Shown: positions 1-64,000 of the stretch, in pieces
Layout: the number at the start of each line of letters is the position of its first letter
How positions within the stretch are numbered: the stretch's first letter is position 1
DNA from: Kitasatospora sp. NBC_00240
Lineage (GTDB): Bacteria; Actinomycetota; Actinomycetes; Streptomycetales; Streptomycetaceae
Length of the DNA stretch: 64,000 nucleotides
NCBI RefSeq assembly: GCF_026342405.1
Contig: NZ_JAPEMU010000001.1
Span: forward strand, 1,922,001 to 1,986,000
Direction of reading: 5' to 3'
Notes under the pieces: generated by a model
The model's input: the letters and a program-made list of their open reading frames with translations, nothing else
Told to the model about the DNA's origin: nothing
Databases searched by the model: none
Program-made: the position numbers and the translations under genes

Positions 1-855
1 AACCTCGACCGCCGGCTCTTCGACCTCGCCGAGTGCATGCCCACCGTGCCCGGCGCCGTCGGCGCGTTCCGCCGCGAGGCCCTGCTGCGGGTCGGCGGCG
101 TCAGCGACATCACCCTCGCCGAGGACACCGACCTCACCATGGCGCTCTGCCGGGACGGCTGGCGCGTCGTGTACGAGGAGCGCGCCAAGGCCTGGACGGA
201 GGCGCCCGCCTCGCTCGGCGCCCTGTGGAAGCAGCGCTACCGCTGGTGCTACGGCACCCTGCAGGCGATGTGGAAGCACCGCGGAGCGCTCGTCCAGCGC
301 GGACAGGCCGGCAAGCTCGGCCGGCGCGGGCTGCTCTACCTGCTGATGTTCCAGGTCCTGCTGCCGCTGCTCGCCCCCGTCGTGGACGTCTTCGCCGTGT
401 ACGGCCTGATCTTCCTCGACCCGGTGCGGATCGTCGGCCTGTGGGGCGCCTTCCTGCTCCTCCAGGTCCTGATGGGTCTCTACGCCTTCCGCCTGGACAA
501 GGAGCGCGCCGGGCCGCTCTGGAGCCTGCCGCTCCAGCAGTTCGTCTACCGCCAGTTGATGTACCTGGTCGTCATCCAGTCGGTCTTCACCGCCGTCGCC
601 GGGTCGCGGCTGCGCTGGCAGCGGATGGAGCGGTACGGGAGCCTGCGGGTGCCCGGGGGCGCACGTCCGGCGCCCGCGGAGCCGCCGGTGCCGGCCGGCC
701 TCGAACTCGCCCACGCGTGGACCCGTGAGGCCCACGCCGCGGCGGCCGCCGGCACCGGGCCGGGGCTGCACACCGGCCCGCCCGGCCTTCCCCGGCAGGC
801 CCCGGACCCGGCCGCACACCCGCCCGGCGGCCCGGCCCGCGGAGACTTCGGCTGA
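1..855 (+). CDS. Membrane glycosyltransferase family 2, C-terminal part (cut by window edge)
   Basis: The frame is open from base 1, so the gene starts outside the window; 284 residues are visible. They hold the second half of a processive GT2 domain: an acidic EDTDL motif near residue 41 (predicted catalytic base) and a QRYRW motif near residue 80, the Q-x-x-R-W signature of chitin, hyaluronan and cellulose synthase-type enzymes. Three or four hydrophobic membrane segments follow (about residues 110-165 and 185-205). The tail is Pro/Ala/Gly-rich and probably disordered. In streptomycetes such domains often form the C-terminal half of a polysaccharide deacetylase-glycosyltransferase fusion, but the N-terminal half cannot be seen here. 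The sugar donor and polymer are unknown. The family assignment is firm. Confidence 0.85.
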   Translation, partial: NLDRRLFDLAECMPTVPGAVGAFRREALLRVGGVSDITLAEDTDLTMALCRDGWRVVYEERAKAWTEAPASLGALWKQRYRWCYGTLQAMWKHRGALVQRGQAGKLGRRGLLYLLMFQVLLPLLAPVVDVFAVYGLIFLDPVRIVGLWGAFLLLQVLMGLYAFRLDKERAGPLWSLPLQQFVYRQLMYLVVIQSVFTAVAGSRLRWQRMERYGSLRVPGGARPAPAEPPVPAGLELAHAWTREAHAAAAAGTGPGLHTGPPGLPRQAPDPAAHPPGGPARGDFG

Positions 856-862
856 GGCGCCG

Positions 863-903
863 CTGCCCCCGGGGCTCCCGGTCGCCGGGAGACCTCGGGG
901 CAG
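863..903. terminator. GC-rich hairpin after the glycosyltransferase
   Basis: Two nested inverted repeats lie just after the stop codon: an outer pair (863-869 with 897-903) and an inner pair of seven bases around a TCG loop. No T-tract follows, as is usual for streptomycete terminators. It probably ends transcription of the glycosyltransferase. Confidence 0.5.
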
Positions 904-1096
904 CCCGGCGGGTGCCCCGGGGAGGGTCACCGGGGGTGCTCCACGAACGGCACGGACACCGGTACCGAAAAGTTGCGTCCAGGGTGTGACGAACGGGACG
1001 GCGGCCGCGCTGAGGGACATGAGAGACGGCCACCGCCGGTCCCACCGGACAGGCCGGCTCTCACCCGCCCCCATCACTGACAGTGAACGGTCACCC

Positions 1097-1885
1097 ATGC
1101 GCGCTTCTCTCACCGCCCGCGCCGTCTTCACGGCAGCGGCTGCCGGCCTCATGATCCTGCCCGCGGCGCCCTCGGCCTTCGCCACCGCCGGCACCTACAC
1201 CGTCCCGGTCCACCAGGACCTTCCGCTCACGGCCGCCGGATTCGGCGAGCACGAGGCGAAGTGCGGGACGATCGGCACCGACCAGGACGGCTGGCACTTC
1301 GTCCTGCCGGGCAACTCGACGGACTTCGTCAAGCTCACGGTCGCCTTCGACAACGGCGCACCGCAGGTGGTCACCGTCTTCGGACCGCCCACCACCAAGC
1401 ACGCCTACGTCGCGTCGGCCCCGGGCGCCAAGCTCACCTCGGCCAGCGCCGAGGTGAAGGGCGGCGAGGTGAAGTGGTTCAACCTCTCGCACACCTGCCC
1501 GGCCGTCAGCACCTCCCCGAGCCCCACCCCGTCCACGCCGGTCCCGTCGACCTCCACGACGCCGGGTACCACCGCCTCGCCGAGCGCGACGACCACCGCG
1601 ACGCCGTCCACGTCCGGGTCGCCCTCCGCCTCCGCCTCCCCGTCGGCGTCGGCCACCACCGGGACCTCGGCCGGCCCCACCGCGACATCCACCCCCTCGA
1701 CCGGCTCGACGGTCGACGCGGCCGCCGGCGGGTCCCCCTCGCCCTCGGCGAGCGCGGAGGCGACCGGTTCGGGCAGCCTGGCCTCGACCGGTGCGAACAT
1801 CGGTCTGACCCTGCTCGCCGCCCTCGGACTGGTCGGGGCCGGCACCGTCCTGGTCATGCGCCGCCGCCGGGCGGGTCAGCACTGA
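1097..1885 (+). CDS. Secreted LAxTG cell-wall-anchored protein
   Basis: 262 residues. The ATG at 1097 is chosen because it begins a clear signal peptide (MRASLTAR, a hydrophobic core, then a site near AFA-TAG); an upstream in-frame extension has no such features. A globular part of about 105 residues follows, then about 90 residues of Ser/Thr/Pro low complexity that would span the wall. The C-terminus is a sorting signal: LASTG near residue 228, a hydrophobic segment, and a basic RRRR tail. LAxTG is the motif used by class E sortases of high-GC actinobacteria, so the protein is inferred to be covalently wall-linked. The ligand or role of the globular domain is unknown. No sortase gene lies nearby. 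Confidence 0.85.
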   Translation: MRASLTARAVFTAAAAGLMILPAAPSAFATAGTYTVPVHQDLPLTAAGFGEHEAKCGTIGTDQDGWHFVLPGNSTDFVKLTVAFDNGAPQVVTVFGPPTTKHAYVASAPGAKLTSASAEVKGGEVKWFNLSHTCPAVSTSPSPTPSTPVPSTSTTPGTTASPSATTTATPSTSGSPSASASPSASATTGTSAGPTATSTPSTGSTVDAAAGGSPSPSASAEATGSGSLASTGANIGLTLLAALGLVGAGTVLVMRRRRAGQH

Positions 1886-1950
1886 CCCGACCGCCCACCG
1901 GCGGGGTGCCGACAGGGCGGGCCACCCGGCCCGCCCTGTCGTCACCACCC

Positions 1951-1997
1951 GCAGCGGACCGCGACGCAGCGGTCCGCGACGCAGCGGTCCGCGACGC
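1951..1997. repeat. 15-bp tandem direct repeat with inverted half
   Basis: A 15-bp unit is repeated head to tail at 1961-1975 and 1976-1990, and its first seven bases recur at 1991. The preceding bases 1951-1960 are the inverted counterpart of part of the unit, so a hairpin can also form. It lies between two convergent genes and may act in termination. Confidence 0.45.
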
Positions 1998-2075
1998 GTC
2001 GCACCACCCGCCCGACCTCTGCCGGCATCGGTCACCGGCCGGCCCGACCGCCACCTGCCGCGCCCCCTGCGCCCC

Positions 2076-2510
2076 CTACTGCGGGCCGCGCCCCGGCAGC
2101 GCGCAGGCCGGCGTCCCGCCCGGCATCAGGCCGCGGTTGGCCGCCACCCAGCGGTACACCGCGGCCGCCACCGGCCGCACCGGCGCCAGCGCCAGCACCC
2201 CGCCCAGGTACGCCCACGCGCCGCCGGAGCGCATCAGCAGCCGCGCCACCGCCTGCGCGCCGGCGTACACCCGCCCGTCCGGCGTCACCCAGAGCACCTC
2301 CCGCTCGGCCCGCTCCCGGCTCACCTCGCCCCGCCCGCCGGCCCGGGCGTCCAGCTCCGCGAGATCGGCGAACTGGAACGGCACCGCCTCCCAGCCGCCC
2401 GAGGCCAGGGTCTGCCGCGGATAGCGCTCCGCCACGTTCACGCAGGTCGTGCAGAAGGCGCAGTCCCCGTCGAAGACCAGCACCGGATCCCTCGTCACCG
2501 CTCGGCTCAT
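2076..2510 (-). CDS. DCC-family thiol-disulfide oxidoreductase-like protein
   Basis: 144 residues from the ATG at 2510. The DGDCAFC motif near residues 14-20 is the hallmark of the DCC family (formerly DUF393), with a CxxC pair thought to be redox active in a thioredoxin-like fold. The rest matches the usual family length (about 120-145 residues), including a hydrophobic helix rich in Leu/Ala and the RWVAANR stretch near the C-terminus. The physiological substrate is not known for this family. It stands alone, convergent with the LAxTG gene and divergent from the large membrane-protein gene at 2706. Confidence 0.8.
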   Translation of the reverse strand: MSRAVTRDPVLVFDGDCAFCTTCVNVAERYPRQTLASGGWEAVPFQFADLAELDARAGGRGEVSRERAEREVLWVTPDGRVYAGAQAVARLLMRSGGAWAYLGGVLALAPVRPVAAAVYRWVAANRGLMPGGTPACALPGRGPQ

Positions 2511-2705
2511 GACCCGATCGTCCCCCATCCGGCCGCACCTCGGGCACCGGAACCGCCGTCCGAGGGTCGAAGCGGCCGAATCCGGGGAACGATGCCGAAA
2601 CGGCCGGTACCCGACGCTGCGTGACAACTGTTCAGACGATCACCCGCGCGGCGGCACCGCTGCACGGTAACCTGCCGCTGACAAGGGGAGGAGGGCACAC
2701 CACCC

Positions 2706-4355
2706 GTGACCAAACTCGACATGACCCCGGGCGCGCAGATACCCCGTACGGACGCGGGCCCGCAGACGGCGGTCACCCAGGCGCTCTCCTCGGTCGCATA
2801 CCGCGACTCGGACCTCACGGCCTTCGAGGACGTCCAGCCCGGCAAGATCAAGGGCGGCCGCTTCAAGCTGCTGCGGCCCAACCTCGGCGAGGCCTTCAGC
2901 AAGGCCGTCGTGGCCCGCACCCTCGGTGCCAAACGCAACCCGCTGGTGCCCTCCGTCGGTGTGGACGCCCGGATGGTCGTCCAGCACTGCCTGGCCGCCC
3001 AGGAGCTCCGCGACGCCCGGGACCGCAAGCTCATGATCGTGACACTGGTCAGCGGCCTGCTCTTCCTGCCGGGCGCCCTGCTCTGGCTGGCCGCCTTCCA
3101 GATCCGGGCCTGGCTCAAGAAGGACGCCGCCGGCCGCCAGGACGTCTACGGCACCCTGGTGCTGGTCGGCGTCGGCCTGATCGCCGCCCTGCTCGCCTAC
3201 CGGCCCCCGATCAGCGGCCTGTGGGCGCCGTACTTCCGGGTGGTGACGCTCGCCCCCGTGGCCGGCTGGTTCATCGCCAAGCAGATCGTGCTGCGCAGCA
3301 CCGAGGATCTCCGGGCCCGCTGGCTCGGGCTGGTCGAGGGCAACGGCCCCGCGGCCACCGTTCCCAAGGCGGTGCCGCGCGACGACATGGACAAGAAGGC
3401 CACCGCCCTCAAGGCCCAGCTGGGGCGCCTGGAGGCCGAGCAGGAGACCAACTTCCACCACTACGCCGGGCCGAAGGGCCTGCTCGGGGCCGGGCGGCGC
3501 TGGGGCTCCTGGGACGTCAGCGCCGAGCTCAAACCCGCCGAGGGCCACCCGGACTTCCGGACCTTCCACACCTGGGACCTCGCCCGCAAGATCGGCGAAC
3601 GGCTGGGCGGGCTCGGCCGCAGCGACGTGGCGAACGGCGGCATGCCGGCCTACTCGGTGAACCACTGGGTGATCCAGCACATCCCGGAGGGCGCGGACGA
3701 GATCGGACGTCCGGGCGGCGCCAGCATGGACGGCGAAGGCTTCGTGATGCGTGACCACGCCGTCCAGGAGATCGCCAACAAGCAGACTTTCGGCCAGAGC
3801 GGCCCGCGCCACGCGGTGGCCACCCAGTTCGTCCTGCACCAGGGGCAACTGGTCTCCACCGTGCTGGTGGAGATCGTCGTCCTGTCCAACATCCTGCAGA
3901 TCACCGTCTCCGGCTACGCCCTGGGGCCGGTGCACGGCCTCTTCACCGGCAAGCCCAAGCCCAAGGAGCTGACCCGCCAGAAGACCGGCAAGTTCTGGGA
4001 GGAGGAGACCGTCCAGCTGCCGCTCATCGACAACGACGAGGTGATCCGCCAGGCCCTGCGGGCGCCCTTCATGCGGGCCCCGGTGCTGCTCGGCTGGCTG
4101 GGCGGCGGGATGGGCCTGCCGGAGCCGTTCGGGCTGCGCTCCGCCTGGGTGACCAAGACCTGGGCCAGCCGGGACAAGAGCGACGACGTGCTGCGCAGCG
4201 CCACCCCGGTGGTCTCGGCGGTCACCGCGGCGCTGGTCGACTTCCTGGACGAGCACGACATCGACACCAGCCGGTTCAGCAACCGGGTGGGCATCCTGAA
4301 GTCCGAGCTGCAGAGCGTGCGGCCGTTCCTGTCCGACGAGTACCCGGCGGGCTGA
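2706..4355 (+). CDS. Conserved actinobacterial membrane protein, function unknown
   Basis: 549 residues from a GTG at 2706, preceded by a strong GGGGAGGAGGG Shine-Dalgarno about ten bases upstream. I do not recognise a named domain. Visible features are hydrophobic segments at about residues 108-132, 148-165 and 177-197, a long central soluble region with several Lys/Glu-rich stretches, and a fourth hydrophobic region at about 380-410. The C-terminal 140 residues are soluble and predicted cytosolic. The protein looks like a multi-pass membrane protein with large soluble domains. It ends in a 31-bp perfect palindrome shared with the convergent HIT gene. Confidence 0.75.
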
Positions 4356-4372
4356 GCCCGACCGGGCGCTGA

Positions 4373-4437
4373 GCCCGGACACGACTGCGGGGCCCGTACC
4401 GGTGCGACCGGTACGGGCCCCGCAGTCGTGTCCGGGC
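4373..4437. terminator. 31-bp perfect palindromic bidirectional terminator
   Basis: Bases 4373-4403 and 4407-4437 are perfect inverted complements around a 3-base GCG loop. It sits between the stop codons of convergent genes and would work in both directions. There is no T-tract. Confidence 0.85.
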
Positions 4438-4470
4438 CACCCGCCCGCAGGCCGGGTGGCCCGGGCCGGG

Positions 4471-5019
4471 TCAGCCCTGCGGCCAGGCCTCGGCCAGCAT
4501 CTTGCGGGTGTCGGCGAGCAGCTGCGGCAGCACCTTGGTGTGGCCGACCACGGGCATGAAGTTGGTGTCCCCACCCCAGCGCGGCACCACGTGCTGGTGC
4601 AGGTGCGCGGCGATGCCGGCGCCCGCGGCCGTGCCCTGGTTCATCCCGATGTTGAAGCCGTGCGCCCCCGAGGCGGCGCGCAGCGCGGTCATCGCCTTCT
4701 TGGTGAAGACCGCGAGCTCGTCGGTCTCGGCCGCGTCCAGCTCGGTGTAGTCGGCCACGTGCCGGTACGGGACGACCATCAAGTGGCCGCCGTTGTACGG
4801 GTACAGGTTGAGCACCGCGAACACCGCGGCGCCGCGGGCGACGACCAGCCCCTCCTCGTCGCTCAGCGAGGGGATCGAGCAGAACGGGCAACCGTCGTCC
4901 GGAGCCGGGCCGGTGGGCTTGTTCTCGCCCTGGATGTAGGCCATCCGATGGGGGGTCCACAGGCGGCGGAAGCCGTCCGGCTCCCCGACGCCCCTTTGCA
5001 GTTCCGGCTCACTCGTCAT
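4471..5019 (-). CDS. HIT-family protein, probable AP4A phosphorylase
   Basis: 182 residues from the ATG at 5019 (MTSEPEL), chosen over longer readings because the similarity to the family begins there. The histidine triad HLHQHVV lies near residues 139-145 and supplies the nucleophile for nucleotidyl transfer. A CPFC motif near residue 44 is the zinc-binding Cys pair seen in actinobacterial members. The gene lies directly downstream of thrS, the same neighbourhood as the mycobacterial AP4A phosphorylase (Rv2613c beside thrS). AP4A is made by aminoacyl-tRNA synthetases, so the pairing makes sense. The function is inferred from motif and synteny; another HIT hydrolase activity remains possible. 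Confidence 0.85.
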   Translation of the reverse strand: MTSEPELQRGVGEPDGFRRLWTPHRMAYIQGENKPTGPAPDDGCPFCSIPSLSDEEGLVVARGAAVFAVLNLYPYNGGHLMVVPYRHVADYTELDAAETDELAVFTKKAMTALRAASGAHGFNIGMNQGTAAGAGIAAHLHQHVVPRWGGDTNFMPVVGHTKVLPQLLADTRKMLAEAWPQG

Positions 5020-5123
5020 GCTGATCAGCATATTCGCCGAGGGCCGCTTGCAAAGCAGTGCGGGGCAGACTCGTGGAGTCCGCCCCGCACCGCTCACCGC
5101 CCCGGTGTCACCACCGGGGGGCG

Positions 5124-7100
5124 TCACACCTGGATACGACGCTCCACGGCGTCCACGATCTCGGCGATCGCCTCGGCGACCGGCACACCGTTCTTCTGCT
5201 CACCGTTGCGGTAGCGGAAGGAGACCGCGTTCGCCTCGATGTCCTCGTTGCCCGCGATCAGCATGAACGGGAACTTCTGCTTCTGCGCGTTGCGGATCTT
5301 CTTCTGCATCCGGTCGTCCGAGGCGTCCACCTCGACCCGGATCCCGCGCTTCTTCAGCTCGGCCGCGACCTCCTGGAGGTACGGCACGTGCTCGTCGGTG
5401 ATCGGGATGCCGACCACGGTGACCGGGGCGAGCCACGGCGGCATGGCGCCGGCGTAGTGCTCCAGCAGCACCGCGAAGAACCGCTCGATCGAGCCGAACA
5501 GGGCGCGGTGGATCATGACCGGGCGCTGGCGCGAGCCGTCCGCCGCGGTGTACTCCAGGTCGAAGCGCTCCGGCAGGTTGAAGTCCAGCTGGATGGTGGA
5601 CATCTGCCAGGTGCGGCCGATCGCGTCCTTCGCCTGGACGGAGATCTTCGGGCCGTAGAAGGCCGCGCCGCCCGGGTCCGGCACCAGCGGCAGGCCCTGC
5701 TTCTCGGCCACGCTGCGCAGGACCTCGGTGGCCTCCTCCCAGGTCTCGTCCGAACCCACGTACTTGACCGGGTCCTTGGTGGAGAGCTCCAGGTAGAAGT
5801 CGGTGAGGCCGTAGTCGCGCAGCAGGTCGAGCACGAAGGTCAGCGTGGAGTCGAGCTCGTCCGCCATCTGCTCACGGGTGCAGTAGATGTGCGCGTCGTC
5901 CTGGGTGAAGCCGCGGGCGCGGGTCAGACCGTGCACCACACCGGACTTCTCGTACCGGTACACGGTGCCGAACTCGAAGAGGCGCAGCGGCAGTTCGCGG
6001 TAGGAGCGGCCGCGCGCGTCGAAGATCAGGTTGTGCATCGGGCAGTTCATCGGCTTGAGGTAGTAGTCCACGCCCTCGTCGAGCTGCATGGGGGGGTACA
6101 TACCGTCGGCGTACCAGTCCAGGTGGCCGCTCTTCTCGAAGAGCTTCCCCTTGGTGGCGTGCGGGGTGTAGACGAACTCGTACCCCTCCTCCTCGTGCCG
6201 CTTGCGCGAGTAGTCCTCCATGGTGCGGCGGATGATGCCGCCCTTGGGGTGGAAGACCGCGAGGCCGGAGCCGATCTCCTCGGGGATCGAGAAGAGGTCC
6301 AGCTCGTTGCCGAGCTTGCGGTGGTCGCGCTTCTCGGCCTCCACCAGGAAGTCCAGGTGGGCCTTCAGCTCGTCCTTGGACGGCCAGGCGGTGCCGTAGA
6401 TGCGCTGCAGCATCGGGTTCTTCTCGCTGCCGCGCCAGTAGGCGGCCGCGTTGCGCATCAGCTTGAACGCCGGGATCTGCCGGGTGCTCGGCAGGTGCGG
6501 GCCACGGCAGAGGTCGCCCCAGCACAGGTCGCCGGTCTTGGCGTCCAGGTTGTCGTAGATGGTCAGCTCGGCGCCGCCCACCTCGACGGCGGAGCCGTCC
6601 TCGGCGGAGGCGGAACCCTTGAGGCCGATCAGCTCCAGCTTGTACGGCTCGGCGGCCAGTTCCTCGCGGGCGGCGTCGTCGGCGACCACCCGGCGGGAGA
6701 ACTTCTGCCCACGCTTGATGATCTCCTGCATCTTCTTCTCGATGGCCTTGAGGTCATCGGGGTGGAACGGCTTCTCGACGTCGAAGTCGTAGTAGAACCC
6801 GTCCTTGACCGGCGGGCCGATGCCGAGCTTGGCCTCGGGGAAGAGCTGCTGCACGGCCTGCGCCATCACGTGCGCGGTGGAGTGCCGCAGGATGTCCAGG
6901 CCGTCCTTGCTGCCGATCTCGACGGGCTCGACCTCGTCGCCGTCCTGGACGGCGTACGCGAGGTCCTTGAGCGCGCCGGCGACCCGGGCAGCGATGATCG
7001 AGCGGTCGTCGGCGAAGAGCTCGGCGGCCGTCGTGCCCGTGGTCACCACGCGCTCTTCCCGATCGGGTTCGCGGTTGATGATTACCCGGACGTCCGTCAC
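5124..7100 (-). CDS. thrS: Threonine-tRNA ligase
   Basis: 658 residues. The GTG at 7100 (VTDVRVI) is chosen because AGGAGA sits five bases upstream; a longer reading to 7139 has no ribosome site. Order of domains: TGS domain (about 1-60), the editing domain with the [11 protein letters not shown] metal-site segment (about 70-230), the class II catalytic core, and a C-terminal anticodon-binding domain (about 545-658). Zinc ligands of the active site are visible in MNCPMH (Cys), in DDAHIYC (His) and in IHRALFGS (His). It charges tRNA-Thr in the cytosol. The 158-bp upstream region shows no recognisable T-box. Confidence 0.98.
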
Positions 7101-7200
7101 CGGTCTCTCCTGACGTGCTGGAAGCGTGAGACGCAGCACTTCGCTGCGCGTTCACGATGGTACCGAGAGCGGCGACCGCCTCGCGCACCCATATACGGTT

Positions 7201-7229
7201 CCGCCGCCCGCGGCGGCCGCGGGCGGCGG
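7201..7229 (-). terminator. 11-bp GC hairpin between two minus-strand genes
   Basis: Bases 7201-7211 pair perfectly with 7219-7229 around a 7-base loop. It lies 30 bases after the stop of the gene at 7259-8416 and before thrS, so it probably separates the two transcripts. No T-tract follows. Confidence 0.6.
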
Positions 7230-7258
7230 TAGGGTGCGCCCCCCAGGGGCCGGGCCGC

Positions 7259-8416
7259 TCAGTCCGGAGCGCCCTCCCCCAGCGTCTTGAGCAGCCGCTC
7301 GCGCTCGGCGTCCTCCAGCCGGACCAGCTCCAGGCCGTGCGGCCGGCCGAGCTTGCGGAACCCCCCACGCCGCTCCAGCCGGCCACCGACCCGGACCGGG
7401 ACGCCGGCCAGGTGGGCCTCCGCGGCCAGCCGGTACGCGCGGTCGTCCAGTCGGACCTTCACCTCGGCGACCTCGGCGCCGCTGAGCACCCGCAGCCGTA
7501 CCGACCCGGGGCCGGTCGGGCCGCCGCGCTTGAGCCGCACCACCACACCGACCACCGTGACCGTCACCGCCGGCTCGATCCGCTCCAGCAGTTCGGCGGC
7601 CTCCTCCAGGGCGGGCAGGTCGCCGGGGGAGAACTCCAGGGCGATCCGGCGGTCGCCGAAACCGCCCGGGGTGCCGACCGCGGCCGACCAGGCCACCGAC
7701 ACCTGCGCCGCGGTCGCGCCGCGCACCAACTGCTGGACGGCCTCCACCAGTTCGCGGCTGACGCCGCTCTGCACGGCGTTCTCGAAGGCCTCAAGTCCGC
7801 CGCTGACCCGCCGGTAGTCGACGGCGTCGCGCATCGCCTCCAGTGCCCGGACCAGCGTGGTGACGGCGGCTCGGCCCTCCGGCGCCGGGGTGTAGGCGGT
7901 GAGGCCGCCGGCTGCGGCGGGCCCGACCACCAGGGCCCGCTGCACGAAGTCCCCGGCCCAGCCGTCCAACCGGGCGCCGAAGTAGGCGGCCCTGGTGCGG
8001 GCGGCCTTGGCGGCGGCGGAGAGCATCGCCCGGGCCGCCTCGTGCAGCCGTTCCTCGCCCTCCCAGGTCACCGCACCGGGCACGCCGGGCTGCTCGCGCC
8101 GCCACTGGATCTCGTCCCCCGGCACGGTGAGCGCCAGCAGGATCGAGCGGGCGGACGGGGTGTGCGAGCGGGAGAGGGCGGTCACCGCGTCGCCGAGCAG
8201 CTCCACCGCGTCGTCGAACCCGCCACCGGCCGGCACCAGCACGCTGGTGCCGGGGTCGCTGTCGCCCGGCGGCGTCCACCGCCCGTAACGGGCCGTCGGG
8301 CCGCCGCGCCGCACCCAGCCGTGCCGGGCGAGCAGGGTGGCCAGCACCGCCGGGTCGACCGCCGCGGGGTCCGGCAGCGCCGGCGCCCCGTCCTCGGACA
8401 TCCGGGTACCCGTCAT
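7259..8416 (-). CDS. Unknown 385-residue protein paired with a DUF4365 gene
   Basis: The ATG at 8416 has GGAGGAG eight bases upstream. I do not recognise the family. The sequence is soluble, rich in Ala/Gly/Arg, with alternating helices and strands and no signal peptide or membrane segment. Residues about 270-385 contain a run of short beta-type segments (PAVTVTVVGVVVRLKR, VRLRVLSGAEVAEVKVRL) like a small beta domain that could bind nucleic acid or protein. It starts only 34 bases after the DUF4365 gene in the same direction, so the two are very likely one operon. Function cannot be given. Confidence 0.7.
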   Translation of the reverse strand: MTGTRMSEDGAPALPDPAAVDPAVLATLLARHGWVRRGGPTARYGRWTPPGDSDPGTSVLVPAGGGFDDAVELLGDAVTALSRSHTPSARSILLALTVPGDEIQWRREQPGVPGAVTWEGEERLHEAARAMLSAAAKAARTRAAYFGARLDGWAGDFVQRALVVGPAAAGGLTAYTPAPEGRAAVTTLVRALEAMRDAVDYRRVSGGLEAFENAVQSGVSRELVEAVQQLVRGATAAQVSVAWSAAVGTPGGFGDRRIALEFSPGDLPALEEAAELLERIEPAVTVTVVGVVVRLKRGGPTGPGSVRLRVLSGAEVAEVKVRLDDRAYRLAAEAHLAGVPVRVGGRLERRGGFRKLGRPHGLELVRLEDAERERLLKTLGEGAPD

Positions 8417-8450
8417 GTGTCCGCTCCTCCCAGCCGGGGGCGCCGCCCGG

Positions 8451-9035
8451 TCACGGGCTGCCGCCCGCGCCGACCCTCGCCATGATCTCGCACAGTGCGC
8501 GGTCGTCGAAGACCTTGGCCACCGGCACCCGCACGTTGGTCCGCCGTTGCCCGGTGACCGGGTGGCCGGCCAGGTTGACCCAGTAGCAGCAGTGCCGCAG
8601 CTCCAGGGCGTCCGGCCGGGCCTGCAGCCACCGGTCGACCTGGCGCGGCAGCAGCATGACCACCAGGATCTTCGGCACCGCGACCTGCGCGCGGGCCAGT
8701 TTGCGCAGGTGGGCGTTGTCGAGCGTGAAACTGAAGTGCGGCCCGGCCGGGGCCGCCGCGATCTGCTGGGTGGCCTTCAGCTGGATCTTGACGGTGACCT
8801 CGTCGTCGACCGTGTGCGCCGGGGAGCCGTGGCTGACCTGCCAGTCGATCCCGTTGTCCGGGAAGGGCTGGGAGAGCGAGCAGCCGGCCGCCGCGGCGAC
8901 CGCGTGCAGGTAGGCCACCTGCAGGGTCTCCATGCAGGCGGTGGTCGCCAGGTTGCCGCGCGGCGCGGCCGCCGTTCCTCCGGCCGTGCTCACGGCCCGC
9001 GTCGTGTCCCCGGACTGCGGTTGCGTCAGCGCCAT
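8451..9035 (-). CDS. DUF4365 domain protein, nuclease-like
   Basis: 194 residues from the ATG at 9035, preceded by GGGGAGGCGGGAG. The central segment DNGIDWQV followed about 25 residues later by VKIQLKAT fits DUF4365, a family considered a divergent PD-(D/E)xK nuclease fold: the Asp and the Q-x-K pair would be the metal and catalytic positions. Such domains occur singly and in association with defence or DNA-processing proteins. It is the first gene of a two-gene operon with the unknown gene at 7259-8416. Nuclease activity is an inference from the motif. The substrate and role are unknown. Confidence 0.7.
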   Translation of the reverse strand: MALTQPQSGDTTRAVSTAGGTAAAPRGNLATTACMETLQVAYLHAVAAAAGCSLSQPFPDNGIDWQVSHGSPAHTVDDEVTVKIQLKATQQIAAAPAGPHFSFTLDNAHLRKLARAQVAVPKILVVMLLPRQVDRWLQARPDALELRHCCYWVNLAGHPVTGQRRTNVRVPVAKVFDDRALCEIMARVGAGGSP

Positions 9036-9165
9036 GGCTCCCGCCTCCCCACCTCGGCGCGCGGCGCCCGCCCCGTTCGAACAGACCGCCGTCGGAATCA
9101 TCCCCGAGCAGGCCGGCGGCAAACGGTTGAGGGCCTGTCAGAACGGGGTATCACCTGGACAGGAC

Positions 9166-9216
9166 GAGATCGGGCGGGCGCACCGCCGGTCCTCGGCGGT
9201 CCGCCCGCCCGGTCTC
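9166..9216. other. Long imperfect inverted repeat between divergent genes
   Basis: About 20 bases on each side (9166-9188 with 9195-9216) pair with few mismatches around a short loop. Genes diverge on either side, so it is not an ordinary terminator. It may lie in the leader of the exonuclease gene or be an operator. Confidence 0.45.
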
Positions 9217-9270
9217 CCCGGCTCCGGTTGAGAGTCCGCATCTCCTGAGGGCAGTACCTGAGGGGCAGTT

Positions 9271-10038
9271 ATGCAGCAGCAATGGTTCACGGGCCCGCTC
9301 GCCTCCTTCGACACCGAGACCACCGGCGTGGACGTCGAGACCGATCGCATCGTCTCGGCCGCCCTGGTCGTCCAACTCGCGCCCGGCGCCGTGCCGCAGG
9401 CCACGACCTGGCTGGCCGACCCCGGGGTGCCGATCCCGGACGGCGCCCGCGCGGTGCACGGCATCACCGACGAGCGGGTCCGCGCCGAGGGCCGGCCGGC
9501 GCGCACCGTGGTGGCCGAGGTCGCCCGCGCGCTCGGTGAACAGGCGCGGGCCGGCACCCCGGTGGTGGTGATGAACGCGCCGTACGACCTGACGTTGCTG
9601 GACCGCGAGTTGCGCCGGCACCGGGGCATCACGCTGGCCGACTGCCTGGGCCCGGCCGAGCTGGTGATACTGGATCCGCGGGTGCTCGACAAGCATGTCG
9701 ACCGGTACCGCAAGGGGCGCCGCACGCTGACCGACCTGTGTGCCCACTACGGGGTGGAGCTGGCCGGCGCGCACGACGCCGCGGCCGACGCCACGGCCGC
9801 GATGGACCTGGTCCGCATCCTGGCCGCCCGCTACCCGGGGGCGCTCGGCGCGATCGGTCCGGACGACCTGCACCTGCGGCAGCGGGTCTGGCACGCGGCG
9901 CAGGCCCGCGGGCTGCAGGCGTGGTTCGACCGCTCGGGCACGCCGGAACGGGTGGACCTGTCCTGGCCGTTGCGCCCGGTGCGGTGCTCCTGCGGCCGGC
10001 GGCTGTCGCCGGAGCACCGCTGCGAAGCGGCGGCGTGA
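9271..10038 (+). CDS. DnaQ-like DEDDh 3'-5' exonuclease
   Basis: 255 residues from ATG 9271. Exo I motif FDTETTG is at residues 14-20, Exo II is around NAPYDLTLL (about 100-108), and Exo III is the HDAAADA segment near residue 165, in which His is the general base of the DEDDh class. These make a metal-dependent 3'-5' exonuclease of the kind found in the DNA polymerase III epsilon subunit or in stand-alone repair nucleases. Unusually, the last 20 residues hold a small Cys/His cluster, CSCGRR followed by EHRC, which could bind one zinc ion. The gene is monocistronic and ends in a palindromic terminator shared with the tRNA-Val gene. Confidence 0.9.
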   Translation: MQQQWFTGPLASFDTETTGVDVETDRIVSAALVVQLAPGAVPQATTWLADPGVPIPDGARAVHGITDERVRAEGRPARTVVAEVARALGEQARAGTPVVVMNAPYDLTLLDRELRRHRGITLADCLGPAELVILDPRVLDKHVDRYRKGRRTLTDLCAHYGVELAGAHDAAADATAAMDLVRILAARYPGALGAIGPDDLHLRQRVWHAAQARGLQAWFDRSGTPERVDLSWPLRPVRCSCGRRLSPEHRCEAAA

Positions 10039-10118
10039 CGGTCGCGAGGCGGCGGCGTGGCAGCCTGACGGTCGCGGGGCCGCGGCCCGGCGCCCATGGC
10101 GGTGCCGTTTCATGCGAC

Positions 10119-10148
10119 AGGCCCCGATCGGTGAACCGATCGGGGCCT
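10119..10148. terminator. Hairpin between the exonuclease and tRNA-Val
   Basis: Bases 10119-10132 are complementary to 10135-10148. It lies downstream of both the plus-strand exonuclease and the minus-strand tRNA, so it can end either transcript. No clear T-tract is present. Confidence 0.65.
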
Positions 10149-10185
10149 ATGCGCTGCCGGTTGTGAATCAACCGTGCTGTCCGGG

Positions 10186-10257
10186 TGGGCGATACTGGGA
10201 TCGAACCAGTGACCCCTTCGGTGTGAACGAAGTGCTCTCCCGCTGAGCTAATCGCCC
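10186..10257 (-). tRNA. tRNA-Val (CAC), copy 1
   Basis: 72 nt. Acceptor stem 10251-10257 with 10187-10193 and discriminator A at 10186. The anticodon stem CTTCG/CGAAG encloses loop TTCACAC, giving anticodon CAC for GUG codons. CCA is not encoded. It is identical in its body to copy 2 at 10468-10539. Confidence 0.96.
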
Positions 10258-10409
10258 GGGCAACGAGAAGAAGACTAGCACCATTCGGGGGCCGCCCCGC
10301 AACCTGCCCGCCCTCCGCAGCTGGCGGACCCGCAGAACTCGCGCACCGCAGGGAAGATGACTGCGCCTCAGTCGGATTCACCGCCGGCGGACCGGGATTA
10401 TCGGAAAAA

Positions 10410-10450
10410 GACGTGGAGCCCCGGCCATTTAATGGCCGGGGCTCCACGTC
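10410..10450 (-). terminator. 19-bp perfect hairpin followed by T5
   Basis: Bases 10410-10428 pair perfectly with 10432-10450 around a TTA loop. On the minus strand the stem is followed by CTTTTT's T-run (five Ts), a textbook intrinsic terminator, rare in this genome type. It ends the transcript of tRNA-Val copy 2. Confidence 0.9.
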
Positions 10451-10467
10451 TCACCAATGCATTCCGG

Positions 10468-10539
10468 TGGGCGATACTGGGATCGAACCAGTGACCCCTT
10501 CGGTGTGAACGAAGTGCTCTCCCGCTGAGCTAATCGCCC
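10468..10539 (-). tRNA. tRNA-Val (CAC), copy 2
   Basis: 72 nt, acceptor stem 10533-10539 with 10469-10475, discriminator A at 10468, anticodon CAC. The body matches copy 1. It has its own terminator at 10410-10450, so each copy is a separate transcription unit. CCA is not encoded. Confidence 0.96.
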
Positions 10540-10614
10540 GGGTGCAGGGAAAACATTACCGCATCCCGAAGGCTGCTCCGAACACCCCTCGCCCGGACCC
10601 GTCGGCCGGGCGGC

Positions 10615-11076
10615 TCAGGTCACGTTCCAGGGCATGGCCAGCCCGTACTTCCAGAGGTACCAGCCGCCGAGCCCGGCGATCACCGCCAGGCCGACGGCGG
10701 TCAACGTGAGGTTGCGCCGCCGCACCCTGGGGTCCATCGCCTTCTGCGCGGCCTCGGCCACCTTGCGCCTGGTCCAGCGAAGGGCCAGCTGGGCCCAGAC
10801 GAACTCGGTCGCCCAGATGCCCATGCCCAGGAAGATGACCACCCAGCCCGGTCCGGGGAGCGGCAGCATGACCACACCGAGCACCACGACCGCGAGGCCG
10901 GCCAGGAAGATCACCACCTGCCAGCTCAGGTGCAGCGGCCGCGACCGCCGGATGAAGTGCGGCGCCCTGGATCCCAGCGGCCGGCCCCCGTCCTGCCCGT
11001 CCGGCGCGTCCTGACCGGTCCCCGTCCCGTCCTGCACGGCCTCACCCGTTCCCGTCCTGTCGCTTCGTACAGCCAT
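10615..11076 (-). CDS. TIGR02611-type PGPGW membrane protein
   Basis: 153 residues from ATG 11076. An Asp/Gly-rich cytosolic N-terminus (about 1-50) leads into two close hydrophobic segments (about 52-70 and 76-92) that contain PLPGPGWVVIFLG, the PGPGW motif naming a family of small putative transmembrane proteins. A third membrane segment is near residues 128-146. This matches the actinobacterial TIGR02611 family, whose function is unknown. The gene diverges from ssgB with 195 bp between starts. Confidence 0.85.
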   Translation of the reverse strand: MAVRSDRTGTGEAVQDGTGTGQDAPDGQDGGRPLGSRAPHFIRRSRPLHLSWQVVIFLAGLAVVVLGVVMLPLPGPGWVVIFLGMGIWATEFVWAQLALRWTRRKVAEAAQKAMDPRVRRRNLTLTAVGLAVIAGLGGWYLWKYGLAMPWNVT

Positions 11077-11271
11077 GTCAGGAAACTAGCCGAGATGCCG
11101 GGCCGGTAATCGGTCGCCCTCCGCACCGTGCCGATTCCGCAATGCGCCGGAAGGGGTACGACTCGCCCTCGAATCGGGACAGAGGGGTTTACATCGGTCT
11201 TGGAGGTGGGATGGTCCGTTCGCCGACGTGCGATTCCCCGAGCGCACACTGAGCGAAAGGCCATGGCGCTT

Positions 11272-11685
11272 ATGAACACCACGGTCAGCTGCGAGCTGCA
11301 CCTGCGCCTCATCGTGTCCAGCGAGTCCTCGCTGCCCGTCCCCGCGGGCCTGCGCTACGACACCGCCGACCCCTATGCCGTGCACGCCACCTTCCACACC
11401 GGTGCCGACGAGACCGTGGAGTGGGTGTTCGCCCGAGATCTCCTTGCGGAGGGGCTGCACCGACCCACCGGTACCGGCGACGTCCGGGTGTGGCCCTCGC
11501 GCAGTCACGGGCAGGGAGTGGTCTGCATCGCGCTGAGCTCTCCGGAAGGAGAAGCCCTGCTGGAAGCCCCGGCCCGGGCGCTTGAGTCCTTTCTCAAGCG
11601 AACGGACGCCGCCGTGCCCCCCGGCACCGAACACCGCCACTTCGACCTCGACCGGGAGCTGTCGCACATCCTCGCCGAAAGCTGA
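11272..11685 (+). CDS. ssgB: Sporulation and cell-division regulator SsgB
   Basis: 137 residues from the ATG at 11272 (MNTTVSCELHLRL). AAAGG eleven bases upstream supports this start; the nearby ATG at 11263 has no room for a ribosome site. I recognise the near-invariant SsgB sequence, including LRYDTADPYAVHATFHTG and the C-terminal LSHILAES. SsgB positions and recruits FtsZ at the start of septation in aerial hyphae, together with SsgA. It is among the most conserved members of the SsgA-like family, which is confined to sporulating actinomycetes. It is monocistronic, ending at the hairpin at 11804-11845. Confidence 0.97.
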   Translation: MNTTVSCELHLRLIVSSESSLPVPAGLRYDTADPYAVHATFHTGADETVEWVFARDLLAEGLHRPTGTGDVRVWPSRSHGQGVVCIALSSPEGEALLEAPARALESFLKRTDAAVPPGTEHRHFDLDRELSHILAES

Positions 11686-11803
11686 CCCCGCCGCAGGGCG
11701 CCACCCCGCCGCAGCGCGAGGTGACACCCCCCTGCCGTACCGCGGCCGTCCTACTCGGGGGCACGGCCGCACGTCTCGCCGCGCACGACGCGGCCTCGGG
11801 GCC

Positions 11804-11845
11804 GGGTCCCCGGTCCGCTCCCTTCCAGGGGCGGACCGGGGACCC
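11804..11845 (+). terminator. Hairpin downstream of ssgB
   Basis: Bases 11804-11818 pair perfectly with 11831-11845 (15 bp) around a 12-base loop, about 120 bases after the ssgB stop. The rest of the 343-bp gap between ssgB and the CGNR gene shows nothing I can name. Confidence 0.7.
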
Positions 11846-12028
11846 GGAAGCACCCGGCACCGGTGCCGGCCGCCCTCACGGGTGGCCGGCCTGTCTGCCG
11901 GGTGCCCGGGCGTCCGGCCGCCGTCCGACCCGCGGGAGCTCCCCCGGCGGCGCCCGCCGCCCGGTAAGGTCTGGGGTGACAGTCGACGCGGGTGGCCGAG
12001 AGCCGCCCGCCGCGCGAGGAGCCCCCAC

Positions 12029-12598
12029 GTGCTGATCACCCATGACACCGAATGCGCACTGAGCATTCTGGTCGAGCTCCTCAACACGTCGCCGGAGGCC
12101 TGCGGCAGCGAGCTGCTGCCGGACGTGGCCGCGCTCGACGCCTTCGTGGTGGGCCAGGAGATCAGCGAGATCGACTCGCTCACCCCCGCCGACCTGCGCG
12201 CCGTGCAGCAGCTGCGCGCCCGGCTGCGGGAGGTGTTCTCGGCCGGCTCCACCGACCAGGCCGCCGAGCTGGTGAACGCCGTGGTCGCGGCCGCGGGGAC
12301 GACTCCCCGGCTGACCAACCACGACCACCACGGATGGCACATCCACTACTTCGCCCCGCACGCGGCCCTGGGCGACCACCTGGCGGCCGAACTCGGGATG
12401 GCGCTCGCGTTCATCGTGATGGCCGGCGAGCGGGAGCGGCTGCGCAACTGCGAGGCACCGGACTGCGCACGGGTCTTCGTCGACCTCTCCCGCAACCGCT
12501 CGCGCCGCTACTGCGACAGCCGGACCTGCGGTAACCGCCTGCACGTCGCCGCCTACCGGGCCCGCCAGCGCTCCGCCGAGACGGTGCCCAGCGCCTGA
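12029..12598 (+). CDS. CGNR zinc-finger protein, putative regulator
   Basis: 189 residues from a GTG at 12029, with GAGGAG eight bases upstream. The N-terminal 110 residues form the ABATE-like helical domain seen in this family (LSILVELLNTSP at the start). The C-terminus holds the CGNR zinc finger: CEAPDC, then YCDSRTCGNRL, giving four Cys ligands and the CGNR motif near residues 168-171. Proteins of this class are thought to be DNA-binding stress regulators; targets are unknown. It is a single gene convergent with the membrane-protein gene at 12692. Confidence 0.85.
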   Translation: MLITHDTECALSILVELLNTSPEACGSELLPDVAALDAFVVGQEISEIDSLTPADLRAVQQLRARLREVFSAGSTDQAAELVNAVVAAAGTTPRLTNHDHHGWHIHYFAPHAALGDHLAAELGMALAFIVMAGERERLRNCEAPDCARVFVDLSRNRSRRYCDSRTCGNRLHVAAYRARQRSAETVPSA

Positions 12599-12691
12599 GG
12601 CGGCGCCGGCCGGGCGTGCCCCGCGGCCTCCTGGCCCGGGGGGAGCGCTTACCGGGGCCGGCCTCCCGCTCGTAGGGGCCCGGCCGGCCGC

Positions 12692-13177
12692 TCAGATCCC
12701 GCGTTTGCGGAGGATCTCCTCGATGTCGGCGAAGTCGCCGAGGCCGTCGTCCGCGGACGCGGCCGTCCCCGGACGACCCGGTGCCTTCGCAGTCCCGCCG
12801 ACCGGGGGCCGGGCGCCGGTGACCGCCGGGCGGGCCGGTGCGACACCCGCCGCCGCCGGCGCACCGGACGCCGTCGCGGAGGCCTTGAGCCGGCGACGGG
12901 CGACCCCGCGGCTGCCGAGCAGCAGGCCGGTGGAGAGCGCGAGCAGCGCGATGCCGATCCACACCCGGGGATCGAACACCAGCTGCGTCGCCCAGTCGGC
13001 GATCTCCCCGCCGATCGTCCGGGCGACCGGGAAGAGCCCGGTCAGGTAGAGGCCGGCCGGCAGCAGCGCCACCGCGAACCACCGGGTGGCCGCGAGGTAC
13101 CGGCGCCGGTACGCGGTCAGGCCCGCGACGGCCACGCCGGCCGCCGTCAGCGTGAAGGCCGCCGCCGCGGTCAGCAC
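12692..13177 (-). CDS. Small membrane protein with uncertain start (possible frameshift)
   Basis: 161 residues if read from the GTG at 13177. Three hydrophobic segments are visible (about residues 3-20, 33-48 and 72-92), then an Ala/Pro/Gly-rich linker, and a C-terminal DFADIEEILRKRGI helix. No ribosome site precedes the GTG. Instead an ATG at 13212 with GGGAGG in front opens a 13-residue frame that stops at 13171, overlapping this start. Either the short frame is a translationally coupled leader, or the true gene begins at 13212 and a one-base frameshift (real or a sequencing error) has split it. Family and function are unknown. Confidence 0.65.
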   Translation of the reverse strand: MLTAAAAFTLTAAGVAVAGLTAYRRRYLAATRWFAVALLPAGLYLTGLFPVARTIGGEIADWATQLVFDPRVWIGIALLALSTGLLLGSRGVARRRLKASATASGAPAAAGVAPARPAVTGARPPVGGTAKAPGRPGTAASADDGLGDFADIEEILRKRGI

Positions 13178-13212
13178 GGCTGCCCGGTCACGCGCTCGTC
13201 GGTCCTGGACAT
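13171..13212 (-). other. 13-codon frame overlapping the start of the membrane-protein gene
   Basis: ATG at 13212 with GGGAGG five to six bases upstream reads MSRTDERVTGQPC and stops at 13171. It overlaps the GTG of the downstream membrane-protein gene by seven bases. It is either a coupled leader frame or the true N-terminus of that gene in the wrong frame. Confidence 0.45.
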
Positions 13213-13285
13213 GCAGGCCTCCCGTCCGCGTCGCTCGGGGCGCACCGCTCCGTGGCGGGCCGCCCACTAGTGGAACACTGGGGGA

Positions 13286-13786
13286 ATGATCGATGGTTCC
13301 CTCCCCCGGCTCGAGTTCTGGTGCGAACTCCAGTGTCCGGACTGCCGCACCGCCCTGGACGACATCCGCGCCCTGCGCGCCGAGTACGGCGACGCACTGC
13401 CGGTGGAGCTGCGGCACTTCCCGCTGGAGAAGCACAAGCACGCGTACGCCGCCGCGCAGGCGGCCGAGGAGGCGTTCGCCCAGGGCCTCGGCTGGCCGTA
13501 CGTGGAGGCTCTGCTGGCCCGGGTGAACGAGCTGGGCACCCGCGGCGAGGCGCTGCTGGTCGAGGTGGCCCGCGACGCCGGCCTGGACGCCGAGGAGGTC
13601 GAGCTGGCGCTGATCGACGGCCGGCACACCCTGATCGTGGACGCCGACCAGGCCGAGGGCAAGGCGATCGGGGTGAGCGGCACCCCGACCTACGTGATCG
13701 CCGGGCAGCGCCTGGACGGCGGCGCGAGCCAGGACGGCCTGCGTGCCCGGATCCTCGAGATCATCGGGCAGCACCAGGTGTCCTGA
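13286..13786 (+). CDS. DsbA-family thioredoxin-fold oxidoreductase
   Basis: 166 residues from ATG 13286. The active site CPDC lies at residues 17-20, right after the first beta strand (LEFWCELQCPDC). The cis-proline loop GVSGTPTYVI is near residues 128-137, and an alpha-helical insertion lies between them. This is the DsbA/2-hydroxychromene isomerase-type fold. No signal peptide is present, so the enzyme is cytosolic, like the mycothiol-era DsbA homologues of actinobacteria. It diverges from the membrane-protein gene. The substrate is unknown. Confidence 0.85.
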   Translation: MIDGSLPRLEFWCELQCPDCRTALDDIRALRAEYGDALPVELRHFPLEKHKHAYAAAQAAEEAFAQGLGWPYVEALLARVNELGTRGEALLVEVARDAGLDAEEVELALIDGRHTLIVDADQAEGKAIGVSGTPTYVIAGQRLDGGASQDGLRARILEIIGQHQVS

Positions 13787-13806
13787 CGTCCGGTCGGCAC
13801 GATCCG

Positions 13807-14649
13807 TCAGCACAACGGCTTGCCGTACACCCGGTTGGTTACGGCGTAGCCGAGCGAGGTGTAGAGGCCGACCGCCACCTCGTTGCTGCTGAAGACGTTG
13901 AGGCCCAGGTCGCGGACGCCCGCGGCCAGGCACTCGCGCTCGGCCAGCAGCATCAGCGTGCGCCCGTGGCCCCGGCCCCTACGGTCCGGGGCCACCTCCA
14001 CGGTCATCACCCAGGCCAGCGGCCGGCCGTCCGGCAGGTCGCGCTGGTGCAGGGCCACCCAGAGGCTGCCGAGCAGCCCGCCGTCGGCGTCGTACAGCTG
14101 CCGCAGGGCCACCCCGGGGGTCGCGTGGCCCTGCGGCAGCAGATGCGCGTGGTCGGCGTCGGACTTGGCGCGCGCCTGGTCCTCGGTGAGCCCGGAGGCG
14201 CACAGGTCGTGCAGATAGCCGTCCTTGGCCTCGGCCAGCCAGGCCGGGTAGCCCACGGCGTCGACCGGGCGGGCGGCCAGGCCCGGCGGCAGTGCCGGCC
14301 CGGCGGCCAGGCCCTTGGTCATGTTCCGCATCCGCTCGGTGTACCCGAGCGCCTCGGCCAGTCGGCGGGCCGCCGTCGCCGTCTCCGGGATGTCGGCGTC
14401 GACGCGGCTGCAGCCCCAGCCGCGCAGCACCTCCTCGGCGGCGAGCGCACCGACGGTGGCGCGCCCGCGCCGGTGCCCCTCGCGGACCTCCAGCTCGGAG
14501 ATGTTCCCCCAGGACTGGTCGCCGCGCGGGGTCGCGGTGGTGCGCAGGGCGCCGACCGGCCGGCCGTTGGCGCAGATCTGCCAGCGCCGGGTGCGGCCGC
14601 CGCCGGGGACCGGGGATTCGGGGCTCTCCGGACGGAGGGTGGTGGTCAT
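13807..14649 (-). CDS. Tandem-domain GNAT N-acetyltransferase
   Basis: 280 residues from ATG 14649. Two acetyl-CoA binding motifs are visible: HRRGRATVGALAAEEVL near residue 60 in the N-terminal domain and DRRGRGHGRTLMLLAERE near residue 225 in the C-terminal domain. The second fits the consensus R/Q-x-x-G-x-G/A better and is probably the active one. Proteins of this build resemble the mycothiol synthase MshD in architecture, but the key substrate residues cannot be judged by eye, so the substrate stays open. It lies downstream of pabB and pabC in the same direction. Confidence 0.8.
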   Translation of the reverse strand: MTTTLRPESPESPVPGGGRTRRWQICANGRPVGALRTTATPRGDQSWGNISELEVREGHRRGRATVGALAAEEVLRGWGCSRVDADIPETATAARRLAEALGYTERMRNMTKGLAAGPALPPGLAARPVDAVGYPAWLAEAKDGYLHDLCASGLTEDQARAKSDADHAHLLPQGHATPGVALRQLYDADGGLLGSLWVALHQRDLPDGRPLAWVMTVEVAPDRRGRGHGRTLMLLAERECLAAGVRDLGLNVFSSNEVAVGLYTSLGYAVTNRVYGKPLC

Positions 14650-14769
14650 GCCGAGGTCCCTTCCCCGCTGCCCGGTGGTTGTACCCCGCCCGGCGCACCG
14701 AGAACGGCGGGCCGGGGCCGACGGCGCGTGGCCGGGGCCCGGCGGCGCCCGGCCGGCGGCCGGGGGCGC

Positions 14770-15585
14770 TCAGGGGTCGAGGTCGTCGGCACTGCGCTCG
14801 GTGAATCGGATCATGGCCTTGGCGGTGACCGGACCGGGGCCGGGCAGCTCCCGGCCGTCGATCCGGGTGACGGCCTGGACGTCCCGCAGGGTCGAGGTCA
14901 GGAAGACCTCCTCGGCCTCCGCCAGCGCGGACAGCGGGAGGTCGGTCTCCTCCGCGTCGCACCATTCGACGACGAGCCGGCGGGTGATGCCCGCAAGGCA
15001 GCCGGAGGCGAGGGTGGGCGTGAGCAGCCGCCCGCCGAGGACGACGAAGACGTTGGAGCCGGTGCCCTCGCAGAGCTGCCCGGCGGTGTTGGCGAACAGC
15101 GCCTCGGTGGCGCCCTCGCGGTGCGCGGCGGCCAGGGCGACGACGTTCTCGGCGTAGGAGGTGGTCTTCAGGCCGGCCACGGCACTGTGCTCGTTGCGCC
15201 GCCACGGCACGGTGACCACGGCGGTGGTGTCGGCCCGGCGTGCGGCGGTGCCCACCGCGACCACCAGGCTGGTGCCCTGGTCGCCGCGCTCGGAGCCGAG
15301 CGGCGAGGTGCCGCCGGTGTAGGTGACCCGCAGCCGGCCGAGCGGCATCGGGTTGGCGGCCACCACCTGCTCGCAGGCTTCGCGGACCAGGTCGTGGTCG
15401 GGGTCGGGCAGCCCGAGGCCGCGGGCGGAGCGGGTGAGGCGCTCCAGGTGGCGGGTGAGGGCGAAGAGCCGGCCGTCCTCGGCCTTGACGGTCTCGAAGA
15501 CACCGTCTCCGACGGTGAGTCCGTGGTCGAGCACGGAGACGGTGGCGGCGTCGGTGGCGACCAGTGAGCCGTTGACCCAGATCAT
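14770..15585 (-). CDS. pabC: Class IV aminotransferase, probable aminodeoxychorismate lyase
   Basis: 271 residues from ATG 15585. The fold-type IV PLP family is recognised by WVNGSLVATDAATVSVLDHG at the N-terminus, the PLP lysine in GLKTTSYAEN (about residue 140) and the phosphate-binding region EGTGSNVFVV (about 172). The length fits aminodeoxychorismate lyase and not branched-chain aminotransferase. It would release pyruvate from 4-amino-4-deoxychorismate to give p-aminobenzoate for folate. It directly follows the chorismate-binding gene (100 bp gap) in the same direction, which strongly supports this role. Confidence 0.85.
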   Translation of the reverse strand: MIWVNGSLVATDAATVSVLDHGLTVGDGVFETVKAEDGRLFALTRHLERLTRSARGLGLPDPDHDLVREACEQVVAANPMPLGRLRVTYTGGTSPLGSERGDQGTSLVVAVGTAARRADTTAVVTVPWRRNEHSAVAGLKTTSYAENVVALAAAHREGATEALFANTAGQLCEGTGSNVFVVLGGRLLTPTLASGCLAGITRRLVVEWCDAEETDLPLSALAEAEEVFLTSTLRDVQAVTRIDGRELPGPGPVTAKAMIRFTERSADDLDP

Positions 15586-15685
15586 CGGTGGCTGCTCCTA
15601 GGGCAGGGCGGGTGGGGGCTGTTGCACTGCGGGGCTGTCGGACCGCGGGGCTGTCGGACCGCGGAACCGTCCCGGCCGGGCGAGG

Positions 15686-16735
15686 CTAGGGGGCGCCCTG
15701 GCCAGACGCTATCGCGACCAGGCGGGCGGCCTTGAGTTCGGTCTCCGCCCATTCCCGGGCGGGGTCCGACTCCCAGGTGATGCCGGCGCCGGTGCCGAAG
15801 CGCAGGACGGGCGCGGCGGCGTCGGTCCGGTCGATCCAGAACGTACGGATGCCGACCGCGAGTTCACCCTCGCCGCGGTCGGCGTCGACCCAGCCGACGG
15901 CGCCGCAGTAGGGCCCGCGCGGCGCCCGTTCCAGGTCTTCGATGATCCGCAGGGCGCTGGACTTGGGCGCGCCGGTGACCGAGCCGGGCGGGAAGGTGGC
16001 GTCGAAGAGCTCGGGCCAGCCCGCCCCCTCCCGCAGGCGGCCCTCGACGGTGGACACCAGGTGGACCAGGCCGGGGTGCTTCTCCACCGCGCACAGGTCG
16101 GGGACAGTGACGGTGCCCGTCGCACAGACCCGGCCGAGGTCGTTGCGGACCAGGTCCACGATCATCACGTTCTCGGCGTGGTCCTTGTCCAGCAGGTCGT
16201 GCTCGGTACGGCCGGTGCCCTTGATCGGCCCGGAGGAGACGGTGCGGCCGTCCCGGCGCAGGTAGAGCTCCGGCGAGGCGGTGGCTATCTCGACGCCGTG
16301 GGCGGGCAGCCGCAGGGTGCCGGCGTAGGGGGCCGGGTTCCCGTGGGCGAGCAGCCCGGTGAGGGCGTCGACGTCGCTGCGGTCCGGGTCCGGCAGCGGT
16401 GCGGAGAGCACCCGGCAGAGGTTGGCCTGGTAGACCTCGCCGGCCGCGATGTGGTCGCGGATCCGGCGCACCCCCGCCGTGTAGGCGTCCCGGTCCAGCG
16501 AGCTGTGCCAGCTGTCGGGGCCCGGGCCGTGCCAGCCCTCGGTGCGCGGCGGGGCGGGGGCCGGGCGGACGTCGTCGAAGCGGGCGCAGGTGAGGCGGCC
16601 CTCGAAGTCGTACGCGACGGCCCAGAAGCCGGCGGAGTCGAGTGCGGCCGGGTCCGAGGTGACGTCACGCAGCCCGGTGGCGAGGCGGCCGCCGAAGCGG
16701 GCGAGCGGGCTGGGGGGAAGTGCTGGGCCGGACAC
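15686..16735 (-). CDS. pabB: Chorismate-binding protein, aminodeoxychorismate synthase component I
   Basis: 349 residues. The GTG at 16735 (VSGPALP) has AGGAG six bases upstream, so I prefer it to longer readings. The chorismate-binding core is clear: GEVYQANLCR, SPELYLRR, PIKGTGRT near residue 215, HAENVMIVDLVRNDLGRV and GSVTGAPK. The lysine in PIKGT marks PabB against isochorismate synthases. It is shorter than anthranilate synthase and lacks the N-terminal half of typical TrpE. With PabC downstream it makes p-aminobenzoate; the glutaminase partner PabA is not in this window. Confidence 0.9.
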   Translation of the reverse strand: MSGPALPPSPLARFGGRLATGLRDVTSDPAALDSAGFWAVAYDFEGRLTCARFDDVRPAPAPPRTEGWHGPGPDSWHSSLDRDAYTAGVRRIRDHIAAGEVYQANLCRVLSAPLPDPDRSDVDALTGLLAHGNPAPYAGTLRLPAHGVEIATASPELYLRRDGRTVSSGPIKGTGRTEHDLLDKDHAENVMIVDLVRNDLGRVCATGTVTVPDLCAVEKHPGLVHLVSTVEGRLREGAGWPELFDATFPPGSVTGAPKSSALRIIEDLERAPRGPYCGAVGWVDADRGEGELAVGIRTFWIDRTDAAAPVLRFGTGAGITWESDPAREWAETELKAARLVAIASGQGAP

Positions 16736-16966
16736 GGTGCTCCTGCGCGGATTCGGTGCTGTGCCGCGCGGTGGTGGGGCGCGGCGAAGGAGTGGGCTGC
16801 GGTGCCTGAAGTGTAGGTCGGGGGGCGCGCGGGGCGCGGGCGCACCCGGCGTGCGGGCGCCGGGCGCCCGGCGCCGGGAGCGGGCGCGAACGTCGGGGTG
16901 GAGGGTCCGGGCGGGCTGACGGAGCACCACCCGGGGGGCATCCCCGCGGCACGCTGCGGGAACGGA

Positions 16967-16996
16967 TTTTTAGCTGGCCCGGGAATCCGCTAGAGT
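16967..16996 (+). promoter_or_regulatory. Promoter of the Gly-Cys-Val tRNA cluster
   Basis: TTTTTA (16967-16972) and TAGAGT (16991-16996) are 18 bp apart, about 58 bases upstream of tRNA-Gly. The TAGAGTTCAAC context is typical of stable-RNA promoters in streptomycetes. The 318-bp gap from pabB otherwise holds nothing I can name. Confidence 0.6.
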
Positions 16997-17053
16997 TCAA
17001 CACGTCGCCAGGGAGCGCAGCCGAAGAAAAGCGGTGAAGCCCCCGGGAGACAG

Positions 17054-17126
17054 GCGGACGTGGCTCAGTTGGTAGAGCATCACCTTGCCAAGGTGAGGGT
17101 CGCGAGTTCGAATCTCGTCGTCCGCT
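17054..17126 (+). tRNA. tRNA-Gly (GCC)
   Basis: 73 nt. Acceptor GCGGACG pairs with 17119-17125, discriminator T at 17126. The anticodon stem TCACC/GGTGA encloses TTGCCAA, anticodon GCC. First gene of a five-tRNA cluster. CCA is not encoded. Confidence 0.96.
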
Positions 17127-17166
17127 CGAAGAAGGACAGTGTAAGATCGTCCTTCGTGTGTTGCCT

Positions 17167-17237
17167 GGTGGAGTGGCCGAGAGGCGAGGCAACGGCCTGC
17201 AAAGCCGTCTACACGGGTTCAAATCCCGTCTCCACCT
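17167..17237 (+). tRNA. tRNA-Cys (GCA)
   Basis: 71 nt. Acceptor GGTGGAG pairs with 17230-17236, discriminator T at 17237. The anticodon stem ACGGC/GCCGT encloses CTGCAAA, anticodon GCA. It lies 40 bases after tRNA-Gly, probably in one transcript. Confidence 0.95.
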
Positions 17238-17273
17238 CCAAGAGGTGCCCCTGGTTCGCCAGGAGCCCTCCCC

Positions 17274-17345
<72 letters not shown>

Positions 17346-17385
17346 CTCGATCCCCTCGGGGTTCGCCGTAGTACCGCCTCACCAG

Positions 17386-17457
<72 letters not shown>

Positions 17458-17497
17458 CTCGGACCTCTCGGGGTTCGCCGTAGTACCGCCTCACCAG

Positions 17498-17569
<72 letters not shown>

Positions 17570-17579
17570 CAGTTCGACC

Positions 17580-17611
17580 GAAGGCCGTGGTCCGCGAGGA
17601 TCACGGCCTTC
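17580..17611 (+). terminator. Terminator of the tRNA cluster
   Basis: Bases 17580-17589 pair with 17602-17611 (10 bp) around a 12-base loop, followed by TTC. It lies ten bases after the last tRNA-Val. The following 282 bases to 17893 show no gene I can support. Confidence 0.7.
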
Positions 17612-17893
17612 TTCGTGTCCGGGCATCCGCGGCGAAGCCGGGAGCGGCCTGCGGCCCCCGGGCGGGCGTGACGTCCGTGCACATCGGCCCGGCAGGGGCA
17701 CCCGACCGAGGAGCCCGGCGAGGGAACCACGCCGAGGCGGCCCGGACGTGGGAGAGCCGCGTACGGGCGCCCTCACCGGCATCCGTACGCGGCAACTCCG
17801 TCTGCCGAGGCGCTCCGCGCTCCGCTCCCGCCCGTCCGCGTGTCATCGCGGGCGCGGCGCCTCGGCCGGCACCGTCTCCCCGTCCCCAGGGGG

Positions 17894-18085
17894 TCAGTGC
17901 CCGATCAGGTCGGCGACGGCCTGGGCCTGCGTCGCCATCTGCTCCCAGCCGCCGAACAGCATGACCAGCAGCACCGCGCAGGGCAGCGCCATCGCCAGCG
18001 CGACGGCCGGGTGCCTGGTCTGGGCGCCCGGGCGCCGGGCCGCAGAAGGCCGGCGGCGGGTTGGTCCGGTGACCTGCGGTGCCAT
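17894..18085 (-). CDS. Small single-pass membrane protein, 63 residues
   Basis: The ATG at 18085 has GGTAGGAG eight bases upstream, a good ribosome site, which picks it out from a longer reading that lacks one. The protein starts with a basic, Arg/Pro-rich segment of about 25 residues (MAPQVTGPTRRRPSAARR), followed by one membrane helix (about 28-46, VALAMALPCAVLLVMLFGGW) and a short polar tail ending in ADLIGH. The basic N-terminus predicts N-in topology. The family is not recognised. It stands alone on the minus strand between the tRNA cluster and the kinase gene. Confidence 0.6.
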   Translation of the reverse strand: MAPQVTGPTRRRPSAARRPGAQTRHPAVALAMALPCAVLLVMLFGGWEQMATQAQAVADLIGH

Positions 18086-18701
18086 CTGCCCTGCTCCTAC
18101 CCGTTCCGGTGATCGGTGGTGTGCTCTGCCGGGTGGAACCGGCCTGCTGTCGGTGCGGCGCACTGTCGTTGCCGCTCGACCGCTGGTGCTGTTCGTGCTG
18201 CTGGTGCTGGGTGCTCCCGGTGTGGCACGGGTGCCGCGGAAGCGGCCCGTGGTTGGCGCGGTGGGCGGTCTACCTCGGGGGACGAGCCTCCCGCCCACCG
18301 CTAAAGGCAACGCTATGGCGCAGGGGGGTACCCGCGCGTCATGCCCGCGTACGGTTCCCCGGGCATCCCGGAGGATGACGCCCGGCCCGGCGGCCTACTA
18401 CCGCAGGGGGAGATGACGGGGATCACATCCCCGAGGGAACCCTGAGAGCGACCCCGAGGGAGCGCGCGAAGAGGCCCTGGAGCGGCCTGTGGAGGACCCT
18501 CGGGCGATCATCACGGAACCGCTCCCGCAGCTGGTCAGCGCGGGTACGGCGGCCGTCGGCAGGGGAAGATCCGACAATCCCACGGGCCGTTGGGGTGTTG
18601 CGTATCAGCACACCGCAGCAGGCAGTCCGTAAGCTGTGCCGGACAGGATCTGACGATGCCCCAACCGACGGGGTCTCACCCACGGGCTGACGGGAACGAA
18701 G
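18086..18701. other. 616-bp intergenic region upstream of the kinase gene
   Basis: Divergent upstream regions of the small membrane protein and the kinase. Frames here have no ribosome sites or recognisable domains. I see no convincing promoter, riboswitch or repeat. Confidence 0.4.
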
Positions 18702-20564
18702 ATGGCGATGATGCGGCTGAGGCGTGAGGACCCCCGCATCGTCGGACCGTACCGCCTGCACCGGCGGCTGGGGGCCGGCGGCATGGGCGTGGTCTTTCTC
18801 GGCTCCGACCGCCGGGGGCAGCGGGTCGCGCTCAAGCTGATCCGCGCCGAGCTGGCGGAGGACGCGGAGTTCCGGACCCGCTTCGCGCGCGAGATCGCGG
18901 CGGCCTCCCGGATCCGGGGCGGCTGCACGGCGCGGGTGATGGGCTCGGACATCGAGGCGGACCGGCCCTGGCTGGCCACCGCGTACGTCCCCGGACCCTC
19001 GCTGTACAAGCGGGTCGGCGACGAGGGGCCGCTCGGCTGGCCGGAGGCGGCCCGGATCGGCGCCGCGCTGGCGGACGGGCTGGTCAAGGTGCACGAGGCC
19101 GGGGTGGTGCACCGCGACCTCAAGCCGTCCAACATCCTGCTCTCCCCCAAGGGCCCGCGCATCATCGACTTCGGCATCGCCTGGTCGCGCGGCGCCAGCA
19201 CACTCACCCACGTCGGCACCGCGGTCGGCTCGCCCGGCTTCCTCGCCCCCGAGCAGGTGCGCGGGGCGGCGGTCACACCCGCCACCGACGTCTTCGCCTT
19301 CGGCGCGACCCTCGCCTACGCGCTCACCGGGGACTCCCCGTTCGGCTCCGGTGCCTCCTCCGAGGTGATGCTCTACCGGGTCGTGCACGAGGAGCCCGAC
19401 CTGTCGGCCGTACCGCCTCAGCTGGCGCCGCTGGTGAAGGCCTGTCTGGCCAAGGAGCCCACCGAGCGGCCCGGCGCCGCCGCGCTGCACGAGCGGCTCA
19501 GCGAACTGGCCGCGCGGGGCGCCGCCGCGACCGGCGGGCGTATCGCGCCGGCCCGCCCGGCCGCCGCCCCGCCGCAGGCGGTACCCGCGCCCGGGCGGGA
19601 GCCCGGTCCGGCCGTCGGGGCCCGGGTCCGGGCCGGTGCGGAGCGCCCGGCGGCCGGGCGCCGGCCCTACGGCCAGCCGGACACCTCGCCGCTGCCCCGC
19701 GCGGACGCCGCGCAGCGAACCCGGCCGCTGAGGCCGCGCCAGCAGACCCCGCCGCCCGGCCGCGCCGGCGGTCAGCGGGACCGCCAGCACACGCCCGCGC
19801 CCGGCCGTCCGAGCGGCTCCCGGCAGCGGCTGCTGCGGCAGCGGGTGATCGTCTTCGTCACAGTGACCGTCGGGGTGGCGCTGGCCATCGCCGCGGCCCA
19901 GGGCTGTGAGAACCGCGCCGACCAGGGTCTCGGCCGGCCCGGCGCCGTCCCTGCGGCCGCCTCCGCCCCGGCCGCCCCGGGCGGGCTGTCGGTGGACGTG
20001 GCGGCCACCCAGCCGGCCGGCGACCCGCAGTCGGCCGGCGACCGGTCGCCCGCCCCGCAGTCCACGGCGGCGCTGGCCGCGGCCGCGCGCGGCAACCCGC
20101 CGGGCCCCGACGCCGGGCTCGGCCCGGCCGTCGGCGCGCTGCCCGCGGTGGACTGGCCCAACCGCAGCTTCCCCGACCCCGCGGGCGGCAGCGGCATCCG
20201 GCTGCGCGACGGCCGCTCGGCCGGCGAGGGCCCGCAGGTGGCGCTCAGCGCCGTGCTGCCGGCCCAGTACCGGGGCGCTGCGGCGGCGCTGGTGGTGCTC
20301 CGGCGGGCCGAGGGGTCGGTGCCGGTGGACCTGGTGCAGCTCTTCGGCTTCAGCGGTGGCGCGCCCGTGGCGCTGGCCGCCCGCTCCTCCGCCGCGAACC
20401 CGCAGGCGGTGGCGAGCTGGCGGATCGACAGCGGCTCGCTGGTGCGCGAGGAGCGGGTCTCGCAGACCGGCGCGGTCTCCTCCACCCGCTACACGGTGCG
20501 CGGCGACGGCACCTGGGAGGAGTCCTGGCCCGGCGCCGGCGTCTCCGGCGGCACGGGCGGCTGA
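18702..20564 (+). CDS. Membrane Ser/Thr protein kinase (Hanks type)
   Basis: 620 residues from ATG 18702. The kinase domain is complete: glycine loop GAGGMGVVF (about 24-32), VALKLI lysine near 46, catalytic HRDLKPSN near residue 140, DFG near 160 and APEQ near 185. It ends at about residue 275. A Pro/Arg-rich linker follows, then one membrane segment near 382-400 (VIVFVTVTVGVALAIAAA). The outer part of about 220 residues is Ala/Pro-rich and then globular; it has no PASTA repeats, so it is not a PknB-type muropeptide sensor. The signal it senses is unknown. The gene is convergent with a methyltransferase gene. Confidence 0.93.
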   Translation: MAMMRLRREDPRIVGPYRLHRRLGAGGMGVVFLGSDRRGQRVALKLIRAELAEDAEFRTRFAREIAAASRIRGGCTARVMGSDIEADRPWLATAYVPGPSLYKRVGDEGPLGWPEAARIGAALADGLVKVHEAGVVHRDLKPSNILLSPKGPRIIDFGIAWSRGASTLTHVGTAVGSPGFLAPEQVRGAAVTPATDVFAFGATLAYALTGDSPFGSGASSEVMLYRVVHEEPDLSAVPPQLAPLVKACLAKEPTERPGAAALHERLSELAARGAAATGGRIAPARPAAAPPQAVPAPGREPGPAVGARVRAGAERPAAGRRPYGQPDTSPLPRADAAQRTRPLRPRQQTPPPGRAGGQRDRQHTPAPGRPSGSRQRLLRQRVIVFVTVTVGVALAIAAAQGCENRADQGLGRPGAVPAAASAPAAPGGLSVDVAATQPAGDPQSAGDRSPAPQSTAALAAAARGNPPGPDAGLGPAVGALPAVDWPNRSFPDPAGGSGIRLRDGRSAGEGPQVALSAVLPAQYRGAAAALVVLRRAEGSVPVDLVQLFGFSGGAPVALAARSSAANPQAVASWRIDSGSLVREERVSQTGAVSSTRYTVRGDGTWEESWPGAGVSGGTGG

Positions 20565-20614
20565 TCCGCGCCGGGCCCACGCCGTCCCGGCGCCCTCCCG
20601 GGCGGCCCCGGCGG

Positions 20615-21421
20615 TCAGCCCGCCGTGACGGTGTAGAAGGCCACCGCAGCCGCCGCGCCGACGTTCAGCGAGTCGATGCCGTGCGCCATCGGGATCCGCA
20701 CCTGGTGGTCGGCGGCCTCCAGGGCGCGGCGGGTCAGCCCGTCGCCCTCGGCGCCGAGCATCAGGGCGGCCTTGGGCAGCCGGCGGGGTGCGGCGTCGGC
20801 CAGCGAGACGGCCGACTCGGCCGGGGTGAGGGCGAGCAGCTGGAACCCCGCCTGCCGGACGGTGTCCAGGGCGGCAGGCCACGGTTCGAGCCGGGCGTAC
20901 GGGACGGCGAACACGGCGCCCATCGAGACCTTGACGGCCCGCCGGTAGAGCGGGTCGGCGCAGTCCGGGGAGAGCAGGACGGCGTCCATGCCGAGAGCCG
21001 CGGCGCTCCGGAAGATCGCGCCGAGGTTGGTGTGGTCGACCAGACCCTCCAGCACGGCGACCCGGCGGGCGCCGGCCAGCACCTCGGCGGCGGGCGGCAG
21101 CGGCTTGCGCTCCATCGAGGCGAGCGCGCCGCGGTGCACGTGGTAGCCGGTGACCTGCTCGGCGAGGGCGGCCTCGACGACGTGCACGGGGGCCTCGGCG
21201 TCGGCGATCAGGTCGCCCATCACCTCCAGCCACTTCGGGGTCAGCAGCATCGACCGCATCCGGTAGCCGGCGGCCAGCGCGCGGCGGACGACCTTCTCAC
21301 CTTCGGCGATGAACAGGCCCTCGGCGGGTTCGCGGCGGCGGCGCAGCTCGACGTCGGTCAGACCGGTGTAGTCGGCGAGGCGCGGGTCGGCGGGGTCGGT
21401 GACGGTGCGGGGTTCGGACAC
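20615..21421 (-). CDS. SpoU/TrmH-family RNA 2'-O-methyltransferase
   Basis: 268 residues, from the GTG at 21421 (VSEPRTV). The N-terminal part carries the substrate-binding segment of SpoU proteins (GLFIAEGEKVVRRAL), and the C-terminal knotted domain has all three SpoU motifs: NLGAIFRSAAALG near residue 120, LMLGAEGDGL near 215 and IPMAHGIDSLNVGAAAAV near 240. It should transfer methyl from AdoMet to a ribose 2'-OH in tRNA or rRNA; the target nucleotide cannot be deduced. A second TrmH-like enzyme is at 61028-61894. Confidence 0.9.
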   Translation of the reverse strand: MSEPRTVTDPADPRLADYTGLTDVELRRRREPAEGLFIAEGEKVVRRALAAGYRMRSMLLTPKWLEVMGDLIADAEAPVHVVEAALAEQVTGYHVHRGALASMERKPLPPAAEVLAGARRVAVLEGLVDHTNLGAIFRSAAALGMDAVLLSPDCADPLYRRAVKVSMGAVFAVPYARLEPWPAALDTVRQAGFQLLALTPAESAVSLADAAPRRLPKAALMLGAEGDGLTRRALEAADHQVRIPMAHGIDSLNVGAAAAVAFYTVTAG

Positions 21422-21617
21422 CCTGCGATCTTGCCCGGTCACGGTGGCCAAGGCCAAACGGGCGACCTGCCGGGGCCACCCGGGAGCCGCGGCGGCCCCG
21501 GCGGGCACAGGCGGTGACCGGCCGCGCGGCCGCCCGGGCCGTCCACCGGCGAGGTCGGGGGCGCCCGGCGGCCGGAGCGGCGCCGGTGAATGCGCGGACC
21601 GGCGCGCCGCAGCTCCC

Positions 21618-21647
21618 TTGGCCGGCTCGCCGCAGGCAGTGTAGACA
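21618..21647 (+). promoter_or_regulatory. Putative promoter of the SpoIIE-type gene (leaderless)
   Basis: TTGGCC (21618-21623) and TAGACA (21642-21647) are spaced by 18 bp. The expected transcription start, about seven bases after the -10, falls on the ATG at 21654, and no Shine-Dalgarno is present, so a leaderless mRNA is likely. Confidence 0.45.
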
Positions 21648-21653
21648 TGGCAT

Positions 21654-24428
21654 ATGGCCCGAATTCCGGGCCGGTCCGGGGCGCGCCCGGCCGCTGGCTC
21701 GGCCGGCGGTCACCCGTCGGGTCGGCCTGATCAGCCGCGCGCGTCGCGCGATCCCTCGGGACGCCCGGGCAGGACGGCTCCGATCTGGGCGACCAGGCAC
21801 TGGGTCCGGTCGGCCCCGTCGCGACTCAGCGTGGCCGGCCAGGTGTTCGCGCTCCAGGTGCTGGTGGTGCTGCTGCTGGTGGCGGCCGCCGTGGTGGCGC
21901 TGGTGGTGCAGTCCAACCGGGACAGCGTCGAGGAGGCCAAGAACCGGTCGGTGGCCGTCGCGCAGACCTTCGCGAACTCGCCGGGCATCGTCGCCGCGCT
22001 GCAGAGCCCCGATCCGACCGCCGTCCTCCAGCCGAAGGCGCAGTCCGTCCGGATCCAGACCGGGGTGGACTTCGTGGTGGTGCTGAACACCGACGGCATC
22101 CGCTACACCCACCCGCTGCCGGACCGGATCGGCAAGAAGTTCGTCGGCAACATCGAGCCGGCACTGGGCGGCGGGGTGGTGGTGGAGCAGATCACCGGCA
22201 CGATCGGCCCGCTGGTGCAGGCGATCGTCCCGGTACGGGCGCCCAGCGGGCAGGTGGTCGGCCTGGTGTCGGCCGGCATCACCATCGACCGGGTGGTCAG
22301 CGCCTCGGACCGCCAGCTGCCGATCGTCCTCGGCGCCGCCGCGGGCGCGCTGGTGCTGGCCACCGGTGGGACGGCGCTGGTCAGCCGGCGGCTCCGGCGC
22401 CAGACGCACGGCCTGGACCCGGGCGAGATGACCCGGATGTACGAGCACCACGACGCGGTGCTGCACGCCGTCCGCGAGGGTGTGCTGATCTTCAGCGGCA
22501 GCGGGCGGCTGCTGCTGGCCAACGACGAGGCCCGGCGGCTGCTCGCCCTGCCGCCGGACGCCGAGGGGCGGCCGGTCGGCGAGATCGGCCTGGACCCGGC
22601 GATGGCCGACCTGTTCGCCTCGGGCCGGATGGTCACGGACGACGTGGTGCCGGCCGGCGAGCGGCTGATCGCGGTCAACATCCGGCCGACCGACCGCGAC
22701 GGCGGGCCGCCCGGCAGCGTGGCGACCCTGCGCGACTCGACCGAGCTGCTCGGCCTGGCCGGGCGGGCGGACGTGGCCCGGCGCCGGCTGCGGCTGCTGT
22801 ACGACGCCGGGGTCACCGTCGGCACCACGCTCGACGTGACCCGGACCGCCGAGGAGCTCGCGCAGGTGATGGTCCCCCGGTTCGCGGACTTCGTCAGCGT
22901 CGACCTGGCGGAGCAGGTGCTGGACGGCGACGAGCCGCCGGCGGGCATCAGCCGGATGCGCCGGGCCGCGTTCGGCGCGGTGACCCCGGGCTCGCCGTTC
23001 AAGCCGGTGGGCGCGCTGTTCGACGTGGTGCCGGACACCCCGCTGGCCGCCAGCCTCAGCGGCGGGCTGGCGGTGCTGGAGCCCGACCTGGCGGGGGCCG
23101 ACCACTGGCGGACGCAGGACCCGGAGGGCGCCGCGCAGATCGTGGCGTACGGGGTGCGTTCGCTGATCAGGGTCCCGCTGCGGGCGCGCGGCGTGCTGCT
23201 CGGGGTGGTGCGGTTCTGGCGGCTGGAGCAGACCGAGACCTTCGAGGAGGACGACCTCTCGCTGGCCGAGGAGCTGGTCGCGCACGCCGCCGTCTGCGTC
23301 GACAACGCCCGGCGGTACACCCGCGAGCACGCGATGGCGGTCACGCTCCAGCACAGCCTGCTCCCCCGCACGCTGCCGCCGCAGAACGCGCTGGAGGTCG
23401 CCCACCGCTACCTGCCCGCCCAGGCGGGTGTGGGCGGGGACTGGTTCGACGTGATCCCGCTGGCCGGCACCCGGGTCGCGCTGGTGGTCGGCGACGTGGT
23501 CGGGCACGGCCTGCACGCGGCCGCCACGATGGGGCGGCTGCGGACCGCGATCCACAACTTCTCCGCGCTGGAGCTGCCGCCCGACGAACTGCTGGGCCAC
23601 CTGGACGAGCTGGTCAACCGGATCGACCAGGACGAGGCGGCCAACCTCGGCGACTCCCCGGTCACCGGCGCGACCTGCCTGTACGCGGTCTACGACCCGG
23701 TCTCCCGGCGCTGCACGCTGGCCCGGGCCGGCCACCCGCCGCCCGCCGTGGTGCACCCCGACGGCACGGTGGAGTTCCCCACCCTGCCCGCCGGGCCGCC
23801 GCTCGGGCTGGCCGGCATGCCCTTCGAGACGGCCGAGCTGGAGCTGGCCGAGGGCAGCCTGCTGGTGCTGTACACCGACGGGCTGGTCGAGGACCGCAGC
23901 CGGGACATCGACGTCGGCCTCGACCTGCTGCGCGCCGCGCTGGCCCACCCGGGCCGCACCCCCGAGGAGACCTGTACGGAGGTGCTGGACGCGATGCTGC
24001 CCAGCCGTCCCACCGACGACATCGCCCTGCTGGTGGCCCGGACCAGGGTGCTGTCGGACGACCGGGTCGCCGAATGGGAGGTGCCCTCCGACCCGGCGGC
24101 GGTGTCGGGGGTGCGGGCCGCCGTCAGCGCGCAGCTGGCCGACTGGGGGCTGGACGAGGCGGCGTTCGTCACCGAGCTGATCCTGAGCGAGCTGATCACC
24201 AACGCGATCCGCTACGCCACCGGACCGATCCGGGTCCGGCTGCTCCGCGACCGGACGCTGATCTGCGAGGTCTCCGACACCAGCAGCACCTCGCCGCACC
24301 TGCGGTACGCGGCCACCATGGACGAGGGCGGGCGCGGGCTCTTCCTGGTGGCCCAGTTCGCCGAGCGCTGGGGCACCAGGTACACGGGTTCGGGCAAGGT
24401 CATCTGGACGGAGCAACCGCTGGCGTAG
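21654..24428 (+). CDS. Membrane sensor with PAS, GAF, SpoIIE phosphatase and ATPase domains
   Basis: 924 residues. Order: disordered basic N-terminus (1-60), membrane segment (about 65-85), an extracytoplasmic sensor of sCache/CitA type (about 86-205), second membrane segment (about 212-232), PAS (about 260-365), GAF (about 375-550), SpoIIE-type PP2C phosphatase (about 560-795, GGDWFD near 594, DVVGHG near 613, TDDIALL near 790), and an HATPase_c anti-sigma-like domain with LSELITNAIRYA near 845. Such proteins dephosphorylate anti-sigma antagonists and may also bind them through the ATPase module, controlling alternative sigma factors. No cognate sigma factor is adjacent. The start is supported only by the promoter position. 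Confidence 0.93.
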   Translation: MARIPGRSGARPAAGSAGGHPSGRPDQPRASRDPSGRPGRTAPIWATRHWVRSAPSRLSVAGQVFALQVLVVLLLVAAAVVALVVQSNRDSVEEAKNRSVAVAQTFANSPGIVAALQSPDPTAVLQPKAQSVRIQTGVDFVVVLNTDGIRYTHPLPDRIGKKFVGNIEPALGGGVVVEQITGTIGPLVQAIVPVRAPSGQVVGLVSAGITIDRVVSASDRQLPIVLGAAAGALVLATGGTALVSRRLRRQTHGLDPGEMTRMYEHHDAVLHAVREGVLIFSGSGRLLLANDEARRLLALPPDAEGRPVGEIGLDPAMADLFASGRMVTDDVVPAGERLIAVNIRPTDRDGGPPGSVATLRDSTELLGLAGRADVARRRLRLLYDAGVTVGTTLDVTRTAEELAQVMVPRFADFVSVDLAEQVLDGDEPPAGISRMRRAAFGAVTPGSPFKPVGALFDVVPDTPLAASLSGGLAVLEPDLAGADHWRTQDPEGAAQIVAYGVRSLIRVPLRARGVLLGVVRFWRLEQTETFEEDDLSLAEELVAHAAVCVDNARRYTREHAMAVTLQHSLLPRTLPPQNALEVAHRYLPAQAGVGGDWFDVIPLAGTRVALVVGDVVGHGLHAAATMGRLRTAIHNFSALELPPDELLGHLDELVNRIDQDEAANLGDSPVTGATCLYAVYDPVSRRCTLARAGHPPPAVVHPDGTVEFPTLPAGPPLGLAGMPFETAELELAEGSLLVLYTDGLVEDRSRDIDVGLDLLRAALAHPGRTPEETCTEVLDAMLPSRPTDDIALLVARTRVLSDDRVAEWEVPSDPAAVSGVRAAVSAQLADWGLDEAAFVTELILSELITNAIRYATGPIRVRLLRDRTLICEVSDTSSTSPHLRYAATMDEGGRGLFLVAQFAERWGTRYTGSGKVIWTEQPLA

Positions 24429-24470
24429 GACCCGGCCGGCCCGGTGCCCGGCCGAGGGGTGCCACGCGTG

Positions 24471-24495
24471 CCCCGGCCCCCGTGCGGGGCCGGGG
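24471..24495. terminator. Bidirectional hairpin between convergent genes
   Basis: Bases 24471-24480 pair perfectly with 24486-24495 around a 5-base loop. It lies between the SpoIIE-type gene and the cysG-like gene, which converge. Confidence 0.65.
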
Positions 24496-24503
24496 CGTCG
24501 CGG

Positions 24504-25760
24504 TCAGAGCCGGAAGGCGTCCGCGAGGACGCCGACCACCTCGCCGATCACGATCACCGCGGGCGGGCGGACCTGCTCGGCGAGGACGGTCGCGCCGACC
24601 GTGCCGAGCGTGGCGTCGATCCGCCGCTGGCCGGCGGTGGTGCCCTCCTGGACGACCGCGACCGGGGTGTCTGCCGAGCGGCCGGCCTCGATCAGCCGGG
24701 CGGCGATCGCGCCGATCTTGTCCACGGCCATCAGCAGCACCACGGTGCCGGTCATCCCGGCGACGGCGTCCCAGTTGGTCAGCGACCGCTCGTCCGGGCC
24801 GACGTGGCCGGAGATCACCGTGAACTCGTGGGTCATCCCGCGGTGGGTGACCGGGATGCCGGCGGCCGCCGGGACGCTGATCGAGCTGGAGATGCCGGGG
24901 ACGACGGTGACCGGCAGACCGGCTTCCGCGCAGGCCAGCAGCTCCTCGCCGCCGCGGCCGAAGACGTACGGGTCGCCGCCCTTGAGCCGGACCACGAACT
25001 TGCCGGCCTTGGCGTGCTCGATCAGCGTCCGGTTGATCGCCTCCTGCGCCATGTAGCGGCCGTAGGGGATCTTGGAGGCGTCGATGACCTCGACGTGCGG
25101 GGCCAGCTCGGCGAGCAGCTCACGCGGGGCGAGGCGGTCGGCGACCACCACGTCCGCGTCGGCGAGCAGCCGGCGGCCGCGCACGGTGATCAGGTCCGGG
25201 TCGCCCGGGCCGCCGCCGACCAGGGCCACCCCGGGGAGGCGCTCGCGGTACTGGCGGGCGGCCAGCGAACCGTCCCGCAGGCCGTCCACGATGGCGTTGC
25301 GCAGGGCGGCCGAATGGCGGGGGTCGCCGGTGAGGACCGCGACGGTCGCACCGCCGTCGTGGCCGGAGGCCGGGGTCCACGCGGTGGCGGCGGAGGCGTC
25401 GTCGCTGCGGGCGCAGAACACCCGCAGCCGCTCGGCCTCGGCGCTGACGGCGATGTTCACCGCCGGGTCGTCGGTGGCGACCAGCACGTACCAGGTGTCG
25501 GTCAGGTCGCCCTCCGTGTACGGGCGGGCGTGCCAGGTGAGCTCGCCGGCGTCCGCCATCGCCTGCACGGCGGGGGTGGTGGTCGGCGATATCAGCTGGA
25601 TGTCCGCACCGGCGGCGATCAGGGCGGGCAGCCGGCGCTGGGCCACCTGGCCGCCGCCGACCACGACCACCCGGCGGCGGTCGAGGAGCAGGCCGACGGG
25701 GTACGGGGTGCGGCCCTCGGTGCCGGGGTGCGGGTTGGGCGCTGGGGTGGGCGCGGTCAT
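24504..25760 (-). CDS. cobA: Siroheme synthase/uroporphyrinogen-III C-methyltransferase (CysG-like)
   Basis: 418 residues from ATG 25760. The N-terminal 170 residues form a precorrin-2 dehydrogenase-type domain with a Rossmann motif VVVVGGGQVAQRR near residue 32. The C-terminal part is SUMT: LVGGGPGDPDLITVRG near 178, then DADVVVADRL, KGGDPYVFGRGGEE near 262 and VPGISSS. The SUMT half methylates uroporphyrinogen III twice to give precorrin-2, the branch point to siroheme and cobalamin. The ferrochelatase part of E. coli CysG is not obvious, so siroheme completion is unsure. Its place after the BluB-CobT gene (97-bp gap) points to cobalamin supply. Confidence 0.9.
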   Translation of the reverse strand: MTAPTPAPNPHPGTEGRTPYPVGLLLDRRRVVVVGGGQVAQRRLPALIAAGADIQLISPTTTPAVQAMADAGELTWHARPYTEGDLTDTWYVLVATDDPAVNIAVSAEAERLRVFCARSDDASAATAWTPASGHDGGATVAVLTGDPRHSAALRNAIVDGLRDGSLAARQYRERLPGVALVGGGPGDPDLITVRGRRLLADADVVVADRLAPRELLAELAPHVEVIDASKIPYGRYMAQEAINRTLIEHAKAGKFVVRLKGGDPYVFGRGGEELLACAEAGLPVTVVPGISSSISVPAAAGIPVTHRGMTHEFTVISGHVGPDERSLTNWDAVAGMTGTVVLLMAVDKIGAIAARLIEAGRSADTPVAVVQEGTTAGQRRIDATLGTVGATVLAEQVRPPAVIVIGEVVGVLADAFRL

Positions 25761-25857
25761 GGTCGGGGCTCCTGGGTGGGAGGGAGGGTTTTCGGGTACG
25801 GCGACGGGCCCCGTACCCGGCGCGCCCTCGGGCCGGGTACGGGGGACTGCGTCCGGG

Positions 25858-28800
25858 TCAGGCCTTCTCGGTGACCCCGGCGGAGTCGAACGTGGCTACA
25901 TCGTGCATCGAACGGGCCGCACTCTGCACCAGCGGGAGCGCCAGCAGCGCGCCGGTGCCCTCGCCGAGGCGCAGGTCCAGGTCGATCAGCGGACGCAGGC
26001 CGAGCTTGGCCAGCGCGGCCTGGTGGCCGGGCTCGGCGGACCGGTGGCCGGCGATGCAGGCCGCCAGCACCTCGGGGGCGATCGCCTTGGCGGCCAGCGC
26101 CGCCGAGCCGGCGATGACGCCGTCCAGGACGACCGGGGTGCGCAGCGAGGCGGCGCCGAGCATGAACCCGGCCAGGGCCGCGTGCTCCAGGCCGCCGACG
26201 GCCGCGAGGACGCCGATCGGGTCGCTCGGGTCGGGCTGGTGCAGGGCCAGCGCGGCGCGGATCACCTCGATCTTGTGGGCGTGCATCGCGTCGTCGATGC
26301 CGGTGCCGCGGCCGGTGACCTCGGCCGGGTCGAGGCCGGCGAACACCGAGATCAGCGCGGCGGAGGCGGTGGTGTTGCCGATCCCCATGTCGCCGGTGAT
26401 CAGCACCTTGTTGCCGGCCGCCACCAGGTCGCGGGCGGTCTCGATGCCGACCTCGATCGCCTTCAGTGCCTCCTCCCGGCTCATCGCCGGGCCCTGGGTC
26501 ATGTCGTCGGTGCCGGGCTTGACCTTGCGCGGCAGCAGGCCGGTGGTGCGGCCGGACTGGATCGCGTCCGGCAGCTCGGTCTTCACGCCGACGTCGACGA
26601 CGACGACCTCGGTGCCGATCTGCTTGGCGAAGGAGTTGATCACCGCGCCGCCGGCCAGGAAGTTGGCCACCATCTGGGCGGTGACCTCCTGCGGCCAGGG
26701 GCTGACGCCCTGGGCGTGCACCCCGTGGTCACCGGCGAAGATCGCCACGCAGCCGGGCTCGGGGATCGGCGGCGGGCACTTGCGGGACAGGCCGCAGAGC
26801 TGGGCCGAGATGATCTCCAGCATGCCGAGCGAGCCGGCCGGCTTGGTCATCCGCTTCTGGCGGTCCCAGGCCTCACCGAGCGCCTTGGCGTCCAGCGGCC
26901 GGATCCCCCGCAGGGTGTCGGCGAGCAGGCTGTGCGGCTCCTCGCCGGGCAGCGCCCGGTTGCCGTACTGCTCCTCGTGGACCACCCAGGACAGCGGGCG
27001 CTTCTTCGCCCAGCCCTGCTGCTGCAGCTCGGGCTCCTCCGGGAAGGAGTCGACGTACCCCACGCACAGGTACGCGACGACCTCCAGGTGCTCGGGCAGG
27101 CCGAGCTCGCGGACCATCTCGTCCTCGTCGAAGAAGCTCACCCAGCCGACGCCCAGGCCCTCGGCACGCGCCGCCAGCCAGAGGTTCTCCACCGCCAGCG
27201 CCGCCGAGTAGGGGGCCATCTGCGGCTGGGTGTGCCGGCCCAGCGTGTGCCGGCCGCCGCGGGTGCGGTCGGCGGTGACCACGATGTTCACCGGGGTGTC
27301 GAGGATGGCCTCGATCTTGATTTCCTTGAACTGCTTGGCCCGGCCCTTGGGGAGCGAGTCGGCGTAGGCCACCCGCTGGCGCTCCGCCAGCTCGTGCATC
27401 TTGCGGCGGGTCTTCGCCGAGCGGATGACCACGAAGTCCCAGGGCTGGGAGTAGCCGACGCTCGGCGCGGTGTGGGCCGCCTCCAGGACGCGGATCAGCA
27501 CCTCGTGCGGGATCGGGTCCGGGCGGAAGCCGTTGCGGATGTCGCGGCGCTCCCGGATCACCTGGTGCACGGCGGCCCGGCCGGCGTCGTCGAAGCCCTC
27601 GGCGGCCGGCCCCCGCGGGCCCGCGGGGGCCGGCGGCTCCGGCTCGACCACGGCCGCGGAGGCGGCGGCCGCATCGGCGCCGACGGGGTCGACGGCGGCG
27701 GCCGGGTCGACGGCGGGGTCGGCTACGGAGGCGGCGGGGTCGGTGCGGTCGGCGATGGCGGTGCCCTCCTCGGGCTCAGGGGCGGCCTCGGCCCGGGGCT
27801 GCTCCGGGGTCTGCTGCTCGTACTGCGCCTGCGGGTCGACCGGTGCCTCGGGCTGGGCCGGCGGCTGCTCCTGGGACGGCCCGGGCTGCTCGGCCGGGGC
27901 CTGCTCGTGGAGCTGCACCTGGGCCGGGTCGGCGGCGCCCTCCGGTGCCGGCGCCGCGTCCACGGCCTGCGGTTCGGTGGCGGGGGCGTCGACCGGCCGG
28001 CCGGAGGGCATGTCGCCGGTGCCGGCTGCCGTCTCGGGGGCGGCGGCCGTCCCGGGCGGCGCGGTGACGGCCTCGGCCCCGTCCGCGACGGTCACCGCGT
28101 CCACAGCTTCCACGGCCGCGGTGGCCTCGGCGGCCGGTTGCGGCTGCCCGTCCTCGGGCTGCGCCGACCGCTGGGGCTGCTCCTGCTGGCTCACCGCGGG
28201 CTCGGCCTGATCCGCGACGACCGGTTGCTCCGCGACGGGCTGCTCGGCGACGGGCTGCTCGGTCACGAGTTCCGCCGCAACGGCATGCTCAGGGACGGAC
28301 CGCTCCGCCGCCGGCTGCTCGGGGGCGGCCTCCTGCGGGGCGACCTGCTGCGGGGCGACCTCGGCCGCCGCCTGCTCGACCACGGGCTGGGCCTCGACGG
28401 TGGGCAGGCCGTGCGGCGTGGGCGCGGCCAGGAAGGCCGAGATCCGACCTCTCGGCTGTGCGGGCGCCGCCACCGGCTGCGGCTGCGGCTCGACGGCGGG
28501 CGCGACCTCGGCGACCGGCTCGGGCCGGGCCTCCGGCTGCGCCTCGACGGACGGCTGCACCTCTGCGACGGGCTGCGCCTCGACCAGCGCCTGCGCCGCG
28601 ACCGGCGGCTGGGCCTGGGCGGGCTCGGCCACGGCGGCCGGGGCCTGCGCGGGCTCGACCGCCACGTTCGCGGACGGCTGCGGGACCACGGCTTCGGCCG
28701 GGGCCTGCGGCGCTTCCTGCTCCGGCGGGGGCGCCTGCTCCGACGCCGGGGCGGGCACCTCCACGGCGGGAGCCGCCACGGCGGGGGTCTCCGGCACGGG

Positions 28801-29691
28801 AGCGTCCGCCACCGGGACGGCCTGCGCCACCGGCGGCCGGACGGCGACGGGCGCGGCGGCCGGCGGCTGCTCGACCGGGGCGACGATGCGTACGCCGTGC
28901 GCCGGGGTGCTGCCCTGGGACGGGCCGCGGTCGGCGAGCGAACGGACCGGGACATGGCCGGTCATCAGCGACGGGTCCGGGATCGGCGGGCCGGCGTGCA
29001 GGGGGCGGCGGGGCTGCTGAACCGCCGTCAGCTGGTCCTGGCCCTGCAGCGGAGCCGCGGCGGGCGCGGCCACGGCCGGGTCCGCCGCCGGCTCGGCGCC
29101 GGCGAGCGCGGGGCCGGCCTGGGCGGCGGCCAGCAGTGCGGGCGCGGCCAGGTCCTGGGGGGCCGGTGCGGCCATCACCGGCGGCGCGAGCGGCGGCCAG
29201 GAGGGCTCGACCGGAGTCCCGACGGATGAGCGGGCCGGCTCGGCCGCGGGCTCGGGGTGCTGCTCGCCGAGGGGGCGCAGGGCGACGGTGTCCACCCCGA
29301 CCGGCGCCTCGGCGACCGGTGCCGACGGCTCGGCCGGGATGTGTACGAGGGGCTCGCCCCAGGAGCCCTGGGGGCCCGGCATCAGCAGCACGTCGTCCTC
29401 GTCGTCGAGCCCGTCCTGGGCGTCGGGCTGGTCCAGGAAGGTGAAGCCCGGGCGCTGGAGCAGGCCCTCGCCCCCGGGCGGGACGGCGCCGTGCGGGGGC
29501 GCGCCGTGGAGCGTCGCGCCGTGCGCGTGCGCCGGGGCCGCCTGGACGGGGAAGCCGGGGATGCCCTGGTCCGCCGCTCCCGGTACGGGGGCGACGGGTA
29601 CCGCGATGCCCTCCGGCCGGCCGGCCGGGTGGGACCCGGCGAGCAGGTGCTCCGGCAGTCCCTCGCTGGGGACGTGGCCGCCATCGGTCAT
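25858..29691 (-). CDS. cobT: BluB-CobT fusion with a 700-residue low-complexity N-terminus
   Basis: 1277 residues; the ATG at 29691 has GGAAGGAG seven bases upstream. Residues 1 to about 700 are almost entirely Ala/Pro/Glu/Gln/Val repeats, probably disordered. About 700-915 is a nitroreductase-fold BluB domain (RERRDIRNGFRPDPIP, APSVGYSQPWDFVVIR), the flavin enzyme that cleaves FMNH2 to 5,6-dimethylbenzimidazole. About 920-1277 is CobT (KPAGSLGMLE, FAGDHGVHAQGVSPWP, GDMGIGNTTASAA, the glutamate-containing LRLGEGTGAL near the end), which converts that base and nicotinate mononucleotide to alpha-ribazole phosphate. The fusion couples two consecutive steps of the lower cobalamin ligand. The N-terminal tail is odd and its role unknown. 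Confidence 0.93.
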   Translation of the reverse strand: MTDGGHVPSEGLPEHLLAGSHPAGRPEGIAVPVAPVPGAADQGIPGFPVQAAPAHAHGATLHGAPPHGAVPPGGEGLLQRPGFTFLDQPDAQDGLDDEDDVLLMPGPQGSWGEPLVHIPAEPSAPVAEAPVGVDTVALRPLGEQHPEPAAEPARSSVGTPVEPSWPPLAPPVMAAPAPQDLAAPALLAAAQAGPALAGAEPAADPAVAAPAAAPLQGQDQLTAVQQPRRPLHAGPPIPDPSLMTGHVPVRSLADRGPSQGSTPAHGVRIVAPVEQPPAAAPVAVRPPVAQAVPVADAPVPETPAVAAPAVEVPAPASEQAPPPEQEAPQAPAEAVVPQPSANVAVEPAQAPAAVAEPAQAQPPVAAQALVEAQPVAEVQPSVEAQPEARPEPVAEVAPAVEPQPQPVAAPAQPRGRISAFLAAPTPHGLPTVEAQPVVEQAAAEVAPQQVAPQEAAPEQPAAERSVPEHAVAAELVTEQPVAEQPVAEQPVVADQAEPAVSQQEQPQRSAQPEDGQPQPAAEATAAVEAVDAVTVADGAEAVTAPPGTAAAPETAAGTGDMPSGRPVDAPATEPQAVDAAPAPEGAADPAQVQLHEQAPAEQPGPSQEQPPAQPEAPVDPQAQYEQQTPEQPRAEAAPEPEEGTAIADRTDPAASVADPAVDPAAAVDPVGADAAAASAAVVEPEPPAPAGPRGPAAEGFDDAGRAAVHQVIRERRDIRNGFRPDPIPHEVLIRVLEAAHTAPSVGYSQPWDFVVIRSAKTRRKMHELAERQRVAYADSLPKGRAKQFKEIKIEAILDTPVNIVVTADRTRGGRHTLGRHTQPQMAPYSAALAVENLWLAARAEGLGVGWVSFFDEDEMVRELGLPEHLEVVAYLCVGYVDSFPEEPELQQQGWAKKRPLSWVVHEEQYGNRALPGEEPHSLLADTLRGIRPLDAKALGEAWDRQKRMTKPAGSLGMLEIISAQLCGLSRKCPPPIPEPGCVAIFAGDHGVHAQGVSPWPQEVTAQMVANFLAGGAVINSFAKQIGTEVVVVDVGVKTELPDAIQSGRTTGLLPRKVKPGTDDMTQGPAMSREEALKAIEVGIETARDLVAAGNKVLITGDMGIGNTTASAALISVFAGLDPAEVTGRGTGIDDAMHAHKIEVIRAALALHQPDPSDPIGVLAAVGGLEHAALAGFMLGAASLRTPVVLDGVIAGSAALAAKAIAPEVLAACIAGHRSAEPGHQAALAKLGLRPLIDLDLRLGEGTGALLALPLVQSAARSMHDVATFDSAGVTEKA

Positions 29692-30151
29692 GTCAAAGCT
29701 CCTTCCAGGCCGCTGCCGCGCCCTTGGCGACGCGATCACCGACCGCAGCGCCCACATCCGCTCACGAGCCGGGCCAGGTTCCGGCCCGCCCCTCAACCAC
29801 TCGCGGCCGCCGCGCCTGGGGCGCTGCGGCCGTTGATCTCCGGCGCGCTGCGGCACCCCGGCCTGCGCCCCACCCGTCAGGAGTGGTGCGCCATCTGAAA
29901 TAACGACAACCCTGGGCAACCGGCACGATCGCACCGGACCCTACGGCATTCTCCCGGTCCGGCACGCGACCCGTCGAATTGCCCACGCTTCGAGCCACAG
30001 CGGGTTGCACCACGTCAAAAAGGCGACAAACGCACCAGATCGGGCATGGTGCGGCTGCCACGGCCACCCAGGACGCCACACTACCGGCCTGGGGCGGTCA
30101 CCTCTCGAATCCGTGTCCGGATGCGACCGGGATCACCGCCCTCCGGCCGGA
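29692..30151. other. 460-bp intergenic region upstream of bluB-cobT
   Basis: I see no gene, no cobalamin riboswitch (no B12-box-like GCCACTG with the conserved GGTGC context) and no clear terminator. On the minus strand TTGACG near 30020 and an AT-richer stretch near 29895-29910 could belong to a promoter, but spacing is poor. Confidence 0.35.
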
Positions 30152-31498
30152 TCAGGCCCCCTGCTCGCCCCAGAGCAGCACCGTCTGCGTCCCCGCGCCG
30201 AGCACCAGCCCGGCCGCCGCGCCGGCCTGCTCCTTCGCCAGTACCGGTCCGGGCAGGCCCGAACGAGGTGGGGCGGGCACGAACGAGCCGCTCCTGGCCG
30301 CGGCCGGCCGGGTCGCCGTCGACTGCAGGGGCGTCGACTGCAGCAGTGCGCCCTCGGCCCGGTAGCCGGCGCCCGCGATGGCCTCGCGGATCTCCTCGGC
30401 CTCCGCGAAGGTGCGGGCGACGGCGACGATCCGCTCCGGGCGGCGGGCCAGCACCGCCCGCACCGCCTCCGCCCCGCCGCTCTCGACCACTGCGGCGTCC
30501 GGTTCGGGCAGACCGCCCAGCGCCTGCGGGCCGGCGCCGTGCACGATCTCCACCTCGACGCCGAAGCGGCGCGCGTTGACGGCGATCCGCGCGCAGGCGG
30601 AGCTGTCCGCCTCCAGCGCGACGACGGCCGCCCCGAAACGCGCCACCTCCACGGCGAGCGCGCCGCTGCCGGCGCCCACCGCCCAGACCAGGTCGCCCGG
30701 GGCGGCGCCCAGCCGCGCGAGCACCAGCGCGCGGACGTGCGCGGGGAGTGCGTCCGATCCGCTCCCGCCCTCCCCCGCGCGCCCGGCGCCGGCGTAGGCG
30801 TCGGCGGGCAGCGCCCAGCCGCGTTCCGCGCCGGGGAATCCCACCGGGCGCCCGGCCAGCCAGCCGGCCGCCTCGCCGGCCGCGGCCTGCGGGCCGTTGC
30901 CACCGATCACCAGCACCACGTTCGGGTCCCGCCAGAGGTGGTCGGCGACCCGGTCGGAGGTGAGCACGGTGACGTCCTCGTCGGGGGTGCCGAGCCCCTC
31001 GCAGACCACGAAGGTGCGGTGCACGCCGCGGAGCATCAGGGCCAGCTCGCTGGGGCCGGCGCCGGCGGCGGTGAGCACCGCGACCTTGGGGTGGGCGCGG
31101 CAGATGTTGGCGGCCCGGCGCAGCCGGCCGCCGTGCGCGCTGACCACCTGGGCGTCCTCCCAGGGCATGCCGGCGCGGGCGAAGGCGGCGGCCACCGAGG
31201 AGACGGCGGGCAGCACCTCCAGTTCGAGCCCGTACTCGGGGCGGCGCAGGGTGCGGACGACGCCGAAGAACCCGGGGTCGCCCTCGGCGACGACGACGGC
31301 CGCGCCCCGGTGCTCGGCGATCCGACGGGCCGCCAGCTGCACGCTGCCGAGGGCGATCCGCTCGGCGCCGGCCGGTACCGGGAGCGCCTTGAGCTGGTAG
31401 GGCGCCCCGGCCACCAGGGTCGCCGCCGCGAGGGCCGCACCGGCGGCCTCGGTCAGCGGTGTGCCGTCCCACCCGATGACCGTGATCCGGTCAGCCAT
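30152..31498 (-). CDS. cobL: Precorrin-6Y C5,15-methyltransferase, CbiE-CbiT fusion (CobL)
   Basis: 448 residues from ATG 31498 (MADRITVIGWDG), with GAGGAG upstream. The N-terminal half (about 1-215) is a tetrapyrrole methylase domain of CbiE type (EGDPGFFGVVRTL, LPAVSSVAAAFARAG). The C-terminal half (about 245-448) is a class I AdoMet methyltransferase of CbiT type with WAVGAGSGALAVEVARFG near residue 268. Together they methylate C5 and C15 and decarboxylate the C12 acetate of precorrin-6B or its cobalt form. It lies upstream of bluB-cobT in the same direction, part of a scattered cobalamin set. Confidence 0.92.
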   Translation of the reverse strand: MADRITVIGWDGTPLTEAAGAALAAATLVAGAPYQLKALPVPAGAERIALGSVQLAARRIAEHRGAAVVVAEGDPGFFGVVRTLRRPEYGLELEVLPAVSSVAAAFARAGMPWEDAQVVSAHGGRLRRAANICRAHPKVAVLTAAGAGPSELALMLRGVHRTFVVCEGLGTPDEDVTVLTSDRVADHLWRDPNVVLVIGGNGPQAAAGEAAGWLAGRPVGFPGAERGWALPADAYAGAGRAGEGGSGSDALPAHVRALVLARLGAAPGDLVWAVGAGSGALAVEVARFGAAVVALEADSSACARIAVNARRFGVEVEIVHGAGPQALGGLPEPDAAVVESGGAEAVRAVLARRPERIVAVARTFAEAEEIREAIAGAGYRAEGALLQSTPLQSTATRPAAARSGSFVPAPPRSGLPGPVLAKEQAGAAAGLVLGAGTQTVLLWGEQGA

Positions 31499-31661
31499 CT
31501 GCGGCTGTTCTCCTCGACTCTGGGCACTGCGCGGAACGGGGTGGCCCGCGGGCCACCGGGACCCGGCCGGGTCCGTCCAGGAGCAGAGGCTACCCGGTGC
31601 GCGCACCCCGTCGGCGACAACTCGCACACATGTCCCCCTCGGCGGGGGCGGCCGGCGCGGG

Positions 31662-32306
31662 TCAGTCCCGCAGGACGTACCGCCCGGCCCGCGGGTCGGG
31701 CGCCGGCGGTACCTCCTCCATGTCCTCGGGGAGCAGGCTCCAGAGGATGAGGTCGCTGCGGCTCTCGCCCGCGTCGTCGGCGCCGGCGGTGAGGAACTCG
31801 CGCTCGCGTACTATCCAGGCGCTGCGCAGCACGCCCTCACTGATGCAGCCGACCTTCTGCGCGACCTGCTGGGCGGCGGTGTTGCCGGCCGCCGTGCGCA
31901 TCTCCAGGCGCTGGAAGCCGCGGTCCTCGAAGAGCCACTGGGCGACGCCGAGAACGGCCTCCCCGGCATAGCCCTCGCCGCGCGCCCAGGGGGCGGTGAC
32001 GTAGCAGATCTCGGTGGCGCGCAGCCGCCAGTCGGTGTGCCGCAGCTCGACCAGGCCGACCACCCGCTGGGTGAGGTGCTCGGTGACGGTGAAGACGATG
32101 CCGTGCCCCTCGGCCCGGTGGGCGGGGGCGAGGGCGGTGGCCCACCGGACGGCGAGGTCCTCGGTGAAGGGCTGCGGGAGGTCCGTCCAGGCGTGCACCA
32201 GCTCGTCGGCCATCAGCTCGGCCAGGGCTGGGGCGTCGCCGACCTCAAGGGGGCGCAGCAGCAACCGTTCGGTGCTGATGGCGGTCTCGGGGAAGCTCGC
32301 TGCCAT
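31662..32306 (-). CDS. GNAT acetyltransferase of the RimJ/RimL type
   Basis: 214 residues from ATG 32306, with GAGGAGAG seven bases upstream. It opens with ISTERLLLRPLEVGDAPAL, the signature start of RimJ/RimL-like N-acetyltransferases. The acetyl-CoA site is ARGEGYAGEAVLG near residue 105, followed by the typical RLEMRTAAGNTAAQQVAQKVG helix region near 135. Such enzymes acetylate protein N-termini or small amines; the substrate is not predictable. It is a single gene between the cobalamin and methionine-transport groups. Confidence 0.87.
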   Translation of the reverse strand: MAASFPETAISTERLLLRPLEVGDAPALAELMADELVHAWTDLPQPFTEDLAVRWATALAPAHRAEGHGIVFTVTEHLTQRVVGLVELRHTDWRLRATEICYVTAPWARGEGYAGEAVLGVAQWLFEDRGFQRLEMRTAAGNTAAQQVAQKVGCISEGVLRSAWIVREREFLTAGADDAGESRSDLILWSLLPEDMEEVPPAPDPRAGRYVLRD

Positions 32307-32432
32307 GCCGTCTCTCCTCGCCGGGTCGTGGACACACCGTACGCCCCACCGGGACCCGGGTGTCACGCGGTGCACGGACCGCACGACGGTACGTCAGAAA
32401 GGCCGTCCGTCATACCGTCGCCCCCCGATACT

Positions 32433-32477
32433 GCCCGACCGGGCCCCCGCCGAGGTGCGGCGGGGGCCCGGTCGGGC
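32433..32477. terminator. 19-bp hairpin after metQ
   Basis: Bases 32433-32451 pair perfectly with 32459-32477 around a 7-base loop. It follows the metNIQ operon on the minus strand, 27 bases after the metQ stop. Confidence 0.8.
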
Positions 32478-32503
32478 CGTGCGCGGAATCTTCGTCGGGC
32501 CGG

Positions 32504-33334
32504 TCAGAAGGCCGGGGTGACGGAGCCCTGGAAGGTGTCGTCGATGTACTTCTTGACCTCGGCGGAGTGCAGCAGCTCGGCGAGCTTCTTGACCCGCGGG
32601 TCGCTCTCCTTGCCCTTCTTCACGGCGAGGATGTTGGCGTACGGGTTGCCCTCGGCCTTCTCCACCACGATGGCGTCGCTGGCGGGCTTCAGGCCCGAGT
32701 CGAGCGCGTAGTTCCCGTTGATGACGGCGGCGTCCAGGTCGTCCAGCGAGCGGGGCAGCTGGGCCGCCTCCAGCTCCTTGAACTTGAGGTTCTTCGGGTT
32801 GGACGCGATGTCCTGGACGGTGGCGGTGGTGCCGGCGCCGCTCTTGAGGGTGATGACGTTGTTGTCGGCGAGCAGCTTGAGCGCCCGGCCCTCGTTGGTG
32901 GCGTCGTTGGGCACGCCGACCTGGGCGCCGTCCTTGAGGTCGCCGACCGCCTTGACCTTCTTGGAGTAGAGGCCCAGCGGCTCCAGGTGCACCGGCTCGA
33001 CGGAGACGATGTCGGTGCCCTGCTTCTTGTTGAAGTCCTCCAGGTACGGGACGTGCTGGAAGTAGTTGGCGTCGGCCGAGCCGTCCTGCACCGCGGTGTT
33101 GGGGGTCACGTAGTCGGTGACCACCTTCACGTCGAGCTTGAGCCCGGCCTTGTCGGCCAGGTTCTTCTTGACGAAGTCCAGGATCTGGGCGTGCGGGGTG
33201 GGGCTGGCGACGACCACCAGGGCCTTGTCCGGGTCGGACCCGGCCGAGGAGGAGCTGTCGCTGCCGCAGGCGGCGAGCGAGAGGGCCAGGCCGGCGGTGG
33301 CGAGGACGGTGGTGGTCTTCAGAACGTTGCGCAC
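32504..33334 (-). CDS. metQ: Methionine-binding lipoprotein MetQ
   Basis: 276 residues from a GTG at 33334, with AAAGG nine bases upstream. A lipoprotein signal peptide ends in LSLAAC near residue 23, whose Cys would be lipidated. The mature part is the NlpA/MetQ solute-binding fold: VVVASPTPHAQILDFV at the start, DYVTPNTAVQDGSADANYFQH, and VGVPNDATNEGRALKLL near residue 140. It captures D- or L-methionine outside the membrane for MetN-MetI. It is the last gene of metN-metI-metQ, 58 bp after metI. Confidence 0.95.
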   Translation of the reverse strand: MRNVLKTTTVLATAGLALSLAACGSDSSSSAGSDPDKALVVVASPTPHAQILDFVKKNLADKAGLKLDVKVVTDYVTPNTAVQDGSADANYFQHVPYLEDFNKKQGTDIVSVEPVHLEPLGLYSKKVKAVGDLKDGAQVGVPNDATNEGRALKLLADNNVITLKSGAGTTATVQDIASNPKNLKFKELEAAQLPRSLDDLDAAVINGNYALDSGLKPASDAIVVEKAEGNPYANILAVKKGKESDPRVKKLAELLHSAEVKKYIDDTFQGSVTPAF

Positions 33335-33392
33335 GAAAAGTGCCTTTCTGCGTGATGCGGGGAGGCCGTCCGGGGATCGGGCGGCGGTGCGG

Positions 33393-34124
33393 TCAGTGGG
33401 GGGCGACGAGGTCGCCCGAGGAGGAGTCCGCGGCATTCCTGCGCGACCAGGGCCGGCCGGTGGCGCGGCCGCGGTGGGTGAGCCGTCGGGCGGCGTGGTC
33501 GCCGGCCAGCTGGACGGCGGTGACGATGACCACCAGCTCGGCGATGATCACCCACATGAAGCCGGTCTCGAAGCGCAGGTAGCCGTAGCGGACGGCGAGG
33601 TCGCCGAGTCCGCCGCCGCCCACCACGCCGGCCATCGCGGAGAAGCCGATCAGCGCGATGACGGTGGTGGTGACGGAGGCGATCAGCGAGGGCAGCGACT
33701 CCGGCAGCAGGGTCTTGCGGACGATCGTCCCGGTGCTGCCGCCCATCGACTGGACGGCCTCGACCAGGCCGCCGTCGACCTCGCGCACCGCGGTCTCGAC
33801 CAGGCGTGCGAAGAAGGGGATGGCGCCGATGGTCAGCGGGACGGTGGCCGCCTGCCAGCCGATGGTCGTCCCGGCGATCGCCTTGGTGACGCCTTGCAGG
33901 GCGACCATCAGGATGATGAACGGCAGCGCGCGGCCGATGTTCACCACGGCGCCGAGCACCCGGTTGACCGGCACGTTCTGCAGCAGTCCGCCGCGGTCGG
34001 TGAGTACCAGCAGGACGCCGACCGGCAGGCCGATCAGGATGGTGCCCACCGAGGCCACGCCGACCATCTGGAGGGTCTCCCAGGTGGCGGGCCACAGCAG
34101 TTCCTGCATCTGGTCCCAGGTCAT
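33393..34124 (-). CDS. metI: Methionine ABC transporter permease MetI
   Basis: 243 residues from ATG 34124, which overlaps the metN stop by four bases (ATGA), indicating translational coupling. Five membrane segments are visible, with the permease EAA loop VEAVQSMGGSTGTIVRKTLLP near residue 130-150, the contact point for the MetN ATPase. The match runs over the full family length of about 220 residues plus a basic tail. It forms the membrane channel of the methionine importer. Confidence 0.95.
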   Translation of the reverse strand: MTWDQMQELLWPATWETLQMVGVASVGTILIGLPVGVLLVLTDRGGLLQNVPVNRVLGAVVNIGRALPFIILMVALQGVTKAIAGTTIGWQAATVPLTIGAIPFFARLVETAVREVDGGLVEAVQSMGGSTGTIVRKTLLPESLPSLIASVTTTVIALIGFSAMAGVVGGGGLGDLAVRYGYLRFETGFMWVIIAELVVIVTAVQLAGDHAARRLTHRGRATGRPWSRRNAADSSSGDLVAPH

Positions 34125-35146
34125 GCCACCACTCCGTCCGCCGCGTCGAGCACGTCCACCTGCAGGCCCTGCTCGCGCAGGAAGCCGATCGGCACCACGT
34201 TGTCCTGGTGGGCGCCGGGCAGTTCGACGCGCATCCGGCCGACCATCCGGCCGGCGATGGTCTCGACGGCCGCGCCGAGGATGTTGATGTCGATCTGGTA
34301 GGTGCGGGCGAGCTGCGAGACGAAGGGCCGGGCGGAGCTGTCGCCCTGGAAGGTGATCTCCAGCACCGTCCGGCCGGCGTGCCCGGAGGCGAACTCGCTG
34401 AGCGGGAAGAGCTCGCGGGCGAGCTCGGAGCCGGGGGTGGCGAGCAGGTCGGTGAGTGCGCCGGACTCGACCACCCGGCCGCCGCGCATCAGGGCCGCCG
34501 AGTCGCAGACGGACTTGATGACGTCCATCTCGTGGGTGATCAGCAGGACGGTGAGCCCGAGCTGCTGGTTGAGGTCGCGCAGCAGCTTGAGGATGGAGCG
34601 GGTGGTCTCGGGGTCGAGGGCGGAGGTCGCCTCGTCGGAGAGCAGCACCTTGGGGTCGCCGGCCAGGGCGCGGGCGATGCCGACGCGCTGCTTCTGGCCG
34701 CCGGAGAGCTGGCCGGGGTAGCTGCGGGCCTTGTCGGCGAGGCCGACCAGGTCGAGCAGTTCGGCGGCCTTGCGGCGACGCTGGGAGCGGTCCAGGCCGA
34801 TGATCTCCAGCGGGAGTTCGACGTTCTCCTGGGCGGTCCGCGAGGCGAGCAGGTTGAAGTGCTGGAAGACCATGCCGATCCGCCGCCGGGCCTCGCGCAG
34901 GGCGCTGCCGGCGCGCTGCTCGTGACCGCCGAGGGCGGTGAGGTCCAGGCCGTCGACGGTGACGGTGCCGGAGCTGGGGCGCTCCAGCATGTTCACGCAG
35001 CGGATGAGTGTGCTCTTGCCTGCGCCGCTGGTGCCGACGACTCCGTAGACCTCGCCCTCGCGGACGTGCAGGTCGACGCCGGCCAGGGCGGTCACCTCGC
35101 GGCCTTGCGAGCGGTAGACCTTCGTGAGGTCCGTGGTGGTGATCAC
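34121..35146 (-). CDS. metN: Methionine ABC transporter ATPase MetN
   Basis: 341 residues from a GTG at 35146 (VITTTDLTKVY), with GGAAG five bases upstream. Walker A GTSGAGKST near residue 40, Q-loop VFQHFNLL, signature LSGGQKQR near 150, Walker B VLLSDEAT and the switch His in LLITHEMD are all present. The C-terminal 80 residues form the NIL domain that binds methionine and shuts the pump when the cytosolic pool is high. It is the first gene of metNIQ. Its 300-bp upstream leader contains an unusual short frame at 35449-35532. Confidence 0.96.
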   Translation of the reverse strand: MITTTDLTKVYRSQGREVTALAGVDLHVREGEVYGVVGTSGAGKSTLIRCVNMLERPSSGTVTVDGLDLTALGGHEQRAGSALREARRRIGMVFQHFNLLASRTAQENVELPLEIIGLDRSQRRRKAAELLDLVGLADKARSYPGQLSGGQKQRVGIARALAGDPKVLLSDEATSALDPETTRSILKLLRDLNQQLGLTVLLITHEMDVIKSVCDSAALMRGGRVVESGALTDLLATPGSELARELFPLSEFASGHAGRTVLEITFQGDSSARPFVSQLARTYQIDINILGAAVETIAGRMVGRMRVELPGAHQDNVVPIGFLREQGLQVDVLDAADGVVA

Positions 35147-35448
35147 AGCTGCTTCCGTGGGTCGGGGGCGGACGTCGTCGAACCACCCGGCCGGGTCTCG
35201 GCCGGGGACGGGCGGCGACGCGCCGATGAGGGTGTTTCCGGACCTGCCATCCCTTGATCCTTGCGGCTGCACGGGCGGCCCGCGCGGGGGCGTGACCCGC
35301 ACGGGTCAACGGCAGCAGGGCTCCCGCCCGGGCGGGCGGTGGGACGGGCGGGCACGGCGGCGCTCCACGACAGGAGCGGCCGGGGTTCTCGCTTCGGGGC
35401 GCGAGGAGGGGGCTACCACCGGCCGGAGGCCGGGGAGGACAGTGGCCC

Positions 35449-35532
35449 TCAGCGGTGACACATTCGACGGCACATGGCACTCTCACCTGCCGGCATGGTG
35501 CCGGTGGGGGTCCATTTCGTCGTCGCAGTCAT
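35449..35532 (-). promoter_or_regulatory. Putative Met/Cys-rich leader frame upstream of metNIQ
   Basis: A 27-residue frame from ATG 35532 ends in AMCRRMCHR and stops at 35449. An inner ATG at 35475 with AGGTGAGAG in front would give only the last eight residues, MCRRMCHR. Met and Cys are over-represented next to Arg codons. Between it and metN (303 bp) lie several GC-rich hairpins. The layout suits ribosome-mediated attenuation by sulfur amino acids, but this is inferred. Confidence 0.4.
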
Positions 35533-35600
35533 GAGAGCCAGTAAATCAGATCAATCGAATGAGTCCCAGATATCAGGACTCCAAGTCCGGAATGCGGACA
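35527..35600 (-). promoter_or_regulatory. AT-rich candidate promoter/operator region of metNIQ
   Basis: Base composition drops to about half AT over 75 bases in an otherwise very GC-rich sequence. A small inverted repeat (GAGTCC with GGACTC, about 35561-35581) lies inside. It is the likely promoter region of the metNIQ transcript. I cannot assign -10 and -35 boxes with confidence. Confidence 0.4.
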
Positions 35601-35625
35601 CGACCCTTTGCTGCCAAGCACAGAA

Positions 35626-35665
35626 GCGCCCGGGTCCTGTCACGCACGTGACCGGACCCGGGCGC
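35626..35665 (-). terminator. Hairpin after the GNAT gene
   Basis: Bases 35626-35637 pair with 35654-35665 with a further inner stem between, followed on the minus strand by TTCTGT. It follows the GNAT stop at 35676 and separates that gene from the metNIQ leader. Confidence 0.75.
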
Positions 35666-35675
35666 CGGGGAGACC

Positions 35676-36176
35676 TCAGGCGGAGGCGGCCAGCTCGCTG
35701 TGCGCCGGCTTCTCCAGCGCGACGTAGGTCAGCTCGCCGCCGATCGTCTCGACGCCGGTCTGCCGGTAACCCTGCCGGGCGTAGAGGCGCAGGTTGCCGA
35801 GGCTGCGGTGGCCGGTGAAGAGACGGAAGACCTGCACCGACCCGTCCTCCAGCAGGCGCCGCTCCATCGCGTCCAGCAGCCGGCCGCCCAGGCCGTGGCG
35901 CTGCATCCGGGGGTGGACCACCAGACGCCCTATCCGGCCGACACCGCCCTCGTCGACCCGGCCGCGGACGGTCCCGACGACCTCGTCGCCGAGCCGGGCG
36001 ACCAGCACGTGCCGCTCGGCCAGCTCGGTGCGCAGGCTCTCCAGGGTCTGCGTCAGGGGCTCGATGCCCCAGTCGCCGTACAGCTCCGCCTCGCTCTGGT
36101 AGCCGAGGTACTGGAGCTTGAGGATCTGCTCCGCGTCTTCCTTGTCCGCAACCGAGATGATCACACTCATGCCCAT
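35676..36176 (-). CDS. GNAT N-acetyltransferase
   Basis: 166 residues if read from the ATG at 36176 (MGMSVIISVADKEDAEQ), where GGGGAGG lies nine bases upstream. An ATG at 36194, with GGAGAA upstream, would add six residues and is nearly as good. The acetyl-CoA motif is RMQRHGLGGRLLDAMERRL near residue 95, preceded by GRIGRLVVHP, and the C-terminal strand LYARQGYRQTG is typical. Substrate unknown. Many streptomycete genomes have a close homologue of this small enzyme beside the arginine genes. Confidence 0.82.
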   Translation of the reverse strand: MGMSVIISVADKEDAEQILKLQYLGYQSEAELYGDWGIEPLTQTLESLRTELAERHVLVARLGDEVVGTVRGRVDEGGVGRIGRLVVHPRMQRHGLGGRLLDAMERRLLEDGSVQVFRLFTGHRSLGNLRLYARQGYRQTGVETIGGELTYVALEKPAHSELAASA

Positions 36177-36450
36177 GTACAGGGGCCTCCCCATCGTTGT
36201 TCTCCGGCGCGCGGGTTCGAGGGTGTCGCACCGGATGCTCTGCCGGAGATGTACCCGGCCGGGGATCGGTCCTGACCGGGGTATGGCGCACGAACGTATC
36301 AGCCCGGCAGGATGCACCACAGCCCGCCGGGCCGGGCCGCGCTCACGCTCAGTATCCGTGTGATCGCGTCACCGTCAAGAGGTGCGTTCGCCACCGCTCT
36401 ACCCCGGCGTCAGCTTCTCTCAACCTCCCGGACGCCCGACGTGTCGAGCA

Positions 36451-37110
36451 TCACGTCCGCAGGCCGTGCAGCACCGTGCGCAGACAGGACAGGCAGCGGG
36501 AGCGGGTGGGGCCGATGCTGCCGCGCGGAATTCCGAGCAGGCCCGCCAGGTCACCGTAGGTGAGCCCGGGCGCGTCGGCGAGCGCGGCGAGCAGCCCGGG
36601 ACAGCGGCCGGGCAGGGCGGCGACGGCCGCCCACAGGGCGCGCCGGCCCCGCTCGGCGAGCACCTCCTCCTCCGCCGAGGGGGCGGGCGCGGGGCAGGCC
36701 GCACGCCCGGCGGCGAGGCGCTCCCGCTCGGCCGTCCGGGTGAGGCGCCGGCACTCGCGCAGGGCCAGCGAGCGCAACCAGGAGCGGACGTCACCCGGCA
36801 GCCGGCCGGCGGCGGCGCGCTCGCATACCAGCAGCCAGACGGACTGCTCCAGATCCTCGGCGTCCAGCCGGTGGCGGCGGGCCAGCACGGCGACGAACGG
36901 GGCCACGGCGGGACGCAGCCCCACCACCGGAAGCACGGCGGGGAGCGGAGGACCCGGCGTGGACCCGATGCCGCGCGGGGGCACGGGACCGTACGCAGAC
37001 CCGGGACTGGACGGGGGCGCGGGACTGGACGGGGGCGCGGACGGGCGGCCCGCGCGGGGCGCGATCGGGGGCGCGGACGGACGGGTGACGGCGGGTCGGT
37101 CGGCATACAC
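36451..37110 (-). CDS. ECF-like RNA polymerase sigma factor
   Basis: 219 residues from a GTG at 37110. A Pro/Ala/Ser-rich N-terminal 60 residues is followed by a region 2 ([16 protein letters not shown], about 80-95) and a region 4 helix-turn-helix ([28 protein letters not shown], about 185-212). This is the two-domain layout of extracytoplasmic-function sigma factors. No anti-sigma gene is adjacent. No ribosome site precedes the GTG; a TAGTAC hexamer ending five bases upstream suggests a leaderless mRNA. The regulon is unknown. Confidence 0.8.
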
Positions 37111-37181
37111 ACCGTGTACTACCGGCGGCGGGCCCGTCCGGACACGGCCGGGCCGGCCCGCGACCGGGACGGGAACAGCAC

Positions 37182-37217
37182 GGAGGGGGCGCGACGGTCA
37201 CCCGTCACGCCCCCTCC
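37182..37217 (-). terminator. 16-bp hairpin after argH
   Basis: Bases 37182-37197 pair with 37202-37217 with a single G-T pair, around a TCAC loop. It directly follows the argH stop at 37228. Confidence 0.8.
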
Positions 37218-37227
37218 GGTCGGGGCG

Positions 37228-38673
<1,446 letters not shown>

Positions 38674-38739
38674 TTACGGGTACGGGTAGCGGGAGGTCCC
38701 GGCTGCGGGGCGCAGCCGGGACCGTGCGAGCGGGGTCGC

Positions 38740-39933
38740 TCAGGCGAGGTCGCGGCGGGCCGCGATCTTCGAGGAGAGGCCGAAGATCTCGATGAAGCCC
38801 TTGGACATCGACTGGTCGAAGGTGTCGCCGGTGTCGTAGGTCGCCAGGTTGAAGTCGTACAGCGACTGGTCCGACTTGCGGCCGTTGACGACGGCCCGGC
38901 CGCCGTGCAGGACGAGCCGGATCTCGCCGGAGACGTGCTGGTTGGCCTCGTTGATGAAGCCGTCCAGGGCCCGCTTGAGCGGGGAGAACCACAGGCCGTC
39001 GTAGACCAGCTCGGCCCAGCGCTGCTCGACCTGCCGCTTGTAGCGGGCCAGCTCGCGCTCGACGGTGACGTTCTCCAGGGCCTGGTGGGCGGTGATCAGG
39101 GCGATCGCGCCGGGGGCCTCGTAGATCTCGCGGGACTTGATGCCGACCAGGCGGTCCTCGACCATGTCGAGCCGGCCGACACCCTGGGCGCCGGCGCGCT
39201 TGTTGAGCTCCTCGACGGCCTGCAGCACCGTCACCTTGCGGCCGTCGATCGCGACCGGGACGCCCGCCTCGAAGGTGATGACGACGGTGTCGGCCTCACG
39301 CGGGGCGGCCGGGTCCTGGGTGTACTCGTAGACGTCCTCGATCGGGGCGTTCCAGATGTCCTCCAGGAAGCCGGTCTCGACGGCCCGCCCGAAGACGTTC
39401 TGGTCGATCGAGTACGGGTTCTTCTTGGTGGTGACGATCGGGAGGTTCTTCGCCTCGGCGAAGGCGATCGCCTTGTCACGGGTCATCGCGTAGTCGCGGA
39501 CCGGGGCGATGCACTTCAGCTCGGGGGCCAGCGACTGGATGCCGACCTCGAAGCGGACCTGGTCGTTGCCCTTGCCGGTGCAGCCGTGGGCGACGGTGGT
39601 GGCGCCGTGCTTCTGCGCGGCGGCGACCAGGTGCTTGACGATGGCCGGCCGCGACAGCGCGGAGACCAGCGGGTACTGGCCCTGGTAGAGGGCGTTGGCC
39701 TTGAGGGCGGGGAGGCAGTACTCGTCCGCGAACTCCTCGCGGGCGTCGGCCACCTCGGCCTCGACGGCGCCGCAGTCCAGCGCCCGCTGGCGGATCGCGT
39801 CCAGGTCCTCGCCACCCTGGCCGACGTCGACCGCGACGGCGATGACCTCGGCGCCGGTCTCCTCGGCGATCCAGCCGATGCAGACGGACGTGTCCAGACC
39901 GCCCGAATAGGCGAGTACGACGCGCTCGGTCAC
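38740..39933 (-). CDS. argG: Argininosuccinate synthase
   Basis: 397 residues from a GTG at 39933 ([16 protein letters not shown]) with AAGGAG six bases upstream. The PP-loop ATP site AYSGGLDTS is at residues 8-16, and [13 protein letters not shown] near 115 and [13 protein letters not shown] are typical of the enzyme. It joins citrulline and aspartate. In S. coelicolor argG is placed away from argH, as I recall; here they are adjacent, as in mycobacteria. Its own promoter with ARG-box-like sequence lies at about 40043-40072. Confidence 0.97.
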
Positions 39934-40042
39934 GGCTTTCTCCTTCACAACTGTGCGAACGGGGTGTGCGGTACGCGGGGTGCGGCGGCGGACTCCGGAC
40001 TGAGCGGGTCCACCGGGGGCCGGTCCCATGCGGTGCTAGGCA

Positions 40043-40072
40043 TAAGTATGCATGAGTCCGTATGGATTTCAA
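40043..40072 (-). promoter_or_regulatory. argG promoter with ARG-box-like sequence
   Basis: On the minus strand TTGAAA (40072-40067) and TACTTA (40048-40043) are 18 bp apart. The intervening and overlapping bases (CATGCATACTTATG) resemble ARG-box halves bound by ArgR. The promoter lies 110 bp upstream of argG, in an AT-richer island. Confidence 0.6.
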
Positions 40073-40128
40073 AACACCGGCCGGAGGGCGATGCCGGTGC
40101 GGTTCGGGAAAGGGGCAATGACGGGACA

Positions 40129-40165
40129 CCCGCGCCCGTCCACCGGTGCGACGGACGGGCGCGGG
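40129..40165 (-). terminator. 13-bp hairpin after argR
   Basis: Bases 40129-40141 pair perfectly with 40153-40165. It follows argR on the minus strand and closes the argCJBDR operon. Confidence 0.75.
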
Positions 40166-40192
40166 CCCGGTGCGGCCGGGCAGGGCGTGCCG

Positions 40193-40741
40193 CTACTGCG
40201 CCTTGGCCTGGGCCAGCTGCATCAGGTGGTCGGCGAGCGCCTGGCCACCGGCCGGATCACGGCTGATCAGCAGCACGGTGTCGTCGCCGGCGATGGTACC
40301 GATGATCTCGAAAACCTCGGCCTGGTCGATCGCCGAGGCGAGGAACTGCGCCGCCCCGGGCGGCGTGCGCAGCACCACGAGGTTGCCCGAGGCGGTGGCC
40401 GAGACCATCAGCTCGCCGGCCAGCCGGGCCATCCGGCCCTCGCTGGCCGACTCCCCCATCGGCGCGCGCGGCGTACGGTCGCCGCCCTCGGCCGGGACGG
40501 CGTAGATGAGCGCGCCGTCCCGGTTGCGGATCTTCACCGCGCCCAGCTCGTCCAGGTCCCGCGAGAGAGTGGCCTGGGTGACCACCAGTCCGTCGTCGGC
40601 GAGCAGCTTGGCGAGCTGGCTCTGCGAGCGCACGGGCTGACGGGTCAACAGGTCCACGATCCGCCGGTGGCGCGCGGCACGGGTCTGCGGGACCTGTGAC
40701 GTCGGCCCGGCGGCGGGCTGGCCGGAGTGGGGTGCGGTCAT
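40193..40741 (-). CDS. argR: Arginine repressor ArgR
   Basis: 182 residues from ATG 40741. The N-terminal winged helix-turn-helix (about 22-90, [40 protein letters not shown]) binds ARG boxes. The C-terminal core (about 105-180, [14 protein letters not shown]) binds arginine and makes the hexamer. A Pro/Ser-rich N-terminal extension is usual for streptomycetes. It is the last gene of argCJBDR, 18 bp after argD, and would repress this operon and argGH. Confidence 0.96.
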
Positions 40742-40759
40742 ATGAATGATTCTCCCGGA

Positions 40760-41968
40760 CTACGCGCGGCCGTCGGCGGGCGGGGCGCTCTCGTTCACCG
40801 ACCGCAGGATCGCGGGCAGTGCGGCGAGGAACGCGTCGGCGTCCTGCTCGGTCAGCACCAGCGGCGGCGCGAGGCGCACCGCGTCCGGCACCGCGGCGTT
40901 GACCAGGAACCCGGCCTCCTGCGCGGCGGCCTGGATCTTGGCCGCCACCGGCTCGGTCAGCACGATGCCGAGCAGCAGGCCGGCGCCCCGCACGTGCGAG
41001 ACCAGCGGGTCCCCGATCGCCTCGATGCCCGTGCGCAGCCGGTCGCCCAGCTTGCGGACGTGCTCCAGCAGGCCCTCGGACTCGATGGTGTCCAGGACGG
41101 CCAGCGCGGCCGCGCAGACCACCGGGTTGCCGCCGAAGGTGGTCCCGTGGTTGCCGGGCTGCAGCAGGTCGGCGGCCGGGCCGAAGGCCAGCGTGGCGCC
41201 GATCGGCAGGCCGCCGCCGAGGCCCTTGGCCAGGGTGACGACGTCCGGCTCCACGCCCTCGAAGGCCTGGTGGGCGAACCAGTGGCCGGCCCGGCCGATG
41301 CCGGTCTGGATCTCGTCCAGGATCAGCAGGGTGCCGGTGGCGCGGGTGATCTCGCGGGCGGCCCTGAGGTAGCCGTCCGGCAGCGGGATCGCGCCGTTCT
41401 CGCCCTGGATCGGCTCCAGGAAGACGGCGGCGGTGTCGGTGGTGACGGCGGCGCGCAGCGCCTCGACGTCACCGAACGGGACGTGGGTGACGTCGCCGGG
41501 CAGCGGGCGGAACGGGTCCTGCTTGGCGGGCTGGGCGGTGAGCGCGAGGGCGCCCATCGTCCGGCCGTGGAAGGCGCCCTGCAGGGAGACCAGGTGGGTG
41601 CGCCCGGTCAGCCGGCTGATCTTGAACGCGGCCTCGTTGGCCTCGGCGCCGGAGTTCGAGAAGAACACCCGTCCGTCCCGCCCGGAGAGCTCGATCAGCC
41701 GCTCGGCGAGCTTCACCGTGGGCTCGGCGAGGAACAGGTTGGAGATGTGGCCGAGCGAGGAGATCTGCTCGGTCACGGCCGCCACGATCGCCGGGTGGGC
41801 GGTGCCGAGGGCGTTGACCGCGATGCCGCCGATGAAGTCGGTGTACTGCTTGCCGTCGGCGTCCCAGAGCCGGGCGCCCTCGCCGCGCACCAGCGGGATC
41901 CGCGGGGTGCCGTAGTTGTTCATCAGGGCGTGCTGCCACCGCCCGGTCAGCTGCTCGTTGCCGCTCAT
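40760..41968 (-). CDS. argD: Acetylornithine aminotransferase
   Basis: 402 residues from ATG 41968, overlapping the argB stop by four bases. Class III PLP enzyme: [12 protein letters not shown] near residue 105, FHGRTMGAL near 140, the PLP-lysine motif [14 protein letters not shown] near 250 and [10 protein letters not shown] near 278. It converts N-acetylglutamate semialdehyde to N-acetylornithine. Coupled translation with argB is indicated by the ATGA overlap. Confidence 0.97.
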
Positions 41969-42897
41969 GCCAGTCCCCCGGTCACCATCATGTCGTCGTC
42001 CGGCACGACCATCGTGCCGATGCCCTCATCGGTAAAGATCTCAAGCAGCAGCGAGTGCTGCACCCTGCCGTCCAGCACGCGGGCGGTGCCGACCCCGGAG
42101 CGGACGGCGTTCAGGCAGCCCTCCATCTTGGGCAGCATGCCGCTGGCGAGGTCCGGCAGCAGGGACTCCAGCTCGGTCGCGCTGAGCTGGCTGATCACGT
42201 CGTCGGAGTTCGGCCAGTCGGCGTACAGGCCCTCGACGTCGGTCAGCACGACCAGCATCTCGGCGCCCAGCGCCACCGCCAGGGCGGAGGCCGCGGTGTC
42301 CGCGTTGATGTTGTAGACGTGGCCGTCGGTGCCGCGGGCGATCGAGGAGATCACCGGGATCCGGCCGTCCCCGATCAGTGCCTTCACCGCGCCGGCCTCG
42401 ATGTTGACGATGTCGCCGACCAGGCCGATGTCGACGTGCTCGCCGTCGACCAGGGCGTAGCGCTTGACCGCCGTCATGGTGTGCGCGTCCTCGCCGGTCA
42501 TGCCGACCGCGAACGGGCCGTGGTCGTTGAGCATCCCGACCAGCTCGCGCTGGACCTGGCCGGCGAGCACCATCCGGACCACGTCCATGGTCTCCGGGGT
42601 GGTCACCCGCAGGCCGTTGGTGAAGCTGGACTCCAGTCCCAGCTTGTCCAGTTGGGCGCTGATCTGGGGGCCGCCGCCGTGCACGACCACCGGGTGCAGG
42701 CCCGCGTAGCGCAGGAACACCACGTCCTGGGCGAAGGCCGCCTTGAGCTCCTCGTCGACCATGGCGTTGCCGCCGAACTTGATGACGACGGTCTTGCCGT
42801 GGAAGCGCTCCAGCCACGGGAGCGCCTCGATGAGGGTGAGGGCCTTGGGCAACGCGGTGTTGTTGCGGGCCTGTTCACCCTTGGGTGCGATCTGCAC
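41965..42897 (-). CDS. argB: Acetylglutamate kinase
   Basis: 310 residues from a GTG at 42897. VIKFGGNAM near residue 38 is the ATP phosphate-binding loop, [10 protein letters not shown] near 75 and [16 protein letters not shown] near 200 complete the amino-acid kinase fold. The N-terminal helix ([19 protein letters not shown]) is the extension found in arginine-inhibited, hexameric forms. It phosphorylates N-acetylglutamate. It lies 70 bp after argJ. Confidence 0.97.
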
Positions 42898-42967
42898 GGT
42901 GTACGTCTCCGACTCGGTGGTGGGTTCGGGCGGGGGCGGTGCAAGGCCGCCCCCGGGGCCGGCGGGC

Positions 42968-45417
<2,450 letters not shown>

Positions 45418-45448
45418 TCACGGGCCGGGCCCGACGAGGAGTAGAGCC

Positions 45449-45820
45449 ATGTTCGGTCGGAGCAAGGCGTTCAGCGGCTTCGCCGTGGACGACATCGACA
45501 AGGCCAGAGGCTTCTACGCCGAAACTCTGGGCGTCGACCTCACCGAGGCCGACGGGCTGCTGCGCCTGCACCTGGGCAGCGGCGCCGACGTGCTGATCTA
45601 TCCCAAACCCGAGCACACCCCGGCCACCTTCACCGTCCTCAACTTCCCGGTGGAGGACATCGAGGCGGCGGTCGACGAGCTCGGCCGGCGCGGCGTCCGG
45701 TTCGAGCGCTACCCCGGGCTGGAGGCGGACGAGCGGGGCATCTACCGCGAGGCGGGCCCGGACATCGCCTGGTTCACGGACCCGGCGGGGAACATCCTCT
45801 CGGTGATCCAGGAGCACTGA
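45449..45820 (+). CDS. VOC/glyoxalase superfamily protein
   Basis: 123 residues from ATG 45449, with GAGGAG eight bases upstream. The vicinal-oxygen-chelate fold shows its two beta-alpha-beta-beta-beta halves: [23 protein letters not shown] at the start and [21 protein letters not shown] near residue 65. The end, [15 protein letters not shown], carries the glutamate often used as a metal ligand. Function ranges from resistance to isomerase; the substrate is not predictable. It diverges from argC. Confidence 0.88.
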
Positions 45821-45840
45821 CCCGCACCACGGGCACCGCC

Positions 45841-46785
45841 CTACCGCGAGGGCGGCCCCTCCTGCAGCCGCCTCGCCGGCGAGAGCAGCTCGGGCAGCCG
45901 CAGCACCCGGCCGCCGGAGCCCGGCAGCGGCACGTGCAGCGGCTCCGTCCAGTGCGCCGGGATCGCGTCGAACCCGTAGCGGGCGCCCGCGAGGGCACCG
46001 GTCACGGCGGCGACCGTGTCGGTGTCCCCGCCCACGTCCACCGCCGCGCGCAGCGCGCCCGGGAAGGAGGAGGTGCTGCGCAGGGCCCGGAGGGCGGAGC
46101 CGAGGCAGGGCCGGACCGCGCCGTTGAACTCGGTCGCCAGGCCGGGGTGCCAGTGCGGGGCGAGCACGGTCGCGTACCGCTCGCGGTGCTCGCTGTCCAC
46201 CAGCTCCAGGGTCTCCGGCAGGGCCCCGAGCGGGTCGGCGCCGGTCAGCGCCACCCGGACGAGTTCGTGCAGGACGGCGGTGCCCTCCCAAGCGGCGCGG
46301 TCGCCGTGGGTGAGAGCCGCGATCCGGCGCGCCGCGTCCATGCCGGCGGCCTGCCCCGCCGGCGCGAAGTACACGGCGGAGCCGGCCGCCCGCATCAGCG
46401 AACCGTTGCCCGCCGCGCGGAGGTTGACCTGGAAGTGCACCGCGGCGGCCTGGTCCCAGGGCATGCCGCTGGTGAGGACGTCCTCGGTCTGCAGGCCGAT
46501 GTCCTTCGGGTCGTCGGCCGCCCAGCGGCGGAACCGGTCGAAGACGTCCGGCAGGTCGAGGCCCCCGCACTCCACCAGGGATTCGGCGAGATGCACGGCC
46601 ATCTGCGTGTCGTCGGTGGCCTCGCCGGTGTCCCAGCCGCCGCCGCTGCGCATCGCGCCGGCTCCGGCCTCGGGCGGGAAGCGGGCGGAGAAGGCCCCGG
46701 CGGGCCCGAACTCGTAAGGGGCGCCCAGTGCGTCGCCGACCGCCGAGCCGACGACCGCTCCGGCCGCGCGCTGTGTCCGGTTCAT
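45841..46785 (-). CDS. ADP-ribosylglycohydrolase family protein
   Basis: 314 residues from ATG 46785. The dinuclear magnesium site of DraG/ARH proteins is visible: GSAVGDALGAPYEF near 13-26, ATDDTQMAVHLAES near 56 and GGDTDTVAAVTGALAGARYG near 253. Members remove ADP-ribose from Arg or other acceptors, or act on ADP-ribosylated DNA or small molecules. No ADP-ribosyltransferase gene lies nearby, so it is not an obvious DraT/DraG pair. It is convergent with the VOC gene. Confidence 0.9.
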   Translation of the reverse strand: MNRTQRAAGAVVGSAVGDALGAPYEFGPAGAFSARFPPEAGAGAMRSGGGWDTGEATDDTQMAVHLAESLVECGGLDLPDVFDRFRRWAADDPKDIGLQTEDVLTSGMPWDQAAAVHFQVNLRAAGNGSLMRAAGSAVYFAPAGQAAGMDAARRIAALTHGDRAAWEGTAVLHELVRVALTGADPLGALPETLELVDSEHRERYATVLAPHWHPGLATEFNGAVRPCLGSALRALRSTSSFPGALRAAVDVGGDTDTVAAVTGALAGARYGFDAIPAHWTEPLHVPLPGSGGRVLRLPELLSPARRLQEGPPSR

Positions 46786-46887
46786 TGCGGCAGGCTACCG
46801 GCCGCCGTCGGGGCAGCACCCGGCCCCGCCCCCGCTCCCGCGCGGGCGAGGCCCCGGAACGGCGTCGGGCCGCTCTAGAGTGGTGGC

Positions 46888-47259
46888 ATGGCTCCTGACG
46901 AGGGGAGCGTACGGGTGGACAGCTGGGTCTGGTCCGTGCGGCTCACCAAGACGCGATCACTGGCGGCGGCCGCCTGCCGGGCCGGGCACGTGCGGGTGAA
47001 CGGTGAGCGGGTGAAACCGGCGCACAGCGTCCGGGCGGGGGACGAGGTCCGGCTGCGCCAGGACGGGCGCGAGCGGGTCGTGGTGGTTTCGCAGGTGGTC
47101 CGCAAGCGGGTCGGGGCGCCGGTGGCGGCCGAGTGCTTCGTCGACAACAGCCCGCCGCCGCCTGCGGAGAGCGGGGCGCCGACGGGTGAACGTGACCGCG
47201 GCACCGGCCGGCCGACCAAGCGCGACCGGCGGGACATCGAGCAGCTGCGCGGCTGGTGA
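46888..47259 (+). CDS. S4-domain RNA-binding protein (HslR-like)
   Basis: 123 residues from ATG 46888. The S4 fold fills the first 65 residues (RVDSWVWSVRLTKTRSLAAAACRAGHVRVNG), followed by a charged tail ending KRDRRDIEQLRGW. This is the Hsp15/HslR type, which in E. coli binds 50S subunits carrying stalled peptidyl-tRNA; the same use is assumed here. TAGAGT ends six bases before the ATG and there is no Shine-Dalgarno, so the mRNA is probably leaderless. Confidence 0.85.
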   Translation: MAPDEGSVRVDSWVWSVRLTKTRSLAAAACRAGHVRVNGERVKPAHSVRAGDEVRLRQDGRERVVVVSQVVRKRVGAPVAAECFVDNSPPPPAESGAPTGERDRGTGRPTKRDRRDIEQLRGW

Positions 47260-47313
47260 CCGGCGCCGGCCTGCGCCCCGCCGGGGAGGCGGGGAGGCGG
47301 GGAGGCGAGCCGC

Positions 47314-47823
47314 TCAGGCGGGCACGCCCGCTTCGAGGACCTGGTCCAGGAAGCGGTCCACGTTGGTGACGATCCGGGCGATCTGCTCGTCCAGCGTGAG
47401 CGACTCCTCGGGCCGGCTGACCAGCGCCGACCTCTTGAGGCCGCGCAGGTAGAGCGAGCAGGCCAGGTCGGCGCACATGTAGGTGCCGACCGAGTTGCCC
47501 TGCCGGCCGGCCGCGCCGGCCCGCCGGGCGGTGAGCAGCGAGACGCCGGAGCCCGCGTGTGTGGCGATGCAGAACGAGCAGACGTTCGTCCTGGTCAGGC
47601 TCCGGCGGACGTTGGGCACCCGAAGCGTGACACCGACCGGCCGCCCGTCCCGCTCGGCGACCAGGTAGCTGCGGTCCGGTGCGCCCGGGTCGCGCCAGCC
47701 CAGGAAGTCCAGGGCGTCCCAGGGCAGTTCGGCCAGGCCCTTGGGGAGGTTGAGCCTGCGGGCCTCGCCCTTGGAGCAGTTGACGAAGGACGTGCGGATC
47801 TCGGTCTCGTCCAGCGGGTTCAT
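47314..47823 (-). CDS. FBP-type zinc-binding protein (EF-G-binding/FusB-like)
   Basis: 169 residues from ATG 47823. The Cys clusters CSFCIATH near residue 87 and CADLACSLYLRG near 120 form a treble-clef zinc finger of the FBP_C family. FNCSKGEARRLNLPKGL at the N-terminus matches the same family. In staphylococci the related FusB/FusC proteins bind EF-G and rescue it from fusidic acid. Actinobacterial members are uncharacterised; an EF-G role is inferred. The gene diverges from the methyltransferase region by a repeat-containing spacer. Confidence 0.8.
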   Translation of the reverse strand: MNPLDETEIRTSFVNCSKGEARRLNLPKGLAELPWDALDFLGWRDPGAPDRSYLVAERDGRPVGVTLRVPNVRRSLTRTNVCSFCIATHAGSGVSLLTARRAGAAGRQGNSVGTYMCADLACSLYLRGLKRSALVSRPEESLTLDEQIARIVTNVDRFLDQVLEAGVPA

Positions 47824-47924
47824 GGTTCCGGAAACTAGCACGCGGACGAACCGCCGTCACCGGAATTTCCCCCCGGCCGGGGCCGTCCGCGGGCGCCCGG
47901 GGCGCCGGCCCGGGGACGCTCCCT

Positions 47925-47972
47925 GACCAGGTCCGGGACCAGATCAGGGACCAGATCAGGGACCAGGTTCGC
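47925..47972. repeat. Four tandem 12-bp repeats
   Basis: The unit GACCAGATCAGG is perfect at 47937-47948 and 47949-47960, flanked by variants at 47925-47936 and 47961-47972. It lies in the spacer between a methyltransferase stop and the FBP-type gene start. Confidence 0.8.
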
Positions 47973-48018
47973 AATCAGGCCCGGGACGGCCGGCGGGCGG
48001 TCCCGGAGCACCGCGGGC

Positions 48019-48954
48019 TCAGGCCTTGAAGGCCACGCCCGCGTACGCCGAGACCTGCTGCCAGCCCTCCGGCAGCTCGTCCCCGCCGGCGCGCCAGAGC
48101 GGCAGCTGCACCAGACCGGGCTCGACATGCTCGAAGTCGCCGAAGAAGCTCTCCACCCGGGCCCGCTCGCGCAGCACCAGCGGAGCGCTGGCCCGGCTGT
48201 AGATCCGGGTGCTGGCGTCCGCCGTCTGCTTCGGCACGAAGTCCGGGCTGGCGTGCGAGAGGATCAGCGCGCTGCCGGGGGCGAGCGCGTCGCGCAGGGT
48301 GGCGACGATCTCGTCGACCCCCTCCTCGTCCTGGACGAAGTGCAGGACGGCGACCAGCATCAGCGCCACCGGCTCGGCCAGGTCGATGGCCTGCTTCAGC
48401 CCGGGGTCCCCGAGGATCGCGGCCGGGTCCCGGAGGTCGGCCTGCAGCACCGTGGTGTGGCCGGCCCGGTGGCCCGCCAGCAGCGCCCGGGCGTGGGTGG
48501 CCACGATCGGGTCGTTGTCCACGTAGACCACCCGGGCGTCCGGGGCGACCCGGTGGGCCACCTCGGTGGTGGAGCCGACGGCCGGGATGCCGGTGCCGAT
48601 GTCGAGGAACTGGCGGATGCCCCGGCCGGCGGCGAAGGTGACCGCCCGGCCGAGGAAGGCACGGTTGGTGCGGGCCGCCAGCGGCAGCGCCGGGTAGGCC
48701 GTGACGGCCGCCTCGGCCGCCCGGCGGTCCGCCTCGAAGTTGTCCTTGCCGCCCAGGTAGTAGTCGTACATCCGGGCCGGGTGCGGCACCTCGGTGTTCA
48801 GCTCGGTCGGGGGCTGCCAGTCCTCGGACCGCGCCCACTGCCAGCCGCCGCCCGCCGCCGAGCCCCCGGTGCCGGTGTCGTCCTGGGCCGGCTCACCGGA
48901 GCGGTCGCGCGCCGTGTCGCCCCCGGCCGCGCCCCGTGCCACGTCCTCGTTCAT
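48019..48954 (-). CDS. SAM-dependent methyltransferase, PF04672 (Methyltransf_19) type
   Basis: 311 residues from ATG 48954. A disordered N-terminal 45 residues leads into NTEVPHPARMYDYYLGGKDNFEADR, the marker of this actinobacterial family (formerly DUF574). The AdoMet site is FLDIGTGIPAVGSTTEVA near residue 117, with VVYVDNDPIVATHARALL next. The family is greatly expanded in streptomycetes, with unknown small-molecule substrates. It is monocistronic, divergent from the deacetylase-like gene. Confidence 0.9.
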   Translation of the reverse strand: MNEDVARGAAGGDTARDRSGEPAQDDTGTGGSAAGGGWQWARSEDWQPPTELNTEVPHPARMYDYYLGGKDNFEADRRAAEAAVTAYPALPLAARTNRAFLGRAVTFAAGRGIRQFLDIGTGIPAVGSTTEVAHRVAPDARVVYVDNDPIVATHARALLAGHRAGHTTVLQADLRDPAAILGDPGLKQAIDLAEPVALMLVAVLHFVQDEEGVDEIVATLRDALAPGSALILSHASPDFVPKQTADASTRIYSRASAPLVLRERARVESFFGDFEHVEPGLVQLPLWRAGGDELPEGWQQVSAYAGVAFKA

Positions 48955-49083
48955 TCCGTACGCCCCCTAGCGATCCGAACCCCGTGCCGCCGCGATGCTA
49001 TCCAATGTGAGGGAGCCCGCACACGGGGACGGCCCGGCCGCTCGAATCGCCCCGATAATCCGTCATACCTATGCTGGTGCCCG

Positions 49084-49965
49084 ATGACTGCCGACCGACG
49101 CACGATGCTGCGCACCACCGCCGGACTCGCCGCCCTGACCGCCTTCGGCGGGACGCTGGCCGCGTGCGGGAGCGCCCACGCCACCCGCCGGTCGGATCCG
49201 TCCGACCTCACGGTGCGGGCCGACGGCCCGCCCTCGGCCGAACCGGTCGACCCTCCCCTGGACCCGGTGACCTCCGCCCGGCCCACCCCGCCGGAGCCGG
49301 CCGGGCCCGCCACGCCGGAGCCCGCGGTGCCCTCGCCGCCCGCACCGGCGCCGCTCGCGCCCGGCACCCCGGTGGAAGTGGTCAACGGCCCCCGGGACCG
49401 CCGGCAGGTCGCGCTCACCTTCCACGGCTCCGGCGACCCCCGGCTCGCCACCACGCTGCTGGAGGTCGCCGAGCAGCGCGGCGTACGGCTGACCGTGATG
49501 GTCGTCGGCAGCTGGCTCGACCAGCAGCCGCAGATGGCCCGACGGGTGCTGGACGGCGGCCACGAGCTCGGCAACCACACCCAGAACCACCAGAACATCA
49601 CCGCGATGAGCCCCGACCAGGCGCACGCCGAGATCGCCGAGTGCGCCGAGCGGCTGCAGCGGCTGACCGGCTCGATCGGCCGCTGGTTCCGCCCCTCCGC
49701 CGCCCAGTACGCCTCCCCCATGGTGCGCGAGCAGGCCCGGCTGGTCGGGTACGAGCACGTGCTCTCCTTCGACGTGGACCCGCGCGACTACAACGACCCC
49801 AGCGCGGACACCCTGCAACGACGGGTGCTCACCGCCGTCCGGCCCGGTTCGGTGGTGGCGCTGCACATGGGGCACCCCTGCACGATCGAGGCGCTGCCCA
49901 CCATCCTGGACGGACTGGGCAAGGCCGGCCTGAGTCCGGTGACGGCCAGCCAGCTCTGCGCGTAG
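49084..49965 (+). CDS. Tat lipoprotein with a degenerate polysaccharide deacetylase domain
   Basis: 293 residues from ATG 49084. The signal DRRTMLRTTAGLAALTAF is twin-arginine-like and ends in a lipobox, LAAC near residue 27. A Pro-rich spacer (about 40-100) precedes a NodB-type domain (about 108-290). The metal-binding His pair is present (HELGNHTQNH, near 160), but motif 1 reads TFHGSGDP where active enzymes have TFDDGP, so the catalytic-base Asp and metal Asp are both missing from their usual places. It may be a non-catalytic binder or use other residues. Streptomycetes have related proteins with the same change. Confidence 0.8.
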   Translation: MTADRRTMLRTTAGLAALTAFGGTLAACGSAHATRRSDPSDLTVRADGPPSAEPVDPPLDPVTSARPTPPEPAGPATPEPAVPSPPAPAPLAPGTPVEVVNGPRDRRQVALTFHGSGDPRLATTLLEVAEQRGVRLTVMVVGSWLDQQPQMARRVLDGGHELGNHTQNHQNITAMSPDQAHAEIAECAERLQRLTGSIGRWFRPSAAQYASPMVREQARLVGYEHVLSFDVDPRDYNDPSADTLQRRVLTAVRPGSVVALHMGHPCTIEALPTILDGLGKAGLSPVTASQLCA

Positions 49966-50030
49966 CGGGCGTCGAGGCCGGTGCCCGGCAACGGCCTCCG
50001 CGCCCGGTGCCGGCATGCGATGCTCGGCCC

Positions 50031-51035
50031 ATGCGCTACGTCATCATCGGGGCAGGGGCCGTCGGCGGCACGATCGGCGCCCGGCTGTTCGAGAGCGGTC
50101 ACGAGGTCGTCCTGGTCGCCCGCGGGGCGCACCTGGCGGCGCTGCGGGCCGAGGGCCTGGCCTTCACCACCCCGGAGGGCACCCGGACCCTCGCCGTACC
50201 GGCCGTGGACGGACCCTCCGGCGTCGAACTGCGGCCCGGCGACGTCCTGGTGCTCGCCGTCAAGACCCAGGACACCGCGGCGGCCCTGGCCGCCTGGGCA
50301 CCCCGGCCGGTCGAGGGCGGCGGCACCGCCGCCGAGCGGCTCCCGCTGGTCTGCGCGCAGAACGGGGTGGAGAACGAACGGCTCGCCCTGCGGCTGTTCC
50401 GGGACGTCCAGGCGATGTGCGTCTGGCTGCCCGCCACCCATCTGGAGCCCGGCCGGGTGAGCTGCCTCGGCGCCCCGCTGAGCGGGGTCCTGCGGCTGGG
50501 CCGCTACCCGGCCGGCGCCGACGCGACCACCCGGGCGATCGCGGCCGACCTGGAGAAGTCCCTGTTCGGGGCGCCGGTCAGCCCGGACGTGATGCGCTGG
50601 AAGTACGCCAAGCTGCTCGGGAACCTCTCCAACGCGCTCACCGCCGTGGCCGGCCCCGGGTCGGACGGCCCGCGCTCGACCCTCCTGCGGCAGGTCGTCG
50701 CCGAGGGCCGGGCCGTGCTGGCCGCCGCCGGCATCGGGCACGAGGACCCGCAGGAGCAGGCCCGGGCCAACGGGGAGCTGGTCCGCCAGGTGCCGCGGGA
50801 AGGCGGGCGGGCGACCGGCGGCTCGTCCTGGCAGAGCCTGGCCCGGGGCACCGGGTCGATCGAGACCGACTACCTGAGCGGCGAGATCGTCCTGCTCGCC
50901 CGCCTGCACGGGATCCCGGCGCCGGCCAACGAGGCCCTGCAGCGGCTCGCGGCGGAGTTCGCCCGCACCGGCCGCGCCGCCGGCAGCCTGACCGACGCCG
51001 AACTGGCGTCCCTGCTGGCCGACGCGACCGGCTGA
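50031..51035 (+). CDS. Ketopantoate reductase-family protein (ApbA/PanE)
   Basis: 334 residues from ATG 50031. Rossmann motif YVIIGAGAVGGTIGARL at residues 3-19, then VLAVKTQDT near 85, CAQNGVENE near 118 and the lysine of KYAKLLGNLSNAL near 190, as expected for ketopantoate reductases. Family members include true PanE and many unassigned reductases; the sequence SSWQSLARGTGSIETDYLSGEIV near 270 fits PanE. NADPH-dependent reduction is assumed, substrate probable but not certain. Confidence 0.85.
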   Translation: MRYVIIGAGAVGGTIGARLFESGHEVVLVARGAHLAALRAEGLAFTTPEGTRTLAVPAVDGPSGVELRPGDVLVLAVKTQDTAAALAAWAPRPVEGGGTAAERLPLVCAQNGVENERLALRLFRDVQAMCVWLPATHLEPGRVSCLGAPLSGVLRLGRYPAGADATTRAIAADLEKSLFGAPVSPDVMRWKYAKLLGNLSNALTAVAGPGSDGPRSTLLRQVVAEGRAVLAAAGIGHEDPQEQARANGELVRQVPREGGRATGGSSWQSLARGTGSIETDYLSGEIVLLARLHGIPAPANEALQRLAAEFARTGRAAGSLTDAELASLLADATG

Positions 51036-51074
51036 CGGCTGCTCACCGACCGGTCGGAAGCCTCCCGCCGGCGC

Positions 51075-51893
51075 TCAGGCGACCGGGTCGTCCGGGCCGT
51101 ACGGGCGCAGCCGCAGCGTCCGGGCGTCCGACTCGCGGATCGCCTCGGCCCGGGTGACCAGCTCCTCCAGGTTGTCCCGCCCGACGTGGATGAACCGGCC
51201 GTGCAGCGCGTCGAACCGCCCGCGCGCCGCGTCGACCGTGACGGCCACCATGTACGGGATGCTCCCCCAGGTCTTCATGTCCTTGAACATGGGCATCCCG
51301 GCGGTCATGTCGGTCGCCACCGCCCCGGGGCTGATGTCCAGCACCACCACCCGGTGGGCCGCGAGCGAGTCGGCGATGTTGTCGGAGAGCTGCAGCAGCG
51401 CGCCCTTGGAGGTGGCGTACGCGCTGTAGTTGCCGTCCGGGCGCAGCGCGAAGCCGGAGTTGAGGTTGACCACCCGGCCGCGCCGCCGCTCGACCATGCC
51501 GGGCAGCACGCCGCGCAGCATGTTGAAGGGGCCGCGCAGGTTGGTCTCCACCACCTGCCACCACTGGGCGGGGTCGGCCTCCCAGACCGGCACCTCGGCG
51601 CGGTCGACCTGACCGGCGTTGTTGATCAGCAGGTCGACCGGCCCGAGGTCGCGCTCCACCACCCGCACAGCCTCACGGACCGCACCGAACCTGGTGACGT
51701 CCGCGGTCACCGCGACGCCCCGGGCGCCGTGCCGGGCGCACTCCTTGAGGGTGTCGATCAGGGTCTGCTGGGTGCGGCCGAGCAGCCCCACCGACATGCC
51801 CTCCGCCGCGAGGCCGACGGCGAGCTCCCGGCCGATGCCCCGGCCCGCCCCCGTGATCAGCGCGACCTGGCCCACCAGCGATCCCGTCGGCAT
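51075..51893 (-). CDS. Short-chain dehydrogenase/reductase
   Basis: 272 residues from ATG 51893 with GAGGAGGG upstream. Cofactor motif GAGRGIG near residue 17, NNAG near 92, and the catalytic set: Ser in LNSGF, then YSAYATSKG near 155-163 with Tyr and Lys. It is a classical SDR, likely NADP-dependent. The substrate is unknown. It lies between ApbA/PanE and the hydroxyacyl-CoA dehydrogenase gene, from which it diverges. Confidence 0.9.
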   Translation of the reverse strand: MPTGSLVGQVALITGAGRGIGRELAVGLAAEGMSVGLLGRTQQTLIDTLKECARHGARGVAVTADVTRFGAVREAVRVVERDLGPVDLLINNAGQVDRAEVPVWEADPAQWWQVVETNLRGPFNMLRGVLPGMVERRRGRVVNLNSGFALRPDGNYSAYATSKGALLQLSDNIADSLAAHRVVVLDISPGAVATDMTAGMPMFKDMKTWGSIPYMVAVTVDAARGRFDALHGRFIHVGRDNLEELVTRAEAIRESDARTLRLRPYGPDDPVA

Positions 51894-52125
51894 CCCTGCT
51901 CCCTCCTCGGCGTCACCGCATTGTGCCGCCGCGGCCTTCGGCGCACCGCCAGCCACCCGGTCGGACGTGATCCATCTCATCCGATCGGCCCAGTGCCGGA
52001 GCGGGTGGCTCACGCCGCTGTTCGGGGTAGTACCGTCGTCGGGGCGGCGCACCGGGCCACAACACCCGGTGGGCGGCCCGCTGAACAGGACGCTGGGCAC
52101 CCCAGCACCACCGAAGGGCAAGTGA

Positions 52126-52995
52126 GTGAGCGACATCGCGCGCGTCGGAGTGATCGGCTGCGGTCTCATGGGTTCGGGCATCGCCGAGGTGTTCGCCCGG
52201 GCCGGGCTGGAGGTCCTGGTCGCGGAGGCGAGCAACGAGGCTCTGGAGCTCGGCCGGACCAGGCTGACCAACTCCCTGGAGACGGCGGTCACCCGCGGCA
52301 AGCTGACCGTCGAGCAGCGCGACGACGCCCTCTCCCGGCTGGCGTTCACCACCGACCTGGCCGACTTCGCCGACCGCGACCTGGTGGTCGAGGCCGTCGC
52401 GGAGCGCGAGGACATCAAGGTCAAGATCTTCCAGACGCTGGACCAGGTGGTCGAGCGCCGGGACGCCATCCTCGCCTCCAACACCTCCTCGATCCCGATC
52501 GTGAAGCTGGCCGCCAGTACCTCGCGCCCGGAGCAGGTCATCGGCCTGCACTTCTTCAACCCGGCGCCGGTGCAGAAGCTGGTCGAGGTCATCCCCACCC
52601 TGACCACCTCCACCGAGACCACCGCCCGGGCCGAGGCCTTCGCCGTCCAGGTGCTCGGCAAGGAGCCGATCCGGGCCCGCGACCGGGCCGGCTTCGTGGT
52701 CAACGCCCTGCTGGTTCCGTACCTGCTCTCCGCGGTGCGGATGTTCGAGTCCGGCGTGGCCACCGCGTCCGACATCGACAAGGGCATGGAGGCCGGCTGC
52801 GCCCACCCGATGGGGCCGCTGCGCCTGTGCGACCTGATCGGCCTGGACACCATCGTCTCGATCGCCGAGTCGATGTACGACGAGTACAAGGAGCCGCTGT
52901 ACGCCGCTCCCCCGCTGCTCTCCCGGATGGTCGACGCGGGCCTGCTCGGCCGCAAGTCCGGCCGCGGCTTCTACGACTACACCGCCAGCGCCTGA
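52126..52995 (+). CDS. 3-hydroxybutyryl-CoA dehydrogenase
   Basis: 289 residues from a GTG at 52126; GAAGGG lies upstream. NAD site VGVIGCGLMGSGIAEVF at residues 7-23, catalytic His in GLHFFNPAP near 140 and NALLVPYLL near 192. The length matches single-domain short-chain 3-hydroxyacyl-CoA dehydrogenases (Hbd/FadB2). It oxidises (S)-3-hydroxybutyryl-CoA or, working in reverse, reduces acetoacetyl-CoA. It is monocistronic and ends in a perfect 19-bp hairpin. Confidence 0.92.
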   Translation: MSDIARVGVIGCGLMGSGIAEVFARAGLEVLVAEASNEALELGRTRLTNSLETAVTRGKLTVEQRDDALSRLAFTTDLADFADRDLVVEAVAEREDIKVKIFQTLDQVVERRDAILASNTSSIPIVKLAASTSRPEQVIGLHFFNPAPVQKLVEVIPTLTTSTETTARAEAFAVQVLGKEPIRARDRAGFVVNALLVPYLLSAVRMFESGVATASDIDKGMEAGCAHPMGPLRLCDLIGLDTIVSIAESMYDEYKEPLYAAPPLLSRMVDAGLLGRKSGRGFYDYTASA

Positions 52996-53041
52996 CCTGC
53001 GATCCCGCTCCACCCCGCCTCCGGCGGGCCCGCGCGGACGC

Positions 53042-53082
53042 AAGCGGCCCGGCCGGACCTTCGAGGTCCGGCCGGGCCGCTT
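53042..53082 (+). terminator. 19-bp perfect hairpin
   Basis: Bases 53042-53060 pair with 53064-53082 around a TCG loop, about 45 bases after the hydroxybutyryl-CoA dehydrogenase stop. Confidence 0.85.
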
Positions 53083-53338
53083 CGGCGTTCCGTCGACGGG
53101 CCGCCGGGGAGCGGGCGTGGAGATCGGCCGTGAATCGGCCCTGCGGGGGTGCGGGTGGTGCGCCTGCCGCCGACCCCGCGGGCGGCCTGACGAACGCACC
53201 GAGGGGCTACGGGACCTGTGCTCCCGAACGGCGGGAACGGTCCCGGACGGGGCGGCGGTCCTGAGGACTCCTGAACGGTCCTGGTGGGGCCTGCTCGGGC
53301 ATGGTCGCGCGCCGGCCCCGGACATGGTGACGGGACCC

Positions 53339-53358
53339 GGGAGCGGTATCCGGCTCCC
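53339..53358 (-). terminator. Possible terminator after the tRNA-like RNAs
   Basis: Six-base inverted repeats (53339-53344 with 53353-53358) about 45 bases after RNA 2 on the minus strand. Weak, with no T-tract. The stretch 53083-53338 holds nothing I can name. Confidence 0.35.
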
Positions 53359-53401
53359 GAGCCCCTCGCTGCCACCCAATTGCTTGCGCCAGCACGTTTA
53401 A

Positions 53402-53508
53402 GAGCGGTGGATCATTCTCATAGCGTCGTGCTCTGCCTTTGAACTACCGTGCCATGGAGAGGCACAGACGGGACTTGAACCCGCATCCGATGCTTTTGGT
53501 CCACCCTC
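53402..53508 (-). ncRNA. Permuted tRNA-like RNA 2
   Basis: Order on the minus strand: 5' end strand (53508-53500), inner stem strand (53493-53488), T-arm with loop TTCAAGT (53484-53468), 3' acceptor strand CTGTGCC (53467-53461), 7-base loop (53460-53454), 5' acceptor strand GGCACGG (53453-53447, seven pairs, one G-U), U8 A9, D-arm with GTTC/GAGC and loop AAAGGCA (53444-53430), inner stem strand (53428-53423, one C-A mismatch), and the 3' end strand TCCACC-G-CTC (53411-53402), which pairs over nine positions with the 5' end, with one bulge. U8, A14, G18G19 and U48 are in tRNA positions. No anticodon and no CCA are visible. It is not an ordinary tRNA: the RNA ends lie where the anticodon loop would be. 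Confidence 0.75.
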
Positions 53509-53535
53509 GGTCGATCTGGCGCTCGGCGGCGAATA

Positions 53536-53665
53536 CTGAGACTTGAGCGAGAATCTGAGTCTGATCGGGGCTGCCTCTACCCTTGGGCCACCCCGGCGTG
53601 TCGTGCCGGGGGGAGGATTCGAACCTCCACCGCACCCCTTCTTCAGCTTCAACGTCAGTTTCAGC
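53536..53665 (-). ncRNA. Permuted tRNA-like RNA 1
   Basis: The core is 53638-53567. Order on the minus strand: GGGGT (53638-53634), GCGGT as variable loop, T-arm GGAGG-TTCGAAT-CCTCC (53628-53612), 3' acceptor CCCCGGC (53611-53605), 7-base loop (53604-53598), 5' acceptor GCCGGGG (53597-53591, seven perfect pairs), T8 G9, D-arm with loop containing GGGT (53588-53573), A26, and GCCCC (53571-53567), which pairs with GGGGT as the anticodon-stem equivalent. Outside it, repeated CTGA (5' side) and TCAG (3' side) blocks can form a long helix of 4-bp steps with internal loops. Tertiary-contact bases of tRNA are conserved. Ends are estimated from pairing. Confidence 0.75.
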
Positions 53666-53714
53666 TTTGCGCTTTCGCGCACCCCTCGCGCTCAACGAGG
53701 GGGGTTCATGGGGG

Positions 53715-54446
53715 CTACCCGAACAGGTAGCCGAACACCGCTTCGCCGACCCGCTGGTCGGTGACCTCGGTGCCGTTGGCCTCCTCGCGGGCGAACTGCA
53801 CGGCCTGGCGGAGCTTCTCCACCCGCTCGACCAGCTCGTTCACCCGGCGGGCCGGCAGGGCGCCGGAGAACTTCACGGTCGTCCAGTAACCGACCGGGAT
53901 GTCCTCGTAGTAGACCTCGACCTGGGCCGGGTGCTTCTCGGTCGCCTCGGCCTTCACATGGTTGCGCGGGACCTTCTTGGTGCGGATGGTGCGCACCGGG
54001 TCGGTCTTCCAGGCGTCGGTGGAGGCGTCCAGGCTCCAGGCCTCGGAGGCGTCCAGCACCGGCAGCTTGCGGACGAAGGTGTGCAGGTCGGTGAGCTGCT
54101 TCTCCAGGAAGAGCAGGTACGTGACGGGCACGTCGGCCAGCAGCGTACGGCCCTCCAGCACGACGTCGGCGCGGGCCGAGCAGTTCGCCCAGTCCTTGGT
54201 CGCCGTGACGTCGAACAGCCGGGTGAGGGTGGTGGCGGTGGTCCGCAGGATGTCCTCGGCCTGGGCCTGCACCCGGGTCGACTCGGGCGGCAGCTGCTCG
54301 CCCTCCTCGTCCTTGGGCTGGTACGTCCGGGAGATCCCGGCCAGCAGAGCGGGCTTCTGCAGGCTCTGGTGAGCCTGCGTCAACTCTTGGAAGGACTTGG
54401 ACTTGACGCCCTTTTCGACGGCGATGATCTGATTCAGCTTTGCCAC
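53715..54446 (-). CDS. Conserved protein of unknown function next to tRNA-like RNAs (possibly DUF7873)
   Basis: 243 residues from a GTG at 54446; no ATG lies nearby. I recall close homologues in other streptomycetes and tentatively connect it to a domain of unknown function (DUF7873), but cannot check. The protein is soluble and charged, with no signal or membrane segment: a helical N-terminus (GVKSKSFQELTQAHQSLQKPALLAGISRTY in two steps), a YLLFLEKQLTDLHTFVRKLPVL helix near residue 110, basic RTKKVPRNHVKAEATEKHPAQVEVYYEDIPVGYWTTVKFSG in the middle third (shown here in parts), and FGYLFG at the end. No Shine-Dalgarno is present; TAGCTT seven bases upstream suggests a leaderless mRNA. RNAs 1 and 2 follow 50 bp downstream on the same strand. 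Confidence 0.75.
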   Translation of the reverse strand: MAKLNQIIAVEKGVKSKSFQELTQAHQSLQKPALLAGISRTYQPKDEEGEQLPPESTRVQAQAEDILRTTATTLTRLFDVTATKDWANCSARADVVLEGRTLLADVPVTYLLFLEKQLTDLHTFVRKLPVLDASEAWSLDASTDAWKTDPVRTIRTKKVPRNHVKAEATEKHPAQVEVYYEDIPVGYWTTVKFSGALPARRVNELVERVEKLRQAVQFAREEANGTEVTDQRVGEAVFGYLFG

Positions 54447-54579
54447 GCTCAGGAAGCTACCAGTCGCGGCGTCGTTCTGTCGTTCGAATATCCGACCGCC
54501 TGCGGCGACCGGGCTCCCGCGCCGGGAACGACCGCGGGGGCGGCCCGTCCGGACCGCCCCCGCGTCACAGCCGTCGGGC

Positions 54580-55416
54580 TCAGCTGTTGATGGCGTAGCT
54601 GTCGCCGTAGACCTTCCACTTGAGCGGCGGGTTCAGGTCGAAGTTCTTGGCGTTGAGGAAGACCCGCTGCTCGGTGTCGACGCGGCTGGTGTCGGAGTGC
54701 GCCTCCTCGGTCTTCATGGCGGCCTTGCGGGCGTCCAGGAAGGCGTTGAGGTAGGTGGTCTCGTCGCCGCCCTGGGCGGGGGTCTTGGCCTTCTTCATGG
54801 CGGCCTTGCGGATGCCGCCGAAGCTGACCGAGTCGGTGCCGGGGCCGTGCATCACGATGGCGTCGTAGTAGGCGAACTGGCCCAGCGCGCGCAGGCCGTC
54901 GGCCTTGGCCTGGCTGACCGCGGGGGTGAAGTAGACGCGGTCGCGCTCGTCGTTCTGGGCGGCCTGGAAGACGGTGTCCTTGGCCGCGGTGGCCCAGTCC
55001 TTCTCGAAGGCGGTGCCGAGGCCGGTGTGCGACTCGGTGCCGTTGACCTTCTTCAGGGCGGGGAGGTACTTGGCCAGGACGTTGCCCGGCTTGATGTCGG
55101 TGTAGTGCTGGACCAGGTCGAGCATGTCGCCGGTGCCGGAGCAGAAGCCGATGATGCCCGCGGTGTAGCCGCGGCCATCACCGATGTCCTCGATGTACTT
55201 GTACTGTGCCTTCCAGTCCAGCGAGGAGTTCTCCGCGCTGGACACCAGCTGCATGGCGATGTCCTTCTTGTGCGCGTCGTCGAGGCCGACCGCGGCGGCG
55301 GACACGACGGTGGCCGTGGCGGCCGCGTGGCTGACGCTCGCGGCGGCGATGCTGGCCGGCGCGGCGACCAGGATCGCGGCGAGGGCTATCCGAACGGTCC
55401 GGTTCTGGGGCTTCAT
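54580..55416 (-). CDS. csn: Secreted chitosanase, GH46
   Basis: 278 residues from ATG 55416 with ACGGAG seven bases upstream. A Sec signal peptide (MKPQNRTVRIALAAILVAAPASIAAA) ends near VSHA-AAT. The mature enzyme shows the GH46 catalytic pair: Glu in SSAENSSLDW and Asp in IEDIGDGRGYT, equivalent to E22 and D40 of the Streptomyces N174 enzyme, and GIIGFCSGTGDM. It cleaves chitosan outside the cell with inversion. A perfect 19-bp palindrome lies upstream and fits the CsnR operator, so induction by chitosan oligomers is expected. Confidence 0.96.
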   Translation of the reverse strand: MKPQNRTVRIALAAILVAAPASIAAASVSHAAATATVVSAAAVGLDDAHKKDIAMQLVSSAENSSLDWKAQYKYIEDIGDGRGYTAGIIGFCSGTGDMLDLVQHYTDIKPGNVLAKYLPALKKVNGTESHTGLGTAFEKDWATAAKDTVFQAAQNDERDRVYFTPAVSQAKADGLRALGQFAYYDAIVMHGPGTDSVSFGGIRKAAMKKAKTPAQGGDETTYLNAFLDARKAAMKTEEAHSDTSRVDTEQRVFLNAKNFDLNPPLKWKVYGDSYAINS

Positions 55417-55506
55417 GTGACGCTCCGTCTTCTGTCTGCGCCGTCGGAGGTACCGGCGCACCGGGGGGAGATGGAGGCGCGGGCATGGGGGTGCCCGACT
55501 GCTCTC

Positions 55507-55525
55507 GTTAGGAAACTTTCCTAAC
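55507..55525. promoter_or_regulatory. CsnR-type operator upstream of the chitosanase
   Basis: GTTAGGAAA-C-TTTCCTAAC, a perfect 9+1+9 palindrome 91 bases upstream of the chitosanase start. It matches the operator bound by CsnR, the ROK-family repressor of chitosanase genes in S. lividans. No csnR gene is in the window. Confidence 0.85.
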
Positions 55526-55743
55526 TGATTCAAGCGCTCATCTCCCCCGCACCGCAAGGGCCTTGCGGAGAACTTCTGTGCGCAACCCCGGCGCCGGACC
55601 GGCCCCTCACGCCCGCGGCCACAGGAAAGCGCAGCTCAGGACAGCCAGGAGGGGTGGCGGGCGGCCGGGCGGCCGACCTCCGCCATCGAGACCCCTTCTC
55701 ATCATGGCGTGAACCTGCCAGATGCCGCCCGGCGCATGCGAAA

Positions 55744-55783
55744 GGCCCCGCCCCCGGACCGCGAACGGTCCGGGGGCGGGGCC
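55744..55783 (-). terminator. 17-bp hairpin with T3, after pheT
   Basis: Bases 55744-55760 pair perfectly with 55767-55783. On the minus strand TTT follows. It ends the pheS-pheT transcript, 17 bases after the pheT stop. Confidence 0.85.
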
Positions 55784-55799
55784 CCTGCCAGCAGTTGCC

Positions 55800-58319
55800 T
55801 CAGACTCCGCGCAGTGCGGCTCCCGTACGGGCCACGGCCTCGGCGACCGCCGCCTCACGGGCCGCCGTCGCCTCGTCGGCGGTCAGCGTCCGGTCGGTGG
55901 CCCGGAAGCGCAGCGCGTACGCGAGCGACTTCTTGCCCTCGCCGACCTGCTCGCCGGTGAAGACGTCGAACAGCCGAATGGCCTCCAGCAGCTCGCCCGC
56001 GCCGGCCCGCAGCGCGGCCTCGACCTCGGCGGCCGGCACGGCGGAGTCGACGATCAGGGCGACGTCCTGGGTGGCCACCGGGTAGGCGGACACCGTCGGG
56101 CCGGTGACCCGCTCGGCGCCGTCGGCGGTCAGCAGGTCGAGGTCGATCTGCATCGCGCTGGTGCGGTCCGGCAGGCCGAGCGCCTTGACCACCCGCGGGT
56201 GCAGCTCACCCGCGTGGCCGACCACCCGGTCGGTGCCCGCGACCAGCAGCTCGGCGCAGCGGCCCGGGTGCCAGGGCATCAGCTGGCCCTGGCGGACGGT
56301 CAGCTCGACGCCGGCGGCGCGGGCCACCGTACGGGCCGCCTCGACGGCGTCCGCCCAGCCGGCCTGCGCACCCTTGCCCCACCAGCCGTGGGGCAGCCGC
56401 TCGCCGGCCAGCGCGACGGCGACCCGGCGCGGCTGGTCGGGCAGGGCGGCGTTCAGCTCGGCGAGCTCCGCCGCGGTCGGGCGGCGGTCCACGGCCGGGC
56501 GCGGCGCGACCGACAGCTCGTCCTTCGGCAGGAAGACGGTGCCCGTCTCGAAGATCGCCAGGTCGGTGTTGCCGCGGCCGACGTTGCGGCGCAGCGCCCC
56601 GAGCAGGCCCGGCAGCAGCGTGGTGCGCAGCGCCGGCTCCTCCTCGTTGAGCGGGTTGACCAGCTTCACCGTACGGCGGCGGCGGTCGTCCTTCTCCAGG
56701 CCGAGCGCGTCGAAGGCGGCCTCGCCGACGAACGGGTAGTTGTTGACCTCGACGTAGCCGGCGGCGGCGAGCGCGACGCCGACCCGGCGGTGCATCCGCT
56801 GGGCCTCGGTCAGGCCCTTGCCCGGCGGCACGGTGGGCATCCGGGCGGGGACGTTGTCGTACCCCTCCAGGCGGATGACCTCCTCGGCGAGGTCGTACGG
56901 GTCGGTGAGGTCGGGGCGCCAGGTCGGCGGGGTGACCTCCAGGACGTCGGCGCCCGCGACGGAGCAGCCCACCTCCTGCAGGCGCCGGGCGACCGTCTCA
57001 CGGCCGTACACGGTGCCGGCGACCCGGTCGGGCAGGTCCGCCGGGATGGTGATGGTGCGCAGCGGGTGCGGGGCCGCGATGTCGGTGACCCCGGCCTCGG
57101 CGGTGCCCCCGGCGATCAGGACCAGCAGGTCCACGGCGCGCTGGGCGGCGGCGCGGGCGGCCTCCGGGTCGACGCCGCGCTCGAAGCGCTTGGACGCCTC
57201 GGAGGGCAGCTTGTGGCGCTTGGCGGTGCGGGCGACCGAGACGGAGTCGAAGTGCGCCGCCTCGATGATCACCTCGGTGGAGCCGCTGGACTCGCCGGTC
57301 TCCGGGTCCAGGACGGCGTCGAGGATCTCGGTGCTGGCCCCGCCCATGACACCGGCCAGGCCGATCGGGCCGGAGTTGTCGCAGATCAGCAGGTCCTCGG
57401 CGGACAGCTTGCGCTTGACGCCGTCGAGAGTGGTGAGGATCTCGCCCTCCTGCGCCCGGCGGACCTGGATCGGGCCGTCGACGCGGCCCCGGTCGTAGGC
57501 GTGCAGGGGCTGGCCGACCTCCAGCATCACGTAGTTCGTGATGTCGACGGTCAGCGAGATCGGGCGGATGCCGGCCTTCTGCAGACGGCGCTGCAGCCAG
57601 ATCGGCGACTTGGCCCCCGGGTCGATGCCGACGACCGTGCGGGCGACGAAACGGTCGCAGCCCACCGGGTCGGCGACCTTCACCAGGTAGCCGTAGCTGT
57701 TGGCCGGCGGCACGTCCAGCAGCGCCGGGTCGGCGAGCGGCAGACCGTACGCGGCGGCGGCCTCGCGGGCGACACCGCGCATCGAGAGGCAGTAGCCGCG
57801 GTCGGGGGTGACCGCGATGTCCAGCACCTCGTCGACCAGCTGGAGCAGCTCGATCGCGTCGGTGCCGGGCTCGTACTCCGGCGGGAGCACGATGATGCCG
57901 TTGTGGTCGTCGCCCATGCCGAGCTCGCGGGCGGAGCAGATCATGCCGGCCGAGGTGTGGCCGTAGGTCTGCCGCGCGGCGATCGGGAAGGGACCGGGCA
58001 GCACGGCGCCCGGCAGCACGACGACGACCTTGTCGCCGACGGCGAAGTTGGTCGCGCCGCAGACGATCTCCTGCGGCTCGCCGGTGCCGTTGGCGTCGCC
58101 GACGTTGACGAAGCAGTGCCGGATCGGCTTCTTGAAGCCGGAGAGCTCCTCGATGGACAGCACCTGGCCGACCACCAGCGGGCCCTTGAGGTCGCCGTTG
58201 AGCTGCTCGACGGTCTCGACCTCGAGGCCGGCGCGGACCAGCCGGGCCGCCACGTCGCGGCCGGTCTCGCCCGCCGGCAGGTCGACGTACTCACGCAGCC
58301 AGGAAAGCGGGACGCGCAT
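55800..58319 (-). CDS. pheT: Phenylalanine-tRNA ligase beta subunit
   Basis: 839 residues from ATG 58319, whose A overlaps the last base of the pheS stop. Order: tRNA-binding EMAP-like domain (about 40-150, [25 protein letters not shown]), B3/B4 editing domain (about 215-380), B5 DNA-binding-like domain (about 410-475), catalytic-like core (about 485-700), and the anticodon-binding FDX-ACB domain (about 745-839, [12 protein letters not shown]). It works with PheS as an alpha2-beta2 tetramer. Confidence 0.97.
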
Positions 58320-59440
58320 CAGATCTCCATCCCGAACGGGAGGGTGAAGCGCACGTCACCCTCGACCATGTCGCGCATGTCGGCGACGCTGTGGCGGTTC
58401 ATCAGGATTCGCTCCAGACCGAGGCCGAAGGCGAACCCGCTGTAGCGGTTCGGGTCGACACCGGCGGCGATCAGGACGCGCGGGTTGACCACGCCGCAGC
58501 CGCCGAGCTCGATCCAGCCCTCGGAGGAGCAGGTGCGGCAGGGGCGGTCCGGGTTGCCGATGCTCTCGCCCCGGCAGACGAAGCACTGCAGGTCGATCTC
58601 GGCGCTCGGCTCGGTGAACGGGAAGTACGAGGGCCGCCAGCGCAGCTCCAGGCCGTCGCCGATGAGCTTGGCGACCAGCAGTTCGATGGTGCCCTTGAGG
58701 TCGGCGAAGGTGATCCCCTCGTCCACCGCCAGGCCCTCCAGCTGCCGGAACACCGGGGTGTGGGTGGCGTCCAGCTCGTCCGTCCGGTAGACCCGGCCGG
58801 GGCAGATCACGTAGACCGGGGGCTCGCGGTCGAGCATGCTGCGGATCTGGACCGGGGAGGTCTGGGTGCGCAGCACCACGCCGGAGTCGGCGGAGCCGTC
58901 CGGGGCCTGGACGAAGAAGGTGTCCTGCATCGACCGGGCGGGGTGGTCCGGGCCCAGGTTGAGGGCGTCGAAGTTGAGCCACTCCGCCTCGACCTCGGGG
59001 CCCTCGGCGACCTCGTAGCCCATCGCGACGAAGGTGTCCTCGATGCGCTCCGCGAGGGTGGTGAGCGGGTGCCGGGCGCCGCGCGGGGCACGGTCGAACG
59101 GCAGGGTGACGTCCACCGCCTCCTCGACCAGCACGCGGGCGTCGCGCTCCGCCTCCAGCTCGGTCTGCCGCCGGGCCAGGGCCTGGTTGACAGCGCCCCG
59201 GGCCTGGCCGATCAGCTTGCCCGCCGCCGCCTTGGCGTGCGGCGGGAGGGCGCCGATCTCGCGGTTGGCGAGGGACAGTGCGGAGCGGTCGCCGGTGTGG
59301 GCGACCTTGGCCTGCTTGAGCTCGTCGAGGGAGCCGGCCGCGGCGAAGGCCGCGAGGGCCTCGTCCCTGGCGTGCTCGACCTCTTCGGGCTTGAGTGCCT
59401 CGACCTCTACCGGGTCGTACGACTTATTGGGTGCCGACAT
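58319..59440 (-). CDS. pheS: Phenylalanine-tRNA ligase alpha subunit
   Basis: 373 residues from ATG 59440. An N-terminal coiled coil (about 5-95) binds tRNA. The class II core carries [11 protein letters not shown] near 228 and [20 protein letters not shown] near 340 (motif 3). A Cys-rich insert CFVCRG-CRTC near residue 280 is found in actinobacterial PheS and may bind zinc. It charges tRNA-Phe with PheT. No T-box or phenylalanine leader peptide is evident in the 424-bp region upstream. Confidence 0.97.
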
Positions 59441-59864
59441 CTCTATCTTTCCCGTGCTCCTGCTCGTCCGTGCTCAGGTAAAGGTGGCTGGTTCCGCCTC
59501 TGCGGTACGCCCGACGTGGCCGGGGCACGGGCAGCCGCTCCCCGCAGGTGGAGGGTGGGTGTCCGCGGCTCGGCCGCGCCGGGCGTCCCATACGACGCCA
59601 AGGGTCGAGTGTAGTCGGCCCCCTGATGGGCTCGGCTCGCCTCCGGGGCGCTTCTCGTCCGGTGCCGACGGTCGGCGGGCACTGCGATCCCCCCTACGTC
59701 GGGATCTTGGCCCTTCTCCCTTTCGGCACCGGCGCGCCCCTTCGGCTCGCTCGCGGTGCCGGGGGTGCGGGAGGGTTCGAAAATGGCGGGGTGGGAGGCG
59801 GCCCTGGATGGGATGGCCCGGCGGGGGGCTTCGGGGCGCCCGCCGGCGGGGCCCCGGGGCTCGG
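59441..59864. other. 424-bp gap upstream of pheS, with a hairpin at 59725-59760
   Basis: Contains GGCACC/GGTGCC inverted arms (59725-59730 and 59755-59760), a probable terminator of the histidine kinase gene. A weak -10-like TACACT lies near 59608 on the minus strand and may be the pheS promoter. I see no gene. Confidence 0.4.
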
Positions 59865-60968
59865 TCAGAGCATGAAGTCGGGGATGCCGGCGGGCAGGAT
59901 AAATCGGAACCGGGCGCCGCCGCCGGGCGCGCGGTCGACCCGGATCGAGCCGCCGTGGGCCTCGACGATGCCCTTGACGATGTAGAGGCCGAGGCCGGTG
60001 CCGCCGCGCTTACTGCCGCGCCAGAAGCGGGTGAAGACGCGCGGCATCGACTCCTCGGGGATGCCTCCGCCTTCGTCGCTCACGGTGACCGCTGTGCCTT
60101 CCAGGACTCGGGGTGGGGTGCCGGGGCGCTCCCAGACGGGTGCCTCGACGACCTCCTTGGCCGGTGCCACCTCGATCGTGACAGTTCCCTCGCCGTGCCG
60201 CACGGCATTTTCCAGCAGGTTGCCCAGGACCTGGTCGACCTTGTCGGGGTCGGCCCAGAGCTGGGTGAGCGGCTCGGTGATCCGGATGTCGAAGCGCTCC
60301 TCCGGGATACCGGCCGCGACCTTGCCGTCCACGTGCCGGCGCACGGCCGCCGCGAGGTCGACCACCTGCTTGCGGACCTCCAGCCGACCGGCGTCGATCC
60401 GGGAGATGTCCAGCAGTTCGGCGATCAGCCGGGTGACCCGGTCGGCGTCCGCGTCCACCGTCTCCAGCATCAGGCGCTTCTGGCCGTCGGTGAACCGCTC
60501 CCACTTGGCCAGCAGGGTCGCGGTGAACCCCTTGACGCTGGTGAGCGGGGAGCGCAGCTCGTGCGCGACGGTGGCGATCAGCTCGGCGTGGCTGCGCTCG
60601 GTGCGGCGGCGTTCCTCGGTGCCGCGCAGCGCGATCACCACCCGCAGCAGCGGCCCGCACGGGTGCTCCCGCACGTACCGGGCGGAGACCAGCACCTCAC
60701 GGCCGCCGGGCAGCAGCAGGTTGCGTTCGGGCTGGCCGGTGCGGGTGGCCAGCCCGCCGTACGGGTCGGTGAGCTGCCACCAGCGGCGCCCGTCGAGGTC
60801 CTCCAGCGGGAGCGCGGCCGCCAGCGGGCTGCCGAGGGCGGCGCCCGGGGCGATGCCGGTGAGGCGGGTGGCGGCGCTGTTGAAGCACTCCACCCGGCCG
60901 TCGGCGCCCGCGATCACCAGCCCGTCGGGCAGGTCGTCCGGATCGAGCTCTGCCCCGCTGCCGGCCAT
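59865..60968 (-). CDS. PAS-domain sensor histidine kinase
   Basis: 367 residues from ATG 60968. N-terminal PAS domain (about 10-115, GLVIAGADGRVECFNSAATRLTG), then the HisKA H-box ATVAHELRSPLTSVKGF with phospho-His near residue 135, N-box LGNLLENAVRHGEG near 245, G1 VSDEGGGIPEE and G2 GTGLGLYIVKGIVEAHGG. No membrane segment is present, so it senses an internal signal. No response regulator gene is adjacent, so it is an orphan here. The same gene sits beside pheST in related genomes. Confidence 0.9.
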   Translation of the reverse strand: MAGSGAELDPDDLPDGLVIAGADGRVECFNSAATRLTGIAPGAALGSPLAAALPLEDLDGRRWWQLTDPYGGLATRTGQPERNLLLPGGREVLVSARYVREHPCGPLLRVVIALRGTEERRRTERSHAELIATVAHELRSPLTSVKGFTATLLAKWERFTDGQKRLMLETVDADADRVTRLIAELLDISRIDAGRLEVRKQVVDLAAAVRRHVDGKVAAGIPEERFDIRITEPLTQLWADPDKVDQVLGNLLENAVRHGEGTVTIEVAPAKEVVEAPVWERPGTPPRVLEGTAVTVSDEGGGIPEESMPRVFTRFWRGSKRGGTGLGLYIVKGIVEAHGGSIRVDRAPGGGARFRFILPAGIPDFML

Positions 60969-61027
60969 GGGTGTCCTCCCCGATTACCCACCGTGTACTT
61001 CCCCCCACCGGAGTGACCCTAGCGTCC

Positions 61028-61894
61028 CTACCCCTGTGCGCGACACCCTCCGGGCGAGCGCTGGGCCCGGGCGGAGGCATAGAGGCAGACGGCGGCGGCC
61101 GTGGCGAGGTTGAGGCTCTCGGCGTGCCCGTGGATGGGCACGCGCACCACCTCGTCGGTGAGCGCGCGGGTCTCCTCCGGCAGACCCCAGGCCTCGTTGC
61201 CGAACACCCATGCGCCGGGCGCGCCCAGGGTGCCCTCGTCGAGCTCCTGGTCGAGGTCGCGCTCCCCCGCGCCGTCGGCGGCGAGCACCCGCACGCCGGC
61301 CTCGCGGAGCCGTGCGACGGCCTCCTCGACCGGGACGCCGACGGCGACCGGGAGGTGGAAGAGGCTGCCGACCGAGGCCCGGACGGCCTTGGGGTTGTAC
61401 AGGTCCACGGAGGCGTCGGTGAGCACCACCGCGTCCGCGCCGGCCGCGTCGGCGGTCCGCAGCACGGTGCCGGCGTTGCCGGGGTCGCGGACGTGGGCCA
61501 GCACGGCGACCAGCCGGGGCCGGGCACGCAGCACGTCCTCGAAGGGGGTGTCGATGAAGCGGCAGAGCGCGACGATGCCCTGCGGGGTGACGGTGTCGCA
61601 GATCTCGGCGATCACTTCGTCGGTCGCGGTGAGCAGCGGGAGTCCTTCGGCGCGGGCGGCGTCGACGATGTCGGCGTGCCGGTCCGCGGCCTCCTGGGTG
61701 AGGTAGATCTCGACCACCGCATGCTCGGACGTGCCCGGCAGCTGCCCGTACGCGACGGCCTCGCGGACGGCCTGCGGGCCCTCGGCGAGGAAGCGGCGCT
61801 CCTTGGTGCGCTGGTTGCGCTTGGCCAGCCGGCGGGCGGCGACGACGCGGGGCGAGCGCAAGGAGGTCAGCAGGGGGATGTCGGTGCTCTGCAT
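61028..61894 (-). CDS. TrmH-family RNA 2'-O-ribose methyltransferase
   Basis: 288 residues from ATG 61894. N-terminal substrate domain LAKRNQRTKERRFLAEGPQAVREA; C-terminal SpoU domain with VRDPGNAGTVLRTADAAG near residue 137, FGNEAWGL near 232 and IPIHGHAESLNLATAAAVCLY (VPIHGHAESLN) near 255. It methylates a ribose in rRNA or tRNA; some actinobacterial relatives give antibiotic resistance. It lies between the rplT operon and the histidine kinase, with the same direction as both. Confidence 0.9.
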   Translation of the reverse strand: MQSTDIPLLTSLRSPRVVAARRLAKRNQRTKERRFLAEGPQAVREAVAYGQLPGTSEHAVVEIYLTQEAADRHADIVDAARAEGLPLLTATDEVIAEICDTVTPQGIVALCRFIDTPFEDVLRARPRLVAVLAHVRDPGNAGTVLRTADAAGADAVVLTDASVDLYNPKAVRASVGSLFHLPVAVGVPVEEAVARLREAGVRVLAADGAGERDLDQELDEGTLGAPGAWVFGNEAWGLPEETRALTDEVVRVPIHGHAESLNLATAAAVCLYASARAQRSPGGCRAQG

Positions 61895-62052
61895 GGTCTC
61901 GTCTCCGGGCAGGGGTTGCCGTGGGAGGCGCGCGCCGGGCGGGCGGGCGCCGTCGGATGCGGTCGGACGCCCCTTCGGCGGCCCGGTCTGCGGGCGGGGG
62001 TCGCCCGCCCGCGGGCAGCGCCGGGCCCCGGTGCGGCCTCGGGTGAATGCGA

Positions 62053-62086
62053 ATCGGACCCGCAGGAGCGTGCCTGCGGGTCCGAT
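62053..62086 (-). terminator. 14-bp hairpin after rplT
   Basis: Bases 62053-62066 pair perfectly with 62073-62086 around a 6-base loop. It closes the infC-rpmI-rplT operon. Confidence 0.8.
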
Positions 62087-62126
62087 CGGTGAGCTACGCG
62101 GTGCCGGGGCACCTGATCCGGGAGGA

Positions 62127-62522
62127 TCAGGCGGCGTCGGCGGCGGCCCGGGGGGCGTTGACGTCGGTCGGCAGCGCCTTCTGGGCCACCTCGACGAGCG
62201 ACGCGAAGACGGCCGGGTCGTTGACGGCCAGGTCGGCCAGCATCTTGCGGTCGATCTCGACGTTGGCAGCCTTCAGACCCTGCACGAAGCGGTTGTAGGT
62301 GATGCCGTTGGCACGAGCCGCAGCGTTGATGCGCTGGATCCAGAGCTGACGGAAGTCGCCCTTGCGCTTCTTGCGGTCGTTGTAGTTGTAAACGAGCGAG
62401 TGGGTGACCTGCTCCTTGGCCTTGCGGTACAGGCGCGACCGCTGGCCGCGGTAACCGCTGGCCCGCTCGAGGATGACCCGGCGCTTCTTGTGGGCGTTTA
62501 CTGCCCGCTTGACGCGTGCCAC
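62127..62522 (-). CDS. rplT: 50S ribosomal protein L20
   Basis: 131 residues from a GTG at 62522, with AAGGAG seven bases upstream. The highly basic N-terminal extension ([26 protein letters not shown]) and [25 protein letters not shown] near residue 60-80 are typical. It binds 23S rRNA early in assembly. In Bacillus L20 represses its own operon; no such leader is clear in the 103-bp gap here. Last gene of infC-rpmI-rplT. Confidence 0.98.
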
Positions 62523-62625
62523 TTCATTACTCCTTGGGTTGGACCACGGACTACTTCACGTGGTCCGTCATTCGAATGGGTCGGGAAGGATCAGCCGGTC
62601 CCACGGCGTGGCCGTGGGAAGGGGA

Positions 62626-62820
62626 TCACTTGCCGAGAAGCTTCTTGACCTTCTTGACATCGGCCGGAGCCACCACGACCGTCCCGGCGAGCTTGCGGGT
62701 CAGGGTCGAGGGCTTGTGCTCGAGCAGGTGGCGACGGCCGGCACGCTCGCGCAGCACCTTCCCGGAGCCGCTGATCTTGAAGCGCTTGCTGGCGCCGCTG
62801 TGCGTCTTTTGCTTCGGCAT
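62626..62820 (-). CDS. rpmI: 50S ribosomal protein L35
   Basis: 64 residues from ATG 62820 ([15 protein letters not shown]), strongly basic throughout, ending KKVKKLLGK. The full length and order of motifs fit L35. Middle gene of infC-rpmI-rplT, 141 bp after infC. Confidence 0.98.
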
Positions 62821-62961
62821 GTCGCCGTCTCTCCTCGTCGGTCCCGTTCCTGCCCGCGCGGTGGTGCCGCGCGGGCAGGGACTGGATTGATCTGTGGTGG
62901 CCGGGCGGGTGCCCCGCCACCTTGGTGACCGGTCCTCCCGGACGGTCCCGAGCCCTGGGGC

Positions 62962-63693
62962 TCAGGCGTCCTGGGAGACCTCGGTCGGCTGCTCGACCTC
63001 GGCGTCGGTCTCGTCCGCGTCCTCGGCGTCGTCGGCCTCGTCGGCCTCCGCCTCGGCTGCGGCGTTCTCGGCCTCAAGCGCTGCGTCGTCGTCCGCGGCG
63101 GCGTCGGGGCCGGTGTTGCGGCCCTGACGCTCGGCCTTACGGGCGTCCGCGATCGCGCGGGCCTCGGCCATCGCCTCGGTCTTCTTCTTGTGCGGGCCAA
63201 GCACCATGATCATGTTACGGCCGTCCTGCTTGGCCGAGGACTCCACGAAGCCCAGGTCCTGGACGTCGTTCGCCAGCCGCTGCAGCAGTCGGAAGCCCAG
63301 CTCGGGGCGCGACTGCTCACGACCGCGGAACATGATCGTGATCTTGACCTTGTCGCCCTGCTTGAGGAACCGAACGACGTGACCCTTCTTGGTGTCATAG
63401 TCGTGCGGGTCGATCTTCGGCCGGAGCTTCATCTCCTTGATGACCGTGTGCGCCTGGTTCTTGCGCGCCTCACGGGCCTTCATGGCCGACTCGTACTTGA
63501 ACTTGCCGTAGTCCATGAGCTTGCACACCGGCGGCCGGGCGGTCGCCGCGACCTCGACGAGGTCGAGGTCGTACTCCTGCGCAAGCTCCAGCGCCTTGGC
63601 AAGCGGCACGATGCCGACCTGCTCGCCGCTGGGACCGACGAGTCGCACCTCGGGGACGCGAATCCGGTCGTTGATGCGGGGCTCGGTGCTGAT
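62962..63693 (-). CDS. infC: Translation initiation factor IF-3, with AUC start codon
   Basis: 243 residues if started at an ATC (AUC) codon at 63693, read [17 protein letters not shown] perfect AGGAGG lies four bases before it, and the conserved N-terminal RINDRIR segment would be lost from the next start, the GTG at 63648. The N-domain (about 10-80, [14 protein letters not shown]), linker helix and C-domain (about 95-175, [20 protein letters not shown]) are intact. A long acidic tail (about 200-243) is actinobacterial. IF-3 prevents initiation from non-standard starts, so this codon should give autoregulation as with AUU in E. coli. Confidence 0.92.
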
Positions 63694-63825
63694 GGGGCCT
63701 CCTCGGTTGCACCTTTTCCGATGCGGCCGTCGGACGGCGGTCGCACGTAGTGAACTCGACCACTGGGCGGGGCTTCATTCGTGCTGCGCTGCCCACTTGC
63801 TGGTTGGCTGCACGCACCGCGACAC

Positions 63826-63856
63826 GAAAAAAGCCCCGCTCGGTGCAAGCGGGGCT
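63826..63856 (-). terminator. Intrinsic terminator with T6 upstream of infC
   Basis: On the minus strand AGCCCCGC...GCGGGGCT (63856-63848 with 63840-63832) is followed by TTTTTT (63831-63826). It lies 133 bases before infC, either as the terminator of a gene beyond the window or as an attenuator in the infC leader. Confidence 0.8.
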
Positions 63857-64000
63857 CCACACATCCGGGGGCGACGCCCTGGTGAGGGACGCTGCTGGCG
63901 ACTGTGCGCCTTGCGGCGTACGTCGCGGACCGGGACCCGTCGACCGCGAGGCCGATCAGGTGGGAGACTTTCGCGGTTGCCCTCTCGGGCCTCCTGGGTG
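63857..64000. other. Window end, no gene seen
   Basis: 144 bases with no frame I can support. It may be part of the infC upstream leader or the end of a neighbouring gene beyond the window. Confidence 0.35.

Follow-up and report, generated by a model that had tools for sequence, protein, structure and literature searches.

A conserved, predicted RNA element with permuted, anticodon-less tRNA-like modules and a discriminator-matched 3' hairpin adjoins DUF7873 genes in bacteria and phages

We analyzed a 64,000-nt stretch of the Kitasatospora sp. NBC_00240 genome (GCF_026342405.1, contig NZ_JAPEMU010000001.1, positions 1,922,001 to 1,986,000 of the forward strand; here called the window) and found a conserved element directly downstream of a gene for a DUF7873 protein. 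Comparison across loci establishes at the level of sequence that this element has permuted tRNA-like modules, covarying stems, tandem hexamers, and a 3' hairpin with a loop base complementary to a discriminator base (N73:N'), and that it is linked to DUF7873 in bacteria and phages. With a probability of roughly 0.6, we propose that the element is one RNA with permuted, anticodon-less tRNA modules and a self-docking 3' hairpin, which would work with DUF7873 as a tRNA-mimicking ribonucleoprotein (RNP).

The RNA-like region covers about 370 nt of the minus strand (approximately 53332 to 53702 in window coordinates) and lies directly 3' of the DUF7873 gene (53715 to 54446, minus strand, 243 amino acids), whose product is the predicted partner based on its Pfam match, locus association, and AlphaFold2 model. 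The initial annotation of this region missed the DUF7873 neighbor, which is immediately upstream on the same strand, and also the 3' hairpin that matches the discriminator base. Read 5' to 3' on the minus strand, the element begins with two small hairpins recognized from the sequence (53682 to 53702 and 53668 to 53681), followed by a run of tandem A-R-N-Y-T-N-like hexamers (AAGCTGAAACTGACGTTGAAGCTGA, 53643 to 53667) and by unit 1 with its flanking strands at the anticodon-stem position (53567 to 53638). A conserved core, delimited by eye when loci were compared, separates the units (53508 to 53559, a CTCAG..CTCGCTC..CTCAG element plus GATCGACCG). Unit 2 (53423 to 53493) sits on an anticodon-position stem and on a basal stem, whose 5' strand (53500 to 53508) pairs with its 3' strand (53402 to 53411). 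The element ends with the 3' hairpin (53332 to 53365), which was located by a hairpin search across loci and carries the loop CGGATACC at 53345 to 53352. The span originally marked, 53402 to 53665, holds both units and omits the 5' hairpins and the 3' hairpin. A plus-strand open frame of 335 amino acids (53583 to 54590), antisense to DUF7873 and unit 1 and containing GEDSNLHRTP, is likely a spurious frame over the T arm. Elsewhere in the window there are three tandem tRNA-Val(gac) genes with equal scores (17274 to 17570) and two tRNA-Val(cac) genes, also with equal scores (10184 to 10539).

Both units run in the order T arm, acceptor 3' strand, short linker, acceptor 5' strand, D arm. In unit 1, the T arm (53612 to 53628, loop TTCGAAT) leads into CCCCGGC (53605 to 53611), the 7-nt linker ACGACAC, and GCCGGGG (53591 to 53597). 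In unit 2, the T arm (53468 to 53484, loop TTCAAGT) leads into CTGTGCC (53461 to 53467), the 7-nt linker TCTCCAT (53454 to 53460), and GGCACGG (53447 to 53453), and the two acceptor strands pair with one G-U; the first linker base, U at 53460, is the discriminator N73. The initial annotation had described two permuted tRNA-like bodies on this strand with these stems, acceptor pairings, T-loops, and linker lengths, and the sequence confirmed each of them. It was also right that an anticodon is absent, as the flanks lead into the conserved core, and that this is not a spliced tRNA gene, as ARAGORN called no tRNA over the RNA in the window. The idea of two tandem RNAs whose ends meet at the anticodon did not hold up. 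The flanking strands occupy the place of an anticodon stem and continue into the larger conserved element, and for this reason we read the units as what they look like in sequence, modules of one larger RNA.

The pairing in the permuted units is not due to chance, as judged by sequence comparison. Acceptor pairing was kept at 99.2% in unit 1 (34 distinct sets, 90 loci) and 99.5% in unit 2 (56 distinct sets, 108 loci), compared to 67.8% and 63.1%, respectively, when partners were dealt among loci, percentages that are biased upward because the unit scan itself demanded at least 6 of 7 acceptor pairs and at least 4 of 5 T pairs. We also scored 28 pairs in a MAFFT alignment of 52 sequences (A3; the window copy plus 51 of 75 non-redundant segments from 107). 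Standard pairs formed in 91.2% of the cells of A3, versus 67.3% after shuffling and 38 to 45% with partners slid by 1 to 3 columns; all five helices contributed, and 0 of 500 shuffles, which ignore phylogeny, reached the score. By helix, 99.5% of the cells were paired in the acceptor stem, 99.6% in the T stem, 77.2% in the anticodon-position stem, and 86.0% in the basal stem (helix 1), where all six pairs had changed on both sides. Covariation of the acceptor helices was the test on which the initial annotation had staked its claim, and the covariation was found, with 27 of the 28 pairs changed on both sides. In the minimum-energy fold of the window RNA alone, unit 1 formed 12 of 12 T and acceptor pairs and unit 2 formed 0 of 12; unit 2 is therefore supported by comparison and not by the single sequence. 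The folding energy was modestly better than those of shuffled sequences (z = -2.1; 0 of 100 as good).

Of 568 DUF7873 loci found in named genomes, we retained the best 80. A unit-2-type permuted unit lay within 900 nt 3' of the DUF7873 stop codon in 80 of these best 80 of 568 loci, with both units present in 65 and unit 1 absent in 15; the stretch where unit 1 would lie held a T-loop-like string in 2 of the 15 and none in 13. A third "unit" at one locus (L041) proved spurious. A covariance model of unit 2 plus its flanks (R1), trained on 52 sequences, scored the window's own copy, a member of the training set, at 136.8 bits. A set of 150 Streptomycetaceae genomes contained 94 DUF7873 loci in 92 genomes, and 91 of 91 R1 matches of at least 64 bits in this set were on the same strand just downstream of DUF7873; these matches are not independent, since R1 was trained on relatives that are partly of the same species, and adjacency was no part of the training. 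The 91 strong matches began between -26 and 265 nt past the end of the DUF7873 match. An adjoining R1 match was present at 93 of the 94 DUF7873 loci, scoring below 50 bits at two of them, and the sole exception, a divergent DUF7873 paralogue (L193), showed one unit-1-like module by eye. At L127, L131, and L155, DUF7873 was present and no unit was found. Weaker R1 matches are widespread, occurring at E 0.01 in 174 of 396 genomes of the phylum; the weak-match locus that we examined (L178) consists of tandem tRNA genes, and two weaker matches in the Kitasatospora genome itself adjoin Ro60 genes by coordinates.

The DUF7873 protein matches PF25283 with 403.3 bits (E = 5.5e-121, cut-off 27) and has at least 7,533 relatives in databases. 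Its AlphaFold2 model has a pLDDT of 91.1, and structure searches gave no convincing fold match, so the structure suggests no DUF7873 function. The standout BFVD row was A0A7M1RW91 from uncultured phage cr118_1 (probability 0.99, TM 0.45/0.58, E 0.079). PADLOC, PHROGs, and NCBIfam gave no match to DUF7873 to E 1, and a search of open-licence PubMed Central papers, preprints excluded, gave no paper on DUF7873 and, among the titles listed, none on the RNA.

The hexamer run is the predicted protein-binding part of the element. At least two tandem A-R-N-Y-T-N-like hexamers stood upstream of the first unit in 112 of 116 loci (8.6% when shuffled) and at least three in 81 of 116 (0.3% when shuffled), with the pattern chosen after looking at the loci. 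In one frame, the run gives Lys/Arg codons that alternate with Leu codons (KLKLKL), and single-base shifts occur in it at L034 and L093. The repeats are the likely protein site.

Comparing sequences also revealed a new feature, a 3' hairpin with a GGN'TA loop whose base N' complements the unit 2 discriminator. In the window, GG in the loop is followed by A (53349), the complement of N73 of unit 2 (U at 53460). A hairpin with a GG-N-TA loop and a stem of at least 6 bp followed the last unit in 100 of 111 loci (45 distinct stems), where the GGNTA form was fixed by the search rule and N73 had no part in the choice of hairpin. When stems of at least 8 bp were scored, including two Vibrio phage units (L158 and L159) and one other unit 2 (L123) added by hand, N73 was complementary to N' in 104 of 104 loci, 100 by Watson-Crick pairing and 4 by G-U, and 7 of the 111 loci had no GGNTA hairpin under this rule. 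The combinations were U73 with GGA (64 loci), U73 with GGG (4), G73 with GGC (34), and A73 with GGU (2). Reduced to 41 distinct sets of N73, loop base, and stem, 37 were Watson-Crick and 4 were G-U, versus a mean of 19.4 and a maximum of 29 Watson-Crick sets in 10,000 shuffles that ignore phylogeny. The same loop base compared with N73 of unit 1 as a control gave 4 of 84 Watson-Crick matches, or 6 of 84 with G-U. A blind choice of the strongest GG-bearing hairpin left N73 complementary in 105 of 111 loci. The six misses had picked other hairpins; a fitting one was found under the first rule in L065, L095, and L121 and by eye in L066 and L156, and none was found in L160.

The bases that follow the discriminator can also take part in such a contact. 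Unit 2 has C at position 74 and T (U in RNA) at position 75 in 80 of 80 genome loci (the best 80 of 568), and both can pair with GG; in 31 other loci, position 74 is C in 28 and U in 3, and position 75 is C in 19, U in 10, and G in 2. Vibrio phages D472 and K479, which are identical in 426 of 507 aligned columns, differ by a G73-to-A73 change that is matched by a C-to-U change in the loop. The A73 carriers are Klebsiella phage FBKp24, phage Ziko, and Vibrio phage K479, and the G73 carriers are Vibrio phage D472, RHph_Y1_11, L129, L135, L137, and a group of Streptomyces loci. These scattered changes argue against a single inherited change, though the shuffles ignore phylogeny.

The hairpin rule and the hexamer pattern were formed after viewing the first loci, and only the N73 test was repeated on fresh loci. 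The fresh set consisted of 141 new loci from two more viral scans, with L323, L324, L327, L330, and L338 dropped as repeated contigs. In the first run, 11 of 48 loci were non-complementary, with unit 1 mistaken for a unit 2 that had a long linker or an odd arm. We inspected 8 of the 11 mismatch loci and changed the rule once, after that run, to exclude unit-1-like D arms. With this changed rule, N73 was complementary in 62 of 64 scored loci (51 Watson-Crick and 11 G-U), and 43 of 56 distinct sets were Watson-Crick, versus 20.9 on average and 32 at most after shuffling. The two misses (L197 and L202) look like spurious units and were counted as misses. Among the other loci of the 141, a strict GGNTA hairpin was missing at 56 that had a unit 2 candidate, 8 offered too little sequence for a judgment, 8 contained a unit-1-like unit alone, and 5 had no unit. 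Loci with C73 (L160 and, in the fresh set, L290, L301, L302, L322, L332, and L335) had no complementary GGGTA hairpin and depart from the docking rule; their unit 2 end reads CCCA, and this class may use another contact. The sequence N73-CCA is encoded in 17 of 31 unit 2 copies and 12 of 25 unit 1 copies from phages, viral contigs, and one Nonomuraea locus, and unit 2 encodes CCA in 0 of the 80 genome loci (best 80 of 568).

We detected DUF7873 by tblastn in 73 phage records, with hosts in Vibrio (29), Gordonia (12), Rhizobium (12), Klebsiella (7), Serratia (6), Arthrobacter (3), Pseudanabaena (2), Rhodococcus (1), and Microcoleus (1). Permuted units were present within 500 nt 3' of DUF7873 in 11 of the 13 phage loci examined, two Vibrio loci having been judged by hand. 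Both units lie just 3' of DUF7873 in Racecar, Phendrix, NiceHouse, Pam2, KpLz-2_45, and FBKp24, and only unit 2 was found in Vibrio phages D472 and K479 (by hand) and in Rhizobium phages RHph_TM21B and RHph_Y1_11. In Ziko, the scan found unit 2, and inspection by eye showed the acceptor and D arm of a unit 1 whose T stem is poor. PA-SR01 (L163) has two permuted units about 600 nt from DUF7873, and the Microcoleus phage locus (L155) has no permuted unit by DUF7873. The copies in Racecar, Phendrix, NiceHouse, and RHph_TM21B are placed among several tRNA genes. We used 22 of 30 viral loci; L124, L128, L133, L136, L138, and L147 were omitted as near-duplicates or unexamined, and L148 and L149 are partial. 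In the Microcoleus phage, a HEARO RNA with a downstream gene follows DUF7873 (L155, 3450 to 3659) in place of the permuted RNA. In Klebsiella phage FBKp24 (L162, 3013 to 3097), an annotated suppressor tRNA (TTA), which is also an ARAGORN call, overlaps the permuted RNA and is probably a misreading of it. Downstream in L139 (4641 to 5060), there are three more permuted-looking T-acceptor-acceptor-D arrangements, which are perhaps tandem tRNAs.

YrlA, a Y RNA with such a module, binds Ro60 and PNPase, and a YrlA-type Y RNA in a Ro60 (Rsr) particle, with Ro60 supplied from elsewhere in the genome, is an explanation that we consider improbable. The likeness to YrlA (RF02553) that the initial annotation pointed out is real in architecture, in that both have a permuted T arm/acceptor/D arm module on a basal stem without an anticodon and both suggest tRNA mimicry; YrlA is treated in the review PMC8394870. 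The Rfam YrlA model, proposed earlier as a check, gave matches of only 28.5 and 20.4 bits in the window, far under the cut-off of 69 bits, and 27.9 to 37.6 bits over the RNA in five related loci, also under it. The model gives higher scores (39.3 and 30.9 bits) to ordinary tandem tRNA genes of this genome, so the YrlA score mostly reflects tRNA-likeness. The initial annotation also stated that a Ro60 gene is lacking, which is correct for the neighborhood of the RNA and not for the genome. Two TROVE matches lie at 2.53 and 4.58 Mb on the contig that carries the permuted RNA at 1.975 Mb, and no Ro60 gene adjoins the RNA. Near 2.532 and 4.574 Mb, YrlA-like permuted RNAs lie directly upstream of these Ro60 (TROVE) genes, two of them in tandem near the first; they too score under the cut-off (43.4, 38.1, and 35.6 bits). 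A Ro60 system with its own YrlA-like RNAs is therefore present but separate. Moreover, the neighbor of the strong R1 matches is DUF7873 in 91 of 91 cases, and the permuted RNA differs from YrlA in having two modules, hexamers, and a discriminator-complementary 3' hairpin. We rejected YrlA identity on the Rfam cut-off (28.5 and 20.4 versus 69 bits) and the neighbor gene; we treat the permuted RNA as a separate family, whose modules in all likelihood work like a YrlA-type tRNA mimic.

Two further readings take the tRNA-like domain as functional in translation. In a tmRNA-like RNA, one or more charged tRNA-like domains would be combined with a short reading frame, here the KLKLKL repeats. As in two-piece tmRNAs, which are also permuted, the tRNA-like domain has a loop in its acceptor stem and an anticodon-position stem that leads into a larger RNA; CCA is encoded in many phage copies, and unit 2 of a Klebsiella phage (L156) gave a weak beta_tmRNA match (24.8 bits, E 0.00057, cut-off 84). 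However, the alanine identity pair G3-U70, the charging signal of tmRNA, occurs in only 1 of 90 unit 1 loci and 2 of 111 unit 2 loci, and the one-base shifts at L034 and L093 would break the frame; no tag frame is clearly supported. In addition, the permuted RNA has two tRNA modules and a different neighbor gene, no tmRNA model reaches its Rfam cut-off in the window, and Phendrix has a separate tmRNA. We rejected tmRNA identity on the identity pair and the Rfam result and regard a tmRNA-like function as very unlikely. Processing or splicing into working tRNAs is more improbable still. The tRNA-type T, acceptor, and D arms and the frequent N73-CCA would suit it, and permuted tRNA genes of algae and archaea likewise have the 3' half before the 5' half and a linker between the acceptor strands, but here the RNA is far larger, there is no sign of joining, and the strands flanking each unit enter the conserved core with no anticodon loop between them. 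Joined ends would give no anticodon arm, and this candidate was rejected; of 20 related loci, one (L162) had an ARAGORN tRNA call in the RNA region.

The two other alternatives concern what the element does. It is doubtful that it is a 3' regulatory element of the DUF7873 messenger, in which the tRNA modules would do no more than provide stable structure or sense the tRNA pool. Its fixed position and strand after the DUF7873 gene would suit this role, but compensatory tRNA-type stems, encoded CCA, and a discriminator-complementary loop appear to exceed what is needed to stabilize a 3' end. A decoy or inhibitor of tRNA-attacking nucleases, used by phages in counter-defense and kept by hosts against tRNA damage, would be a special form of the RNP that we propose and is a possible, tentative reading. 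The phage copies among several tRNA genes (Racecar, Phendrix, NiceHouse, and RHph_TM21B) are in keeping with it, and with no anticodon loop the RNA could not be cut there. DUF7873, however, has no PADLOC match to E 1, and a plain decoy leaves the self-docking of the end unexplained.

The docking itself has precedents with separate tRNAs. According to PMC7583486, the bulge UGGN of the T-box antiterminator holds the tRNA end by pairing N73-C74-C75 with G-G-N', and PMC9433436 describes how the RNase P L15 loop (G292 to U294) holds the 3' RCCA of pre-tRNA. The GGN loop of the permuted RNA is complementary to N73-C-Y in the same manner, with N' following N73 and the rule holding in cis only, and it shares with L15 the three-base logic in which the discriminator pairs with the base after GG. 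It differs from the T-box in that the tRNA end is in the same RNA, no codon-reading stem was seen, the loop closes a 3' hairpin, the loop base that corresponds to the first U of UGGN is not constant (T, C, or A), and the RNA comes after its gene (3' of DUF7873), whereas the T-box comes before. It differs from L15 in being intramolecular, in using a hairpin loop, and in having a third base that changes to follow N73. Rfam models for T-box and RNase P RNA gave no match to E 5 on 53300 to 53720.

In the RNP that we propose, the transcript of the element would be one RNA that carries one or two permuted modules and forms a particle with DUF7873, which probably binds the A-R-N-Y-U-N repeats. Unit 2 would fold back on the 3' hairpin and place its acceptor end in the loop there, N73-C74-Y75 pairing with G-G-N' in the manner of a tRNA end held by the T-box bulge or RNase P L15. 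Docking could take place before any cleavage of the RNA or could follow end processing of the tRNA type: the encoded N-C-U of the genome loci could dock without CCA, and the encoded N-CCA in 17 of 31 other loci would also fit such processing. The particle may act as a decoy or a sensor toward tRNA-processing, tRNA-charging, tRNA-modifying, or tRNA-damaging enzymes. This role is our first choice, given that the modules retain T, D, and acceptor arms, are without an anticodon, and travel among phage tRNA genes, and it would suit phages that carry the RNA among their tRNA genes.

We give even odds to a broader claim, that DUF7873 and an RNA with an anticodon-less permuted tRNA and its own T-box/L15-like receptor loop make up a new class of RNP common to bacteria and phages, in which docking of the unit 2 N73-C-Y (or CCA) makes a switch complete in itself, one that would report on the tRNA-end trimming, charging, or cutting machinery or compete for it. 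Recognition of a tRNA end by a GGN loop is known with a separate tRNA in the T-box and RNase P; here a single RNA contains both sides, and they covary, so that the docking can be tested directly. If this is true, a widespread RNA-protein system has been passed over by standard tools, with no Rfam model reaching its cut-off and no ARAGORN tRNA call over the RNA in the window. The element would give the DUF7873 family a concrete predicted RNA partner, and it would do the same for the element in phage tRNA clusters.
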